Assembly: GCA_013203785.1 (NCBI GenBank)
Contig: JABMPJ010000166.1
Coordinates: 1-57,164, forward strand
From: Lentisphaerota bacterium
Lineage (GTDB): Bacteria > Verrucomicrobiota > Kiritimatiellia > UBA8416 > JABMPJ01
Direction: 5' to 3'
Length of the DNA: 57,164 nt
Below, one piece after another: positions 1-57,164 of this stretch. A program made the translations under genes and the position numbers. Below the pieces are notes generated by a model. That model saw only the letters and a program-made list of their open reading frames with translations, did not search any database and was not told where the DNA came from. How positions within the stretch are numbered: the stretch's first letter is position 1; the number at the start of each line of letters is the position of its first letter.

Positions 1-2
1 AC

Positions 3-71
3 CTCGACCCCTACAAGCTCAGGACGCTCATTGATGCAAAACAACGCTCAATCTTCAGCAAGCTTCGGTAA
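3..71 (+). CDS. Possible 3' end of an IS transposase (partial, cut by window edge)
   Basis: An open frame enters from the left edge and ends at TAA 69-71. Its last residues read LDPYKLRTLIDAKQRS followed by IFSKLR. A (L/F)-(D/N)-P-(Y/F)-x-L-(R/K) segment near the C-terminus is what I recall from integrase-core (DDE) transposases, and the frame is followed at once by short direct and inverted repeats that could be the element's end. With only 22 codons visible this is an inference, and the tail could belong to another protein. Confidence 0.3.
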   Translation, partial: LDPYKLRTLIDAKQRSIFSKLR

Positions 72-159
72 CATCAATTATGGCGCAGCCATGTCTCTCG
101 CGGGACATGCTTCGGTAACCTTTTATTCTGGCGCAACGCGTATGAAAAGGGGGTTACCG
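62..159. repeat. Paired direct repeats plus inverted repeat, likely IS end
   Basis: GCTTCGGTAAC occurs at 62-72 and 109-119, each followed about 10 bases later by GGCGCA (82-87 and 130-135), so a composite motif is repeated with a 47-48 bp period. CGGTAACC-TTTT (113-124) also faces AAAAGGGGGTTACCG (145-159) as an imperfect inverted repeat. Directly after a transposase-like tail, this looks like the terminal region of an insertion sequence, but the exact boundary and any target duplication cannot be defined from one side. Confidence 0.4.
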
Positions 160-541
160 TTTCACAGGCACCATCGCCGTACAGATCTATCGACCTCAAG
201 CGCCTGACACATGGCGAGACGGTCATAAAGTGCGCCCCCCCGAACCCGAGAGGTTACCCGAAAGGCTCGCGGGGCAAGTTTTGGCAAATTCCTTGATTAT
301 TATTGCGTGATCGGCGCGATTCGCATACAACACATAAAGCTGTTTAAGGGAAGAGAGGCTGCTGGTTGCGGGGAGACGAGAGGTCAGCCCAGCCCCACGC
401 GGGCGGGCGAAACACCAATGAGTATCCAGCCGTCTGGCGCGACGGTGCGGGTATGAGACGAAGAGAAGGGCCGACCGGTCCCATCTTCGCACCCCAATAC
501 GGCAGGCCATGGAGTATCAGAGCTCCAGAAAGGGCACCTGT
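160..541. other. Intergenic stretch with no gene seen
   Basis: No open frame here has convincing coding character. It lies between the IS-like end and the first gene of the envelope cluster, so it presumably carries that cluster's promoter and leader. I found only a weak promoter match (TTGCGT at 303-308, TACAAC at 326-331) and no terminator or RNA motif. Confidence 0.4.
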
Positions 542-1309
542 ATGAAATGGTTCTACGCCGCGGAAGGTGAGTCCTCCGCACCACTGACAGAAGCCGATTT
601 TCAGGCCAAGATCGAGGATGGCACGATCACGGCCGACACTCTGGTATGGCACGAGGGCATGGCCGAGTGGGAGGCCTATGCGAGTGCGATGGCACGACCG
701 GCGGCGGAGGACGCCAACGAGCGGGTCGAAGAAGAGAGCGACGGACTACAGCCATGCTGTGAATGCGGCACGTCATCGCCTGTGGACGATCTGATTCGTT
801 ACGAAAACTCGTACGTTTGCGCCAACTGCAAGACACTCTTCTTTCAGCGACTTGAGGAGGGCGCCGCCCTGCCGGGCGTTTTGGAATATGGAGGCTTCTG
901 GATCCGAGTGGGAGCCAAGATCATCGATGGCTTGCTCTTGGGTGCCGTGTCTCTACTCCTCTCCTTCGTGGCGGGCATGTTTAACTTCACAGCAACCGCC
1001 AATGACGCCACAGGCACCGCCTTTGCTGTGCAGATGGTTCTATGGGTCATCCAGATGCTGGTGGGCCTCTCGTACACCGTCTTCTTCCTCGGCCGCTATG
1101 CCGCCACGCCAGGGAAGATGGCCTGCAAGCTCACGGTCATCCGCAGCGACGGAGCGCCGATCACCTATTCGCGCGCCGCAGGCCGACACTTTGCTGAGAT
1201 GCTTAGCGGCTTACTCCTCAATATTGGCTACTTGATGGCGGCGTTCGATGACGAGAAACGAACCCTACACGACCGCATTTGTGACACACGCGTGATTAGG
1301 ATTCAGTAG
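542..1309 (+). CDS. GYF-like / zinc-ribbon / RDD membrane protein
   Basis: First gene of the envelope cluster, 255 aa. Residues 1-50 resemble the prokaryotic GYF_2 domain (WFYAAEG at the start, then LVWHEGMAEW), a probable protein-interaction module. A small zinc-binding segment follows (Cys 72, 73, 75, 93 and 96). The C-terminal half is an RDD-type domain with hydrophobic segments, and its GRYAATPGKMACKLTVI stretch is the usual RDD signature. I chose Met at 542 because the fold begins there; an in-frame ATG at 509 would only add a poorly conserved 11-residue leader. The stop overlaps the next gene's GTG by one base, so the two are probably translationally coupled. Function is unknown; RDD proteins are often suggested to act in transport. 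Confidence 0.75.
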   Translation: MKWFYAAEGESSAPLTEADFQAKIEDGTITADTLVWHEGMAEWEAYASAMARPAAEDANERVEEESDGLQPCCECGTSSPVDDLIRYENSYVCANCKTLFFQRLEEGAALPGVLEYGGFWIRVGAKIIDGLLLGAVSLLLSFVAGMFNFTATANDATGTAFAVQMVLWVIQMLVGLSYTVFFLGRYAATPGKMACKLTVIRSDGAPITYSRAAGRHFAEMLSGLLLNIGYLMAAFDDEKRTLHDRICDTRVIRIQ

Positions 1310-1884
1310 TGGCCAGCGCAGCCACATGCCCCTCCTGTAGTGTCACGCTTGATGAGGTGAACGTGAATACAGTGCAGCCGGTGCCATGTCCCGTCTGCGC
1401 TACACGTATTCTCGCACAGTGGTTTCCTGCCATCATGCGCAGCGACAACGACGCCACGGCCAGCCGACCGAGTGCCGTTTCCGATGCCGTCGAGGCGAGC
1501 TGCTTCTATCACCCCGCCAAGCAAGCCGCGATCGTGTGTGAGAACTGCGGCCGATTTCTGTGCAGCTTATGCGACATCGAGCTGGCCGGGGATCACCTGT
1601 GCAGCCACTGTATCGAGGCAGGGAAACGCAAGGCCACACTCGGACATGTAGAGAAAAGCCGCACACTGTGGGATGAGATCGCACTCGCCCTATCGATTCT
1701 GCCACTCTTGGCGTGGCCCGTAACGGTCATCACGGCACCTGCCACGCTGTTTTTCGTATTCCGCCACTGGAATAGACCGCTCAGCATTATTCCGCGCACC
1801 AAGATCAGGTATGTGCTGGCCGTGATCTTCGCCAGCCTCCAGATCGTTGGATGGACCGTCTTCGGCTACCACCTCCTCACCTGA
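1309..1884 (+). CDS. B-box-type zinc-finger membrane protein
   Basis: 191 aa, starting at a GTG that shares its first G with the preceding TAG stop. Two CxxC pairs (Cys 7/10 and 27/30) look like a zinc ribbon. Residues 65-101 (CFYHP, CENC, CSLC, then CSHC) follow the spacing of a B-box zinc finger (C-x2-H ... C-x2-C ... C-x2-C ... C-x2-C). The C-terminal third has two hydrophobic segments (about 125-150 and 165-190), so the zinc part probably sits at a membrane. A second B-box protein lies 1 kb downstream in the same unit. No catalytic residues are visible; a scaffolding or interaction role is an inference. Confidence 0.65.
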   Translation: MASAATCPSCSVTLDEVNVNTVQPVPCPVCATRILAQWFPAIMRSDNDATASRPSAVSDAVEASCFYHPAKQAAIVCENCGRFLCSLCDIELAGDHLCSHCIEAGKRKATLGHVEKSRTLWDEIALALSILPLLAWPVTVITAPATLFFVFRHWNRPLSIIPRTKIRYVLAVIFASLQIVGWTVFGYHLLT

Positions 1885-1892
1885 GAGCTCTC

Positions 1893-2948
1893 ATGGCACG
1901 CAAGACTCATAACGGATACACGCGCCTCGCCAAAGGCCGCAGGGCGTCGGGCCTGGTGGTCGCCACGCGACAGAGCCTATGGCTTGGCGAAGACCACCTG
2001 CTGGTGGTCAATAACCACGGCTACACAGAGGACTACAAGCGCTTCTACTTCGCCCAGGTGCAAGGAGTCGTCTTGCACCAGACCCCGGGGGGCACCCTTC
2101 GCATGGGCCTGCTGCTATTCGTGCTGCTCGGGTCCACCTTGACTCTGCTCCCCGGGCTCATTTTCGGATGGCCCGCCACCATGAACTGGGTCACGGGAAG
2201 TCTGACCGGCATCTGCGCTGCTCTGCTTCTGATTGGCCAAGTCAAAGGCCCCACTTGTTCCTGTACCATCCATACCGCCGTACAGTCGCACCGACTGCAT
2301 GCGCTGCACCGACTGCGCCATGCCGTCCCGGCGCTACAGCAACTGCGAGAATGCATTGAGCTTGTTCAGGGACCACTCGACCCCGCACAGCTCACTCAGA
2401 TCATGATGGATGGCACGCCACCACTGGCGGGATCCCGCACGCGCACGGCAGAGCGGGGCCGCAAACCTCAATTGAGAGCAATCAAGACCACGACACACGC
2501 GGCGGTGTTCGTTCTGCTACTTGGTGACTGCATACATAGCGCCATACGGATAACACAGAGTGGCATCGCCCTTCTCGCGATCGGGATGCTGACAGGCACG
2601 GCACTAACCGTTCTGACCGTCCTCGCACTGGTACGGCAGCAAAATTCCACACTACCACTATCCGTGCGCCGCACGACGTGGTTCGCCGCCGGCCATCTTG
2701 GGATCTGTCAAGCCATCGGGATGGTCTACGCCATCATCTGCGCGATCTCGCATCCAGAGACCAGTGGTGATAGCTGGAATCGCATGAAAGCCATGGCGGC
2801 GATCCAGGCACTGGAGTCACCCGGCCTCATGGCCATACTCATCTACGCCATCATCGCCTCCCTTGTTATTGGGGCCACCGGACTCCGCTTGCTGGAACGC
2901 CACCGAATAGCTGCATCGGCACCACCACCGCTGCAACCGCCGCTATGA
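1893..2948 (+). CDS. Multi-pass membrane protein of unknown function
   Basis: 351 aa. The start at 1893 follows the previous stop by 8 bases with GAGAG upstream; a longer frame from 1851 would overlap the preceding gene. The N-terminal 60-70 residues are soluble and rich in beta-type pattern (RQSLWLGEDHLLVVNN, then YKRFYFAQVQGVVLHQT), reminiscent of a bacterial PH-like membrane-associated domain. About six hydrophobic segments follow in two groups (roughly 70-130 and 205-345), separated by a polar region. I do not recognise a family. It sits between two B-box proteins in the MoxR/DUF58 cluster, and its stop overlaps the next start as ATGA. Confidence 0.65.
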   Translation: MARKTHNGYTRLAKGRRASGLVVATRQSLWLGEDHLLVVNNHGYTEDYKRFYFAQVQGVVLHQTPGGTLRMGLLLFVLLGSTLTLLPGLIFGWPATMNWVTGSLTGICAALLLIGQVKGPTCSCTIHTAVQSHRLHALHRLRHAVPALQQLRECIELVQGPLDPAQLTQIMMDGTPPLAGSRTRTAERGRKPQLRAIKTTTHAAVFVLLLGDCIHSAIRITQSGIALLAIGMLTGTALTVLTVLALVRQQNSTLPLSVRRTTWFAAGHLGICQAIGMVYAIICAISHPETSGDSWNRMKAMAAIQALESPGLMAILIYAIIASLVIGATGLRLLERHRIAASAPPPLQPPL

Positions 2949-3283
2949 CGGCCATCACCCAACAGCGCTGCACGCTTCATCCTCATCGAGAGGCCGTGGC
3001 CCACTGTCCGGAATGTCACCGCCCCTTCTGTCGTGAGTGCGTCACCGAACATGACGACCGCATCGTCTGCGCTGCCTGTATCCGGGACCTCGTAGCTCAG
3101 GGCCGAGGCGACGGACTCGCTCGCGCGCGGTTCCGAGCACCACTCCTGCACGCAGCGCTGGGTTTTATGGTCCTGTGGCTGACGTTCTATGCTGTGGGAC
3201 AGTCCTTGTTGCGCCTTCCGTCTGCCTTCCACGAAGGCTCACTCTGGCGTCCGAATTTCTTTGAGGATGTTGATGATGAATAG
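2945..3283 (+). CDS. Small B-box zinc-finger membrane protein
   Basis: 112 aa, overlapping the previous stop by 4 bases (ATGA). Residues 9-45 form a compact B-box: C9, H12, C21, C24, C29, C32, H36, C42, C45 (CPECHRPFCRECVTEHDD in the middle). A single transmembrane segment follows at about 68-90 (AALGFMVLWLTFYAVG), with a short acidic tail. The design, cytosolic zinc finger plus one membrane anchor, repeats that of the gene at 1309 in smaller form. The next gene starts inside its last codons. Probably an adaptor for the membrane proteins of this cluster (inference). Confidence 0.65.
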   Translation: MTAITQQRCTLHPHREAVAHCPECHRPFCRECVTEHDDRIVCAACIRDLVAQGRGDGLARARFRAPLLHAALGFMVLWLTFYAVGQSLLRLPSAFHEGSLWRPNFFEDVDDE

Positions 3284-5057
3284 GCAGGCCAACAGAGGTG
3301 AACTGCCCGCGATCGAGTTGGTAAGCGAAGCGGTGCATCTGGTACGGACCGCTCAGGCCTCGTCGCTGGCCACCTACTATATTGGCACCATCCCCTTCGT
3401 GGTGGGATTGCTATTCTTCTGGTCCGACATGAGTCGCAGCGCTTTTGCGCCCGAGCGCTGCTTCACAGCCTCCCTCTGTTTGGCGCTGCTCTTCATCTGG
3501 ATGAAATGTTGGCAAGCCGCCTTCGCGGGCGGTTTACTGGACAGAGTCAGCGGTAGAACCGCACAACCATGGACCTTCCGCCGCGTGGTGCAGGTGGCGG
3601 CTATTCAGCTTGCCTTGCAGCCCTACGCGCTCATTGCGCTGCCAATCAGCCTGCTCATCACGATCCCATTCTTTCCCCTCTACGGCTTCTACCAGGTACT
3701 CTCTCCACTGGGTGACGGACGCTATGCCACCGCACGCGAAACCGCACGGGTCTCCTGGCGTAGCGCCACGTACAGCCCGCGTCAGAACGCCATCGTGATC
3801 TGGTTGCTTAGCCCCTGGATATTGGCCGCGGCCATGGTGCTCGCCTTTGGACTCTCCCGCCTCGTGATCTCTTTCATGCCCGAACTGCATTACATGCACG
3901 GGCTCATCTGGTTCATTCTTGCTCTCCTATTGATGCTCAAGACCGCACTGGTCTTCTCGCCCCTCGGATGCGTGGTCATTGGCAATGTCGCCCTCCTTCT
4001 CATCATGATCCCGTCGCTCCTCAGGGCCATGCTCGGGATCGAGACCTCCTTCACCCTCAGTGGCTGGCACGCTATTTTCAACACCACGTTCCTATTCTCG
4101 GTCTTCAGCATGGCCTATCTCTGTCTCGATCCGCTTGCCAAAGCGGCGTATGTGCTGCGCTGCTTTTACGGCGAATCGGTTCGATCTGGGGCAGACCTGC
4201 GCGTGGAGCTCAAAGAGCTGGTCACCCGTACGGGTCGCACCCTTGCCATCATGGCGGTGGTGATGCTGACGTCTGGATCGACCCTCGCCGCGCCCGCACC
4301 CCGCGAGGCGCACAGCGTCAGCCCCGCGGCCGCGCAAGAACTGAACCACAACATCGAACAGACCTTGAGTCATCCGCGCTATAGCTGGCGCCTTCCACGC
4401 GAGCGGGCCGCAGTCGCGGCCGAACCGAGCCTTTTTCGATCCTTCCTCGAACACATGGGCCACGCGCTACAGAAAGTGGTCATCTCGGTCGCGGAGAAAC
4501 TCGATGCACTCATCGAGTGGCTCGACAAGCTCTTCAAGAAGCATCCGCGCCCCACTACTCCGAAGACGGACTGGCAACAAACCGTACAAATTCTGCTTTT
4601 TGCATTGCTGGCGACGACAGCCAGCGTGATGGGAATTTTTCTGTACCGCTATTTAAAGCGGAGGGGACGCATCACCCCGACACCCGCCAGTGTCCTGACG
4701 CGCCTCCCTAATTTGGAGGATGAGGGCACCACAGCGGAGGAGTTGCCGTCGGAGGAGTGGACCGTGCTTGCCGCTCGGCTGATGGCTGAGGGAGAACTAC
4801 GCCTGGGACTGCGGGCGATTTTCTTTGCCTGCCTCGCGCGTCTTGGCGAGCAGGGCCGTGTTGCGCTCGCGCGCCACAAATCAAACCGTGACTATTGTCG
4901 CGAGTTGGCGCGCCGCGCCGAGAGTGTGCCCACAACCGAAGCCTTCAAGAGCAACGTACGTATCATCGAAGCGACGTGGTACGGCGACCACGCCGTCACA
5001 GAGGATACGGCGACGGACTTCAGAGCGAACCACGAACAAATTGTCGGCCATGCATAG
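3273..5057 (+). CDS. Membrane protein with C-terminal DUF4129 domain
   Basis: About 594 aa from the ATG at 3273 (TGAGG 6 bases upstream; ATGs at 3267 and 3276 are alternatives). Multiple hydrophobic segments fill residues 25-320. A hydrophobic stretch ending in LAAPAP near 330-345 precedes a probably extracytoplasmic linker, then comes another membrane segment near 440-460 and a soluble C-terminus. That C-terminus (about 493-594, with RLMAEGELRLGLRAIFFACL and HKSNRDYCRELARR) matches DUF4129, a domain that recurs beside MoxR and DUF58 genes and in transglutaminase-like membrane proteins. No transglutaminase triad is present. It overlaps the next gene by 8 bases. Biochemical role unknown. Confidence 0.7.
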   Translation: MMNRQANRGELPAIELVSEAVHLVRTAQASSLATYYIGTIPFVVGLLFFWSDMSRSAFAPERCFTASLCLALLFIWMKCWQAAFAGGLLDRVSGRTAQPWTFRRVVQVAAIQLALQPYALIALPISLLITIPFFPLYGFYQVLSPLGDGRYATARETARVSWRSATYSPRQNAIVIWLLSPWILAAAMVLAFGLSRLVISFMPELHYMHGLIWFILALLLMLKTALVFSPLGCVVIGNVALLLIMIPSLLRAMLGIETSFTLSGWHAIFNTTFLFSVFSMAYLCLDPLAKAAYVLRCFYGESVRSGADLRVELKELVTRTGRTLAIMAVVMLTSGSTLAAPAPREAHSVSPAAAQELNHNIEQTLSHPRYSWRLPRERAAVAAEPSLFRSFLEHMGHALQKVVISVAEKLDALIEWLDKLFKKHPRPTTPKTDWQQTVQILLFALLATTASVMGIFLYRYLKRRGRITPTPASVLTRLPNLEDEGTTAEELPSEEWTVLAARLMAEGELRLGLRAIFFACLARLGEQGRVALARHKSNRDYCRELARRAESVPTTEAFKSNVRIIEATWYGDHAVTEDTATDFRANHEQIVGHA

Positions 5058-6327
5058 AGGAACCCACATCGCTCTGACCCTGGTCGGCATCTTGTGCGTT
5101 GCGGGCGCACTGGCAGCGCTAATTGTCCTTTTTCAGCTCCGTTTCACCGCCGGCGATATGTACCCCCCCTACTCGTCGCTACGCTCAGATCCGCTGGGAA
5201 CCCGTGTATTGTACGAAGCCCTGGGAAACTGTGATGCGGTCACGACGTCGCGGGCCTTCGAGCCGGGACAGCAACTCGACCTTGGCCCCGACACCACACT
5301 GCTCGTTCTCGGCATCGCCCTCCGAGAGGACACGCCTCTCGACCGCGCTGAAATTGGGGCCCTGCAGGGATTCATGCGCCGCGGCGGCCGCCTCGCCATC
5401 ACGCTCTTTCCCTCCCGCCATCTCCGCGACAATGTCCTACTCGACGACGATGAAGACGAAGCGGAGCAGGCGACAGATGAAGCCGCCGCCGAAGAGGACC
5501 CTGCAATGGATCCCGGCGCCGATGAGGAGACACAGAAAGACACGCCGTCGTGCGGACCGGAGTGTGCTGACAACTCGCGCACTGACTGGTTGCCAGCGCG
5601 GGAGTGGTTGGACCTGGATTTTGCCTATTGCGACCTTCCCGCATCGGACACCGCCACATGCAGCCCTTTTGGAACCGAACAGGGCCTGCCGCCTTCACTG
5701 GCCTGCCACACGACACTGGTTCTCACCAATCTCACCGCCGAATGGCAGATTGTGTACGAAAGAGCAGACCACCCCTTGGTCGTGGAGCGAACCATAGGTG
5801 CCGGGTCCCTCGTGATCTCGGCCCTCTCATTTTTCACCTCGAACGAGGCCATGCGCGATGACCGCGTGCCCACGTTGCTCGCTTGGCTGGTCGGCCCGGC
5901 AACGCATGTGATCTTCGACGAACACCACAACGGCATCGCACGACACGAAGGTATCGTCTCTCTGGCTTGGAAATATGGAATGCACTGGTTTGCCGCGACA
6001 CTACTCCTGTTGGGAGGACTGTTTGTCTGGCACAGTGCCTACTCCCTGGTGCCACGATCCCAAGCCACGCCCCCGGACTCTGCCCGGGCCGTTGGGCACG
6101 GCACCGCCTCCGGCCTGGTGAACCTGCTGCGACGCAACATTCCACGATCCACACTCGAACGAGTCTGCTTCGAGGAGTGGCTCAAAACGCATGGACAACG
6201 GATCGGCCCTGAACAGCGTGGTCATGTGCAGGCGCTCCTGGCTGCGATGGAAGCACGGCCCGCCAAACAGCGCAACCTGCCCGCCTTACACACTGAAATC
6301 AGGAACACTCTGAAGGAACTAACGTGA
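5050..6327 (+). CDS. DUF4350 domain membrane protein
   Basis: 425 aa from the ATG at 5050, overlapping the upstream stop by 8 bases. An N-terminal membrane anchor (about 8-32) is followed by YPPYSSLRSDPLGTRVLYEA, the typical opening of DUF4350, a Rossmann-like domain found beside MoxR and DUF4129 genes. A very acidic insertion (about 130-165) interrupts it. A second transmembrane segment near 315-340 is followed by a roughly 90-residue cytosolic tail. In such clusters DUF4350, DUF4129, DUF58 and MoxR proteins are thought to work together at the membrane; the substrate is unknown. Confidence 0.75.
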   Translation: MHRGTHIALTLVGILCVAGALAALIVLFQLRFTAGDMYPPYSSLRSDPLGTRVLYEALGNCDAVTTSRAFEPGQQLDLGPDTTLLVLGIALREDTPLDRAEIGALQGFMRRGGRLAITLFPSRHLRDNVLLDDDEDEAEQATDEAAAEEDPAMDPGADEETQKDTPSCGPECADNSRTDWLPAREWLDLDFAYCDLPASDTATCSPFGTEQGLPPSLACHTTLVLTNLTAEWQIVYERADHPLVVERTIGAGSLVISALSFFTSNEAMRDDRVPTLLAWLVGPATHVIFDEHHNGIARHEGIVSLAWKYGMHWFAATLLLLGGLFVWHSAYSLVPRSQATPPDSARAVGHGTASGLVNLLRRNIPRSTLERVCFEEWLKTHGQRIGPEQRGHVQALLAAMEARPAKQRNLPALHTEIRNTLKELT

Positions 6328-6343
6328 CACAAGGAGAGCGACT

Positions 6344-7303
6344 ATGGATACCGCACGGATGAGAGAGGTCCTGGCCAGTGCCAGGCAGGAAATAGCGAAA
6401 GTGATTATTGGGCAGGATCAAGCCATTGATATGACACTGGCCACGATCCTGACCGGCAGCCACTCTTTGATCGAGGGCGTGCCCGGCGTAGCCAAAACGC
6501 TTCTGGTACGGACACTGGCCAAGGTGCTGGGATGCGAGTCGCAACGGATCCAATTCACGCCAGACCTCATGCCCGCCGATATCACCGGCACCAGTGTCTT
6601 CAACATGAAGCTTAACGAATTTTCGCTCATCAAGGGACCGGTCTTCACGACCCTGCTCCTTGGCGACGAGATCAACCGCGCCCCGGCTAAGACCCAGTCC
6701 GCCCTGTTGCAGGCTATGCAGGAACGGAAGGTCACCATCGACAGGGAAACCTATACCCTCTCTCCCTATTTCACTGTCTTTGCCACCCAGAACCCGATCG
6801 AATACGAAGGCACTTACCCTCTGCCGGAGGCGCAGAAAGACCGCTTCATGTTCAAGATTCCGATGAGATGTCCCGAGCGCGAAGGTGAACTCTTACTTGC
6901 AACGCGCACGCTGGGCGAGGACTCACCAGAGAGCATCCTTGAGTCTGGCGGTGTACAATCGGTTGTTGGAATGGAGGAACTCGGAGCACTACGTCACGCC
7001 CTGCGAGGGATCGTCGTGCGCGAAGAGGTCATCGCGTACGGCGTCGACCTCGTTCGCGCCACGCGCACCAACCCACGCATCCTGGTGGGGGCAGGCCCGC
7101 GGGCCACGCAGAACCTGCTCACTGCGGCGCGCGCCCTGGCCGCACGATCGGACCGCGACTTTGTAACACCTGACGACATCAAGGATGTGGCCGAGCCGGT
7201 CCTGGCTCACCGCCTGATTCTGCGCCCCGAGTTTGAGATCGAGGGAGTGACCGTCGAAGAGGTCATCCAGACGATCCTGCGTGAGGTCGCCGTGCCGCGA
7301 TGA
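6344..7303 (+). CDS. MoxR-family AAA+ ATPase
   Basis: 319 aa with a strong ribosome site (AAGGAG). Walker A is GVPGVAKT (residues 45-52), Walker B is LLLGDEINRA (105-113) with catalytic Glu 109, and sensor 1 is in FATQNPIEYEGTYPLPEAQ. The C-terminal lid domain carries the usual arginine-rich RATRTNPR region. MoxR ATPases act as chaperone-like remodelling enzymes and are nearly always encoded next to a DUF58 or VWA protein, as here, where the DUF58 gene follows with an ATGA overlap. Length is normal for the family. Likely a cytosolic hexamer acting on the membrane proteins of this cluster. Confidence 0.93.
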   Translation: MDTARMREVLASARQEIAKVIIGQDQAIDMTLATILTGSHSLIEGVPGVAKTLLVRTLAKVLGCESQRIQFTPDLMPADITGTSVFNMKLNEFSLIKGPVFTTLLLGDEINRAPAKTQSALLQAMQERKVTIDRETYTLSPYFTVFATQNPIEYEGTYPLPEAQKDRFMFKIPMRCPEREGELLLATRTLGEDSPESILESGGVQSVVGMEELGALRHALRGIVVREEVIAYGVDLVRATRTNPRILVGAGPRATQNLLTAARALAARSDRDFVTPDDIKDVAEPVLAHRLILRPEFEIEGVTVEEVIQTILREVAVPR

Positions 7304-8616
7304 TTGCCCCCACCGACAGACTGCTGATCTGGGTAGCCGTGCTACTGCCCGTCGCCGCCATCGGCGCACTGGTATCGACCGCAGCCGGCATCGCCATGGC
7401 GATCGCCTTGGCCTTGGCTTGTACGGTCCTGGTCGACGCGGCCACCGCTCGGCACCGGCTGGCCGGGGTTCGCCTTGCCCTGCCCGAGATCAGCCGTCTA
7501 CGTCGTGGCCAGATCGGAAGCATTGCCGTCCAGCTGTTTGGTGCGACCGACTGCGGCGAACTGCGCCTAGGTCTGGACTTACCCGCCGCGCTCACATCCG
7601 AGGTGGGCATCAGACACATCGCCTTGCCCGCGGGCGAAGATGGGGGGCAACTCGAATGGATGTGCCACGGTGAAGCTCGCGGCTCCTACACCCTCCGTCG
7701 AGCCTTCGTGGATACACGCTCGCGGCTTGGGTTCTGGCGCGTGCGCCGAGAGATCGACTGTCAAAGCGAGGTCCGTGTCTACCCCAGCCTACTGGGTGAG
7801 CGGCGCAAACTGGCCGCGATCTTCCTGAACAGAGGCGCACTGGGCGTGCATGCCCAACGCCAGCTCGGACAGGGCCGCGACTTCGAAAAATTGCGCAACT
7901 ACATCCCCGGTGACAGCTACGACGACATACACTGGAAAGCCACCGCCAAGCGGGGACATCCTGTCACCAAACTGTTCCAGATCGAGCGCACCCAGGACAT
8001 CTACGCTATTGTGGATGCCTCGCGCATGAGCGCCAGCCAGATCGGTGGCGACGCACTGATTGAACAATTTGTTACCTCGTCGCTCGTGCTGGGCCTGGCC
8101 GCAGAACGGCAGGGCGACTGCTTTGGTCTCGTTGCGTTCGATCGGAGCGTTCAGCGCTTCGTTCGCGCGTCGGGCGGACAGGCACACTTCAACATGTGCC
8201 GCGAAGCGCTCTACAATCTGCATGGCAGCACCGTCACCCCCTCATTCGACGAGCTGTTCACGTTCATCCGCACGCGCCTGCGTCGGCGCTCGCTATTGCT
8301 CGTACTGACCGATCTCGGCGACCCCATGTTGGCGGAGCAGTTCGTCCGCAGCATCGACCTCGTCTGCCGCCAACACAAGGTGCTGGTCCTGATGCCGCGC
8401 CGCGATGGCATGGTGCCACTGTACACGGCCGACCCCCCTGCCGATAGAGACGCTCTCTATGCCGAGCTGGGGGGCCATCTGATGTGGGCGCGCCTGCAAG
8501 AGGTTTCACGGACCCTTGAGCGCAAAGGCGTCGGTTTATCACTGGTCGATCACGACCGCCTGGGCGTTGAAGTGGTGACCCAGTACATGCAGATCAAAGC
8601 AAGACAGGCGCTGTAG
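7300..8616 (+). CDS. DUF58 domain protein, MoxR partner
   Basis: 438 aa, starting inside the moxR stop (ATGA). Two hydrophobic segments at residues 5-47 anchor it, followed by a beta-rich extracytoplasmic-type region. The DUF58 signature is clear at about 200-225 (NYIPGDSYDDIHWKATAKRG), followed by a von Willebrand-like alpha/beta domain with DAS (IVDASRMSAS) and a late LLLVLTDLGDP strand. DUF58 proteins are the standard companions of MoxR ATPases. The gene is intact and of usual length. It is separated from the SpoIIM-like gene by 5 bases. Confidence 0.88.
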   Translation: MIAPTDRLLIWVAVLLPVAAIGALVSTAAGIAMAIALALACTVLVDAATARHRLAGVRLALPEISRLRRGQIGSIAVQLFGATDCGELRLGLDLPAALTSEVGIRHIALPAGEDGGQLEWMCHGEARGSYTLRRAFVDTRSRLGFWRVRREIDCQSEVRVYPSLLGERRKLAAIFLNRGALGVHAQRQLGQGRDFEKLRNYIPGDSYDDIHWKATAKRGHPVTKLFQIERTQDIYAIVDASRMSASQIGGDALIEQFVTSSLVLGLAAERQGDCFGLVAFDRSVQRFVRASGGQAHFNMCREALYNLHGSTVTPSFDELFTFIRTRLRRRSLLLVLTDLGDPMLAEQFVRSIDLVCRQHKVLVLMPRRDGMVPLYTADPPADRDALYAELGGHLMWARLQEVSRTLERKGVGLSLVDHDRLGVEVVTQYMQIKARQAL

Positions 8617-8621
8617 CGAGC

Positions 8622-9629
8622 ATGATCATCAACATCCAGAGATTCACCGAGCAGGAGAAGCCGCACTGGGACCGCCTGGAAGCGCTCCTCCAGCGACGCG
8701 AGCGCGATGGGCTTGCGCGCATGGAACTACCCGATATTGTGGAGTTCCACGCGCTCTACGAGCGTGCTGCGGCGGACTTGGCAAGGCTTTCGACCTACTC
8801 CGGCGAGCGCGATATACGGCAGTACCTTGAGGCGCTCGTTGCCCGCGCCTATGGCGAGGTGCACGAGACACGCCGCCACGCGGTGCGCTTTCGCCCCCTG
8901 CACTGGCTCACCACCGTGCTGCCCTGTACCTTTCGCCGCCACATCCGAGCCTTCTGGCTGGCCGTTGCTGTAACGCTGGTCGGCTGCGTGCTCGGATCTT
9001 TCAGCATCGGACTGGACGCGACCGCCAAGGACATCCTAATGCCCTTTCCACACCTGCGCCAAGACCCCTCACAGCGCGTCGCCGACGAAGAGACGGAGTC
9101 GGACAACCGGATGGAAGGCCGGAAGGCACGAGGCGCCGCCTGGTATGTCACGCACAACACCAAAGTGGCCATCACCACGATGGCCCTCGGCGTAACATGG
9201 GGAGTCGGCACCATCGTTCTCCTGTTTACGAACGGCGTGATGCTCGGGGCCGTCTGCGCCGACTACGCGATCGCGGGCGAAACGCCATTCATGGTGGGAT
9301 GGCTCCTGCCGCACGGATCCGTCGAGATCCCGGCCATTGTCCTGGCGGGCCAGGCCGGGTTGATCCTCGCGCTGGCATTGATCGGATGGGGCGACGCGGT
9401 TCCATTGCGCCAACGACTGCGGCGCAGCACGCGGGATCTGATGACGATCATGGGTGGGGTGGCCATCCTCTTGGCGTGGGCGGGTTTCATCGAATCGTTC
9501 CTATCCCAATACCATGAGCCCACCATCCCGTATTGGGTCAAGATAGCATTTGGCAGCATCCAGCTACTCCTCCTGTGCGCCTACCTCGCCCTGGCGGGCC
9601 GTAAACACGAGAAAGCCGAGGCCGAATGA
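8622..9629 (+). CDS. SpoIIM-like (stage II sporulation protein M family) membrane protein
   Basis: 335 aa. A soluble helical N-terminus (1-100) with the pattern FHALYERAAADLARLSTY is followed by five membrane segments (about 110-131, 180-210, 228-255, 267-290 and 300-325). The segment order and the VGWLLPHGSVEIPAIVLAGQ motif fit the SpoIIM/DUF95 family. Homologues outside spore formers are common in MoxR/DUF58/RDD clusters, so no sporulation role is implied. The stop overlaps the next start as ATGA. Probably a permease-like or channel-like component (inference). Confidence 0.82.
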   Translation: MIINIQRFTEQEKPHWDRLEALLQRRERDGLARMELPDIVEFHALYERAAADLARLSTYSGERDIRQYLEALVARAYGEVHETRRHAVRFRPLHWLTTVLPCTFRRHIRAFWLAVAVTLVGCVLGSFSIGLDATAKDILMPFPHLRQDPSQRVADEETESDNRMEGRKARGAAWYVTHNTKVAITTMALGVTWGVGTIVLLFTNGVMLGAVCADYAIAGETPFMVGWLLPHGSVEIPAIVLAGQAGLILALALIGWGDAVPLRQRLRRSTRDLMTIMGGVAILLAWAGFIESFLSQYHEPTIPYWVKIAFGSIQLLLLCAYLALAGRKHEKAEAE

Positions 9630-10426
9630 CGCAGCGGCGCGCCACACTCACGATCCAGACACCCGAAGGCATCGCCTTCCCCCTCGTTCTGGCTGATCCC
9701 GTGGTGCGGTTCCTGGCCCTGGCGATTGATCGCGGTTGCATCTATATAGCCTCAATCGTTCTCTCGTCGGCACTCAACCTGCTGGGAGTGATCAGTCCCG
9801 ATCTGGCCGGTGCAACCATCATGCTCGCCATCTTCGTGCTTAGCATTGGCTACCCGATCTTTTTGGAGTGGACATGGCAGGGGCAGACGCTGGGCAAGCG
9901 AATCATGCGGTTGCGCGTGATCGACGAAGATGGCCTGCGGCTTCATTTTGACCAGATCGTGATCCGGAATTTGCTGCGTTTCGTCGATGCACTGCCCGCC
10001 TTCTATCTCGTGGGAGGCATTGCCAGCATCGTCAACGCACGCGGGCAACGCTTAGGTGACCTCGCCGCCAACACCATTGTGATCCGGCACCCTCGCATCC
10101 TGTCGCCAGACCTGGAACAGATCGCACCACCCGCCTACAACTCGCTGCGCGACTACCCGCACCTCGTCGCACGTCTGCGCCAGCAGTTACCGCCCGAGGG
10201 TGCGCATCTCGCCCTGCAAGCCGTCTTGCGGCGTGAACGCTTCGACGACAGCGCGCGCGTGGAACTCTTCGCCGAGATTCGAACCTACCTGGCCGAGCTC
10301 ACTCCGTTTCCTGCCGAATCCACCGAGAGCATGAGCGACGAGCAATACGTCCGCAACGTGGTCGACGTGGTATTCAGGACTGAGCCCAGCCCATCGGTGA
10401 CCCCTCTCGACCTGTCGAAACGCTGA
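9626..10426 (+). CDS. RDD family membrane protein
   Basis: 266 aa, last gene of the cluster. The N-terminal RDD domain contains the defining pattern VRFLALAIDRG (near 30-40), GQTLGKRIMRLRVIDEDG (about 88-105) and a third polar membrane motif, spread over three to four hydrophobic segments in residues 30-155. The C-terminal 100 residues are soluble and charged. RDD plus SpoIIM-like genes are a recurring pair. It is the second RDD protein of the cluster; the first (542-1309) carries a GYF-like domain. It overlaps the SpoIIM-like gene by 4 bases. No terminator is visible before the next gene. Confidence 0.85.
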   Translation: MTQRRATLTIQTPEGIAFPLVLADPVVRFLALAIDRGCIYIASIVLSSALNLLGVISPDLAGATIMLAIFVLSIGYPIFLEWTWQGQTLGKRIMRLRVIDEDGLRLHFDQIVIRNLLRFVDALPAFYLVGGIASIVNARGQRLGDLAANTIVIRHPRILSPDLEQIAPPAYNSLRDYPHLVARLRQQLPPEGAHLALQAVLRRERFDDSARVELFAEIRTYLAELTPFPAESTESMSDEQYVRNVVDVVFRTEPSPSVTPLDLSKR

Positions 10427-10492
10427 GGACAACGCTTTGGTATTGAGTTCATGGGGAAGTCCATGGCAGCCTGCTGGCCTTTGTGACACGGC

Positions 10493-12019
10493 ATGGGGGC
10501 TGCGAAATTGACGATGAGAGAAAACGGTACATCGGATTCCATCATTGAAGACCCAGACATTCTGTTGATCGGCGGGGGCATCATGAGTGCCACGCTTGGG
10601 GTCATGTCGCGTGAACTGGCACCGGAGCGCAGTATCCAGATCGTAGAGGCGCTGCCCCGCGTAGCCCAGGAGAGTTCCGGGGCCTGGAACAATGCCGGCA
10701 CGGGCCATGCCGCTCTGTGCGAACTGAACTACACGCCCGTGGGTCAAGACGGTGAGATTGACATCACCAAGGCGCTCGCTATCAATGAACGATTCGAGAC
10801 GACGAAGCATTTCTGGTCGTACCTTGTCAGGCGGGGCCTCATTGGTGACCCGGCCTCCTTTGTACATCCCTGCCCTCACATGAGCTTTGTCTGCGGGGCG
10901 GAGAATCAAGACTTTCTGCGTCGTCGCCACGCGGCCATGACGCATAGCCACCTCTTCGAGACGATGCAGTTCACGACCGATCATGCCGAGATCGCGCAGT
11001 GGGCGCCACTCTTGATGCAGGGCCGACCAGCCGATGCCGTGCTGGCGGCCACGCGCGTAGAGGCCGGCACCGATGTGGACTATGGCTCCCTCACGACGCA
11101 GCTGATCGACGCCCTCGTTTCACAGGATGGCGTCGCATTGGCCCTCGACACCAGAGTGACCGGTCTGCGTCGCGAGTCAAACGGGAGATGGCGCGTCAGC
11201 ATCAACGGGCCGCACGGCGGACGGCGAATTCTGCGGCCGCGCGTCATCTTCATCGGTGCCGGTGGCGCGGCCCTGCACCTGTTGCAGAAGTCCGGTATTC
11301 CTGAGGGCAAAGGCTATGGGGGGTTCCCTGTCAGCGGACAGTTTCTCGTGTGCAGGGATCCAGCAATTATCGCACGCCACGCGGTCAAGGCGTACGGCAA
11401 AGCCGAACTGGGGGCACCCCCCATGTCCGTGCCACACCTCGACACCCGCTTCACAGGCGGCAGCCGCTCCCTCCTCTTCGGTCCCTATGCCGGGTTTTCT
11501 CCGAAATTCCTCAAATCAGGATCCAACCTTGATCTGCTTGCCTCCATCAAGGCCGACAACCTGGCACCGATGCTGGCCGTCGGGAGAGACAACATGGACC
11601 TGACCCGCTATCTGATCAGAGAATGCAGGAAACACCACAGTGCGCGTTGTGATAATCTGCGCGAGTTCTTTCCCGAGGCCAGGGATGACGACTGGACCCT
11701 CATCACGGCGGGCCAGCGCGTGCAGATCATCAAGCGCCACCCACGCACCACCGGAACGCTACAGTTTGGCACTGAAGTTGTCGCCTCAGCCGACGGCTCG
11801 CTGGCGACCCTGCTAGGTGCCTCTCCCGGCGCGTCCAGTGCCGTCTCCATCATGCTGGACGTCCTGCAGAAGTGCTTCCCTCGGGAGATGGCCTCCCATG
11901 AATGGAAGACGCGGCTCGCCGATATGGTGCCGGCCTACGGCGTTGACCTGGCTCACAACGAGTCACTCTGCAAAGAGCTGGCGGCCAAGACGACGGCGGC
12001 CCTGAAACTTGCAATGTAA
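10493..12019 (+). CDS. mqo: Malate:quinone oxidoreductase
   Basis: 508 aa, the usual length. It oxidises L-malate to oxaloacetate with FAD and passes electrons to the quinone pool, as a peripheral protein on the inner face of the cytoplasmic membrane. The FAD-binding motif DILLIGGGIMSATLG is near residues 20-35, followed by the family hallmark SSGAWNNAGTGHAALCELNY (about 62-81). The C-terminal HPRTTGTLQFGTEVVASADG and LLGASPGAS segments are also typical. Met 8 (10514) is an alternative start; neither start has a strong ribosome site. It stands alone between the envelope cluster and a response regulator. Confidence 0.95.
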   Translation: MGAAKLTMRENGTSDSIIEDPDILLIGGGIMSATLGVMSRELAPERSIQIVEALPRVAQESSGAWNNAGTGHAALCELNYTPVGQDGEIDITKALAINERFETTKHFWSYLVRRGLIGDPASFVHPCPHMSFVCGAENQDFLRRRHAAMTHSHLFETMQFTTDHAEIAQWAPLLMQGRPADAVLAATRVEAGTDVDYGSLTTQLIDALVSQDGVALALDTRVTGLRRESNGRWRVSINGPHGGRRILRPRVIFIGAGGAALHLLQKSGIPEGKGYGGFPVSGQFLVCRDPAIIARHAVKAYGKAELGAPPMSVPHLDTRFTGGSRSLLFGPYAGFSPKFLKSGSNLDLLASIKADNLAPMLAVGRDNMDLTRYLIRECRKHHSARCDNLREFFPEARDDDWTLITAGQRVQIIKRHPRTTGTLQFGTEVVASADGSLATLLGASPGASSAVSIMLDVLQKCFPREMASHEWKTRLADMVPAYGVDLAHNESLCKELAAKTTAALKLAM

Positions 12020-12186
12020 TCACGGAGACTGACGGCCGTTAAGGTTACGATGCAAAACGCATGATCGCGCATTGTCTCCCCGGCTTGCGAGGCCGCTCAC
12101 CCTCCCACCTGGACGAACACGGGATTTCTTAGGGAGGGGCCCGGACGTCCAGGGCCGCATGGATAGGATGCCATAAGGCGAATTGC

Positions 12187-12206
12187 TGGGGTGCAATTGC
12201 ATCCCA
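12187..12206. promoter_or_regulatory. Near-perfect palindrome upstream of the receiver gene
   Basis: TGGGGTGCAATTGCATCCCA is a 20-bp inverted repeat with one non-complementary pair (G12191/T12202) around a perfect TGCAATTGCA core. It lies 8 bases upstream of the sigma-54-like element and 56 bases before the receiver gene's ATG. The position suits an operator, but no regulator can be assigned. Confidence 0.35.
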
Positions 12207-12213
12207 CCTGAAC

Positions 12214-12229
12214 TGGCATAGATAGTGCT
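12214..12229 (+). promoter_or_regulatory. Candidate sigma-54 promoter (-24/-12)
   Basis: TGGCATAGATAGTGCT has GG (12215-12216) and GC (12227-12228) separated by exactly 10 bases, the diagnostic sigma-54 spacing, and matches TGGCA and TGCT of the consensus. It ends 33 bases before the response-regulator ATG. A sigma-54-type activator is encoded at 19514-20884. Single matches of this kind occur by chance, so confidence is moderate. Confidence 0.4.
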
Positions 12230-12262
12230 CTATACAACTGAAACGGAACTATTCAGGAGATT

Positions 12263-12622
12263 ATGGTGAAAGTGCTGGTGGTAGATGATGATTTTGCCTC
12301 GCTCGGGACGCTCTGCAATATGCTGAGAACCTGCGGAAACACGGTGGATATGTCCCCGAGCGCTCAGAACGCTATACAGCGCCTGAGTACGACAACCTAT
12401 GACGTTATCTTTCTCGACTACAATATGCCCACGCACAACGGTGTGTGGTTCATGCGAAATGCCGGCGTGCCGCCAGACACTGCGGTGATACTGGTGACCG
12501 GATTCGCTGATCCAGTTGCCCTGTCAGACTTCAGGCGTTTGGGCATTGAAGTGGTAATAGAGAAGCCCTTCACGCTCGTCGCCATTCAGGGATGCCTCAA
12601 AGGTGTGCTGAACGCCGCATAG
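12263..12622 (+). CDS. Stand-alone response-regulator receiver protein
   Basis: 119 aa, a single CheY-like receiver with no output domain. All functional positions are present: acidic pair D8/D9, phosphoacceptor D52 (FLDYNMP), T79 and K101 (EKPF). A good ribosome site (AGGAG) precedes the ATG. Such proteins relay phosphate or bind targets directly. There is no kinase beside it; the nearest are at 20881-22275 and 54939-56549, so the partner is unknown. A sigma-54-like promoter and a palindrome lie just upstream. Confidence 0.85.
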   Translation: MVKVLVVDDDFASLGTLCNMLRTCGNTVDMSPSAQNAIQRLSTTTYDVIFLDYNMPTHNGVWFMRNAGVPPDTAVILVTGFADPVALSDFRRLGIEVVIEKPFTLVAIQGCLKGVLNAA

Positions 12623-12642
12623 GAGAAGATAGCGGCTGAGCT

Positions 12643-12690
12643 GCCCCCCATGAACCGGCAACCGCAGAGATGGGGGCTTCTCATGGGGGC
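12643..12690 (+). other. C-rich/G-rich inverted repeat between receiver gene and hrpB
   Basis: GCCCCCCATGA (12643-12653) can pair with TCATGGGGGC (12681-12690, one bulged C) or through GCCCCC with GGGGGC at 12672-12677, so two mutually exclusive hairpins are possible. No T-run follows, so it is not a classical terminator. It lies 20 bases after the receiver stop and 23 before hrpB. Confidence 0.35.
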
Positions 12691-12712
12691 TCTGTTGACG
12701 TAGCCTGCCCTG

Positions 12713-15244
12713 ATGTCAGCGCTTCCAATATATGCGGTTCAGGACGAGATCGTCGGGGCCCTGCGGACGGGGCCCTTCGTGATTGTGGAGGCGCCGACCG
12801 GATCGGGCAAGTCGACCCAGGTCCCGCAGATGCTGCTGGATGCAGGCTTGGCGTGTGAGGGTCGGATCGTTGTGTTGCAGCCGCGAAGGCTGGCCGCGCG
12901 GATGCTGGCCCGGCGAGTGGCCTCCGAGCGCGCGGTCACACTGGGCGACGAAGTGGGGTACCAAGTGCGGTTCGACAACCGCTCCAGCCGCACGACCCGA
13001 ATCAAATTTGAGACGGACGGCATCATCCTGCGCGAGCTGCAAGGCGATCCGCTCCTGCACGAAGTGGCGGTGATCATCTTCGACGAGTTTCACGAACGCC
13101 ACCTCTATTCCGACATCATGCTGGGACTGGCCAAACGGCTACAGGCAGGCGGGCGGCCCGATCTGAAGCTGGTGGTGATGTCGGCCACACTCGAAACGGA
13201 TGCGTTGCTGGAGCTGCTTGGACACTGCCCAGTCGTACGCACGGAGGGCCGCACTTTCCCCGTCGAAATGCGCTACCTGAAACCGAATGCTCAGGTGGCC
13301 AAGCGACCGCCCTGGGAACTGGTGGCACGCGAGCTGCCCGGCGTCCTGCGCGATCATCCGGACGGGGATGTGCTGATCTTTATGCCGGGGGCCTATGAGA
13401 TTCGGCGCACGCTGGAGGCCATCCGGCGTGAAACGGCGGCGCGCGACTGCCTCGTGATGCCACTTTACGGCGATCTCTCACCCGAGGAGCAGGATCGAGC
13501 AGTGAGCCCAGCATCGCAACGCAAAATCATCGTCGCCACTAACGTGGCCGAGACGTCGCTCACGATCGAGGGCATCCAGGTGGTGATCGACAGCGGACTG
13601 GTTCGCCGCTCCAGCTTCGATCCACGACGCGGGATCAATACGCTGCTCATAGAGAAACATAGTCAGGCCTCCGCCACGCAGCGCGCCGGACGGGCCGGGC
13701 GTACGGCACCGGGGCTCTGTTTGCGGTTGTGGAGCGAGCGGGATCAGGCCCGGCGGCCGGCCCACGAATTGCCAGAACTGCTGCGTGTGGATCTGGCCGA
13801 GACGCTGCTCCAGCTCAAACAGGCAGGCATCACATCGCTACACGATTTCGACTGGGTCACCCCGCCGCCACCCAGCGCGGTGCAAAGCGCCATCGCGCTA
13901 TTGCAGACGCTGGGCGCACTGGGCGAACAGGAAGAGGTAACACCGCTGGGGTCCCGCATGGTGGCATTTCCACTCCACCCGCGTGTGGCGCGCATGCTGA
14001 TCGCTGCGGAGCACTTTGGCTGTGTACCGACACTCTGCCTGGTGGCGGCGCTGCTACAGGAGCGTAGCATACTGCTGTCGCGACCGGGAACAGCCGTTCG
14101 GGAGCGACAGCTCAATCTATTGGCGGGGCGCGAGGAGTCAGACATTCTGCTCATGCTGAGGGCGTGGGAAGAGGCGCAAAGGAGCGGATTCAAGAGGGAG
14201 GCGTGCGAAGCCATCGGCGTACACGGACAAGCGGCCCGAGCGGCCGGCGAACTACAGCGGCAGCTTGAACGTACCGCCGAGGCAATGGGGGTCGACTGCT
14301 TTGAGGTGTCTCCTGCCCCCGAGAGCATTTACCGCTGCCTGTTGACCGGGTTCGCGGACCATGTGGCGATACGCACGGGTAGCGGGCGTTGCTCTCTGGT
14401 GGGCGGACGACGTGGCAGTGTGGCGCCGGATTCGGTCGTGGACCGGGAGCACAAGCTTCTTGTGGCGGCAGAGATCAATGAGATTGGGACACGACAGGGA
14501 GCGGTGGATGTAAAACTGTCAGGCCTGACGGCCATTGAGCCGGAGTGGCTGGCGGAGCTCTTCCCTGGGAGCCTGCATGAGCGACGGAGCGTCACGTACG
14601 ACCCCGTCACTCAGCGCATGCGGGCCGAACGGCAATGCTGCTTTCGCGATCTGGTGATCACTGCGGAGCGGGCTGATGATGTAAGCGATGACGAAGCTGC
14701 GGCAGCGCTAGCCGGTGAGGTCACGGCAGGGCGGATTGGTCTGAAGCTGTGGGACCGCAAGGTGGAGAGCTGGATCGCCAGGATCAATCTGGTGGCGGGA
14801 CACGCCCCGGAGCTCGGCGTGCCGCCAATGACGGAAAGAGATCGGGCCGCACTGGTTGAGCAAATCTGCCACGGTGCCCGCAGCGGCAAGGCGGTCAAGA
14901 GCCGCCCGGTGTGGCCGGTGCTGGAGCAATGGCTGAGTAAGGCGCAGACAGCCGCGGTGAAAGCCTATGCGCCGGAGCGAGTACGAATCGAGAACGGGCG
15001 AGAACCGCAGTTGCACTATGATGATCCGAGCGGACCGTACATTGCGATGCGGATCCAGGAGCTCTACGACACACACCAGGCACCACTGATCTGCAATGGG
15101 GCGGTGCGGGTCAAAGTTCGGATACTGGGACCCAATCAACGGCCGATTCAGATCACGGATGACCTGGCCAGTTTCTGGGAGCGCGGGTACGAGCAGGCGA
15201 AGAAAGCCTTGCGGGGGCGCTACCCGAAGCATGAGTGGAGGTAG
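12713..15244 (+). CDS. hrpB: ATP-dependent helicase HrpB (DEAH family)
   Basis: 843 aa, full length. Residues 27-35 (APTGSGKST) are Walker A, and IIFDEFHERHLYSDIMLGL near 122-140 holds the DEFH variant of the DEAH box typical of HrpB. MSATLE is motif III, and GRAGRTAPGLCLRLWSE is motif VI. The C-terminal HrpB-specific region is present (YPKHEW at the end, preceded by LASFWERGYEQAKKALRGRY). HrpB is a superfamily 2 DExH helicase whose biological substrate is poorly defined. No clear ribosome site precedes the ATG. A minus-strand terminator begins just after its stop. Confidence 0.95.
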   Translation: MSALPIYAVQDEIVGALRTGPFVIVEAPTGSGKSTQVPQMLLDAGLACEGRIVVLQPRRLAARMLARRVASERAVTLGDEVGYQVRFDNRSSRTTRIKFETDGIILRELQGDPLLHEVAVIIFDEFHERHLYSDIMLGLAKRLQAGGRPDLKLVVMSATLETDALLELLGHCPVVRTEGRTFPVEMRYLKPNAQVAKRPPWELVARELPGVLRDHPDGDVLIFMPGAYEIRRTLEAIRRETAARDCLVMPLYGDLSPEEQDRAVSPASQRKIIVATNVAETSLTIEGIQVVIDSGLVRRSSFDPRRGINTLLIEKHSQASATQRAGRAGRTAPGLCLRLWSERDQARRPAHELPELLRVDLAETLLQLKQAGITSLHDFDWVTPPPPSAVQSAIALLQTLGALGEQEEVTPLGSRMVAFPLHPRVARMLIAAEHFGCVPTLCLVAALLQERSILLSRPGTAVRERQLNLLAGREESDILLMLRAWEEAQRSGFKREACEAIGVHGQAARAAGELQRQLERTAEAMGVDCFEVSPAPESIYRCLLTGFADHVAIRTGSGRCSLVGGRRGSVAPDSVVDREHKLLVAAEINEIGTRQGAVDVKLSGLTAIEPEWLAELFPGSLHERRSVTYDPVTQRMRAERQCCFRDLVITAERADDVSDDEAAAALAGEVTAGRIGLKLWDRKVESWIARINLVAGHAPELGVPPMTERDRAALVEQICHGARSGKAVKSRPVWPVLEQWLSKAQTAAVKAYAPERVRIENGREPQLHYDDPSGPYIAMRIQELYDTHQAPLICNGAVRVKVRILGPNQRPIQITDDLASFWERGYEQAKKALRGRYPKHEWR

Positions 15245-15251
15245 ACCTGAC

Positions 15252-15304
15252 AAAAAACAGGGGCCGCTGCCTTGTGCACGCAACAGCGACCCCCGTGCCC
15301 CTGT
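15252..15304 (-). terminator. Rho-independent terminator on the minus strand
   Basis: Read on the minus strand, ACAGGGGC pairs with GCCCCTGT (15257-15264 and 15297-15304), CGCTG pairs with CAGCG inside it, and a TTTTTT run follows directly (15252-15257). The T-run is on the minus-strand side only, so it stops transcripts coming from the hisF side, 460 bases beyond the hisF stop, rather than hrpB transcripts. Confidence 0.65.
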
Positions 15305-15454
15305 ATGCGCCAGCCATCCGGAACTCTCGTCACCGCACAGCCAACACCATACAAAAGCAGTTACTACAATAAACCTCTAAACACCATACACACCTCCAAT
15401 GTTGATGTATTCAATGTCTGCCTTTTGATTAAAGCAGGAAGCGGGCCAATGCCT

Positions 15455-15487
15455 GAGGTCAGAAGTCGGAGATCAGAGGTAGGAAGG
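15455..15487. repeat. Purine-rich degenerate octamer repeat (AGGTCAGA-type)
   Basis: The segment is a run of related octamers (AGGTCAGA, AGTCGGAG, ATCAGAGG, TAGGAAGG). I associate such degenerate repeats with intergenic regions of PVC genomes. Only one copy of this type is seen in this window, so the dispersed-repeat status is inferred. Confidence 0.4.
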
Positions 15488-15508
15488 ACCGATGGAGCAG
15501 AGGCCCCG

Positions 15509-15640
15509 TTCAATGTCCAACAGCCAACAAGGAACTCCCAATATCCAAAAGTGGGAGAGAGGGGCGAATGGTACGCGTAGGCACTTCAATTCGCATTCCT
15601 CGCTCGGTTGGATATTCCTGGTTGGTTATTGGATATTCAC
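15509..15640. repeat. Imperfect inverted-repeat element with GGATATTGG-type arms
   Basis: The left arm (15509-15548; contains CAATGTCCAACAGCCAAC and CCCAATATCCAA) is largely complementary to the right arm (15608-15640; contains TTGGATATTCC and TTATTGGATATTC). Each arm is itself made of degenerate repeats of a TTGGATATT unit, and about 60 bases separate the arms. No transposase is encoded. It resembles a non-autonomous dispersed element or a long hairpin in the 3' region of the his transcript. Confidence 0.5.
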
Positions 15641-15765
15641 CGAGGAAAGATACCTGAGACGGGCTGGATTCTGAATCTCCAGGGCTCACAGGACATGCCC
15701 CGACCTCCTGCTGTCTCAAAACCACACTGCGGGCTGAACCACGCGGCATGATTACGTTACAGGGG

Positions 15766-16545
15766 TCACCACCGGTGGCGAATGGGAATGCCAGCGGCGG
15801 CCAGTTCGGCCTTCAGCGCCGGGATGGTCGTATCCCCCGTATGGATCATGCCGGCAATAATGGCTGCGTCGGCATGGGCCTGTTCGAAGACATCGACCAG
15901 ATGCTGGGCGTTGCCCGCCCCGCCGGAGGCGACCACAGGGACAGGGACATTTTCGGCGATCAACTTAGTGAGCGCGATCTCGAAGCCCGCGCGGGTGCCA
16001 TCGGCGTCCACGGAGTTCACGACGATCTCGCCAACGCCCAACTCCACTGCCCGGCGCGCCCAGGCGAGGGCATCCATGCCCGTCCGCACGCGAAAACCGC
16101 GCGTCGTGATCTCGTAGCCGCTGGGACAGCGCTCTGGGTCGTCCACGGCCAGCGGATCCATACCCAGCACAATGCACTGTGAGCCAAACGCCTTGGCCCC
16201 TTCGGCAATGATGTTCGGGTTCTGTACGGCCAGTGAATTCACGGAGACCTTTTCCGCCCCAGCCAGCAGCACCCGCGACATATCCGCTAGCGTCGAAATC
16301 CCCCCGCCCACAGCAAAGGGAATACGGATCGCCCGGGCCACTTCGGCGACCATTTCGATATCAATCGGACGCCCCTCGGCCGACGCCGTAATGTCATAGA
16401 ACACCAGCTCGTCGCAGCCTTCCTCGTAATACTTCGCCGCCATCTCAACCGGATCGCCCAGATCGACATTGTTCTTAAATTTTACGCCCTTCGTAACCCG
16501 CTTCGCGCGAATATCCAAGCAAGGAATAATACGTTTTGTTAGCAT
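15766..16545 (-). CDS. hisF: Imidazole glycerol phosphate synthase, cyclase subunit HisF
   Basis: 259 aa. With HisH it converts PRFAR plus glutamine-derived ammonia to imidazole glycerol phosphate and AICAR in histidine synthesis. The start KRIIPCLDIRAKRVTKGVKF holds catalytic Asp 11, and VLGMDPLAVDD holds the second catalytic Asp near 130. Phosphate-binding loops AVGGGIST (about 79-86) and VVASGGAGN are intact, and the length is standard. It lies downstream of hisH on the same strand, and the 68-bp gap between them consists of a dispersed repeat. Confidence 0.96.
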   Translation of the reverse strand: MLTKRIIPCLDIRAKRVTKGVKFKNNVDLGDPVEMAAKYYEEGCDELVFYDITASAEGRPIDIEMVAEVARAIRIPFAVGGGISTLADMSRVLLAGAEKVSVNSLAVQNPNIIAEGAKAFGSQCIVLGMDPLAVDDPERCPSGYEITTRGFRVRTGMDALAWARRAVELGVGEIVVNSVDADGTRAGFEIALTKLIAENVPVPVVASGGAGNAQHLVDVFEQAHADAAIIAGMIHTGDTTIPALKAELAAAGIPIRHRW

Positions 16546-16552
16546 GGAAATT

Positions 16553-16613
16553 CACCACATCCGTGTCTATCTGCGTTCATCCGTGGTTCCTCTATTTCCT
16601 CTTGTCCTTGTGG
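16553..16613. repeat. ACCACGGATGAACGC-type repeat filling the hisH-hisF gap
   Basis: On the minus strand the gap reads AACCACAAGGACAAGAGGAA, then ACCACGGATGAACGCAGAT and AGACACGGATG. Both halves are degenerate ACCACnnGGA/ACACGGAT repeats. I recall ACCACGGATGAACACGGATG-like strings as frequent intergenic repeats in PVC and other environmental genomes. Here the repeat forms the whole spacer inside a two-gene operon, immediately before the hisF start. Confidence 0.5.
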
Positions 16614-17237
16614 TTACTCTTTCCCATTCCATTCCGCAAAATTCTGTAGCAACCGCAATCCAATCCGCCCGGATTTCTCGGGGTGGAACTGCGTGGCCAC
16701 CAGGTTGTCGCGACCGAGCACCGAGGCAAAGGTCACGCCGGCATACTCCGTCTCGCCCAGGATGCAGGACGTGACCGATGGCTCGGGGTGATAGCTATGC
16801 ACGAAGTAGAATTCACTCTCGTCCTCAATGCCTGCAAAAATCGGGTGGCCCTTGGTTTGTTTGACCGTGTTCCATCCGATCTGAGGCACCTTAACAAGGG
16901 GATCGGTTGGTCGAAAGAGCCTCACAGCGCCCTCCACCAACCCGACCGTATCGACGCCCCCATCCTCTTCCGAATGACCCAGAATGATCTGGGTGCCGAG
17001 GCAGATGCCCAGGAAGGGCGTGCCGTTCGCCACCACCGTGCGAATCACAGCCGCCAGGCCAAGCTCATTGAGATGTCCCATGGCCGCGCCAGCCGCCCCC
17101 ACACCCGGAAAAATCACACGTTCCGCTGAGAGGATCTCAGCCGAATCCGATGTGATATGGGCCTCAAGGCCCAGCGATTCGCAGGCCAGCCGCACACTGG
17201 TCAGGTTACCCGCCTTGTAGTCAATAATGGCAATCAT
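16614..17237 (-). CDS. hisH: Imidazole glycerol phosphate synthase, glutamine amidotransferase subunit HisH
   Basis: 207 aa from the ATG at 17237, where the conserved IAIIDYKAGNLTSV begins; a TTG at 17273 would add a non-conserved leader. It is a class I glutaminase supplying ammonia to HisF. The catalytic Cys is in LGICLGTQIILGHSEE (about residue 79), the oxyanion strand is in FPGVGAAG, and the His/Glu of the triad are in QFHPEKSGRIG. It is directly upstream of hisF; other his genes are not in the window. Confidence 0.95.
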   Translation of the reverse strand: MIAIIDYKAGNLTSVRLACESLGLEAHITSDSAEILSAERVIFPGVGAAGAAMGHLNELGLAAVIRTVVANGTPFLGICLGTQIILGHSEEDGGVDTVGLVEGAVRLFRPTDPLVKVPQIGWNTVKQTKGHPIFAGIEDESEFYFVHSYHPEPSVTSCILGETEYAGVTFASVLGRDNLVATQFHPEKSGRIGLRLLQNFAEWNGKE

Positions 17238-17375
17238 GGGCAGGATGCTAGCCGCCCCCGTCGCGGCGGTCAAGCCCCGCCCCCCCGCAAATCCTCACCG
17301 CGCGCTCCAAGCCCCGCCCGCGCCGTTGATGGTCGGTGGCTCTTGGGGACGATGGTCATGGAGGAAACAGCCATC

Positions 17376-17404
17376 TTGCGTCCGGAGGGTACTCCCGCTA
17401 GCAT
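17376..17404 (+). promoter_or_regulatory. Candidate sigma-70 promoter for the PIG-L gene
   Basis: TTGCGT (17376-17381) and TAGCAT (17399-17404) are separated by 17 bases. The predicted transcription start falls at about 17411-17412, on the ATG I favour for the next gene. That ATG has no ribosome site, so a leaderless transcript is possible. Confidence 0.35.
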
Positions 17405-17411
17405 CTCCCCC

Positions 17412-18869
17412 ATGCTCCATCGTCCGTCCCAAAAAAGCCTTGCCATCTTCTCAATTCTCACGGTCATTGCGATTGGCTTTGGGGTGCTGTTCCGTCATAG
17501 ACACATCGGGAACCGCCACGAAGATACGGAAGGGCTGACGCCCCTCTCTTTTGCGGCCACTGATCGCATTCTCATCCTGGCGCCACATCCAGATGACGAG
17601 ATACTGGGTTGCGGTGGAGTCATTCGCCATGCGGTCGAGCACCACATACCCGTCCGAATCGTATTTCTGACGTATGGCGACTTCAACGAGTGGTCGTTTG
17701 CCCTCAACCAAAAACACCCGGTACTGAAAGCTGAGGCGGTCATGGCCATGGCGGAAGCGCGGCGCAACGAGGCCATATCCGCAGCCGCGGAGCTCGGCCT
17801 GTCAGCGACAAATCTCGTGTTTCTGGGGTATCCGGATGGCGGCACTATGAAGCTCTGGCTCAATCTGTATGACACCCGAAAGCCCTATCGTCATCCGTTG
17901 ACCAAGGCGACGGCGGTTCCCTATCCAAACGCTTTCCGGCCCGGCGCGCCCTACAAGGGTGCCGAAATTATCCGTGATTTGAGAGCCATCTTTGCCGAGT
18001 TCCTACCCACCAAGGTGTTTGTGTCGCATCCCGCCGACTTGCACCCCGATCACAAAGCCCTTTATCTCTTCACCAACGTTGTGCTGTGGGAAATGGAGGG
18101 GGGGGCTGCGCGTGAGATCTACCCCTATCTCGTTCACTTCAAAGACTGGCCGCCACAGCGGGGGGTACGGCCAGAGGCCTCCTTGATGCCCCCTTCACGG
18201 TCTACCCTGGACACATCATGGTGTATCTATACACTAGACAGCGCGGCGGTCACCCTCAAACGAAAGGCTTTGGACCGACATGCCACGCAGACCGCAGCAG
18301 CCGGACGCTACCTGTACTCCTTCGTACGCCGCAACGAACTCTTTGGCGACGTGGTTTCGATTCAATTGTCCCCGGAACACTCGGTCGTCGATGAGTCCAC
18401 CGGAGAACTTTCCAGCTGGGACCGCGAGCTATCGACGGAGAACCGGGCACGCATGGTGGGCATCGAGAAGCGCGAGATCGCCCTGGAGAAGGGCCGGTTG
18501 TCTATCACCCTAATACTCACCCGGCCGGTGGCCATGCTGACGGGCATGTCTCTCTATATCTTCGGACAGCGGACCGATCGGCCTTTTGAACAGATGCCCC
18601 GACTACATATCCGGCTCGGAGCCACCCAACATCAGGTCACAGACCGCGGACGACCCCTTCCCTCCAACATCATCACATTGGTGCGCAGCGCCCGGAAAGT
18701 AAAACTGACACTCCCGCTCAATATGCTCCAGCAACCTGAGCGAGTGTTCGTCGGCTGCCGCACCTACGTGGGGGCCCTTCCGGTGGATGCCGCCATGTGG
18801 CGTATCATTGACCTTCCCCGTGGGGGTACCGCTGAAGGCGGGAGTCCAAACGGCGAGACGATTCCATGA
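17412..18869 (+). CDS. PIG-L (LmbE-like) family deacetylase
   Basis: About 485 aa from the ATG at 17412. ATGs at 17352 or 17358 would add 18-20 residues before the membrane segment; frames further upstream would run into hisH. Residues 8-28 (KSLAIFSILTVIAIGFGVLF) form a signal anchor. The PIG-L zinc site is LAPHPDDEILGCGG (near residue 55) with the distal HPADLHPDHK. The family removes acetyl groups from N-acetylglucosamine-type sugars. The C-terminal 170 residues form an additional, probably beta-rich domain that I cannot name. The enzyme is likely exported or membrane-tethered. Its stop overlaps the GNAT gene as ATGA. Confidence 0.85.
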   Translation: MLHRPSQKSLAIFSILTVIAIGFGVLFRHRHIGNRHEDTEGLTPLSFAATDRILILAPHPDDEILGCGGVIRHAVEHHIPVRIVFLTYGDFNEWSFALNQKHPVLKAEAVMAMAEARRNEAISAAAELGLSATNLVFLGYPDGGTMKLWLNLYDTRKPYRHPLTKATAVPYPNAFRPGAPYKGAEIIRDLRAIFAEFLPTKVFVSHPADLHPDHKALYLFTNVVLWEMEGGAAREIYPYLVHFKDWPPQRGVRPEASLMPPSRSTLDTSWCIYTLDSAAVTLKRKALDRHATQTAAAGRYLYSFVRRNELFGDVVSIQLSPEHSVVDESTGELSSWDRELSTENRARMVGIEKREIALEKGRLSITLILTRPVAMLTGMSLYIFGQRTDRPFEQMPRLHIRLGATQHQVTDRGRPLPSNIITLVRSARKVKLTLPLNMLQQPERVFVGCRTYVGALPVDAAMWRIIDLPRGGTAEGGSPNGETIP

Positions 18870-19573
18870 GTACAAATACCGTTCGACACTTCATGCCACT
18901 GGATCTGGCCGCCGTCCAACTCATCTGTTACGACACCGCCTTGCGGGGCGCCACACTGAGGGGTGTATTCGACGACGTCCGGCTGGTGGCAGATGCGATT
19001 CTGCTCTATCACATCAAGGTCGAGCCCGATTCGTTCCTGGTCGCGGGGGCCGAAACTCGTGTGTCTGGCTACATCGCAGGCTGCGTGGACACGCGACGCT
19101 TCGACAGACTGTACAGGCGACGGGTCTTGCCCTCTCTGGTTCTACGTATCGCCACACAAGGTCACTGGGCGCACCGCATCTGCCGCCGCCTGCTCTACGA
19201 TAGCATGGCCTATGGTCGGGTCTTGCATGCGCAAAGGCAGCGCTTTCTGGAGGCCTATCCCGCCCACCTCCATATCAACGTCGCCCAGTCGGCCCGCGGC
19301 GCGGGGATGGGATCATCCCTCCTCGCAGCCTTCACCGCCCATCTCGCCACGCACGGCGTCTGTGGCGTTCATGCCGTAGTGCAATCGCCACACGGTGCCG
19401 CATTCTTTGCAGAGCACGGCTTCACCGTGCTCGCACACTACCAATCCCCCCCCCTGCTCCACCTGCCACCGGCCGATGTCAGGATCATGGGATTGACCTG
19501 CATGGACACTCACTCAAAAGGGAAGCCCGAGCTCTTGGATACGGCGCTGAATGGTGCGACGAGAGAGCTGTAG
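18866..19573 (+). CDS. GNAT family N-acetyltransferase
   Basis: 235 aa. The acetyl-CoA-binding motif A is visible as LHINVAQSARGAGMGSSLL (about 132-150), following the Q/R-x-x-G-x-G/A pattern, and a later VQSPHGAAFFAEHGFTVLAH segment is motif B. The substrate cannot be predicted. It starts inside the PIG-L stop, so a deacetylase and an acetyltransferase are co-translated, which suggests related amino-sugar substrates (inference). Its last 60 bases overlap, in convergent orientation, the 3' end of the NtrC-type regulator. Confidence 0.8.
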   Translation: MSTNTVRHFMPLDLAAVQLICYDTALRGATLRGVFDDVRLVADAILLYHIKVEPDSFLVAGAETRVSGYIAGCVDTRRFDRLYRRRVLPSLVLRIATQGHWAHRICRRLLYDSMAYGRVLHAQRQRFLEAYPAHLHINVAQSARGAGMGSSLLAAFTAHLATHGVCGVHAVVQSPHGAAFFAEHGFTVLAHYQSPPLLHLPPADVRIMGLTCMDTHSKGKPELLDTALNGATREL

Positions 19574-20884
19574 CCTCTCTGCGGCGAGCGTACGGTTGCC
19601 ATCGCAGCGTCGCAGTGTCTGCAGCAGAATTTCCTTTTCCAATTCTGCGAAGCTCATGTCGGGGGGGACGACCAGGCGATCGTCCTGGGCCACAGCGCCC
19701 TCCTTAAAATGCACATCCTCAGCTCTCAGAATGGCCCCCTTCGCCATCACCACAGACACCTCCACGATATTGCGAAGCTCTCGGACGTTGCCGGGCCAGT
19801 CATGCCCCTCAAGCGCTTCGTAATATCCCGGCTCCACGGTTGTGATTCGACGCCCCATATCGTGGCAGGTCGTGGCAAGGAAATGATCCGCGAGCGGACG
19901 AATATCACTGCGACGTCCACGCAGTGGAGGTAACTGGATGGTCATGACCTTCAAGCGATAGAGCAGGTCCTGCCGGAAATCGCCGGCCTCGACCAATTCC
20001 TCCAGGTCGATATTGGAAGCCGAGATCACCCTGACATCCACCCGAATCGATTCCTGTCCGCCCACGCGAAACATCTCCCGCTCCTCCAGCACTCGCAGGA
20101 GCTTTACCTGTACGGAAGGGGGGGCACTGCCGACCTCGTCGAGGAAAAGGGTGCCTCCATGCGCGCGCTCGAATGCTCCGCGATGCTGATTCATCGCGCC
20201 CGTAAAGGCGCCCTTCTCGTGGCCGAACAGTTCAGAATCCAGCAGGCTCTCGGTGAAGGCACCGCAGCTGACGGCCACGAAGGGTCCCTCCATGCGTTTG
20301 CCATCCACATGCAGAGCGCGCGCCACCAGCTCCTTGCCGGTGCCGGTTTCCCCCAGCACCAACACGGTCGTATCCACGCTCGCCAGCGACTCGATTTGTG
20401 AAAGTATGGGCTGCATCGCACCCGACCGCGCCACCATGGCACGCGCCGAGTAGCGATCCTTCAGGGCGGACTCCAGCCGGGCCACGCGCTGGCGCAACCG
20501 GTTCGTCTCCAGGGCGCGGCCCACACGCGATCGAAGATCGTTCAGGTCGAGCGGTTTGGGCAGGTAGTCATAGGCACCGATCTTGAGGGCCTCCACCGCG
20601 TTGCTGACCGTACCGAAGGCCGTCATCATCAGCACAGGGACCTGAGGGTCGATCCGCAGAATGCGAGTCAGCACTTCAATGCCGCTGATATCCGGCAGCA
20701 TCAGATCGCACAGCACCACATCACAGGCCTGCTGCTTGAAAGCCTCCACACCCTCCATGCCCGTGAGTGCGGCTACGGGGTCGCAGTCCATTCGTGCGAT
20801 CGCGTTGGCCACCGAACGGGAGCCATCCGGATCATCTTCGACGATCAGTATGCGTGCCTTCTCCATCTTCACCTTTCCATTCAT
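19514..20884 (-). CDS. NtrC-family sigma-54-dependent response regulator
   Basis: 456 aa with receiver, AAA+ and Fis-type helix-turn-helix domains. Phosphoacceptor D60 lies in LCDLMLPDISG. Walker A is GETGTGKE, and the sigma-54-contacting loop GAFTGA is intact (about 226-231), so it should activate sigma-54 promoters. The C-terminus (GNRTLAAERLQLSRRTIQRR) is the DNA-binding helix-turn-helix. It overlaps the stop of the sensor kinase upstream (ATGA), forming a two-component pair. Its 3' end overlaps the convergent GNAT gene. A possible target is the sigma-54-like site at 12214. Confidence 0.93.
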   Translation of the reverse strand: MNGKVKMEKARILIVEDDPDGSRSVANAIARMDCDPVAALTGMEGVEAFKQQACDVVLCDLMLPDISGIEVLTRILRIDPQVPVLMMTAFGTVSNAVEALKIGAYDYLPKPLDLNDLRSRVGRALETNRLRQRVARLESALKDRYSARAMVARSGAMQPILSQIESLASVDTTVLVLGETGTGKELVARALHVDGKRMEGPFVAVSCGAFTESLLDSELFGHEKGAFTGAMNQHRGAFERAHGGTLFLDEVGSAPPSVQVKLLRVLEEREMFRVGGQESIRVDVRVISASNIDLEELVEAGDFRQDLLYRLKVMTIQLPPLRGRRSDIRPLADHFLATTCHDMGRRITTVEPGYYEALEGHDWPGNVRELRNIVEVSVVMAKGAILRAEDVHFKEGAVAQDDRLVVPPDMSFAELEKEILLQTLRRCDGNRTLAAERLQLSRRTIQRRIQELGLPF

Positions 20885-22275
20885 GTGCGAGGGGCGTGCG
20901 ACGCGGTCACGCCCGCGAGCGGCAGGCGCATGCTGAAACAGGCACCACCGCCCTCGGCCTCCGTAACATCAATCGTACCTCCGCACTTCTCAATAGCCGT
21001 ACGAGCAAGAAATAAGCCAAGCCCCGTGCCGCCCGGGCGTGTGGTAACGAATTTCTCGAAAACATGATCGCGTTCTCCGGCCGGAATGCCGGGGCCACAA
21101 TCCGCCACCTCCAGGAGGGCCATCTCCTCTTCACGCCGTAGACTTACTACAATTCGCCCCCCCTGGGGCGAATGCTGCTCGGCATTCATTAGCACGTTCA
21201 GCAGGCCCCGGCGCAGAGAGGTGGCGTATGCGCTCACCTGCAGATGATCTTCCATCATACGCGCGTCGACAGTGACCTTCTGGCGAGCCAGGCGGGTCTC
21301 AATCATCTTGAGACAGTCCTTCACGCAGACCCCCAAGTCCATCGCCTGCTGCTCTTCCTCCTGCGGCGACGACAGGGAGAGAAACTGTTGCAGGACCTCT
21401 TCCATCCGTTCGGCCGCGTGCGTCGCACGCGTGGCCAGCTCCTTGATCGTCTCGCGCGATCCGGCCGCCTCGCTGTCCGCCTCTTCGCGCAACATCTGGA
21501 CATCCAGCTTGAGGGAGGAGAGTGGATTACGGAAGTCATGAACCACCCCGCCAGCCATCGACCCGGCGAACGCAAGGTGCTCCTCCTTCTGCCGCCGCTT
21601 CTCGTACGCCTCCTCGCGTCGCATCACCCACAGCACCAGTATAATGCAGAATCCGAATGCCACAGCCACCGTCACCACGGCCACTTCAAACATAGCCGTC
21701 GTAGCGGCGACCGGTCCGGCGGCTTCCCGATCGACGATTTCGCGGCGCAATGCTACCTCGACCGATTTGACACTGCCGTTGACGGATACCACATCCTTGG
21801 TGAAGGTCACCACCGGGATGTCGTGATCGCCCGTGCGCAACACCTTCAAGCGGAGTCTGACATTGCGCGGCAAGGGCGCAGAACTCCACTCGGGCCCCGA
21901 TCGCTCACGCGCGGGGAGTTGGACCGTTTCGCCACTCGGATGGGGCGCCACTTGCCTGTGAAAGACCGACACGCCGTTCTCGGTTACGGCCACGTATTGC
22001 AGTCCCTGCTCCACGGTATAGAAAGATTGCACCAGGGCCGAGAAATGCTCCCAGCTCGTGACCGTCCGGTTGGAGACGACCTCCGTCTGTCCCGCCAGAT
22101 AGGCATCCATGGCGACCCCGAGCTGCAATACATTGCGCGTGGCCGCCGTATGGACTTGGCGGTGATGCAAACGGAGCAGGACCCACAGGGAAAGACCGGC
22201 CGTCAGGGCGATTCCAAGAATCAGAACCGCCAGCAGACGCCGTAAATCCACCTCGTGTTGCTTTGAATCCTTCAT
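20881..22275 (-). CDS. Sensor histidine kinase (NtrB-like, membrane-bound)
   Basis: 464 aa from the ATG at 22275; a longer frame from 22323 is possible. Two membrane segments (about 12-34 and 185-220) bracket an extracytoplasmic sensor domain of unknown ligand. The phospho-acceptor His is in AGGVVHDFRNPLSSLKLDV. The ATPase domain has N, G1 and G2 boxes (LMNAEQHSP, DCGPGIPAGE and GGTGLGLFLAR). It is the partner of the sigma-54 activator that overlaps its stop. The upstream spacer shows no clear promoter. Confidence 0.92.
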   Translation of the reverse strand: MKDSKQHEVDLRRLLAVLILGIALTAGLSLWVLLRLHHRQVHTAATRNVLQLGVAMDAYLAGQTEVVSNRTVTSWEHFSALVQSFYTVEQGLQYVAVTENGVSVFHRQVAPHPSGETVQLPARERSGPEWSSAPLPRNVRLRLKVLRTGDHDIPVVTFTKDVVSVNGSVKSVEVALRREIVDREAAGPVAATTAMFEVAVVTVAVAFGFCIILVLWVMRREEAYEKRRQKEEHLAFAGSMAGGVVHDFRNPLSSLKLDVQMLREEADSEAAGSRETIKELATRATHAAERMEEVLQQFLSLSSPQEEEQQAMDLGVCVKDCLKMIETRLARQKVTVDARMMEDHLQVSAYATSLRRGLLNVLMNAEQHSPQGGRIVVSLRREEEMALLEVADCGPGIPAGERDHVFEKFVTTRPGGTGLGLFLARTAIEKCGGTIDVTEAEGGGACFSMRLPLAGVTASHAPRT

Positions 22276-22801
22276 AACCTGAACCTGACCATTCGCCGCC
22301 TGCAACCGGCCACTCTGACACACCTCACTGCGCAGTCAGTCACGCCTCCGCAGGTGGGACCCGGCCATTAGCCCCACTACATCGGGCTTTTCGTCAGCCT
22401 TTAGTGCATTGGCACATCTACTGCTATGAAACCAATAGCAAGGATCATACCGCAGACTACTATCATGTACCCCCACCATATGAAAGGAGGAACAATAGAC
22501 GACGAGACGGCTCGCCTCGGATCGCATTCCTCTTAAGAGATGCTGAGATCCCGAGGGCTCGATACTGGTGCGCCTGTCCAGGCCGCCATTCGGGCATGAG
22601 CCGTCTCTCTCCCTTCTTTGGCCGCACCGATGCACACGCATCCGTCAATACCTATTTGCTATTCTGGGGGCTGACCCCACGGGTGGAGCCGTCCTCTCCG
22701 AGCCTTCCGGGCGGCAGCATGGCGGAGAGATTGTTTCGGTGGCGGACGCCGCCGGCAGGGCCGGGCTGATCCAGACATGAAGCATCATGATGGCGTCTGT
22801 C
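22276..22801. other. Spacer between the 1286-aa gene and the sensor kinase, no gene seen
   Basis: Open frames here look like chance products. Two short perfect inverted repeats are present: GAGACGGCTC (22504-22513) with GAGCCGTCTC (22598-22607), and CTCTCCG (22694-22700) with CGGAGAG (22723-22729). Neither is followed by a T-run. The spacer should contain the kinase promoter and the end of the large operon to its right, but no consensus element stands out. Confidence 0.4.
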
Positions 22802-25800
22802 TCAGTACGAACGAGTTGATTGGGGGGCGGTTGCTCTATACCAGCGTCCCTGTCCGGGAGCGAGGGAGACGGAAACGGCAGCGTCGACCAGGCTGCTGAA
22901 GATGGGGTTGGTGCGAACCGTGGTCGCCAGGCTGGTGGCGCGGGGATTGTGCGCATAGAAATAGACGACTCCAGGCGCGCGAGAGCCCCACTCAATGACC
23001 AGATCGGGATCGTCGGCAGTGAGCAGGTTGCCCGCCGCGACGCGGAAAGGCTGATCGAGCGCCTCGACAACGGTGTGCAGGAGCGAACCACCGGAGGGAG
23101 CAACCCGCAGTACCCCATCCCGTTCGACAGCGCAGGTCCAGTGCGGGTTGACCCCGTCGAGCGTTAGCGGCAACGCATCGCGACGCTGGACCGAGGTGGC
23201 CACCGTGGCCGCAGCACCGTGGCGGCCGACCATGCGAATACGATAGCCGGTCTGCACGGTGGTGCCGGGCGTAAGACCGGTGACGGTCGCATTGGCAGTG
23301 TAGCGGGTGACCAGCGCGCGGAGCTGTTCGGGTGAGGTGATCGATCCGGGCCAGAGCAGAACCAGGAACGCCGTTCGATGAGTCTCGCCGGCAGCAAAGG
23401 CGCGGCCGGGCGTTGTGAGCTCGACATGCTCACGTCCATTCCAAACCCCCTTCAGGTTCGAAAACTCGGCTTGATAGGCCGTAGCGTCGAGCGGAATAAC
23501 TACGAGATTTCCGGCGTCGCTCGGCCAGAGCATGAGCGGGCTGCCAGGCGCAAGGGCATGGCGGTGCTGTTCGCCAGCCACAATGGACGCGAACGCCTCG
23601 GTCACGAGATTGTTCCCCACATCGGTACAGGTATAGCGCCACGCAGGTGCGAGGGGTGGCATCATGGCAAGCGCGAGCACACCGATGCTATCGAGGGTGC
23701 CAGCAGGAATATCCTGCTGCGCTGTTAGCTCTGTTTCTACCAACGTGGCGGTTGCACCATCCACGGCGGGTCGGTAGACGGTCAGGGCGGTTCGCGAACG
23801 GAAGTGGTTGCCGGGCGGGTTAAAGTCATAGGTGATGACATGATGATCGCCCGAAGCGGATCGAATCCGCAACTCGGACTCGACATGGTCCTCGGTATGT
23901 CCATCGCTGAAGCGAATGCGAGGGCAGGGCCTGAAGTATTTGCACGGCTGAATGATACCGGTCTCGATGATACGCGGCACCAGCTCGCGCGCGTCTTTGA
24001 GCATGCCCACCTGGCCAGCGGCCTGGCCAGTATGCCAATTGGAGTGCTGGAGGAAGATCTCGCGTTCGTCGTAGACAAAACGGGAAGGCACACGCGCCAA
24101 GGAGGCGATTGTGTTCTGGTTGTCGCCGCACATACTACAGTAGAAGCCCTGCTCTACGACGTGAAAACGACCGCTGTATGCCTCGCTGCCATCAGCGGCT
24201 TCGATATGCGTCATAAGATCGCCCTCCGTCGTGATGAGGAGCGGCTCAACGACAGTGAAGCGTCGCGTGTGTGGATACCAGCGCCTCACAACGGCGTCGT
24301 TGTGATAGAGGGTCACGCGCGTCAGGGGGACTGTGTGTGAGGCATCGAGATGGAGATAGATCCGGGTGTGGCCGCAAAACACCTGTCCGCCGCCACTTTC
24401 ACCGTTGGTGGTTTGGTCAGATGTAAAGGCGTAGCCCTCGAAGCGGGGCCCGTTGCTCACCATCGAGGCGTAGTGAAACGCTCCGATGCGCTCACGGCGC
24501 GTGGCGTGAACGAGCGTATGCCACCCCTTGGCGGCCGCCGTGATCGCAGCCGGCGAACGATAGTCACCTGAGACACGCGGGTACGGGCCATACCCGCCGG
24601 CCAGCAAGTCCCGATAGAGGGCACGGGCATCGCCGTGCGCTGCACCGTCACAATCGAATGTAAAGAGATCGAGGCCGCGCCAGAAACGCTGGAAGAAGGG
24701 CGAGATCGTGCTGTCGCGCGACTGCATGAGCGTGGGCACGGCATTCTTGCCACCGGAGAAGGCTCCGCCAAGAAACTTCCACAAGAGGGCGTAGGGATTC
24801 CCGAAATCTGACACGTCCGGCAGTCGCTCGATGGACTGAAAACTGTACGCGCTGACGTGCCCTCTCCCCCGCTGTTGATCAGGCGGTAGGGGGGTATCCT
24901 CATAGCCATCCTTGAAGCGGATACCGGGCAAGGCAGCAAAATTGGTGGATGAGGCCTCGCGGCAGTCGCGCACGAGGGCTTCGTAACGATCCGACGTGAG
25001 CGATGCAACGGGATCTGTAAAGACGAGAAAATCGAGCCCGGCCTGCCGCGCGGCTTCCACCATATTGCTCACAGTTGCGACGCCGCCGCCATGAAGGGAG
25101 CGAGCACCGATGAGTCCCCGGTAGATCGGCGTCGGCCGCAGCAGCAGATCGTTACCGGCGTCCGGCGGCTCGCAGCGCGCCATCAGTGTTTCAGCCGATT
25201 CGTCGTTCTGGCCGGGCGCAAGGAGCCACAGTTCGCCGAGGGCTGCAGTGGTGCCCTCACCGCCGCTGCCGAGAGAAAATGTGACTTCGATAGATCCGTT
25301 TGTGACCGCTTCGGCAGGTAGGGTGATCGACTCAAGACGAGGTCCCTGCTTCTGCTCAAAACGCGACGGGAGCCACTCATTCTCCAGCGACTTGTCTCCC
25401 CATGCAACACGCACGGCACGTCCAGCATCTCCGCTGTAGTCCCAGTGCACGAACATAACCCGATACGCCACCCCGGACGTGAGTCCATCGAATCGGTAAC
25501 GCAGGGAGTCCTTCGTTATGAGCCGTGCATTGGCGGCTGTAGCATGGAAACGGAACGCCCGCGACCAGCGGACAATGCGGCTAGGATCAGAGGCGAGGTA
25601 ACCGGCACCGACACCGGATCGGTAGGGTCGGTCGGAGACGGCACCGCAGTCGATATAGGCGCTCACGCTATAGCCGGGGGGAAGCCGGGTGGACAGCACG
25701 CTGCTCAACCACGCCATTTTATCGACCGCAATAGGCACGTTGCCCGCCACGAGCGTCGCGGCAGCGGCCGGCGGTGGGGTGACCGCACGTGCATAGCCGG

Positions 25801-26662
25801 CGGCTGACACATAGTCGAACAGGTTGCACATCAGCCGCAACCCGCCATGCTTCATGACCAGGCCGCTCCCGTGGGCGCGGTGGTAAGCGTCCCAGATAAA
25901 ATGGCGCGAAGCCGTGGTGAAGATGGCCAGGTGGCCTTTGCCCCAGTCTCGCACAGCAAGCAAGGGCGGCGCGTGGCTCCAGGTTCCGGACCGCAGCGCG
26001 GGATCGGTCTGGCCGAACGGAAAGGAGGCCGTGGTGGATTCGCCACGCACGAGTACGTCCCATCCGGGCGCGAGGCGCATGGTGTGCGTGCGGACATAGC
26101 TGTTGGCATAGTCGAGCGGCAGAAGCAACTCGTCGATCCCTTCGGTGACGGGATGTGACAGCAGGTTAGTGGTGCAGAGATAGCGATAGGCCAGGATCTG
26201 AACATCTTCGATCTGACGGGAAGGATCGAGCGGGATTTCGTTGAGTAGTTCAGCGCCGTACGGGGCGAGCCACGGGTTGAGCTGCTCTGTGAAATCGGCC
26301 ACCCCGTAATAGCTGGGGCCGGGGATCAGAATGAAACCACCGCCCGCGCGCACGTACCCATCAATCGCAGCAGCCAGTTCGTCGCTCACGGCGCGAGTGC
26401 CCTGGTGTAACTGGGCAATCATACCCACAACGATCGGATAGCGGTGAAGCGCTTCGGGAGCCACCTCCTCGTAGTAGTCCAGGTGCAACACATAGCCAGC
26501 TTCGCGGTAGGCGGCCAGGGCGGCCGGATCTATGGCGTCGAGGCCTTGCACGCGTGTATCGCGTGCGGCGAGGCAGAGAACGTGGATTGGTTCGGCCGCC
26601 AAAACCACGCCCAGAGAGAGCGCGAGGAACAAGCAGGCAAGGATGCTGTGTCGGGGCCTCAA
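22802..26662 (-). CDS. Large secreted protein: GATase-like, degenerate PHP-like and beta domains
   Basis: 1286 aa, last gene of the LacI-linked unit. A Sec signal peptide is visible (MRPRHSILACLFLALSLGVV, cleavage likely after VLAA). Residues about 25-290 look like a class I glutamine-amidotransferase/ThuA-like fold (YVRAGGGFILIPGPSYYG). Residues about 515-640 resemble a PHP fold (AARQAGLDFLVFTDP, then ALPGIRFKDG), but the usual HxH and TDH metal ligands appear as SLHGG and TDP, so it is probably not a normal phosphoesterase. Beta-rich regions follow. The middle to C-terminal part matches the upstream 930-aa protein (VTLYHNDAVVRRWYP against VTLYDGDRVFREFHP). The start overlaps that gene's stop (ATGA). 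No known family; glycan-related by context. Confidence 0.7.
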   Translation of the reverse strand: MRPRHSILACLFLALSLGVVLAAEPIHVLCLAARDTRVQGLDAIDPAALAAYREAGYVLHLDYYEEVAPEALHRYPIVVGMIAQLHQGTRAVSDELAAAIDGYVRAGGGFILIPGPSYYGVADFTEQLNPWLAPYGAELLNEIPLDPSRQIEDVQILAYRYLCTTNLLSHPVTEGIDELLLPLDYANSYVRTHTMRLAPGWDVLVRGESTTASFPFGQTDPALRSGTWSHAPPLLAVRDWGKGHLAIFTTASRHFIWDAYHRAHGSGLVMKHGGLRLMCNLFDYVSAAGYARAVTPPPAAAATLVAGNVPIAVDKMAWLSSVLSTRLPPGYSVSAYIDCGAVSDRPYRSGVGAGYLASDPSRIVRWSRAFRFHATAANARLITKDSLRYRFDGLTSGVAYRVMFVHWDYSGDAGRAVRVAWGDKSLENEWLPSRFEQKQGPRLESITLPAEAVTNGSIEVTFSLGSGGEGTTAALGELWLLAPGQNDESAETLMARCEPPDAGNDLLLRPTPIYRGLIGARSLHGGGVATVSNMVEAARQAGLDFLVFTDPVASLTSDRYEALVRDCREASSTNFAALPGIRFKDGYEDTPLPPDQQRGRGHVSAYSFQSIERLPDVSDFGNPYALLWKFLGGAFSGGKNAVPTLMQSRDSTISPFFQRFWRGLDLFTFDCDGAAHGDARALYRDLLAGGYGPYPRVSGDYRSPAAITAAAKGWHTLVHATRRERIGAFHYASMVSNGPRFEGYAFTSDQTTNGESGGGQVFCGHTRIYLHLDASHTVPLTRVTLYHNDAVVRRWYPHTRRFTVVEPLLITTEGDLMTHIEAADGSEAYSGRFHVVEQGFYCSMCGDNQNTIASLARVPSRFVYDEREIFLQHSNWHTGQAAGQVGMLKDARELVPRIIETGIIQPCKYFRPCPRIRFSDGHTEDHVESELRIRSASGDHHVITYDFNPPGNHFRSRTALTVYRPAVDGATATLVETELTAQQDIPAGTLDSIGVLALAMMPPLAPAWRYTCTDVGNNLVTEAFASIVAGEQHRHALAPGSPLMLWPSDAGNLVVIPLDATAYQAEFSNLKGVWNGREHVELTTPGRAFAAGETHRTAFLVLLWPGSITSPEQLRALVTRYTANATVTGLTPGTTVQTGYRIRMVGRHGAAATVATSVQRRDALPLTLDGVNPHWTCAVERDGVLRVAPSGGSLLHTVVEALDQPFRVAAGNLLTADDPDLVIEWGSRAPGVVYFYAHNPRATSLATTVRTNPIFSSLVDAAVSVSLAPGQGRWYRATAPQSTRSY

Positions 26663-29451
26663 GGCTCGTCCTCGATCACGGTGTGGAGGGTATACTCCAG
26701 GAGGAGGGTCTCACCGGCCCTCAGCTCACGCCGCAGCGGCACCAGTTCAAAACTGAGCGCAAAAGCATCTTCGCCGCGCACCCACCCGCGCATGCACAGT
26801 GTGCCCGGAATGGAACGATTCTCCAGGAGAAAACAGCCCAGCGCCTCGCCGCGCGTCCCCGCAGCCGCGCCGGGAGGGATTTCCAATTCATAGCCCGTAA
26901 GAGGCTGTGCCAGGAAGCGCACCATGTCAGCGTTGTCCCACTCCTTTTTGCCAATCCGCAGCTGAAGGTCGTCGACGGGCTCCAAGAACGTATCGACGGG
27001 AACGCCAGCCCCTGGGGCCATCCCGATCCGCATGCCCGGGCGACGCACATGGAGGGAGTGACCCATACTGAATCCCTGTCCGGGCGCGAGCGTGATATCA
27101 GCGTGCAGATGGATGCGCATCGTCACCTCAACGCGGCACGGCCCACGTGGTTCCCAGACCGGAATCGTGTAGTCGGTTTTAGCCTCCCAGCGTGAGCTGG
27201 GTGTGATGGCCCGCGTGGGCTGAAAGGTGCGACTGCCGTTAGGCGTCTTCCAGTCCGTGCCGGGCTGTTCGAGCCATGAGCCGTCGCTGAAATCATGAAC
27301 CGTATGGCACGTGCTGGTACACCTGCCCAGGACACGGTGATGGTTGTTGAGGAAGTCGAATCCCTCGGACAGGCCGATGAACGGGCTCGGATGGAATGAT
27401 TTGAAGCTACAGACCAGAACCGAGACTTCCATGCCATCGGGCATGACATCGCTCCAGGGCAGCGTGGAAGCCATGCGGAGATAGTCCCCCCACCCGAAGC
27501 CGAGTGTCACGAAGCCAAAGGCCTCATAGAAGCGATCGCCAATCCCAATGCCGCCCCTGTCGGTCTCGCGCCAGAGATTGTGATAGTCGTTCATCTGGTC
27601 GGACCCGACATGCGCCCAGAAGGTACGGCAGCGGGAGTAGAGCGGTGCCGTCGCGACCAGCGTCTTGCCAGACCGGTCCTCGGCAACCAGGTGCAGGCGC
27701 ATATCCTTCTCCGCTTTGAAGCTCACGCTGGTCTCGAACCGCTCACTACCGGGATGAAACTCGCGAAAGACCCTGTCGCCATCATAGAGTGTAACCTGGT
27801 CGATGGGATGCTCACCATGCAAGGCGATCTCGACGGCGAGCTCGTCGCCTTCGTTCCATTCCATCCAGATCCCTTCCCAGTCGTCTAACATGCAGGCTCG
27901 GCCTTCCCAACGAAACGTGTCGAGGACAGGGCCCTGGGTGACGAAACTATCGCGACGATTGCCGCATATCGCATCAAGGGCAGCGGCCGGGCTTGATGCC
28001 AGCGTATAGGTTGACACGCGCTCTGCTCCTGGAAGCACGTCACGACAGATCGTGACGGGCGCGAGCGAGGAGCAAGAGGCGACCCGTTCTCGATAGAAAC
28101 TAAGCGCGGCCGGGTCCGCATCAATCTCTATCAGATTGTAGCCGCCGTGGCGCCAGGGTGGGATGCGATTGTGGGTGGGGCGGGCGTAGACCGACGAGTA
28201 GGAACTAAGTTTTACGAGGAGGTCTTCCAGCATGTTGGAGTTGGGATAGGCGTGCCGCATCTCCGGCAGCGCCTCCACATTGAAGACCACACAGCAATTC
28301 CCTTCGTCGTCGAGCATCTCAAGCCCGGCTTGGAGCGCCACGTGGTGTATGCCGGATGCCGCCCGACACTCGGCCTGTACCTGTTGCCACCGTTCGGGCG
28401 AGAGGGCATCGTAGTCGGACAGGACGACCGCGGCGGCATAGCCCGCGGCGGCCGCTGCGGCGGCCACGTCCATGACGGATACATCGGTAGGCGGGAGTCC
28501 GATCCAGACCTTGTGGGGGCGCAATGCGGCGCGTTCAACCGCCTCGGTAGGCGTCAGGTAGCGGTAAGAGAAGTCCTGCTCGCTGACAATGCGGCGCGGT
28601 GGCAACGCCATGGCTGTAGCACGATTGCCAATGGGCACGGGACCGGCCGCCCAGCGCAACATGCCAACCAGAAAGTCGAAGCCCTCCCCATCACCTTGGC
28701 GCAGGAGAAACTCCTCCCAGCGCGGCAGGCAGGCGTTCGCCAGCCAAATGGCTGACGACTCGGGAAAGGCGCATACACGACCGCGACCGAAGGTGCGGCA
28801 CGACGCCAGCACGGGCGCATCGATCGGCTCGTCCGTGCCGGCGGTATAGTTCCCGTCTGGAAAAGGTTCCGATCGGCATGTCTCACTGCCGCGCAGAAGC
28901 ACGGTCCAGTCGTCCGATGGCAAACACGTTAGCGACTGCGTGCCGTGCCCGCCATCCACCACCAGGAAGAGGGCGCCACTGCCCGGCGCAAAGGGAGCAT
29001 TCGGGCCGGCAAAGGCCTTGATCAGCCGACCTTCCGGCATATTGGGCAGCGCGGCGCAATGGTCCGGCCTGCTGTCGCTAAGCTGGTTGAACGCGAAGCG
29101 CATATCAAACCGCGCAGCGAGACGATTCAACGGTTCCACGGTCTTGCCGTAGCACTCGCAGAACATCAGGACCAGCCCCCCACCCCGCTCAACGAAGCGA
29201 ACCAGTTCAGGTTCGAACGATGCGAACAGGTCGCTATCGTCCTTGGGATGCCCCGGCAGCGGTGAGCGGAGCAGGACGACTACGGCAAATGCATCCAGGT
29301 CGCCCGGCTCCAGTTGCCCTGCGAAAGACTCAAACAGGAAGTACCCGCTCGCTGCGAGCTCCAGCTTCAACTGAGGCGACACGAGGTGAAGGAACTGGCC
29401 TTCACCGCTCTCGGACGCCAACAGCAGAACGGGAATAGATTCAGTTTCCAT
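26659..29451 (-). CDS. Large cytoplasmic paralogue: GATase-like, PHP-like and beta domains
   Basis: 930 aa with no signal peptide. The order of parts is the same as in the exported 1286-aa neighbour. An N-terminal GATase-like region contains RFVERGGGLVLMFCECYG. A PHP-like segment near 310-400 contains AAAGYAAAVVLSDYDALSP. A beta domain near 545-620 contains VTLYDGDRVFREFHP and ends with HVGSDQMNDYHNLW. The C-terminal third ends in SFELVPLRRELRAGETLLLE. I cannot assign a family or activity. It overlaps the GH38-like gene by 11 bases and the 1286-aa gene by 4, so the three are probably one transcript. The exported and cytosolic pair suggests handling of the same ligand on both sides of the membrane (inference). 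Confidence 0.68.
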   Translation of the reverse strand: METESIPVLLLASESGEGQFLHLVSPQLKLELAASGYFLFESFAGQLEPGDLDAFAVVVLLRSPLPGHPKDDSDLFASFEPELVRFVERGGGLVLMFCECYGKTVEPLNRLAARFDMRFAFNQLSDSRPDHCAALPNMPEGRLIKAFAGPNAPFAPGSGALFLVVDGGHGTQSLTCLPSDDWTVLLRGSETCRSEPFPDGNYTAGTDEPIDAPVLASCRTFGRGRVCAFPESSAIWLANACLPRWEEFLLRQGDGEGFDFLVGMLRWAAGPVPIGNRATAMALPPRRIVSEQDFSYRYLTPTEAVERAALRPHKVWIGLPPTDVSVMDVAAAAAAAGYAAAVVLSDYDALSPERWQQVQAECRAASGIHHVALQAGLEMLDDEGNCCVVFNVEALPEMRHAYPNSNMLEDLLVKLSSYSSVYARPTHNRIPPWRHGGYNLIEIDADPAALSFYRERVASCSSLAPVTICRDVLPGAERVSTYTLASSPAAALDAICGNRRDSFVTQGPVLDTFRWEGRACMLDDWEGIWMEWNEGDELAVEIALHGEHPIDQVTLYDGDRVFREFHPGSERFETSVSFKAEKDMRLHLVAEDRSGKTLVATAPLYSRCRTFWAHVGSDQMNDYHNLWRETDRGGIGIGDRFYEAFGFVTLGFGWGDYLRMASTLPWSDVMPDGMEVSVLVCSFKSFHPSPFIGLSEGFDFLNNHHRVLGRCTSTCHTVHDFSDGSWLEQPGTDWKTPNGSRTFQPTRAITPSSRWEAKTDYTIPVWEPRGPCRVEVTMRIHLHADITLAPGQGFSMGHSLHVRRPGMRIGMAPGAGVPVDTFLEPVDDLQLRIGKKEWDNADMVRFLAQPLTGYELEIPPGAAAGTRGEALGCFLLENRSIPGTLCMRGWVRGEDAFALSFELVPLRRELRAGETLLLEYTLHTVIEDEP

Positions 29452-30775
29452 GGATCAGCACTCTCTTAATCCCGTGAGGGGCTAGGTGGATTGTCTGGCC
29501 ATCTGGCGCGTTCCAGTCAGTCGCCAGACCGTCGGCCTCAAACAGAAGCACGCGCGTGCCCTTGTCGCCTTCGGGGCGCACCGCAGCGGCAACAACAGTT
29601 GGCGGCAAACCGATGAGGGCGGGACAGGCCTGTGTGGGCTCCGAAGCGGGCAGGTTGAACGCCATGCCGCAGCGATGCAGATCCGAACAGGCCCGCCCCT
29701 CGGCGTCAAGGTCGACCCGGAACGTGAAGACATGGTAGCCGTTGTCGTACATGTCATCGGTTGACGTGACTGGAAACCAGGGCGCCCACCGTTTGACAGG
29801 GCTTCGCAGGAGCATGGTTTCGAGCTGACCCTCGCGGATGGCATGTCCCGGCGTGCCGCGATTGAAGAGGGCCATGTCACCGGCACGCACCCAGTTAAGC
29901 GCAGGGAACGCTGCGCCGGTGATGGTGTTGGCGGTCGGGGTATAGGCAGAATGTGTCGCCGATCCGCACAGCGTCTCGGTCGTGAAGGCCTCAACCCGGT
30001 CGCCCGCGGCCGCCCAGGTCACGGACACCTCCGTCGTGCACCCGATCCACCAGAGCTCAAGTTGAACATCGACCGCCGAGCTGTCGGCCGCCACGTGGAG
30101 CGCCTTGCGGACCTGCAATAATGCAAAGCCGGGCCACTGTGTATGGGCTGTGTCGAAAGCGGCATGGGTGACCACGCGCAGGTCATCCACGACATCCTGC
30201 TCTTCGCCCATCACCGTAAACAGGACGTGCGCAGCGGGACTGTCGGCCACTACCAGCAACGCCTTCAGCACGTTCGCGCGGCGTTGCGCGGGCGACAGCA
30301 CCCACGACGCGTCCGGGTTGTTGGGATGGCAGCCCCATCCCCAGTCGCTGTGACCGGCGGCGGGTGCAACACAGCGGATGCCGGTGCCATCCCAGGCCGT
30401 CCAGTAGAAATCGCCGACCGTCACGCGATAGCCCAGCTCAGACTCGAACCAGTCCAGGCCCGAAGCCATGTTTTCGACCACCGCGCCGGGCGAGCACATG
30501 TTCAGATCGCAGATCGTCTCACTACCGCCCGTGATCTCCAGTCGGCCTTCGGCCAGTAGTCGTGCCATCGGCTCGTGCCAACGCGGTTCCGTCGTGAGAA
30601 ACTCACAAATCGGCACGGCCTGGCCGAATGTGAACGTCGCCTCCGGATGGGCGCTCAACAGGGTTAGGGCCTGCGTGTAGAGCTCGGTACGCCGCTGCCG
30701 ATACCACGCCACCTCGCGCCGCCAGACAATATCAAGGTGCTGGTGAGGCACAACATGGACGGTGAGTGGGGGCAT
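29441..30775 (-). CDS. Compact GH38-like (alpha-mannosidase-type) protein
   Basis: 444 aa from Met at 30775, chosen because GGAAAGG lies 9 bases upstream; an ATG at 30793 is in frame. The N-terminus has the GH38 zinc motif VHVVPHQHLDIVW, then TFTFGQAVPICEF, LAEGRLEITGGSETICDLN and GYRVTVGDFYWTAWDGTG, which follow the GH38 order. The C-terminal ALNWVRAGDMALFNRGTPG and LETMLLRSP match the GH38 C-terminal beta domain. GH38 enzymes are normally 800-1000 aa; here most of the second half of the catalytic barrel appears to be missing. It may be a shortened enzyme or a non-catalytic binding protein. It is upstream of the 930-aa gene in the same unit. Confidence 0.65.
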   Translation of the reverse strand: MPPLTVHVVPHQHLDIVWRREVAWYRQRRTELYTQALTLLSAHPEATFTFGQAVPICEFLTTEPRWHEPMARLLAEGRLEITGGSETICDLNMCSPGAVVENMASGLDWFESELGYRVTVGDFYWTAWDGTGIRCVAPAAGHSDWGWGCHPNNPDASWVLSPAQRRANVLKALLVVADSPAAHVLFTVMGEEQDVVDDLRVVTHAAFDTAHTQWPGFALLQVRKALHVAADSSAVDVQLELWWIGCTTEVSVTWAAAGDRVEAFTTETLCGSATHSAYTPTANTITGAAFPALNWVRAGDMALFNRGTPGHAIREGQLETMLLRSPVKRWAPWFPVTSTDDMYDNGYHVFTFRVDLDAEGRACSDLHRCGMAFNLPASEPTQACPALIGLPPTVVAAAVRPEGDKGTRVLLFEADGLATDWNAPDGQTIHLAPHGIKRVLIHGN

Positions 30776-30823
30776 GCAGCCGAACCTTTCCATATCTTCC
30801 GGTGCTCGGTGGGCCGACGTAAT

Positions 30824-31981
30824 CTACTGGATCAATACAATCGTGCCTGTCGGTGGAAACTCGAAGTTGGTGAGCTTCACGTCGCCGCTACCCACGTCAT
30901 AGACCACCTCGACCCCAAGTAAGGGGGCTACAACGTTCGTACTCGTGAACGTCCCAGAGAGGCCAGCCGCATTGATGATGGTCACCGTATCTGCAAGGTC
31001 CCCATAGTCAGTCCCGTCAAACGCGACCGTGAGGGAGCCATTCACGGTAGCAGCACCGGATACCGTGATCGGCGACACGCCGCTGGCATTGAGCTCAACC
31101 TTCAGGGCCGACAGCGAATTCTGGGAATACTGCCCTCCCACCGTGATCGTAGGCGCCGTGCCTTTCACTTCAAAAGTGCCGGTTGCGGTAGCCTCTTCAC
31201 CGACCACCAACCAGCCATCGATATCAAGCGTGCCGTCTTCAATGCGATAACAGCCCGTGCTTCCATTACGGCGCCCCACCATGACGTAGCTCTTGACCGC
31301 GACCGTTCCGTTGCTCTGGATGAACGTGCCCGTCCCATACTCGCCGCAGAAGATGTAGTTCTCCGTGTTGGTCAGCGCCACAACAGCACTTCCGCTCATC
31401 GTGTACGAACCCGTAGAGCCCGCATCAACACCAAGGTAGAGGTACTTGTTGCTGGTCATGGCTTCAAGCCGACCCCCGGTCTGGACCACCTCCCCCGTAC
31501 TCCCATTCAGATGACCCACACGGATATGACCGTTGTTGACGGCAAAGCTGCCGCCTTGGAGGTAGTAACCGCCGAACCCGCCGGACTGTTCTCCCAAGAC
31601 GACGTCGGCACCAGCGGTGTTGGTGCCCGCCAACTGCGTGAAGGTGCCGGTACCGCCACGACCGAGCGTCTGGTTCTGGCTGATGGCAAGTGATCCCGAC
31701 TCCATCCGTACATGACCCGAGTCGCCGCCACCAAACGCCAGAGTGAGAGACTGGGCCGACTGACCATCCTGTGTGATGCGCGCCGTGCCGCCATTGAATA
31801 GCTTTGCGTCGTCACTGTTGACGCTCGCAGGAACACCGTCTGGATCCCAGTTTGTTCCGGTCTCCCAGTCGTTCGTCCCCGTCAGTTCCCAATTCTTATT
31901 GCCGCCGATAGCGAACAACACCGTCGCCAGCATTGCAGTAACGATGCAAAACAGCATGCGAAACCCCTTCGTCTCACTCAT
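30824..31981 (-). CDS. Secreted beta-helix (autotransporter-associated repeat) protein
   Basis: 385 aa. A strong ribosome site (GGGAGGTG) sits 5 bases before the ATG. Residues 9-26 (MLFCIVTAMLATVLFAIG) form the signal peptide core, followed by NWELTGTNDWETGTNW, a common opening of such proteins. The body consists of about ten Gly/Ser/Thr-rich repeats (GTFTQLAGTNTAG, GEVVQTGGRLEAM, GSYTMSGSAVVAL, GTFIQSNGTVAV) predicted to form a right-handed beta-helix. No PEP-CTERM or outer-membrane barrel is seen at the C-terminus. It is the first gene of the LacI-linked unit, 49 bases before the GH38-like gene. Likely a surface or periplasmic glycan-binding or adhesive protein (inference). Confidence 0.75.
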   Translation of the reverse strand: MSETKGFRMLFCIVTAMLATVLFAIGGNKNWELTGTNDWETGTNWDPDGVPASVNSDDAKLFNGGTARITQDGQSAQSLTLAFGGGDSGHVRMESGSLAISQNQTLGRGGTGTFTQLAGTNTAGADVVLGEQSGGFGGYYLQGGSFAVNNGHIRVGHLNGSTGEVVQTGGRLEAMTSNKYLYLGVDAGSTGSYTMSGSAVVALTNTENYIFCGEYGTGTFIQSNGTVAVKSYVMVGRRNGSTGCYRIEDGTLDIDGWLVVGEEATATGTFEVKGTAPTITVGGQYSQNSLSALKVELNASGVSPITVSGAATVNGSLTVAFDGTDYGDLADTVTIINAAGLSGTFTSTNVVAPLLGVEVVYDVGSGDVKLTNFEFPPTGTIVLIQ

Positions 31982-32090
31982 TGCACACCTCCCAGCTTAG
32001 CCATACTCACCCCACTGTCCGCAGGTTCGGCCATTATTCTACCATACCTACCACCACTTGAAAAGAGCCTCTCACGATAACTATTCTCTT

Positions 32091-32106
32091 GCTTATACGT
32101 ATAAGC
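32091..32106. promoter_or_regulatory. Perfect 16-bp palindrome, candidate LacI-family operator
   Basis: GCTTATACGTATAAGC is fully self-complementary with a central CpG, the usual form of LacI-family operators. It lies between the divergent beta-helix gene (start 31981) and the LacI-type regulator (start 32175, or 32127). TTGCTT (32089-32094) and TAGGAT (32112-32117) with 17-bp spacing may form a promoter for the regulator that overlaps the site, which would give autoregulation. Confidence 0.65.
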
Positions 32107-32174
32107 TACATTAGGATCGGGTCGAAATGCAAGCAGAAAGTTGCGAGCCCTTTCGGGCAGACCCAGAGGTTCCT

Positions 32175-33173
32175 ATGGTCGGCAGAAAAACAGGACCGTC
32201 AATGGCGGATGTGGCAGCGCAGACAGGCGTGTCGCAAGCAGCGGTATCGTATGTCGTCAACGGCATCGCCGCTGAGAAACGCATTCCGGAAGCAACTCAG
32301 CAGCGTATCGAGGCGGCCTGTCACGAGCTGGGGTACCGGCGCGACTACCTGGCCACGGCCATGGCAACCCGGCAGACGCGGGTGATCGGGATGCTTTTCG
32401 CCAACGCCCTGGGTGAGTTCATGAACGGCATCATCAAGGGTGCCCAGGACTATCTGCGGGAACATGACCGACATGTGGTGCTGTGCACCTGTGATGACGA
32501 CCCAGCAGTGGAGGCCGCAGACCTGGAAATGCTTGATCACCGCCATGCCGACGGGATTATCTGTTTCCCTGTGCCCCCCCCCCACTCTACGGATTACTGG
32601 AAACGCGCGTTGGACGGCGAACGCCCAACGGTATTCGTGGACGTGCTGCCGCTCGGGATAGACGGCGACTGCGTCCGGATCGATGACGCCGCTTGCGGCA
32701 AGGGGGCCGCGGAGCACCTGCATCGCGCCGGGATAGAACAAACCGTTCTGCTGCAGATGCCGGGATGGAGTGCGGCATCGATCGAGATGCGACAGGCAGG
32801 ATTTCTGACCGGACTGCGCCAGGCGGGCCTGCCCGCCGCACGTGTGGTGGACGTCGGTGACCGACAAGCCATACACGCCCTGCTTCAATCACAAGAGAAG
32901 CTGGGCATTTTCGCCCCCGTCAGCGGATGGCTGACCCATATGCTGCGACCGTTCATCCGCTCCGTTGGACCTATTGGGGCGGGTGTGACATTTGCCAGTA
33001 TCGGTCGCTGCCCCGAAGCCGACTTCGTGGTCAACTCCTGGTGGGTGGCTCAGCAACCCGAAAAAGAGATGGGGCTCATTGCTGCACAGCAACTGCTTCA
33101 TCGCCTGGAAGATAATCAGCCCGCGCCCCCCACACTCGTCTTGCCCGTAGACTGGCACCACAATAGACCGTAG
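32175..33173 (+). CDS. LacI-family transcriptional regulator
   Basis: 332 aa from Met at 32175 (AGAGG 5 bases upstream); an ATG at 32127 would add 16 residues not expected in the family. The helix-turn-helix is MADVAAQTGVSQAAVSYVV with the hinge helix near 50-60. The periplasmic-binding-protein-like ligand domain begins at TRVIGMLFANALGEF. These regulators bind sugars and usually control adjacent uptake or degradation genes. It is divergent from the beta-helix/GH38-like unit, with a perfect palindromic operator candidate between them, so that unit is its likely target. Confidence 0.9.
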   Translation: MVGRKTGPSMADVAAQTGVSQAAVSYVVNGIAAEKRIPEATQQRIEAACHELGYRRDYLATAMATRQTRVIGMLFANALGEFMNGIIKGAQDYLREHDRHVVLCTCDDDPAVEAADLEMLDHRHADGIICFPVPPPHSTDYWKRALDGERPTVFVDVLPLGIDGDCVRIDDAACGKGAAEHLHRAGIEQTVLLQMPGWSAASIEMRQAGFLTGLRQAGLPAARVVDVGDRQAIHALLQSQEKLGIFAPVSGWLTHMLRPFIRSVGPIGAGVTFASIGRCPEADFVVNSWWVAQQPEKEMGLIAAQQLLHRLEDNQPAPPTLVLPVDWHHNRP

Positions 33174-33356
33174 AGCAAGACACCCGCCGCCAACCCGCCA
33201 CACTTACAGACGGGCACCGTCTCGAATCCCGGTTTCTAAACCGCTTCATGCAGGCGGAGCATCGTCGATGGAGAGCACGGCGACCGTACGCCAGAAGACC
33301 CTCGCCCACAGTGGGTTGGCAATGAGGGAGGGCTTGCGGGCGTACGGCGGGAACCT
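33174..33356. other. Spacer with a nested inverted-repeat structure
   Basis: CCGTACGCC (33284-33292) pairs with GGCGTACGG (33339-33347). Inside it CCCTC (33299-33303) pairs with GAGGG (33324-33328), and inside that CCCACAGTGGG forms a small hairpin (33305-33315). The three stems nest in order and could form one long RNA stem. There is no T-run. It lies between the convergent LacI-type gene and the remnant frame at 33357. Confidence 0.35.
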
Positions 33357-33600
33357 TTACGGCACAGCGTGCAGATAGTCACTGTGGATTGTGCCGTCAC
33401 CCAGGATCAGCGTCATGCTTGTGACGCCGAAGATGACGCCCTGGATGGGGTTGAGCGGGCAAGCCCCCCCATGGTGCGCGCCCCCACCATCGGCATTGTT
33501 GTAGATCGCAAAGACCATCTGCTTGGTTACCAGGCGCTTCCGGGTTTGCGGGGGGATTTGCTGTTGACCAACGCGAGGTCGTGTCCAAGAGCCATGAGGG
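33357..33600 (-). pseudogene. Possible C-terminal remnant of an unrecognised gene
   Basis: The last 75-80 codons of a minus-strand frame ending at 33357 have codon use like the neighbouring genes (G or C in most third positions) and a plausible protein pattern (LVTKQMVFAIYNNADGGG, then VTSMTLILGDGTIHSDYL). The upstream part of the frame runs into the dioxygenase gene in another frame and looks non-coding. It may be the 3' end of a gene truncated by rearrangement. I cannot name the family; it could also be chance. Confidence 0.3.
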
Positions 33601-33627
33601 AGCGAGTCGGCCGGTGGAGACAGGGAT

Positions 33628-34425
33628 CTAGATGAAGACCACCGGATTCCAATCATCATTGTCGAGCACATCACCTTCCTTGAGACTCTCGAAATAGTCC
33701 TCCGCCAGGATATTCTGCTGCCCGTTAAACGTGCTGCCGACTGGCATGTAGGCGCAGGTCATCGCGATACGTCTGCCACGGGTCATGCTGGCACCCGCAC
33801 CATGCGCGGTCAGCCCATTGTGGAAGCTGCAATCGCCGGGGGCCATGGGAACACCAACGGAGTCAGCCATCATCATCTCCGGGTAGATCTTGAACAGCGC
33901 CTTCATATTGAACTCGATGCCCGAATTGTCGAAGCGCGCCAACTTATGCGACTCGGGCACAGACCACATGCAGCCGTTCTGAAACGTGGCGGGCTCCAAG
34001 GCAATCCATATCGAAATGGCATGACGGGAAGAGAATGACCAAAACGGGTTGTCGAGATGCCAACCGGTTGGGTTGTCGTAGGCTTCCTTTATTAAGGCCT
34101 GATCGTGCCAGACGCGAAATCCTTCGACGCCCTCCAGTGCGCACATCATGGCTCCAATCCTGGAATTTAACATGTAGCGCTTAATCGTGTCGTTGATCCG
34201 CCACAGGTTCAGGCGCTGCGTAAACACTTGGTCGTAGAATTCGTCCTCGCCTGCCACCATGTTCCGGCCACCGCCCGCCACTTTGCGTTTTCCCATGCTG
34301 CCAACAGCCTCAAGTACGGCCACCTTCAGCTCGGACACTTCATCGGCAGAAAGTAACCCGCGATGCGCGATAAAACCGTCGCGCTGGTAGTTATCAGTCT
34401 GTTCCTGGTTAAGCTCTGTATTCAT
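33628..34425 (-). CDS. Phytanoyl-CoA dioxygenase (PhyH) family protein
   Basis: 265 aa from Met at 34425 (GGAGGG upstream); the frame continues to 34458 but that part overlaps an operator-like repeat. The Fe(II)/2-oxoglutarate site is visible as HLD in GWHLDNPFWSF and the distal His in DCSFHNGLTAHGAG, followed by RGRRIAMTCAYMP with the 2-oxoglutarate-binding Arg. Members hydroxylate diverse small molecules; the substrate is not predictable. It is divergent from an AraC-type regulator with a long inverted repeat between them, so it is probably that regulator's target. Confidence 0.88.
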   Translation of the reverse strand: MNTELNQEQTDNYQRDGFIAHRGLLSADEVSELKVAVLEAVGSMGKRKVAGGGRNMVAGEDEFYDQVFTQRLNLWRINDTIKRYMLNSRIGAMMCALEGVEGFRVWHDQALIKEAYDNPTGWHLDNPFWSFSSRHAISIWIALEPATFQNGCMWSVPESHKLARFDNSGIEFNMKALFKIYPEMMMADSVGVPMAPGDCSFHNGLTAHGAGASMTRGRRIAMTCAYMPVGSTFNGQQNILAEDYFESLKEGDVLDNDDWNPVVFI

Positions 34426-34460
34426 GAATGTGTGCCCTCCCCCCCTTTTTCTGATCACTG

Positions 34461-34507
34461 GAGCAATATAGTTGACCTAAATATCATTAACTATAACTAT
34501 ATTGCTC
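34461..34507. promoter_or_regulatory. 13-bp perfect inverted repeat between PhyH and AraC genes
   Basis: GAGCAATATAGTT (34461-34473) and AACTATATTGCTC (34495-34507) are exact inverted copies separated by 21 AT-rich bases. The centres of the arms are 34 bp apart, about three helical turns, so two regulator subunits could bind on one face. It lies upstream of both divergent genes and is a strong candidate binding site for the AraC-type protein encoded at 34557. Confidence 0.6.
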
Positions 34508-34556
34508 TATTGATGGTAAGATCTTGATTCAAGAGGCATCCTGAACCAGACAGCTC

Positions 34557-35486
34557 ATGGCAAAGACTTCACACTCCAGCGGCGGCCAGTCCACAGACCA
34601 TCCGTTGGCACTCTACGATGCGGAAACCAGCTCTCAGGGCCTCAAGCGATTTGGCGTCGGCATTCGATATTGTGAGGGCTACGTCAACCTCACACCCAGT
34701 CTCCATGCCATCAGTACGGTCCTGATTTCGTTCATCGTCCGTGGCCGAGGATCTCATGTGATGGGTGATACGGTATACGAGGAATCCGGCGGATCATTGG
34801 GGATTACTTACTATGATGAGGTTCATGCGATTGCCACGGAACCGGAGGGGATGGATATATATAATATCTTTGTCGACCCCGAACGGTTTCCGCTCCCACT
34901 ACTGCCGCCGCCTTTCCGTGATGTGTTGCATGTCATTCTGCCACAACATCGCGCTTTCAGGACTTTGCGGAATCGCGCCGTCCACCTCGACATCAGGGAT
35001 CCGCAACCCCTCGCGGCCGTGGCGAAACGCATGTGCCGAGAAATTGAGGACCCGCGTGACGGTGCGGCCGCGATCGTCGCCGCCTGCCTGCGCATTTTTC
35101 TCATTGAATGCTGTCGCGCCGCTATCGCCAATGGGTTCCATCCGGCCTTACCCACAGCGCGGGCGCACCCGGTCTGGATTGATCGCCTCTGTAGACATAT
35201 CGACCACCAGTTTGCCGAGCCACTCTCACTTGATGAGTTTCAGAAGTTGACCGGACTAAGCGCCGGGCACCTCTGCCGTACCTTCAAGCGCCACACCGGA
35301 CAGAGAGTATTCGACTACGTGATTGACCGACGCCTTCAGGCCGCCATGCCGCGATTACGCGGCACGGATGCCAAGATCAGAACCATTGCGCTCGAATGTG
35401 GATTCAACGACGCATCGTACTTCAGCCGCCGGTTTCAAGAGCGTCTGGGCCTATCGCCGAGCGACTACCGCCGAGGGATGGAGTGA
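34557..35486 (+). CDS. AraC-family transcriptional regulator
   Basis: 309 aa. The N-terminal half is a cupin-like ligand domain (LISFIVRGRGSHVMGDT). The C-terminal 100 residues contain two helix-turn-helix motifs: DEFQKLTGLSAGHLCRTFKR in the first, and IRTIALECGFNDASYFSRRF in the second, the AraC signature. These proteins sense sugars or other small metabolites and activate nearby genes. The divergent dioxygenase is the likely target, and the inverted repeat 50-96 bases upstream the likely site. No clear ribosome site precedes the ATG. Confidence 0.92.
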   Translation: MAKTSHSSGGQSTDHPLALYDAETSSQGLKRFGVGIRYCEGYVNLTPSLHAISTVLISFIVRGRGSHVMGDTVYEESGGSLGITYYDEVHAIATEPEGMDIYNIFVDPERFPLPLLPPPFRDVLHVILPQHRAFRTLRNRAVHLDIRDPQPLAAVAKRMCREIEDPRDGAAAIVAACLRIFLIECCRAAIANGFHPALPTARAHPVWIDRLCRHIDHQFAEPLSLDEFQKLTGLSAGHLCRTFKRHTGQRVFDYVIDRRLQAAMPRLRGTDAKIRTIALECGFNDASYFSRRFQERLGLSPSDYRRGME

Positions 35487-35601
35487 GTGGCACGGCCAAT
35501 CGAAACGCGACCTATTCCGCAAATGCAGTATTACTGTCTGTGTGACGCACGTTGGGCGACGGGCCTAGCAGGAGTGAGTTGATGCGTGATCCGTTCCCAC
35601 G

Positions 35602-35820
35602 CTAAGCAAACATAGCAATATATAGCCGCTCAACCTGCTCCCGTGCCCACGGCGTTTTTCTTAAGAATTTCAGACTGGATTTCATCGACGGGTTGATCTT
35701 GAAACAATTGATGTCCACTTCCAGCGCCAGGTTTTCCCATCCGTAGTGGTTCACCAGATTCGTTACCACCTGCTCCAGCGTCACGCCGTGCAGCGGGTTG
35801 TTCGGTTGTGCGTCGGTCAT
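35602..35820 (-). CDS. VF530-family (DUF2132) small DNA-binding-type protein
   Basis: 72 aa. [40 protein letters not shown] and [11 protein letters not shown] match the VF530/DUF2132 family almost throughout. A family member has a solved structure and is described as DNA-binding, but its role is unknown. Length is standard. It stands alone between the AraC gene and the broken esterase. Confidence 0.85.
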
Positions 35821-35879
35821 AATAGGAAGCGCCTGGATTGAAGTTATGGCACAGCCGGTGTTGCAGCATTAGGACTTAA

Positions 35880-37843
35880 TCAATCCGTCTCCCAGTCATC
35901 TGTGCGGAATGGTGCAACGGGAAGGCCCTGCTGCCCGTAGAGCGTGCAGGGCGGGTTGTCTGCCCAAGCGTAGCGCACCGCCAGCGGGGCGGGACAGGCC
36001 GCGGCGCTTAGCTGTACGCCGCGGCCGTCGGGGGAAAGCGACGCCGCAGCCCAGACGAAATGCCGGTCGGTGCCGGCCAGAGCGAAGCCCTCGATCGTCT
36101 CACCTCGGCACTCCAAGCCCCCGCCAGTATGATCAAAGACAATGTGGACGACTCCAGCCTCGATCTGCCACTCCTTCATCGCAGGTGCCTGGCCCTGGCC
36201 GGTGGCGAGGCCGTAAACGGTATCGCATGCATTCCAGGCCAAGCGATTCCCTACATCCAGTTTATTGGGCGGGTGAATGTCGTCTGTCAGACCAAGATCG
36301 ATTGTGACGGCCATGCCGGTAGCCGGCATAGCCAGAGACATCGCTTGCGCTTCACGCAGCACAGCCCAGGTGCTCGGGGACGGTTGGGGTGGTCGCGCCA
36401 TATAGTTGGGAAGCTGGACGGTCAGGAAGTGAAAATGCTCCTGTTGCCAGCGCGCACGCCAGTTCCGGATCAAACAGGGCAGCAGGGTGCGGTAGTGGCG
36501 GGGCTGCACGGCGTTGCTTTCGCCCTGGTACCAGATACAGCCCCGCATGGCAAAGGGAGCCAACGGCTCGATCATCCCGTTGTAAAGCGCACTCGGTGCG
36601 TTGGGATTGTCGAGCGTCAGCGGCCGAGGCGGTATCGTGACGAGGCCGTAGTTGGCCTCGATCGCATAGCGCCACGCGCCTGCAAGGGGAAGGCGTGGGT
36701 CGTCCGGCCGCGATGGACAGGCGACGTACATGGCCTGGGCAGGACCGCACATGCCGCCGACACACATGTCGCTATGGACGCGCACGGCGATGATGTTGCG
36801 GCCCGGTCGCACCCATTCTCCGGGCACGGTGTAGATGCGTGGAAAGCTCCATGCATCCGGTCGATCCTGCATAGTGACGCTGCCGATTGGGACGTTGTTG
36901 AAGTAGGTAATGTCGCTTTTGTCGGTGGCTCCGATAGCCAAACAGAGATCCTGTCCGGCCCAGGCCGAGGGGACATCGATGGTCTTGCGGAACCAGAGGA
37001 TGCCGCTGAAACTCAGTCCCTTGCTTTGCCAGTTGCCCGGCAGCTGCATATCCTGCCATGCGCCCTCCGGATCAGGACGGTCGGCCCAACCGCGTGGAAA
37101 TCCGAGATTGCCGCCGTCATTCGTTCGCTCGCTGATGTCCCTGGTCTGCTCAATCCATTCCGCCTCTTTTTCAAGAGAGCACTCGAACCCCTCCTCAAAA
37201 TCATCGATCGTCGCGTGTCCCGCCGGATCGCTCAGGAGGCACTCCCGACTGGTCCACGCTCGATACGGGTACCGCCCCAAGAGGAGTTGACGAGACCTAT
37301 GGGCACGCCCAGTCGGCGGTGCAGCTCGCGGCCGAAGAAGTAGCCGACCGCCGAGAATGGGACGGCGGACTCCGGCGTGCAGGGCTGCCATTCCGCGCTG
37401 CTGCTCATCTGGCTCTGCGGCATTGCGGCGGGGCACTGAGGAACCATGAGCAAACGGATGGCAGGATGATCGGCGGCCGGAATTGCTGTTTCGGCGTTGT
37501 CGGCCTGGTGTAGCGCCCACTGCATGTTGGACTGGCCGGAGCACAGCCAGACTTCGCCGATCAGGATATCCTTTAGCACCAAGGAGTGCGATGGGGATGC
37601 GCTCCGTAGTGTCAGCGTATTCGGCCGCCCATCGGCCGCCAGCGGATCAAGTGCCACCGCCCAGTGGCCCTGCTCGTCGGCATGAGTGCTCTTGACCTGC
37701 AGGACGCCAACTGTATCCGGACGGGTCAGCTCGAGGCTGACGGCAACACCGGGAGCGGCCGTGCCCCACACGGGTACGGGCTGGTCCCGTTGCAACACCA
37801 TGTGGTCGGCAAAAACGGAAGCAACTTCCAATGGTAGGGACAT
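35880..37843 (-). pseudogene. Sialate O-acetylesterase split by a one-base frameshift
   Basis: Two overlapping frames together make one sialate O-acetylesterase-like protein of about 650 aa. The upstream frame (37232-37843) has the N-terminal beta domain, the catalytic Ser motif [11 protein letters not shown] and ends [10 protein letters not shown] before running out of frame. The downstream frame resumes at [12 protein letters not shown] and has GCIWYQGESNA and the catalytic Asp/His in DIHPPNK. The junction reads ATC GAG CG TGG where ATC GAG GCG TGG is expected, so one G is missing at about 37258. The enzyme would remove acetyl groups from sialic acids or related sugars. It may be a true mutation or an assembly error. 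All catalytic residues are otherwise present. Confidence 0.85.
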
Positions 37844-37909
37844 ATGGATTATTCCTGTGGTTATCAGTCAAACAGCTAGACGCTGAAGGCCGCTTGATCC
37901 GTCGAGCGA

Positions 37910-38827
37910 CTAGACGGCCATCATGGCTTGCAACTCGACGAGACGCGCGGCGATATCGGAGGGAGAGAGGGTGACGAGGCGGTCGAGGCTGAAGGCTTCG
38001 ACGCCATGGGAGGCCACAACGGCACCATGCAGGAGAGCGGTTCGCAGGGTACTGTCGCTCACGTTGCCCTGCTGTGCCAGGTAGCCCATCATAGCGCCAG
38101 CAAAGGTATCGCCGGCACCGGTGGGATCGGTCACCGCAGCGACAGGATAGGCCGGCACAAGGAAGAGTCCGTCAGGGCCAAATAGCATGGCCCCATGCTC
38201 GCCTTTCTTAATCACAACATAGCGCGGCCCCATCTGGCGAATAGTTTCGGCACAGCTTCTGAGGTTGTACTGGTTGGTCAACAGGCGCGCCTCGCTGTCG
38301 TTCAAGGTCAACATATCCACTCGGCCAATCACCTCCACCAGCTTCTCGCGCGCAATGTGGATCCAGAGATCCATGGTGTCGGCCGCGACAAACTCGGGCG
38401 ACACTACTTGGCCAAGCACATGTAGTTGTAGCTCGGGTGCAATGTTCCCCAAGAGGATATAACGCGCCGAGCGGTAGCTCTCCGGCATGATGGGCATGAA
38501 ATGCTCAAAAACGTTCAGGTCGGTAGCGAGGGTTTCACGGTTAATCATATCGGCATCGTAGACCCCGCTCCACCGAAAGGTCTCGCCCTCGACCTGCTGA
38601 AGACCGGCCAGATCGATCCCGAACCGGTTATAGACGGCCATGTACTCGTCGTTGAAGTCGGTACCGACAACACCCACCATACCGACCTTGCCGAAGAAGG
38701 AGGCCGCCGCACAAGCGTAGCTCACCGAGCCACCCAGGAGCGACTCGCGCTTCTCAAACGGGGTTTCAATTGTGTCGAGACCGATGGACCCGACGATGAC
38801 AAGACCTACGTCTTCGGCTTTGCTCAT
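37910..38827 (-). CDS. PfkB-family carbohydrate kinase
   Basis: 305 aa with a good ribosome site (AAGGA). The N-terminal PfkB signature is GGSVSYACAAASFFGKVGMVG. The C-terminal signature DPTGAGDTFAGAMMGYLA carries the catalytic Asp and anion hole. The family phosphorylates sugars or nucleosides (ribokinase, fructokinase, adenosine kinase); the substrate is not clear from the sequence. It follows amaP on the same strand and precedes the broken esterase, so it could belong to either the housekeeping or the sugar group. Confidence 0.9.
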   Translation of the reverse strand: MSKAEDVGLVIVGSIGLDTIETPFEKRESLLGGSVSYACAAASFFGKVGMVGVVGTDFNDEYMAVYNRFGIDLAGLQQVEGETFRWSGVYDADMINRETLATDLNVFEHFMPIMPESYRSARYILLGNIAPELQLHVLGQVVSPEFVAADTMDLWIHIAREKLVEVIGRVDMLTLNDSEARLLTNQYNLRSCAETIRQMGPRYVVIKKGEHGAMLFGPDGLFLVPAYPVAAVTDPTGAGDTFAGAMMGYLAQQGNVSDSTLRTALLHGAVVASHGVEAFSLDRLVTLSPSDIAARLVELQAMMAV

Positions 38828-38876
38828 TTACCTATCCTTCTTAAGGGCGTTGGGAAAACTATTGAACCTCATCTAT

Positions 38877-39401
38877 CTAGCTGGGCCGATGCTCTGAAAC
38901 GATATCGCGCACATTCACCTCCACACGGCGCACTTCCGTTATGCCCAAGCCATCAACCACCCGCTCGCGGACGCGCTGCTGGAGGAGCTCGCAGACTTCG
39001 TGGACTTGTGAGCCGGCTTTGACCCTGACATCGATCAGAAGATCCACCCCGCCGCGCGTGGGCTTGACATGTGGCAGCATGCGAACGATCGACGGGAACT
39101 CGGTCGAGAGCTTCGTGATGTAGTCCGCTATGGCCTGGGTACTAATGCTGACCGCCCCACCCTCGTTATCGAAAGAGAGGAAGCGCTCGCGCCGACGGGT
39201 GCGCAGTTCGCTCGCCGTGAATAGAACGGCTGCAGCCAGAAGCCCACCGCCCATCCACGCCCAGATCTCGCGGCCACTCTGACCCATGAGCTGGATCTCC
39301 TGCCAGCGCTGCGGTGAAATCGCCGCCATGAGGAGGGAAATGCCAACCGACAGCAGTACCACAAGGACCAATAACCGTACGATGCGTCTAAGAAATTTCA
39401 T
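38877..39401 (-). CDS. amaP: Alkaline shock response membrane anchor protein AmaP
   Basis: 174 aa from Met at 39401 (AAAGGA upstream). Two transmembrane segments at about 7-28 and 48-70 are followed by a soluble domain with the AmaP/Asp23 pattern (GGAVSISTQAIADYITKLS, then GGVDLLIDVRVKAGSQVHEV and VEVNVRDIV). In Firmicutes AmaP anchors Asp23 at the membrane; no Asp23 gene is next to it here. It sits downstream of ricT. Confidence 0.8.
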   Translation of the reverse strand: MKFLRRIVRLLVLVVLLSVGISLLMAAISPQRWQEIQLMGQSGREIWAWMGGGLLAAAVLFTASELRTRRRERFLSFDNEGGAVSISTQAIADYITKLSTEFPSIVRMLPHVKPTRGGVDLLIDVRVKAGSQVHEVCELLQQRVRERVVDGLGITEVRRVEVNVRDIVSEHRPS

Positions 39402-39438
39402 ATGACATCCTTTCGTTCCAGGCAATCCACTGCGCCAT

Positions 39439-39588
39439 CTACACCCAACAGATAACTCGTTCCGCCGAAGCCGGCAAGCTGACCCATACAGGCGGCATCA
39501 TCTCATCCCGTGTGGCGTGGCCATAGAGGTCAGGCTCACGTCTATCCGACAGATCCAAGTGGAACCCGTTCAGGTTCAGACTTTTCAT
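39439..39588 (-). CDS. Possible small protein overlapping the ricT 3' end
   Basis: A 49-codon frame starts at 39588 with a good ribosome site (AAAGGA, 5 bases before ATG) and ends 37 bases before amaP. The first 47 bases overlap ricT in another frame. The product begins MKSLNLNGFHLDLSDRREP and is neither a membrane segment nor a recognised domain. The ribosome site makes it worth listing, but there is no homology evidence. Confidence 0.3.
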   Translation of the reverse strand: MKSLNLNGFHLDLSDRREPDLYGHATRDEMMPPVWVSLPASAERVICWV

Positions 39589-40414
39589 CGACGTCCTTTC
39601 CACTGTAGCCGCCCGCCGGGACCGGGCGAATATCGTTAGCATCATATTCCAGATACTGGCCGTCCTCGAGTCTGACTTTGACTCGCTGCAACAATACGTT
39701 CACCGCTACGACATAGCCACTGCCATTGGGGCACTCCACTGTGGTGCCCGTGTAGGGCAGCCCTCGTCCCATCTCACGATAGTTCTCGTACTCATAGCGC
39801 AGGCAGCACTTCAGGCGGCCACAGTTGCCGCTGATGGCGCCAGGATTGAGCGATATCTTCTGCACTTTAGCCATCTTGACGTTGATCGTATCGAACTGTC
39901 GCAGCCACGTACAACAGCAGAGCTTTCGCCCGCACGTGCCGATGCCGCCAATAATGCCCGCCTCGTCCCGTACGCCAATCTGGCGCATATCCACGCGGCA
40001 CTTCAATTCGTGCGCCAGATCGCGTGCCAGGGCGCGATCATCCAAGCCGCTATCGCTTGAGAAGAGCACGCGCAGATGCGACCGGTCGAAGCTGTAGCGC
40101 CCCCGTACAATGTGGATCTCGGCATCTCGCTCTCGGGCACGCTCAGCCACGGTCTGCAGAGCCATCTTGCTGCGCACCGCGTTCTCGCCTGCGCGGGCAT
40201 GGTCCTGCAATGTGGCCATGCGCAGTACCGTAGGCGGGTTCTCGCCCTCTTCAGGCGGCACGGGTTTGTCCTCCAGCTTGGCGATATGCCCGACTTCCTG
40301 GACCTCACCATTCTCAAGGATACACTCGTCGCCCACATGCACAGGGACCCCCTCGGGCACGGCGCAAATCAACCGCGGGCCATCCTCAATTTCAACGTAT
40401 GCTGAACGCAGCAT
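39542..40414 (-). CDS. ricT: PSP1-domain protein RicT (YaaT family)
   Basis: 290 aa with a good ribosome site (GAGGAAGAG). The PSP1 core has FSSDSGLDDRALARDLAHEL, CRVDMRQIGVRDEAGIIGG, and the cysteine clusters IGTCGRKLCCCTWL and GNCGRLKCCLRYEYE. In Bacillus, RicT with RicA and RicF forms an iron-sulfur complex needed for RNA maturation. RicA and RicF are not seen here. It lies 13 bases after holB, the same neighbourhood as in Bacillus (tmk-holB-yaaT), which supports the assignment. Confidence 0.92.
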   Translation of the reverse strand: MLRSAYVEIEDGPRLICAVPEGVPVHVGDECILENGEVQEVGHIAKLEDKPVPPEEGENPPTVLRMATLQDHARAGENAVRSKMALQTVAERARERDAEIHIVRGRYSFDRSHLRVLFSSDSGLDDRALARDLAHELKCRVDMRQIGVRDEAGIIGGIGTCGRKLCCCTWLRQFDTINVKMAKVQKISLNPGAISGNCGRLKCCLRYEYENYREMGRGLPYTGTTVECPNGSGYVVAVNVLLQRVKVRLEDGQYLEYDANDIRPVPAGGYSGKDVDEKSEPERVPLGSVG

Positions 40415-40427
40415 CTCTTCCTCTCTG

Positions 40428-41396
40428 TCACCGCAACTGATGAAACGCGTCCGTCAGGACCAAGGGCTCGGGTAGGTTCTGCTCCAACTTTCTGTTCATG
40501 GCCTCGACCGTAGCGACGTTGGCCAGTGCCTCCCGGTAGCTCAATGCATTGGCACGGGCAGTCAAGACATCCAGTTGATCGGCAAAGTATACCAGAGAGG
40601 GATCGCCACCACAAAGCAAGAGGAAGATATCCCGGTACCAGCCCATCAGCGCCCTTAAAATGGAGGCGCGCAGCTCGCGATAGCGAGCACCGATACGCGC
40701 ATCAAGCGTGTCGCGGCTCTCGTCAACACTCTCCTCATCGGCGGTCTCCTTCTCGTGGTCGGTGGCAACCTGCATCACCTCCTTGAGAAGTGCCTGTAGC
40801 CGCGCGCTGTTGCGTTCCACGGCCACAATGCGGCTGCCCTCGATGTATCCGTCTCCACAGCCCACCAAGAGCTCCACCAACTGGTCGCGCCACGCCTCGG
40901 GCAGCTGCACGGCATCCGCCCCCACGGCCAAGCGTTGGCATCGGGAAAAGATGGTGGGAAGCAGGAACTGGGGCGCTTCGGTCAGCAGCAAGAACATGCT
41001 CTCCCCGGGCGGCTCCTCCAGAACCTTGAGAAAGGCATTGGCGGCAGAGGGATTCATACGATCGGCACCCACTATTACGCCGGCCTTCCATCCGCCACCG
41101 AAGGAGGTCTGATAGATACGGGACTGCAGATCACGAATCTGATCGACCGAGATTTGGCGTGATTTTTTCTGCGGCTCCAGCCAGAGAATATCGGGATGGG
41201 TCCGCTCGCTTACCTGACGGCAGGCGCGGCAGGCACCACAGGGAACATCGTCCTCTCCGCAAAACAGGAGGGAAAGGAGTCCGCGGGCGAGCTGCGTGGC
41301 CTCGCCACGCAGCGGCCCTTCGATGACATATCCCTGCGCCAGGCGGCCTGCCTGCCTGGCACCGTTGAGATAGGCAAGGGCTTCCTCAACCTGCAT
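40428..41396 (-). CDS. holB: DNA polymerase III subunit delta'
   Basis: 322 aa from Met at 41396 (GGGAG 6 bases upstream). Clamp-loader AAA+ fold with a non-functional P-loop (VIEGPLRGEATQ), as expected for delta'. A zinc module (CGEDDVPCGACRACRQ) and the sensor-type segments NAFLKVLEEPPGESMFLLLT and LPTIFSRCQRL (SRC motif) are all present. It overlaps the tmk 3' end by 11 bases and is followed by ricT. Its role is to load the beta clamp with delta and tau/gamma. Confidence 0.93.
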   Translation of the reverse strand: MQVEEALAYLNGARQAGRLAQGYVIEGPLRGEATQLARGLLSLLFCGEDDVPCGACRACRQVSERTHPDILWLEPQKKSRQISVDQIRDLQSRIYQTSFGGGWKAGVIVGADRMNPSAANAFLKVLEEPPGESMFLLLTEAPQFLLPTIFSRCQRLAVGADAVQLPEAWRDQLVELLVGCGDGYIEGSRIVAVERNSARLQALLKEVMQVATDHEKETADEESVDESRDTLDARIGARYRELRASILRALMGWYRDIFLLLCGGDPSLVYFADQLDVLTARANALSYREALANVATVEAMNRKLEQNLPEPLVLTDAFHQLR

Positions 41397-42050
41397 GGCC
41401 ATCTCCCGCGACGTGAGAAAGCAAAGGGGCAACGGCACGCCATACGGCAGCCTGAACGATCTCCATGCTCTCGTCAGACTTCACAATATGAAAACGCTCA
41501 GGCCAGCGCTCGGCCAACTGTAGATAGCCCGCACGGACGCGCTCATGGAACGAGCGCTCTTCACGCTCAAACCGATCTTCGCCCTGGCCCGCATCGAGGT
41601 TGCGGCGGTGAATACGGTCAAACCCAAGCCCCACATCAAGATCCATCAGAACGGTCACATCGGGATTGAGACCGCCCGTGGCCCACTCATTCAACCCGAG
41701 AACACGTTCGATGTCGAAACCGCGCCCATAGCCTTGGTAGGCCGTGGTTGAATCAATGAAGCGGTCACAGATGACGGCAGCACCGCGGGCCAGGGCGGGC
41801 TTGATCACGCGCTGAACCAACTGGGCGCGGCTAGCTGCAAAGAGAAGGATTTCGGTTTCGGGGGCAATCGGTTCACCGGCCGCATCGTGCTGCAGGATAT
41901 CCCGCACCGCTTCCCCTGTGGGTGTTCCCCCTGGGTCCCGCCCGCGAACGACCTCAAAGCCTCGCGCGCGCAGCTGTTCCGCCACGATGTTTGAGTGGGT
42001 CGACTTCCCACTTCCTTCGGGTCCCTCAAAGGTTATAAAGAGGCCTGGCA

Positions 42051-42051
<1 letters not shown>
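41386..42051 (-). CDS. tmk: Thymidylate kinase
   Basis: 221 aa. Phosphorylates dTMP to dTDP. The P-loop FEGPEGSGKSTHSN is at residues 8-21, the DRF motif is in VICDRFIDSTTAYQGYGRG, and the lid region has FDRIHRRNLDAGQGEDRFE. Length is standard. Its start overlaps the cysS stop by one base, and holB starts within its last codons, so cysS-tmk-holB-ricT form one coupled unit. Confidence 0.96.
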
Positions 42052-43445
<1,394 letters not shown>

Positions 43446-43482
43446 GGGACTGTTTCTTCTCCATACCCCTGATTAAGCGTGT

Positions 43483-43510
43483 TTGACAGCATACGGAAGG
43501 TAGGTAACAC
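43483..43510 (+). promoter_or_regulatory. Candidate sigma-70 promoter for the exonuclease gene
   Basis: A perfect TTGACA (43483-43488) is followed after 16 bases by a weak TAACAC (43505-43510). The exonuclease ATG lies 41 bases downstream. It overlaps the oppositely oriented cysS promoter candidate. Confidence 0.35.
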
Positions 43511-43516
43511 TGACAA
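43488..43516 (-). promoter_or_regulatory. Candidate sigma-70 promoter for cysS
   Basis: On the minus strand TTGTCA (43511-43516) and TATGCT (43488-43493) are separated by exactly 17 bases. The predicted start is near 43481, giving a leader of about 36 nt before the cysS ATG. Confidence 0.5.
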
Positions 43517-43550
43517 CCTCGAATCAAGTAGTGAAGAGAAAGGAACATGA

Positions 43551-44333
43551 ATGAGCATCGAATTTCGAATACTGAACGTAGAACATCGCAGGCGGGCAGC
43601 AGCGGCAGACCGGCTGACTCACCACTCCCCCCGTGTTCGATGTTCGATGTTCGTGCCCTGTTTTCTCCTGCTACTCCTGATCAGCACCCGTTCGATCAGC
43701 GCCGGTCCGCTTCCTGAGGGGCTTCGGCAGACCACTTTTGTAGCTTTTGATACCGAGACCACAGGGCTGAGTGCCGCGCGGGACCGCGTGATTGAGATCG
43801 GGGCGGTCAGATTGCGGAATGGCAAGATTATCGAACGGCGGGTCTGGCTGATCAACCCTGAGCGACCTATTCCACCCGTGACCACTAAGATCCACGGCAT
43901 TACGGACGAAGACGTGGCGGCGGCGCCCCTCTTCAAGGCGGTCTACCCCGAGTTCGCCGCCTTTGTCGCCGGCTCCATAATCGTGGCGCACAATGCGCCG
44001 TTCGATGTGCGATTCATGGCCAACGAGGTCGAGCGCAACGCACTGCCCGCCATCCCTGAACCTGTTCTCGACAGTTTACGCTTGGTGCGCCTCTGGTACC
44101 CAGGGTTGGAGAGCTACGCCCTTAAACCCGTGGCGGACCATCTCAAGATCAAGCCGGGTCGCTACCACCGGGCCCTGGACGACTCCGAAGCCCTCGCCCA
44201 GGTCTTCACAGCAGGGCTGAAACAGCTACCGCTCGACACCACCGTCAGTAATCTGCTTGAGACGGCCGGAGAGGCTCTATACATCAAGTCCAGTGTCCCG
44301 TTGGATGGCGCAGCTACAGAGCCCGCGCGTTGA
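43551..44333 (+). CDS. DnaQ-like 3'-5' exonuclease with hydrophobic N-terminus
   Basis: 260 aa. The DEDD exonuclease motifs are present: FVAFDTETTG (Exo I, D-x-E), VAHNAPFDVRFM (Exo II), and HRALDDSEALAQVF (Exo III, H-x4-D). Family members are DNA polymerase III epsilon-like proofreaders or stand-alone exonucleases. Before the domain lie about 30 residues encoded by a dispersed repeat, then a signal-like segment MFVPCFLLLLLISTRSISAG. A ribosome site (AAAGGA) favours the start at 43551; Met at 43647 would give a conventional signal peptide but has no ribosome site. Membrane targeting or export of such an exonuclease is unusual. The 3' end overlaps lpxA by 57 bases. Confidence 0.82.
   Translation: MSIEFRILNVEHRRRAAAADRLTHHSPRVRCSMFVPCFLLLLLISTRSISAGPLPEGLRQTTFVAFDTETTGLSAARDRVIEIGAVRLRNGKIIERRVWLINPERPIPPVTTKIHGITDEDVAAAPLFKAVYPEFAAFVAGSIIVAHNAPFDVRFMANEVERNALPAIPEPVLDSLRLVRLWYPGLESYALKPVADHLKIKPGRYHRALDDSEALAQVFTAGLKQLPLDTTVSNLLETAGEALYIKSSVPLDGAATEPAR
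43557..43653. repeat. TTCGATGTTCGATG-type inverted repeat inside the exonuclease 5' end
   Basis: The left arm (43557-43588; TCGAATTTCGAAT, GAACGTAGAACATCG) is largely complementary to the right arm (43632-43653; GTTCGATGTTCGATGTTCG). Both arms are built of degenerate TTCGATG units, and about 43 bases separate them. This type of element is what I recall from PVC genomes, where it is often translated in spurious N-termini. Confidence 0.55.
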
Positions 44334-45077
44334 GGACTCCATAAAGGACGCGAATTCGCTGGCGGGGCCATCAGGGAAGAGCTCCTCAATCCGTCCGCGC
44401 GCCTGTGTGGCGTTGAAGCCAGAGAGAAATAGAATCTTAAAGGCTCGCTGTACGAGCTTGCGATCGTCAAACGACATGCCAGCGCGACGCATCCCCACCA
44501 CATTGAGCCCGATGACCGTATTCAGAGCGCTGTTTCCCAGCATACAGAAGGGCGGGACATCCTTGGTCACCGCACACGCACCACCCAACATGGCCAGGCG
44601 CCCTATCTTCACAAACTGGTGAACCCCCGAAATGCCGCTGATGAAGACGCGGTCACCGACCTCCACGTACCCCCCTAGAATGGAGTTGTTGGCGATGATC
44701 ACATTGTTGCCCAGCACCACGTTGTGAGCCACATGGGAGTACCCCATCAAGAAACAGGAATCCCCCACAACCGTGGTTGTGCCCGCTTTGGTTCCTCGGT
44801 GAACAGTGACGCCTTCTCGGATGACGCACTCTTTGCCAATCCGAACAAAGGACTCGCCCCCGGCATAGCCGAGATCCTGGGGCTTGTCGCCCAGCGTTGC
44901 ACCGGCATGCACCTCGCAACCACGGCCCATCTCGACACAGCCAAAGAGGGTCACATGGGGACCAATCCGGCAGCCATCTCCAACCTGGGCACCGTCCATG
45001 ATGTAGGCGAACGGGCCCACCTCAACGCCAGTCCCCAGCTTCGCACCCGCCTCCACCACCGCTGTTTCATGAATCAT
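44277..45077 (-). CDS. lpxA: Acyl-ACP--UDP-N-acetylglucosamine O-acyltransferase
   Basis: 266 aa from Met at 45077 (AGGGAGAG upstream), where the family's usual MIHETAVVEAGAKLG begins. It is the first step of lipid A synthesis, a cytosolic homotrimer. The left-handed beta-helix hexapeptide repeats run through residues 1-185, and the catalytic His region is LMGYSHVAHNVVLGNNV. The C-terminal helical domain is present. It implies a lipopolysaccharide-type outer membrane. The last gene of the minus-strand block; its 3' end overlaps the convergent exonuclease gene. Confidence 0.95.
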   Translation of the reverse strand: MIHETAVVEAGAKLGTGVEVGPFAYIMDGAQVGDGCRIGPHVTLFGCVEMGRGCEVHAGATLGDKPQDLGYAGGESFVRIGKECVIREGVTVHRGTKAGTTTVVGDSCFLMGYSHVAHNVVLGNNVIIANNSILGGYVEVGDRVFISGISGVHQFVKIGRLAMLGGACAVTKDVPPFCMLGNSALNTVIGLNVVGMRRAGMSFDDRKLVQRAFKILFLSGFNATQARGRIEELFPDGPASEFASFMESSTRGLCSCAIQRDTGLDV

Positions 45078-45117
45078 TGCTCTCTCCCTGTCGCGAGCTC
45101 CGCTCACCGTATAGACC

Positions 45118-45861
45118 TCAAAACGCCACTAAACCCTCTTCTCGCATACTCATAAATGTCTTTGCCCGGTTCTGACCCGGCCGTCCCAGCACCACATGAT
45201 CCAACACCTTGATATCGACGATCTTGCCGGCCTCAATGAGCTGACGCGTAATGCGCAGATCCTCGGCCGAAGGCGTGGGATCCCCCGATGGATGATTGTG
45301 AGCCAGCACCACCGCGGCCGCAGCGGTGCGAATGGCGTCGCGACAAATTTCCCGCGGATGCACCAAGCTGGCATCCAACAATCCCGTGGTCACCGCTTTG
45401 GGTTGCCCTTTGGCTACGTTCTTTGCGTTCAGATGTATGACCCAAAACACTTCGGAGTCCAAGACGCGCGCACGCTGCCCCAACAATCCGGCCACATCCT
45501 CCGGCGAGCGCACAGTCACATCACCGGGCAACGCTTCATCGTGAAGCCGTCGGCCGATCTCGAGGGCTGCCTTGAGAGACTTGGCCTTGGCCGGTCCCAT
45601 GCCGCGAAAACCGGCCAGCTCCTCCGCCGGGGCACCCGCCATAGCGGTGAGAGAGCCGTAGTGCTTCAACATGCCCCGCGCCAAATCCACCACGTTCAAG
45701 CCCTTGGCCCCGCTACCCAGGATCACCGCCAGCAGCACATCATCGGTAACATTTTCCTCGCCGACCCGCTCCATCGCTTCGCGCGGTCTTAACTGCAGAG
45801 GAATATCGCGCACCTGCCAACGGCTTGGCGCGATCTCATAGGGTGTGCTTTGACGTTCCAT
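45118..45861 (-). CDS. radC: RadC family (JAB/MPN domain) protein
   Basis: 247 aa from Met at 45861; the frame runs further upstream but that part overlaps miaA. The N-terminal helix-hairpin-helix region (ELAGFRGMGPAKAKSLKAAL) is followed by the JAMM metal motif HNHPSGDPTPSAED. RadC was named as a DNA repair protein, but its biochemical role is still uncertain. Length is standard. It lies 5 bases after the miaA stop. Confidence 0.93.
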   Translation of the reverse strand: MERQSTPYEIAPSRWQVRDIPLQLRPREAMERVGEENVTDDVLLAVILGSGAKGLNVVDLARGMLKHYGSLTAMAGAPAEELAGFRGMGPAKAKSLKAALEIGRRLHDEALPGDVTVRSPEDVAGLLGQRARVLDSEVFWVIHLNAKNVAKGQPKAVTTGLLDASLVHPREICRDAIRTAAAAVVLAHNHPSGDPTPSAEDLRITRQLIEAGKIVDIKVLDHVVLGRPGQNRAKTFMSMREEGLVAF

Positions 45862-45866
45862 AACAC

Positions 45867-46799
45867 TCACTCGACAATCACGGTGGGACCGCTCTCGGCC
45901 CACTGCGACAGGACCGACTGTGCGATCGCCTCCACGCTCCGCTCGGGGCCGGCATCGATCCATTGTACGTTTGCCTGTGACCGCAGCCAAGTGCGCTGTC
46001 GCTTGGCCAACCGGCGCGTGCGGGCCGCAGTCTGCTCAATGGCGTCGGCCATACTGATCCGACCGTCAAGCAGTTGAATGGCCTCGGCATAGCCAATCGC
46101 CTGGCGAGCCGTCTCCGACAACCCCTCATCACGGGACAGAAGTCCTCTCACCTCGTCTAACAGTCCCTGACCATACATGGCACGGACGCGCTGCTCAATC
46201 CTGGACTTCAGGACATCTGGATTCACCGCCAGGGCCGCTATCGGGACGCTTTGAGCATGATCCGTCCATTGCGTCGGCGCGACCTGCACGCCAGCCGCCG
46301 CCCATTCAAGAAACCGAACGAGGCGCCTACCATTTTGCGAATCATCGATAGAGGCAAACAGGGCGGGACTCTGCTCGCGTAGGGCCTCCTGCAACGGAGC
46401 GACCCCTTCGGCGGCGAGGATATGTTCCCAATGGGACCGCACCTCAGGGTCGGGTCCAGGCACGTCCGAGAAGCCATGCGTCAGGAGCTTAATATAGAGG
46501 CCCGTGCCACCCACCACAATCGTACCGCGACCGCGCCGCTGCATATCCGCCAGGGCGGCGAGGGCGTGTCTGCGGTAGTGCCAGGCATTAAATATTTCGT
46601 GGGGCGCGACCAGATCAATGCCGTAGTAGCGCACGTCCGCGCGCTCTGCGCTAGTGGGTTTGGCCGTGCCAATATCCATGCCGCGATAGATCAACATGGA
46701 GTCAGCCGAGAGGATGTCGTGGCCACCGTGCTCTGCCAGCCACTGGGCCACCGCCGTCTTCCCCGACGCCGTCGGTCCGGCTAGAAAATAGCCCACCAT
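45867..46799 (-). CDS. miaA: tRNA dimethylallyltransferase
   Basis: 310 aa with a good ribosome site (GAGGAAGAG). Adds a dimethylallyl group to A37 of tRNAs reading UNN codons. The P-loop is LAGPTASGKTAVAQ (7-20). DSMLIYRGMDIGTAKPT, HYRRHALAALADM and VVGGTGLYIKLL are the family motifs, and GYAEAIQLL lies in the C-terminal half. Length is typical. It lies between lspA and radC in the same orientation. Confidence 0.96.
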   Translation of the reverse strand: MVGYFLAGPTASGKTAVAQWLAEHGGHDILSADSMLIYRGMDIGTAKPTSAERADVRYYGIDLVAPHEIFNAWHYRRHALAALADMQRRGRGTIVVGGTGLYIKLLTHGFSDVPGPDPEVRSHWEHILAAEGVAPLQEALREQSPALFASIDDSQNGRRLVRFLEWAAAGVQVAPTQWTDHAQSVPIAALAVNPDVLKSRIEQRVRAMYGQGLLDEVRGLLSRDEGLSETARQAIGYAEAIQLLDGRISMADAIEQTAARTRRLAKRQRTWLRSQANVQWIDAGPERSVEAIAQSVLSQWAESGPTVIVE

Positions 46800-46807
46800 G
46801 CTCTTCC

Positions 46808-47314
46808 TCAGCTATCGGTTGCCGGTGTAGGGTGATCAGCCAACGTCTCTGCCCCAACCGGTTGCGGCCACACCTGGGTCAGGATGTAGAGCCCCACACC
46901 GATACAAATGGCGGAGTCGGCCACGTTGAAGGCCGGGAAGTGGTGCGGACCACCCCGCTCGATCCAGTAGAAATCGAGAAAATCGACGACGTAGCCGAGG
47001 CGTACTCGATCGATCAAATTGCCGACAATACCGCCAATCATCAGCGCCGTGGCACAACGATGGATGAGCGAGTCGGTCATGATAGAGCGGCGAAAGACCA
47101 CCAGCACCACCAGCATCACGACCGACACGAGCACCAGCCAATGACTGAAGCCAGCAAACAATCCCCACGCGGCGCCGGTGTTCTGGACGTAGTGCAAGTC
47201 GAAGAATCGGGGGATAACGGGAATAAAATCGCCGACATGGAAACGATCCCGAATGAGATACTTGCTCGCTTGGTCCAGGACGGCGATCGCGGCACTCACC
47301 CACAGAATCAACAT
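46808..47314 (-). CDS. lspA: Lipoprotein signal peptidase (signal peptidase II)
   Basis: 168 aa from Met at 47314 (GGAG upstream), just after the DksA-like stop. An inner-membrane aspartyl protease that removes lipoprotein signal peptides. Four membrane segments are visible. The catalytic Asps are in GNLIDRVRLGYVVDFLDF and FNVADSAICIGV, and YVQNTGAAWGLFAG is also conserved. Its position directly behind a DksA-like gene is a common arrangement. Confidence 0.95.
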   Translation of the reverse strand: MLILWVSAAIAVLDQASKYLIRDRFHVGDFIPVIPRFFDLHYVQNTGAAWGLFAGFSHWLVLVSVVMLVVLVVFRRSIMTDSLIHRCATALMIGGIVGNLIDRVRLGYVVDFLDFYWIERGGPHHFPAFNVADSAICIGVGLYILTQVWPQPVGAETLADHPTPATDS

Positions 47315-47325
47315 TGGCGCTCCGT

Positions 47326-48150
47326 TCAGTCCATCTCCATGGCCGGACGATAGCCAGGCCGTTGCTTCTCCAGCTCCGACTGGCACGTAATGCAGTTGCC
47401 AGCAAAGGGCAGAGCCTTCAGGCGGGCCTTTTCAATCGCGCCACCGCATTCACCGCACTTACCGAACGCCCCATCCTGGAGCAGCGTCAAGGCCTCGTCG
47501 ATCTTGATCAGCGCCTCGTTCTCCGAACTGGCCAGGCTCAGAGCGAACTGACGGTCGAACGCATCGGTGCCGTCTTCCTCCACATTCACCTCATCAGCAC
47601 GAGTCAGGGACTCTTTCTTCAGCGAGCTGATCTGGATGGAAACGCGATCACGCATCTCGAGCAGCTGGTCGCGGTAGCCCCCCTTCTGCTTGGCGGTCAG
47701 CGAGCGATACGGCTTGGTTTTGGCCAAATGCTTCTTCGCCTTCTTGCGGCCGGGACGTATAACCTTGAGTTTCTGTGTCGTGCGTTTCTTCGGCCGCGGC
47801 GACAGTGGATCATTCAGAGCCGCAGCCTTCTTAGCGGCACGCCGCTTCTTGGCGGCTGCGCGCTGTGCATCCCGCTCGGAAGCTGCAATCTCTTGCTCAG
47901 TCTTTCCCGGCGTACTGGCCGCCGCTCCCTGTCCCTTGGCCGCAGGGCTCTTGCTTGTCGGCGTCGGTTCAGGGGTCGATGTCTTCTTCGGTGTCGGCTT
48001 GGCAACCGCCATCTTCTTGGCCGCCTTCTTGGCCACGGGCTTCTTCTTCGGTGTCGGCGTAGCAGCCGCCTTCTTCTTCGGTGCAGGCTTCTTCTTTGCC
48101 GCCGACTTCTTTGCCGTCACTCGCTTCGTCGCTGCTTTCTTGGCCGCCAT
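47326..48150 (-). CDS. TraR/DksA-type zinc-finger protein with histone H1-like Lys/Ala tail
   Basis: 274 aa from Met at 48150 (GGAAGG upstream). The first 160 residues are highly basic and repetitive, built from KKxA, PKKK and AAKK units as in histone H1 C-termini. The C-terminal 110 residues are a DksA/TraR domain: a coiled-coil region (RDQLLEMRDRVSIQISSLKK) with NVEEDGTDAFDRQFALSLAS, and the zinc finger CGECGGAI ... CITCQ. DksA proteins bind the RNA polymerase secondary channel. The added tail may bind DNA non-specifically, coupling chromatin and transcription (inference). It is first in the block with lspA, miaA, radC and lpxA and has its own promoter. Confidence 0.85.
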   Translation of the reverse strand: MAAKKAATKRVTAKKSAAKKKPAPKKKAAATPTPKKKPVAKKAAKKMAVAKPTPKKTSTPEPTPTSKSPAAKGQGAAASTPGKTEQEIAASERDAQRAAAKKRRAAKKAAALNDPLSPRPKKRTTQKLKVIRPGRKKAKKHLAKTKPYRSLTAKQKGGYRDQLLEMRDRVSIQISSLKKESLTRADEVNVEEDGTDAFDRQFALSLASSENEALIKIDEALTLLQDGAFGKCGECGGAIEKARLKALPFAGNCITCQSELEKQRPGYRPAMEMD

Positions 48151-48184
48151 AGTTTGTCCCTTCCAAAAGGAAATTAAGGGCGGG

Positions 48185-48213
48185 AAGCTACCACAGGCGT
48201 CATCGGCTGTCAA
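48185..48213 (-). promoter_or_regulatory. Candidate sigma-70 promoter for the DksA-like gene
   Basis: On the minus strand a perfect TTGACA (48208-48213) is followed after exactly 17 bases by TAGCTT (48185-48190). The predicted start is near 48178, giving a leader of about 28 nt. It would drive the DksA-like-lspA-miaA-radC-lpxA unit. Confidence 0.55.
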
Positions 48214-48270
48214 TACATGCTCAAGAGCAATATGGGGCCGATTCACCCCCCGGAAGGGGCTCGAAGAAAC

Positions 48271-48299
48271 TTGGCACCCTCGCCGGCATCGGGTATGGT
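48271..48299 (+). promoter_or_regulatory. Candidate sigma-70 promoter for the tRNA gene
   Basis: TTGGCA (48271-48276) and TATGGT (48294-48299) are separated by 17 bases. The predicted start is near 48306, 13 bases before the mature tRNA 5' end. The SPFH genes downstream may be read from it too. Confidence 0.55.
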
Positions 48300-48318
48300 T
48301 CCCGTTTGCATTGAATAC

Positions 48319-48392
48319 GGGCCCATAGCTCAGTTGGTCAGAGCTGGGGACTCATAATCCCTAGGTCGCTGGTTCGAGTCCAGCTGGGCCCA
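48319..48392 (+). tRNA. tRNA with CAT anticodon, probably tRNA-Ile2 (lysidine type)
   Basis: All arms fold: acceptor GGGCCCA/TGGGCCC (7 bp), D-stem GCTC/GAGC, anticodon stem GGGGA/TCCCT with loop CTCATAA (anticodon CAT at 48353-48355), and T-stem GCTGG/CCAGC with TTCGAGT. CCA is not encoded. CAT can be initiator Met, elongator Met or Ile2. The anticodon and T arms closely follow E. coli tRNA-Ile(CAU) as I recall it, which favours Ile2, whose C34 is modified to lysidine by TilS. An automated tool may label it Met. Confidence 0.93.
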
Positions 48393-48417
48393 CTCCATTG
48401 AAAGAGAGCGCAACCTC

Positions 48418-49536
48418 ATGACGCAACCCATAGCCCCCCTCAACTTGGATGACCTGCGCCGCCGCCTCAGCGGGAATGGCGTGTGGATAGCTGCCGCCGT
48501 CCTGGTCTTGATGATCTTCGTCTTGAAGACGATTCGCATCGAGAATATCAGCGGTGAACAGACAGCCTTCCTGCTCAACAAGATTACGGGCAATATCCAA
48601 GTCATTGATCGCTCCGGGAAGCAGATCTTCAACGGGTTGACCAAGGAGTTCTATGTCATCGAAAAAACCCTACAGACGATTGAGATGACCGAACAGGTCG
48701 GTCGCGGTGACCGCGACGAGCGCGATGACCTCAAAGTCAAAACGATTGACGGCAGTGACGTGTACGTAGACTTGAAGGTGCAGTACCGAATCGACACCAA
48801 CATGGCGCGGGATATCATCCTGACCTCTGGGCCGGGCAACATGTATAAAGAAAAATGGGCCCGCGACTATATCCGCTCCATCTCACGCAACTTCCTCGGC
48901 GAGCTTACTACGGAGGAATTCTATGACTCGGCCAAGCGCGACGCCAAAGTCGACCGAGCACGAGCCGAGTGCAACGTGCGCCTGAGCCGGTTTGGCATCC
49001 ATATCGACCAGATTGTGATCCCTCGTCGGCCGCACTTCTACGCCGACTACGAGGAGATGATCAAGAAGAAGAAGGAAGCCGACCAGACGGTCCACGCCGA
49101 GCACTCCAAGGCACTGGCGGCCAAGCAAAAGCAGGAAACGCTGACCGTGAAAGAGACCAATATCAAGAATGTCCGAGTCGAGGAATTTACGGGAAAGATG
49201 CAGCAAAAAATCATCGCCGCCAACGCGGGAGCTGAAAAATTCAAGAAACACGCCGAGGGCTACTACGAACAGAAGACCATTGCCGCTGAGGCCGAGTTTT
49301 ACAAACTTGAAAAACGGGCCGAAGCCATCACGGCCCAGAAAGCTGCCGAGGCAGCAGGAATCAAGGCCCTGCGCATGGCACTGGAGGGCCCCGGCGGAGC
49401 GAACATGGTAAAATTGGAGTACGCTCGTAGACTGGCCAAGATGGCCATCATCGGCAAACCTTTTTCCGTTGAAGGCACCATCGAACGCTTTGAGCACCTG
49501 CGTGGTGCTGAGACCATCGGAGTTCCCGCCAAATAG
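48418..49536 (+). CDS. SPFH/band 7 domain membrane protein (first of pair)
   Basis: 372 aa. One membrane segment at about 22-38 (GVWIAAAVLVLMIFVLK) is followed by the SPFH domain (IENISGEQTAFLLNKITGNI, then LTTEEFYDSAKRDAKVDRAR). An extended Ala/Lys/Glu-rich coiled coil covers about 215-325. It belongs with the prohibitin/HflC/stomatin superfamily that forms ring or cage assemblies on membranes. The next gene is a second, related SPFH protein 43 bases away; the two may form a hetero-oligomer, as HflK and HflC do (inference). Confidence 0.83.
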   Translation: MTQPIAPLNLDDLRRRLSGNGVWIAAAVLVLMIFVLKTIRIENISGEQTAFLLNKITGNIQVIDRSGKQIFNGLTKEFYVIEKTLQTIEMTEQVGRGDRDERDDLKVKTIDGSDVYVDLKVQYRIDTNMARDIILTSGPGNMYKEKWARDYIRSISRNFLGELTTEEFYDSAKRDAKVDRARAECNVRLSRFGIHIDQIVIPRRPHFYADYEEMIKKKKEADQTVHAEHSKALAAKQKQETLTVKETNIKNVRVEEFTGKMQQKIIAANAGAEKFKKHAEGYYEQKTIAAEAEFYKLEKRAEAITAQKAAEAAGIKALRMALEGPGGANMVKLEYARRLAKMAIIGKPFSVEGTIERFEHLRGAETIGVPAK

Positions 49537-49579
49537 CCAGTCACCCATTCACACCTGACCAGACGCGAAAGAAGCCAGT

Positions 49580-50656
49580 ATGAAGAGTATTAAAGTCGTA
49601 TCCGTGATCATCATCGCTGCCATTCTCGGGAGTTGGGCGCTGGTCGAAATTCTGACAGTGGATATTCCCATCGGGCAAACCGGGGTGAGGGTCCAGCAAT
49701 ATGGGATTTTAGGGAAACGGGGCGTCGTGGCGATGGATTTTGGACCAGGCTGGCATCGTGACCTCGGCCCAATCGATTCATGGGTCATGTATGACAGCAC
49801 CGTGCAGACCCTGGAAATGACCAAGACGGCGCGGCGCGGCAGCAGCCCCGGGCAAGACGACGTGAAGGTGCAATCCGTCGACGGCAACGCCATTTCGCTG
49901 GATGTCACCGTGAAATACCGCATCGCCGAGGGCATGGCCCACAAGCTGTACGAAGACACCGGTGCCGGAACTCAGTACAGAACCATTGTGCGGAATGAGG
50001 CTGAAAACGCCTGCATGGGACGCTTCGGTCAGATGGCCACGGAGGAGTTCTATGACCCCGATCAAAAGCGGGTGCGATCCAAAGAAGTGCTCGATGAATT
50101 AACCGAGTCCCTCACCGATAATTATATAGAGGTGATCGATGTCCTCATTCGGAACGTGGAGTTCGAAGAGCGGTACGAGAGCAAGATCCGCAGCAAGAAA
50201 CTCGCCGATCAGGAAGTAGAACTCAACAAGTCTATGGCCGAAGCCGAGCGGATGCGGGGGAAGACGCAAGTGATTGAGGCAGAGACAGAGAAACTGGTGA
50301 AGATCATCACCCAGGAGAAGGAGTCTGAACTGGTGCGGATGGAAGCCCAGACCGACCTGGAGATTGCCAAGATCGAGGCCCAATACAAAAAGTATGCCAC
50401 GGAGAAAACCGCCGATGCAGACCTGATTGCCGACCAAAAACAGGCGGCAGGTCAGCGGCTCGTGCGAGAGGCCGAGGCCGAAGGTGAACGACTGCGCAAC
50501 GAAGCCCTGACCGGGGCCGGGGGAGCTATCATGGTGGCGCTTGAAGCGGCCAGGAATCTGAAGATCTCGGATGTCACCATTTCAACCCTGGAAGTGGACC
50601 TGCTCGATATCGATGGCATGGCCGAGAAGCTGGGCGTTCCCGCCTCAGACAAGTAG
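49580..50656 (+). CDS. SPFH/band 7 domain membrane protein (second of pair)
   Basis: 358 aa. An N-terminal membrane segment (residues 3-23) precedes the SPFH domain (GQTGVRVQQYGILGKRGVVA, then NAISLDVTVKYRIAEGMAHK). A coiled coil rich in Glu, Ala and Lys spans about 190-320, and the C-terminal GGAIMVALEAARNLKISDVT parallels the GGANMVKLEYARRLAKMAII of the first protein. The shared pattern shows the two genes are related by duplication. No protease gene (such as hflX or ftsH) is beside them, so the partner is unknown. Confidence 0.83.
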   Translation: MKSIKVVSVIIIAAILGSWALVEILTVDIPIGQTGVRVQQYGILGKRGVVAMDFGPGWHRDLGPIDSWVMYDSTVQTLEMTKTARRGSSPGQDDVKVQSVDGNAISLDVTVKYRIAEGMAHKLYEDTGAGTQYRTIVRNEAENACMGRFGQMATEEFYDPDQKRVRSKEVLDELTESLTDNYIEVIDVLIRNVEFEERYESKIRSKKLADQEVELNKSMAEAERMRGKTQVIEAETEKLVKIITQEKESELVRMEAQTDLEIAKIEAQYKKYATEKTADADLIADQKQAAGQRLVREAEAEGERLRNEALTGAGGAIMVALEAARNLKISDVTISTLEVDLLDIDGMAEKLGVPASDK

Positions 50657-50715
50657 CACCGATCACACAGACCGCACGCATAGAGTTGAGAACATCAGAT
50701 AACGGACATTAGCAC

Positions 50716-51939
50716 ATGATTCGCATTAACGAGCACTACGCCAAACTGCAGGCCTCCTACCTCTTCTCCACGATCGCCAAGCGCGTCAATGAATTTCAGG
50801 CGGAGCGTCCGGATGCCTCTGTGATCAAGCTGGGTATCGGAGATGTCACGCACGGCCTCCCGACCGCCTGTATTAAGGCCATGCACAAAGCGATCGACGA
50901 GATGGCGGTCGACGCCTCTTTCCGAGGGTATGGCCCCGAACAAGGGTATGATTTCCTGAGAGACGCTATTGCGCGGCATGATTTTAGCGAGCGTGGGATC
51001 AGTATCCAGCCAGAGGAGATCTTCGTCAGCGATGGTGCCAAGTGCGATACAGCCAACATTCAGGAGCTCTTCGCTCAGGATCTACGCGTGGCAGTTCCCG
51101 ATCCGGTCTACCCGGTCTATGTTGATACCAACGTCATGGCCGGCCGTACGGCGAACTGCGAGAACGGGCGTTACGCCGGCTTGGTCTATCTAGACAGCAC
51201 CGAGGCAAACGACTATGTCCCCGCCCCGCCCTCTGAACCCGTCGACCTGATCTACCTCTGCTTTCCCAATAATCCCACCGGAGCCACCGCCACGCACCTG
51301 CAGCTACAGGCCTGGGTGGACTATGCCAAGGAGCACAACGCTCTCATCCTTTTTGACGCCGCCTACGAGGCCTTCATCCGCGACGACTCACTGCCGCACA
51401 GCATTTACGAGATCGACGGAGCCGATGAAGTCGCCATCGAGTTCAGGAGCTTCTCCAAGACCGCCGGGTTCACAGGAACACGCTGCGCTTACACCATTGT
51501 ACCCAACGCCTGCCGCGCCTTCGACACCGCCGGGAAGAGCCAGCCCCTGCGCCCCCTATGGAACCGCCGACACACCACCAAGTTCAATGGCGTCTCCTAT
51601 CCGGTCCAGCGCGCAGCCGAGGCCGTCTTCTCGGCCGAGGGACAGGCACAGGTCACCGCACTGAACGATGGCTACCTAGCCAATGCCGCTCTGATCAGAG
51701 AGAAGATGAGCGCACTCGGCTATGCCTTGGTCGGCGGAGAAAATTCACCCTACATCTGGATCAAGACCGGTCAGGACTCATGGGATTTCTTCGACCGCCT
51801 GCTGCACGATGCCGCCGTCGTCACGACCCCCGGCGCCGGCTTCGGAACCTGCGGCGAAGGCCACATACGCATCAGCGCCTTCAACAGCCACACCAAGGTG
51901 GTCGAGGCCCTTGATCGCATCGCCAAGGTGCTGGGCTGA
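50716..51939 (+). CDS. dapL: LL-diaminopimelate aminotransferase
   Basis: 407 aa. Converts tetrahydrodipicolinate to LL-diaminopimelate in one step with glutamate, bypassing the acylated route for lysine and peptidoglycan. It opens with [20 protein letters not shown], characteristic of DapL. The PLP lysine is in [16 protein letters not shown], and [11 protein letters not shown] and the DAAYEAFI segment complete the class I/II aminotransferase fold. Length is typical. DapL is known from plants, Chlamydiae, and several other bacterial groups. Confidence 0.95.
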
Positions 51940-51960
51940 CAACGCGCCCAACGCGGCGCG

Positions 51961-52917
51961 CTAGGTCAGTGACGACAAGACACGGTCAACCCGTTCAGCG
52001 ACCGGATACTCATCAATCACAAACTCTTGGCCTGTAATGAGTTCATAGGCCTGGATATAGCGTTTAGCGGCCTCGATGCGCACCTCATCAGTCAAAGCAG
52101 GTGGCTCACCATCGCCTAGGAAACCTTGATCCGCCAGCCAGCTACGCACATATTCCTTGTCGAGTTTGCGTTGTTCTTTGCCAGCCGCGAACAACTCGGC
52201 GTAGGTATCCGCAAACCAGTAGCGCGACGAGTCAGGGGTGTTCACCTCGTCTGAGATCACCAACTCCCCGTTCACGAGGCCGAGTTCATACTTCGTATCA
52301 ACGAAGATGAGCCCCTGCTTGGCCGCGATCTCCACACCGCGATTATAGAGCGCGAGGCAGATCGCGGCGGCCTGATCGAATGTTTCACCATCAATCAATC
52401 CTTCGGAGATGGCCTCGGTACGTGACACATTACGGTCATGCTCCTCAAGTTTGGTTGTAGGGGTGATGATGGGCGTCTCGAACTTCTGGTCTTTGCGCAA
52501 GCCTTCCGCGAGAGGGTTGCCACAGAGGTTGCGGACCCCGCGTTCATAGTTGTACCAAGCCGAGGTCTTGGTCACCCCCGTGATATAGCCACGCACAACA
52601 AATTCAAGTGGAAGCTGTTCGCATTCCCGAACAACCATCACATTCGGGTCGGGGAGGCTGAGAACATGGTTCGGCACGATGTCCTGCGTCTTCTCAAACC
52701 AGAATGCGGCCAACTGGTTCAGCACCTGCCCCTTGAAGGGCACCGTTCCCAGGACGCAGTCGAACGCAGAAATGCGATCGGTCACCACGAGGACACGGCG
52801 CGCCCCCAATTTGTAGCTATCACGCACCTTGCCTTTGATGCGGTCACCCAACGCCTGACAGTCGGTGCCCTCCAGCACGTTGTCCAGCTGTGCTCTTATT
52901 CTATCTTCACTAATCAT
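51961..52917 (-). CDS. purC: Phosphoribosylaminoimidazole-succinocarboxamide synthase
   Basis: 318 aa, the longer form of the family (E. coli PurC is about 237 aa). Joins CAIR and aspartate in purine synthesis. GKVRDSYKLGARRVLVVTDR and SAFDCVLGTVPFKGQVLNQL form the nucleotide-binding part. VVRGYITGVTKTSAWYNYE, FVDTKYELGLVNGELVISDE and EVNTPDSSRYW are also conserved. Good ribosome site (AAGGG). It converges on dapL with 21 bases between the stops. Confidence 0.96.
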   Translation of the reverse strand: MISEDRIRAQLDNVLEGTDCQALGDRIKGKVRDSYKLGARRVLVVTDRISAFDCVLGTVPFKGQVLNQLAAFWFEKTQDIVPNHVLSLPDPNVMVVRECEQLPLEFVVRGYITGVTKTSAWYNYERGVRNLCGNPLAEGLRKDQKFETPIITPTTKLEEHDRNVSRTEAISEGLIDGETFDQAAAICLALYNRGVEIAAKQGLIFVDTKYELGLVNGELVISDEVNTPDSSRYWFADTYAELFAAGKEQRKLDKEYVRSWLADQGFLGDGEPPALTDEVRIEAAKRYIQAYELITGQEFVIDEYPVAERVDRVLSSLT

Positions 52918-52969
52918 TATCGCCCTTCATTGCCGTACGGGCGGCATGCATGCCACCCCTCACCTCACC

Positions 52970-53587
52970 TCACAGATCAAGATTCATGATCTCGGGTCGC
53001 TCTTGCCAACCACGATCCCGGCACAGCCGATCCAAGCGATCATGACAGTGCCTCTGGATTTCACCGCTCAACGACACGATCTCGGCCAGCTTGCCGCCGT
53101 ATCCCAAAAGCATCTCGGCCGTGCTACAGACGTTGCGCAGGCCCAGCACGCCGCGCCCCTGTGTGCTATCCCAAATGTCAGACAGCGTCTCAATGATGAT
53201 GCCCAATCCGGTAAAGAAAATTAACTCCAGCGGAGCGCCGTCCAGGACGGTGAGCTGCTTGAGATCCACGACCCACATCGTGTCGCCGCGGCTAACCTCC
53301 CATTCCGATGGCTTCACCAGTCCGGTTCCGTGCAGCAGGAAGCGACGGGCTACGCCCGCCCGCCCCACCGACTCGAGTCCGCGTGACGTCATCAATACCA
53401 AGGCGCGCGCGTCCAGACGCGTTTCACTACAGTCATGCTCGATGAAACACTCTACCGCACGCGCGACCTCGGAGGCGTCGGCGATGTCGGTCTCCCGCTC
53501 CATCGCGCACATGCTCTCGATCTGGAGCACGAGGTGGTCGAATACACCCGACTCCTCCCCCTGCAGCTCTTCCTGCACCCAAATCAT
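52970..53587 (-). CDS. Protein of unknown function next to nrdR
   Basis: 205 aa with a good ribosome site (GAGGA). No signal peptide or membrane segment; one hydrophobic stretch (LELIFFTGLGIIIETLSDIW) is probably a buried core. Helix-rich N-terminus with VARAVECFIEHDCSETRLDA, then RRFLLHGTGLVKPSEW. The five Cys are scattered and do not form a metal-binding pattern. I do not recognise a family. It lies 66 bases after nrdR and 52 before purC on the same strand, so a link with nucleotide metabolism is possible but only contextual. Confidence 0.6.
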   Translation of the reverse strand: MIWVQEELQGEESGVFDHLVLQIESMCAMERETDIADASEVARAVECFIEHDCSETRLDARALVLMTSRGLESVGRAGVARRFLLHGTGLVKPSEWEVSRGDTMWVVDLKQLTVLDGAPLELIFFTGLGIIIETLSDIWDSTQGRGVLGLRNVCSTAEMLLGYGGKLAEIVSLSGEIQRHCHDRLDRLCRDRGWQERPEIMNLDL

Positions 53588-53653
53588 TGATTCGTCCTCT
53601 TCAATAAAACAAAACAGATGCCTTCGCGCCGCCGTAGGAGACCGCCGGGAGCA

Positions 53654-54112
53654 TCAACCTTCACGCCCCACCAAGCCTTCGATCGCGCTCATAAATTGGT
53701 TCACATCCTTGAACCGCCGGTAGACCGAGGCAAAGCGAACATAGGCCACCTCATCCAATTGCTCAAGACGCTCCATCACTTTCAGACCGATGGCCTGGCT
53801 GGGCACCTCGCGCTCGTAGTCCCGCTCGAGGTCGTCGATAATGGCATCCACGACGCCCTCGATCGTCTCCGTGCTGACCGACCGCTTCTGGCAGGCCCGT
53901 TCGATGCCCATGACCAGCTTCGTACGATTAAGCTCCTCATGGCGCCCGTCGCTCTTGACTACCCGCAGACGCGCCCGGACGATCTCTTCATAAGTCGTAA
54001 AACGATGGCCGCACCCCAAACAGACACGACGGCGCCGAATGATCGCGCCGCTCCGAGCTGACCGACTATCGATCACTTTGTCTTCAAGGTCCGCGCACTT
54101 GGGGCAACGCAT
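53654..54112 (-). CDS. nrdR: Transcriptional repressor NrdR
   Basis: 152 aa. The zinc ribbon has Cys 3, 6, 31 and 34 (MRCPKC ... CLGCGHRFTT). The ATP-cone domain covers about 46-136 (VVKSDGRHEELNRTKLVMGI, ACQKRSVSTETIEGVVD). It represses ribonucleotide reductase genes when dATP/ATP is bound. No reductase gene is in the window. It begins 14 bases after the double-receiver gene. Confidence 0.96.
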   Translation of the reverse strand: MRCPKCADLEDKVIDSRSARSGAIIRRRRVCLGCGHRFTTYEEIVRARLRVVKSDGRHEELNRTKLVMGIERACQKRSVSTETIEGVVDAIIDDLERDYEREVPSQAIGLKVMERLEQLDEVAYVRFASVYRRFKDVNQFMSAIEGLVGREG

Positions 54113-54126
54113 CGCCTACTCCTTCA

Positions 54127-54885
54127 CTATGTTGTGCTTCGCAGGGCGGATAGGAGCTCGTTGGGGTCGCTGCTAAGGACCACCTGGCGTACACCGCTGG
54201 GCGGCGCGGCACTCTTCAGGCGGCCTGAATCATCATAGAGTATGACCGGAATGGTGCGAGCATTGGGCATGGCCTGCAACATATCGGCCACCGCATCACC
54301 ATTCATCTTAGAAAAGATCTGTTTCAGAACAATCACGTCGGGCCGCTGCAGGATGGCTTGTTCGATCATGTCCGGACCGCGCTCGACCAGAGTGACCAAC
54401 AGCCCTTCCTCGGCGAATACCGCCTCGATTGCTGCCGCCACCATGGCGTCGTCCTCCCCCAACAGGACCTTCCGCGGTGCCGGGGCATCCACGCGCTCCT
54501 CGTCCTGTCCAGAACGGAGAAACAGAATGCGACCGACTTCCATCAACAGGTCCTCCGGCGCACACGGCTTCGCCACAAAGCCATCCACATCCACATCCGC
54601 AAAGAACTCGGCCATGTTGGCCCGCGCCGTCAGCACCAGCACGGGATGCCTCAGTTTTCCATTAATCGAGATTTCCTTTAGAAATCCGATCCCTCCCATA
54701 CCGGGCATGCTCATATCCAGAATGATGAGATCCGGTTCCAAGACCTGGAGACGTTTCAACCCCAATTCACCACTCTCGGCCGTGGTGACGTCGTACCCTT
54801 CGAATCGAAGGAAGTCACTGAGCGTCACCAGAAGACTGGTATCATCATCAACCAATAAAATTGTTTTCTTTCGGCCGTTTTCCAT
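54127..54885 (-). CDS. Double-receiver response regulator with a pseudo-receiver domain
   Basis: 252 aa from Met at 54885 (GGGGAG 6 bases upstream). The first CheY-like domain (1-125) is complete: D13/D14/D15, phosphoacceptor D57 (LIILDMSMPGMGG), and VLTARAN with AKPC. The second (about 133-252) keeps the acidic pair (LLGEDDAMVAA) but its phosphoacceptor position is Lys (VIVLKQIFSKMNGD), so it is likely a pseudo-receiver. There is no DNA-binding domain. The hybrid kinase gene is directly upstream (53 bases), so the two probably form a phosphorelay. Confidence 0.85.
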   Translation of the reverse strand: MENGRKKTILLVDDDTSLLVTLSDFLRFEGYDVTTAESGELGLKRLQVLEPDLIILDMSMPGMGGIGFLKEISINGKLRHPVLVLTARANMAEFFADVDVDGFVAKPCAPEDLLMEVGRILFLRSGQDEERVDAPAPRKVLLGEDDAMVAAAIEAVFAEEGLLVTLVERGPDMIEQAILQRPDVIVLKQIFSKMNGDAVADMLQAMPNARTIPVILYDDSGRLKSAAPPSGVRQVVLSSDPNELLSALRSTT

Positions 54886-54938
54886 CTTCATCTCCCCAAA
54901 CACCCTACACTCTTGCTCGTCCTACCCATCACCGATGG

Positions 54939-56549
54939 CTATCGCATCGTGGCGACGGGCCCCAGGAAAGCCTCCTCAAGCCGGTCCAGCAGCTGTGCTT
55001 CCGTCCAGCGCACAGGCAGCAGCGGAATCGAAAAGCTCTTCAAAATCTGTCTGCGGGCGCTGTTCAGAGCCGGACCACCCAGCGCGATCAACGGGATTCG
55101 CCTGAGGCGCTTGTCGCTCTTCATCGTGAGCGTCAGCTCCGTCCCCGACATACCCTCCATCCCCAAATCGACCACAGCCCCCTGGAAATGGCGCTCCTGC
55201 GCTACGCGTGCCACATCTTCTCCCGCGCCAACCCTTATAACCCTATAGCCTGCGGCGGTCAACTGCTCTCCTATTTTGGTGAGGACCGAATCATCCTGAT
55301 TCACAACCAGGATCACGGGTGGATCGACACGAGGGACCGAAACGGTTACCAGTGTACCATCTCCTCCCTCGGGCAGCGGGCTCTGGATTCCGATGCTGCC
55401 CCCATGCAGAGCCACGATTTCCTTGACGATGGCCAATCCCAGCCCCGAGCCACTGGGCTGTTTGCCGACCGTAAAATATCGCTCCGTGACGCGCTCCAGC
55501 GCCTCAGGAGGAATCCCGATGCCTGTATCCCGTACCTCCATGCGAACATAACCTTCGTTGGCGCTATCCGCCTTGACCCGCACCGTGATCGCCCCCCCCT
55601 CGGGTGTAAATTTGACGGCGTTTCCGACCAAGTTCAAAATAACACGCTCCATGCGCTGTGGGTCGCAATCGGCGAACAGTCCAGGTGCCCCCGGATCAAC
55701 CTCGAAAGAGACGCCTTTCTGCTGCGTCCGCACCCGTAGTGACTCAACACTGCGCGACACCAGACGCCCAAATGGGATCGTGGCCCGGGCCAGAGTCAGG
55801 CTTTCGTTCTCGATATTGCGCAGATCCAGAATATCGTTCACGGTCGCCAGAAGACGCTTGCTGTCCCCGTCCAGCATGGTCAGATACTTGCGAACAGGAT
55901 CAGTTATGGGCCCCAGGACGCCGCGCAGCATGTTGGATACAGCGTAGATCATTGACGTCAGCGGGGTCCGCAGTTCGTGCGAGACATTGGAAACAAACTG
56001 CATACGCGCGCGGTCATGCTCCTCAAGCCGCGCAACGGCATCCTCCAGGGCCTCCTGTGCCTGCTTGCGCACCGAAATATCGCGAATGAAAAAGCAGAGC
56101 CGCCCGGACACACCGTGTGTCATCCAATTGACAGCGATCTCAGCCGGGAAACTTGAGCCATCAAAGCGGATGACGCGTGCTTCGATCAGCGTATAGCGGC
56201 GGTCTTCCAGATTCTGACGTAAGGCCTCCCAGAGCGCCGTATCGGCACCGGAGATCAGTTTCATGATATCGCAGCCATCCAAGTAGTCGGCCTCGCACGC
56301 CAGCAGCTCCATGGCCCTGGTATTGTACTGTGCAATGCGCCCGTTCGGAGTCGCGATCACTACGCCATCGTAGATACTCTTCAGCAAGGCCGCGAACGTC
56401 GAGGACTCATCGCGCTCCGGATCGTCCAGCAGGTCGGGGCATGGCACCACCGCCGCCTCAGCCCGCAGCGGTGCGACCTCCTCGATACCCGCATCCATAT
56501 CGATGCGCATCGTGCTGTTTGATATATTCTTCTTTACCGAGTCGTCCAT
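54939..56549 (-). CDS. Hybrid sensor histidine kinase (PAS-HisKA-HATPase-REC)
   Basis: 536 aa, no membrane segment, so cytosolic. A PAS domain (about 50-165; YDGVVIATPNGRIAQYNTR) is followed by HisKA with the phospho-acceptor in SNVSHELRTPLTSMIY (about 191), HATPase with NLVGNAVKFTPEGG, DTGIGIPPEAL and GSGLGLAIVKEI, and a C-terminal receiver (about 415-536; VVDLGMEGMSG). The receiver's conserved Lys is not obvious (LLPVRW), so its phosphorylation behaviour may be altered. It is followed by the double-receiver gene. AAGG ribosome site. It lies downstream of the rRNA genes on the same strand, beyond a terminator. Confidence 0.93.
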   Translation of the reverse strand: MDDSVKKNISNSTMRIDMDAGIEEVAPLRAEAAVVPCPDLLDDPERDESSTFAALLKSIYDGVVIATPNGRIAQYNTRAMELLACEADYLDGCDIMKLISGADTALWEALRQNLEDRRYTLIEARVIRFDGSSFPAEIAVNWMTHGVSGRLCFFIRDISVRKQAQEALEDAVARLEEHDRARMQFVSNVSHELRTPLTSMIYAVSNMLRGVLGPITDPVRKYLTMLDGDSKRLLATVNDILDLRNIENESLTLARATIPFGRLVSRSVESLRVRTQQKGVSFEVDPGAPGLFADCDPQRMERVILNLVGNAVKFTPEGGAITVRVKADSANEGYVRMEVRDTGIGIPPEALERVTERYFTVGKQPSGSGLGLAIVKEIVALHGGSIGIQSPLPEGGDGTLVTVSVPRVDPPVILVVNQDDSVLTKIGEQLTAAGYRVIRVGAGEDVARVAQERHFQGAVVDLGMEGMSGTELTLTMKSDKRLRRIPLIALGGPALNSARRQILKSFSIPLLPVRWTEAQLLDRLEEAFLGPVATMR

Positions 56550-56623
56550 AAAGTAACCTTACGGATCAGTATAGCTCACGGTGGGCAACGGCCTCAATGC
56601 CAATCCTTGCCTCTCCAGCGAGA

Positions 56624-56666
56624 TAAAAAAAGAAAGGGACCTTGAATGAACATTCAAGATCCCTTT
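56624..56666 (-). terminator. Rho-independent terminator after the 5S rRNA
   Basis: On the minus strand AAAGGGATCTTGAATG pairs with CATTCAAGGTCCCTTT (56651-56666 and 56633-56648; one mismatch, TT loop), followed by CTTTTTTT. A textbook intrinsic terminator, placed 12 bases after the 5S gene. It separates the rRNA operon from the hybrid kinase gene. Confidence 0.9.
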
Positions 56667-56677
56667 GGAAAAAAATA

Positions 56678-56792
56678 CCTGGCGACGTGCTACTCTCCCA
56701 CGGGCTAGCCCCACAGTACCATCGCCGCTGAGGCCCTTCACTTCCGTGTTCGGAATGGGAACGGGTGTTTCCTCCTCGCTATGGTCACCAGG
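56678..56792 (-). rRNA. rrf: 5S ribosomal RNA
   Basis: About 115 nt. The ends CCTGGTGACC and CGTCGCCAGG pair as the terminal stem. Internal segments include AACACCCGTTCCCATTCCGA and ACACGGAAGTGAAG on the minus strand, the conserved loop regions of bacterial 5S rRNA. It follows the 23S gene in the usual order and is closed by a strong terminator. Ends are approximate to a few bases. Confidence 0.95.
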
Positions 56793-56846
56793 AATAAAAT
56801 CAGAATACATAGAGCAACGGGAAAGCAACAATGGCCGAACGACCGA

Positions 56847-56866
56847 TTATCCCGCAAGCGGGATAA
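56847..56866. other. Perfect 9-bp hairpin in the 23S-5S spacer
   Basis: TTATCCCGC (56847-56855) and GCGGGATAA (56858-56866) are exact inverted copies with a two-base loop. On the rRNA strand no T-run follows, so it is more likely a processing signal than a terminator. Confidence 0.45.
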
Positions 56867-56871
56867 AAAAT

Positions 56872-57164
<293 letters not shown>

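Follow-up and report, generated by a model that had tools for sequence, protein, structure and literature searches.

The four minus-strand genes described here, together with a divergent LacI-family gene, are likely a lineage-specific version of a recurring LacI-regulated operon core for sugar or glycoside use in PVC bacteria, in which catalysis by the GH38 partner has been lost. This reading is based on a gene run that recurs in relatives, on the linkage of a LacI gene to that run, and on the β-helix relatives and shared operator-like motif found in one of the relatives, G005. The window, i.e., the whole stretch of 57,164 nucleotides that was analyzed, comes from a 4.0-Mb, 229-contig metagenome-derived assembly.

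The arrangement of the unit is that given in the initial annotation: four packed genes on the minus strand and a divergent LacI gene. The first gene, P0004 (30824–31981), encodes an exported β-helix-type repeat protein of 385 aa with a weak match to the T5SS/PEP-CTERM repeat (TIGR04393; 15.2 bits against a score of 23), which is a resemblance only. It is followed by P0003 (29441–30793), a 450-aa member of the GH38 family whose active site is gone through two in-frame deletions, and by P0002 (26659–29451), a cytosolic protein of 930 aa that is related to P0001 but has no middle CBM-like region. The last gene, P0001 (22802–26662), has a TTG start and encodes an exported protein of 1286 aa. On the plus strand, P0005 (32127–33173) encodes the LacI-family regulator of 348 aa. 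P0003 and P0002 overlap by 11 bp and P0002 and P0001 by 4 bp, as annotated; the P0004–P0003 gap, given earlier as 49 bp, is 30 bp when counted from the first ATG and 48 bp from the second. Sigma-70-like promoter matches precede the four-gene unit (32036–32064, minus strand) and the LacI gene (32058–32087, plus strand). Both are weak, such matches in the window being not above chance, i.e., no more numerous than in shuffles.

The genes flanking the unit are, among those scanned, mostly housekeeping genes. As had been noted, neither the unit nor the scanned flanking genes include a transporter, a sulfatase or a complete glycosidase. No SusC/SusD pair was found among the scanned window genes; that is, the unit is not a polysaccharide utilization locus of the SusC/SusD type. 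GC content is even over the whole window, and base composition gives no sign of a recent foreign origin.

The initial annotation went further, holding that the unit has no recognized counterpart and is not a standard polysaccharide utilization locus. The first statement is wrong, and comparison with other genomes does not support setting the unit apart from sugar-use loci. G392 has GH38, P0002 and P0001 in the same order; G346 has them with one additional gene between, and G005 has them rearranged around GH94 and MFS genes. In the relatives, this core, with an intact GH38, is paired with GH94-, GH42- and GH32-type genes and an MFS transporter (G005) or with an SSF transporter and a metallophosphatase (G392). 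The linkage and order of the genes are thus demonstrated, and a sugar or glycoside is the substrate class that we infer. With the P0001 pair as query, about 85,000 species genomes were scanned, and three other loci were found. A search of the phylum, which drew 388 genomes from a larger group and in which the two top candidates of each genome were scored, added further loci and has probably missed others. The genomes compared are mostly MAGs.

P0001 orthologs are found in G005, G346, G347, G392 and G353, and P0002 orthologs, at 35–41% identity, in G005, G346 and G392. All four P0002 orthologs found so far occur together with P0001 and GH38. In G346 (CAIPAT010000177.1), the order is pseudopilin, exported protein, pseudopilin, metallophosphatase, GH38 (702 aa), a third member of the P0001/P0002 family, P0002 (40% identity), P0001 (45%), small protein and LacI. 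The G392 locus consists of a pseudopilin, GH38 (693 aa), P0002 (40%), P0001, a metallophosphatase and an SSF transporter; its core genes overlap by 4 bp, and its divergent regulator combines a GntR-HTH with a LacI-type sensor. In G005 (JAIOPI010000014.1), the genes for GH94, GH38 (886 aa), P0002 (35%) and LacI are followed by GH42-like, GH32-like, metallophosphatase and UroD genes. The other strand of G005 carries P0001 (41%), an MFS transporter and then two large P0004 relatives, so that relatives of P0004, at no more than 50% identity, adjoin the unit. In G353, a single run comprises GH38, the third member and P0001, and a gene of the rhamnosidase type is present as well; P0002 is missing, and no LacI gene was seen nearby. 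In L061, P0001 is followed by a GH38 gene of which the contig end leaves only the start. Partial versions of the unit are thus those of G353 and of a MAG labelled Syntrophus.

With its divergent LacI gene, palindromic site and exported proteins, the window is like known LacI-regulated carbohydrate-utilization clusters, and the relatives are like them in combining GH94, GH42, GH32 and GH38 genes with sugar transporters. Unlike such clusters, the unit in the window includes neither a transporter nor a complete glycoside hydrolase, and an uncharacterized protein family is at its center.

P0005 matches both PF00356 (the LacI HTH) and PF00532 (the periplasmic-binding-like sensor) above the Pfam cutoffs. 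The perfect palindrome reported between the LacI gene and the unit is present: the 16-bp sequence GCTTATACGTATAAGC extends from 32091 to 32106, directly after the −10 of the LacI promoter match. No other perfect palindrome in the window is 16 bp or longer, and GCTTATACGTATAAGC has a single occurrence in the 4.0-Mb assembly, also with up to two mismatches allowed. By our estimate, about 0.002 perfect 16-bp palindromes would be expected by chance in the 145-bp intergenic gap. LacI operators usually have a central CG. GCTTATACGTATAAGC has one too and, from its sequence and position, is probably the operator of P0005.

The linkage of the LacI gene to the unit is demonstrated in two relatives. The P0005 match that adjoins the unit is the closest one in G005 (1.1e-33, with the next at 2.5e-5) and also in G346 (7.9e-24, with the next at 1.9e-13, among 19 matches in all). 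It follows that the LacI gene travels with the unit. G005 also has three ATAACTAGTTAT-type sites, against 0.02 expected, located upstream of both β-helix genes and in the divergent P0001/GH94 gap. Thus, the β-helix genes, P0001 and the GH38/P0002 operon of G005 are likely one regulon. The candidate operator of G005 is similar in build to the window palindrome but different in sequence. The window palindrome had no match in G346 or L062, nor the ATAACTAGTTAT-type motif in the window, which indicates that the operator is not conserved in sequence. Nor are the recognition helices of the LacI proteins the same (VSVFTVSRVLN versus VSQAAVSYVVN), so a shared operator sequence is not expected. The idea that the LacI gene and the palindrome would both accompany the unit in relatives is therefore borne out for the gene, in G005 and G346, and not for the palindrome sequence, which G346 lacks.

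Some features of these loci tell against a common operon core: no transporter was found close to the window's unit, the operators of the window and of G005 are unlike in sequence, G353 lacks P0002 and shows no LacI gene nearby, and the regulator of G392 has a GntR-type HTH.

P0003 had been described as a shortened GH38-like protein, and alignment identifies what is missing. PF01074 (GH38 N-terminal domain) matches residues 11–126 with an E value of 1.6e-18, covering 116 of the 270 profile positions. Relative to the orthologs of G346, G392, G353 and G040, exactly two blocks are absent, both in frame. The first, 38–39 aa after residue 126 (junction at 30415/30416, minus strand), holds Asp125 and Phe127 in G346 numbering. 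The second follows residue 205 (junction at 30178/30179, minus strand) and measures 218–221 aa against the closest three orthologs, or 264 aa against the longer G040 protein; it covers the middle domain and the zinc ligand His332 (G346 numbering). In the Streptococcus pyogenes enzyme SpGH38, Asp125 is the nucleophile and a zinc ligand, and His351 is a zinc ligand (PMC2815779). By sequence motif, Asp125, Phe127 and His332 of G346 match SpGH38 Asp125, Phe127 and His351, whose roles are taken from the same study (PMC2815779). P0003 is like the GH38 α-mannosidases, such as SpGH38, in matching the N-terminal GH38 domain and in keeping the first two zinc ligands, a His and an Asp at G346 positions 13 and 15 (SpGH38 His13 and Asp15). 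Unlike SpGH38, it has lost the nucleophile/zinc Asp together with the helical domain in the middle and the zinc His that this domain supplies. The loss of active-site residues is thus demonstrated, P0003 lies outside the active GH38 enzymes on account of both the Asp and the His, and glycoside hydrolysis is not expected of it. The intact orthologs retain these elements: EDAFG or DDGFG and FHDA motifs are present in the GH38 proteins of G346, G353, G040 and G005, and the EDAFG nucleophile motif is present in that of G392. Another, intact GH38 is encoded elsewhere in the same genome, at G000:C166. The GH38 of G005 is of another subtype (24–25% identity to the G346 enzyme) and, by alignment, closer in type to the one at G000:C166.

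The truncation bears on two other accounts of the locus. No P0002 match was found in four same-genus genomes, so the genes of the unit may be sporadic. Taken with two large deletions in one gene, and with the lack here of the transporter and further enzymes that the relatives' loci encode, this would fit an operon that is being lost from the lineage, P0003 being an early pseudogene without a role and the other genes due to follow. We regard such decay as unlikely, since P0001–P0005 contain no stop or frameshift and both deletions are in frame. Moreover, what is left of P0003 is as conserved as intact orthologs are among themselves: over the retained columns, identity is 41.2% for P0003 and G346, 43.1% for G346 and G392, and 39.6% for G346 and G353. 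Its codon-position GC pattern is normal. The conserved remainder, the open frame and the GC pattern together point to a recent or maintained loss of catalysis rather than an old wreck. Both deletions may be in frame because translation of P0002 starts inside the end of P0003. Alternatively, the organism might have an intact GH38 gene here that a metagenome-derived genome misrepresents. The assembly is indeed in 229 contigs, and it is unusual for exactly two in-frame blocks to be missing, but an assembler seldom loses two unique in-frame stretches, and the missing blocks have no copy on any other contig; an artefact of this kind is very improbable.

The two large proteins were said to be related, and they are, albeit as distant relatives (BLASTP E 2e-7). 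Pfam and NCBIfam give no confident assignment for P0001, P0002 or P0004, and a PDB sequence search with P0001 returned nothing. The ThuA match of P0001 (19.2 bits) lies below the Pfam gathering score of 33.4, the NCBIfam CehA/McbA-type match in P0002 scores 14.8 against a cutoff of 80, and one family member has a weak PHP match. The AlphaFold models of the two proteins are weak (mean pLDDT 51 and 55); given the low confidence elsewhere, only fold-level statements are made, on the N-terminal and some β-sandwich domains. In Foldseek searches, the N-terminal ~280 residues of each model align with the GIFT fold of IFT52, those of P0002 with OST48 as well; this similarity (E 5e-7, probability 1.00) is, with models this modest, to be read at the fold level only. 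Sugar binding has been proposed for GIFT domains (PMC7226087). P0001 and P0002 differ from IFT52, OST48/Wbp1, GldG and ThuA in their ~12% identity and their large multidomain context. A region of P0001 resembles supersandwich domains, namely those of the YidC periplasmic domain, OpgD and galactose mutarotase (Foldseek). The middle region of both proteins, like CehA/McbA-type PHP proteins, fits the pattern S(D/G)G..TV.EY..AA..AGL.F.VF. The HxH motif of PHP domains is absent in all 23 aligned members, replaced mostly by G-A-R or G-A-H, which makes P0001 and P0002 unlikely to be PHP metallohydrolases. The architecture of P0001 is then a GIFT/amidotransferase-like N-terminal domain, a probable CBM-like β-sandwich, a PHP-like domain without metal ligands and a C-terminal supersandwich-like domain.

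This family, of proteins roughly 900–1400 aa in size, has members in at least 26 of the 388 genomes sampled in the phylum, and their genes often lie close to those of glycoside hydrolases. Searches of the literature on ThuA, PHP and CehA proteins and on GH38 pseudoenzymes yielded no description of the family. We know of no activity for any of its members, and the biochemical activity of P0001 and P0002 is one we infer from their domains and neighbors.

The initial annotation proposed that the unit has matched inside and outside components. Such pairing, a cytosolic P0002 with an exported P0001, is demonstrated in four of four genomes that have both. A hydrophobic export-type N-terminus is present in six of six P0001 orthologs, in both third members and in the other family members looked at. 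None of the four P0002 orthologs has a signal peptide, and a longer P0002 start in the window is ruled out by stop codons just upstream. The P0001, P0002 and third-member clades are well supported in a FastTree phylogeny, and the P0002 clade is the only cytosolic one seen in the family. The cytosolic form is thus derived, a clade whose GH38 neighbor is cytosolic too.

The conserved pair would also fit the glycan sensing that the initial annotation proposed, that is, a sensing or signalling system in which the inside and outside proteins, along with the non-catalytic GH38 remnant, report glycans and LacI is the output. It would account for a P0003 that has no catalytic residues, yet is conserved and in frame in its remaining parts, and for a PHP-like domain without its metal motif throughout the sampled family. 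We consider sensing quite improbable: where the GH38 of the relatives is complete, it has retained the nucleophile motif and is accompanied by GH94, GH42, GH32 or transporter genes, and no membrane-spanning signalling partner was found.

A sugar-use operon core would work as follows. The LacI repressor would sit on the palindrome until it binds a sugar derived from the target glycoside, whereupon the divergent unit is released. Outside the cytoplasm, exported P0004 and P0001 may bind or process the glycoside, through the GIFT, CBM-like and supersandwich domains in particular. A transporter (MFS or SSF in the relatives; presumably encoded elsewhere in the window organism) would import the product. 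In the relatives, the intact cytosolic GH38 would hydrolyze it, and P0002 would act on that compound too. In the window organism, hydrolysis by P0003 would have been lost through the two in-frame deletions, and, the frame being kept, translational coupling to P0002 and P0001 would be kept too. The lost step may be taken by another GH38, such as the intact one at G000:C166, or the pathway may be altered.

A bolder and rather doubtful proposal is that P0001 and P0002 represent an unrecognized family of carbohydrate-active or carbohydrate-binding proteins, built of GIFT, metal-less PHP-like and supersandwich domains. One branch would have split into exported and cytosolic forms that act on the same glycoside across the membrane, and the GH38 partner would here be reduced to a protein without catalysis that continues to work alongside the two. 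For a family without an assigned function, the GH38-P0002-P0001-LacI linkage offers a definite context and a substrate class that can be tested. The window itself is a natural deletion variant of the GH38 partner and could show whether P0001 and P0002 work without GH38 catalysis.

Three ATAACTAGTTAT-type sites are present in the relative G005, which carries a rearranged unit on JAIOPI010000014.1 (locus L063, positions 9821-9836, 20181-20196, and 22345-22360). They are located 5′ of the beta-helix genes and in the interval between P0001 and GH94, and these positions suggest a small LacI regulon in G005.

The GIFT/PHP-like family of P0001 and P0002 has three additional large members within the window's own genome, on contigs C67 (319-4023, L048), C50 (6836-10114, L049), and C2 (L050:6766-10347). 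GH42-, GH2-, or SASA-like genes adjoin the members on C67 and C50. Elsewhere, at C166:8188-10875 (L059), this genome also encodes an intact GH38 (about 895 aa), which could substitute for the activity lost from P0003.

The genes immediately 3′ of the unit, about 480 bp away and sharing its strand, are a pair made up of a histidine kinase and a response regulator of the sigma-54 type (19514-22323). The segment 33628-37544, 5′ of the LacI gene, encodes a PhyH dioxygenase, a regulator of the AraC family, and a carbohydrate esterase of the SASA type. The terminal stretch of the window, 56677-57164, contains 5S rRNA and the 3′ end only of a 23S rRNA gene.
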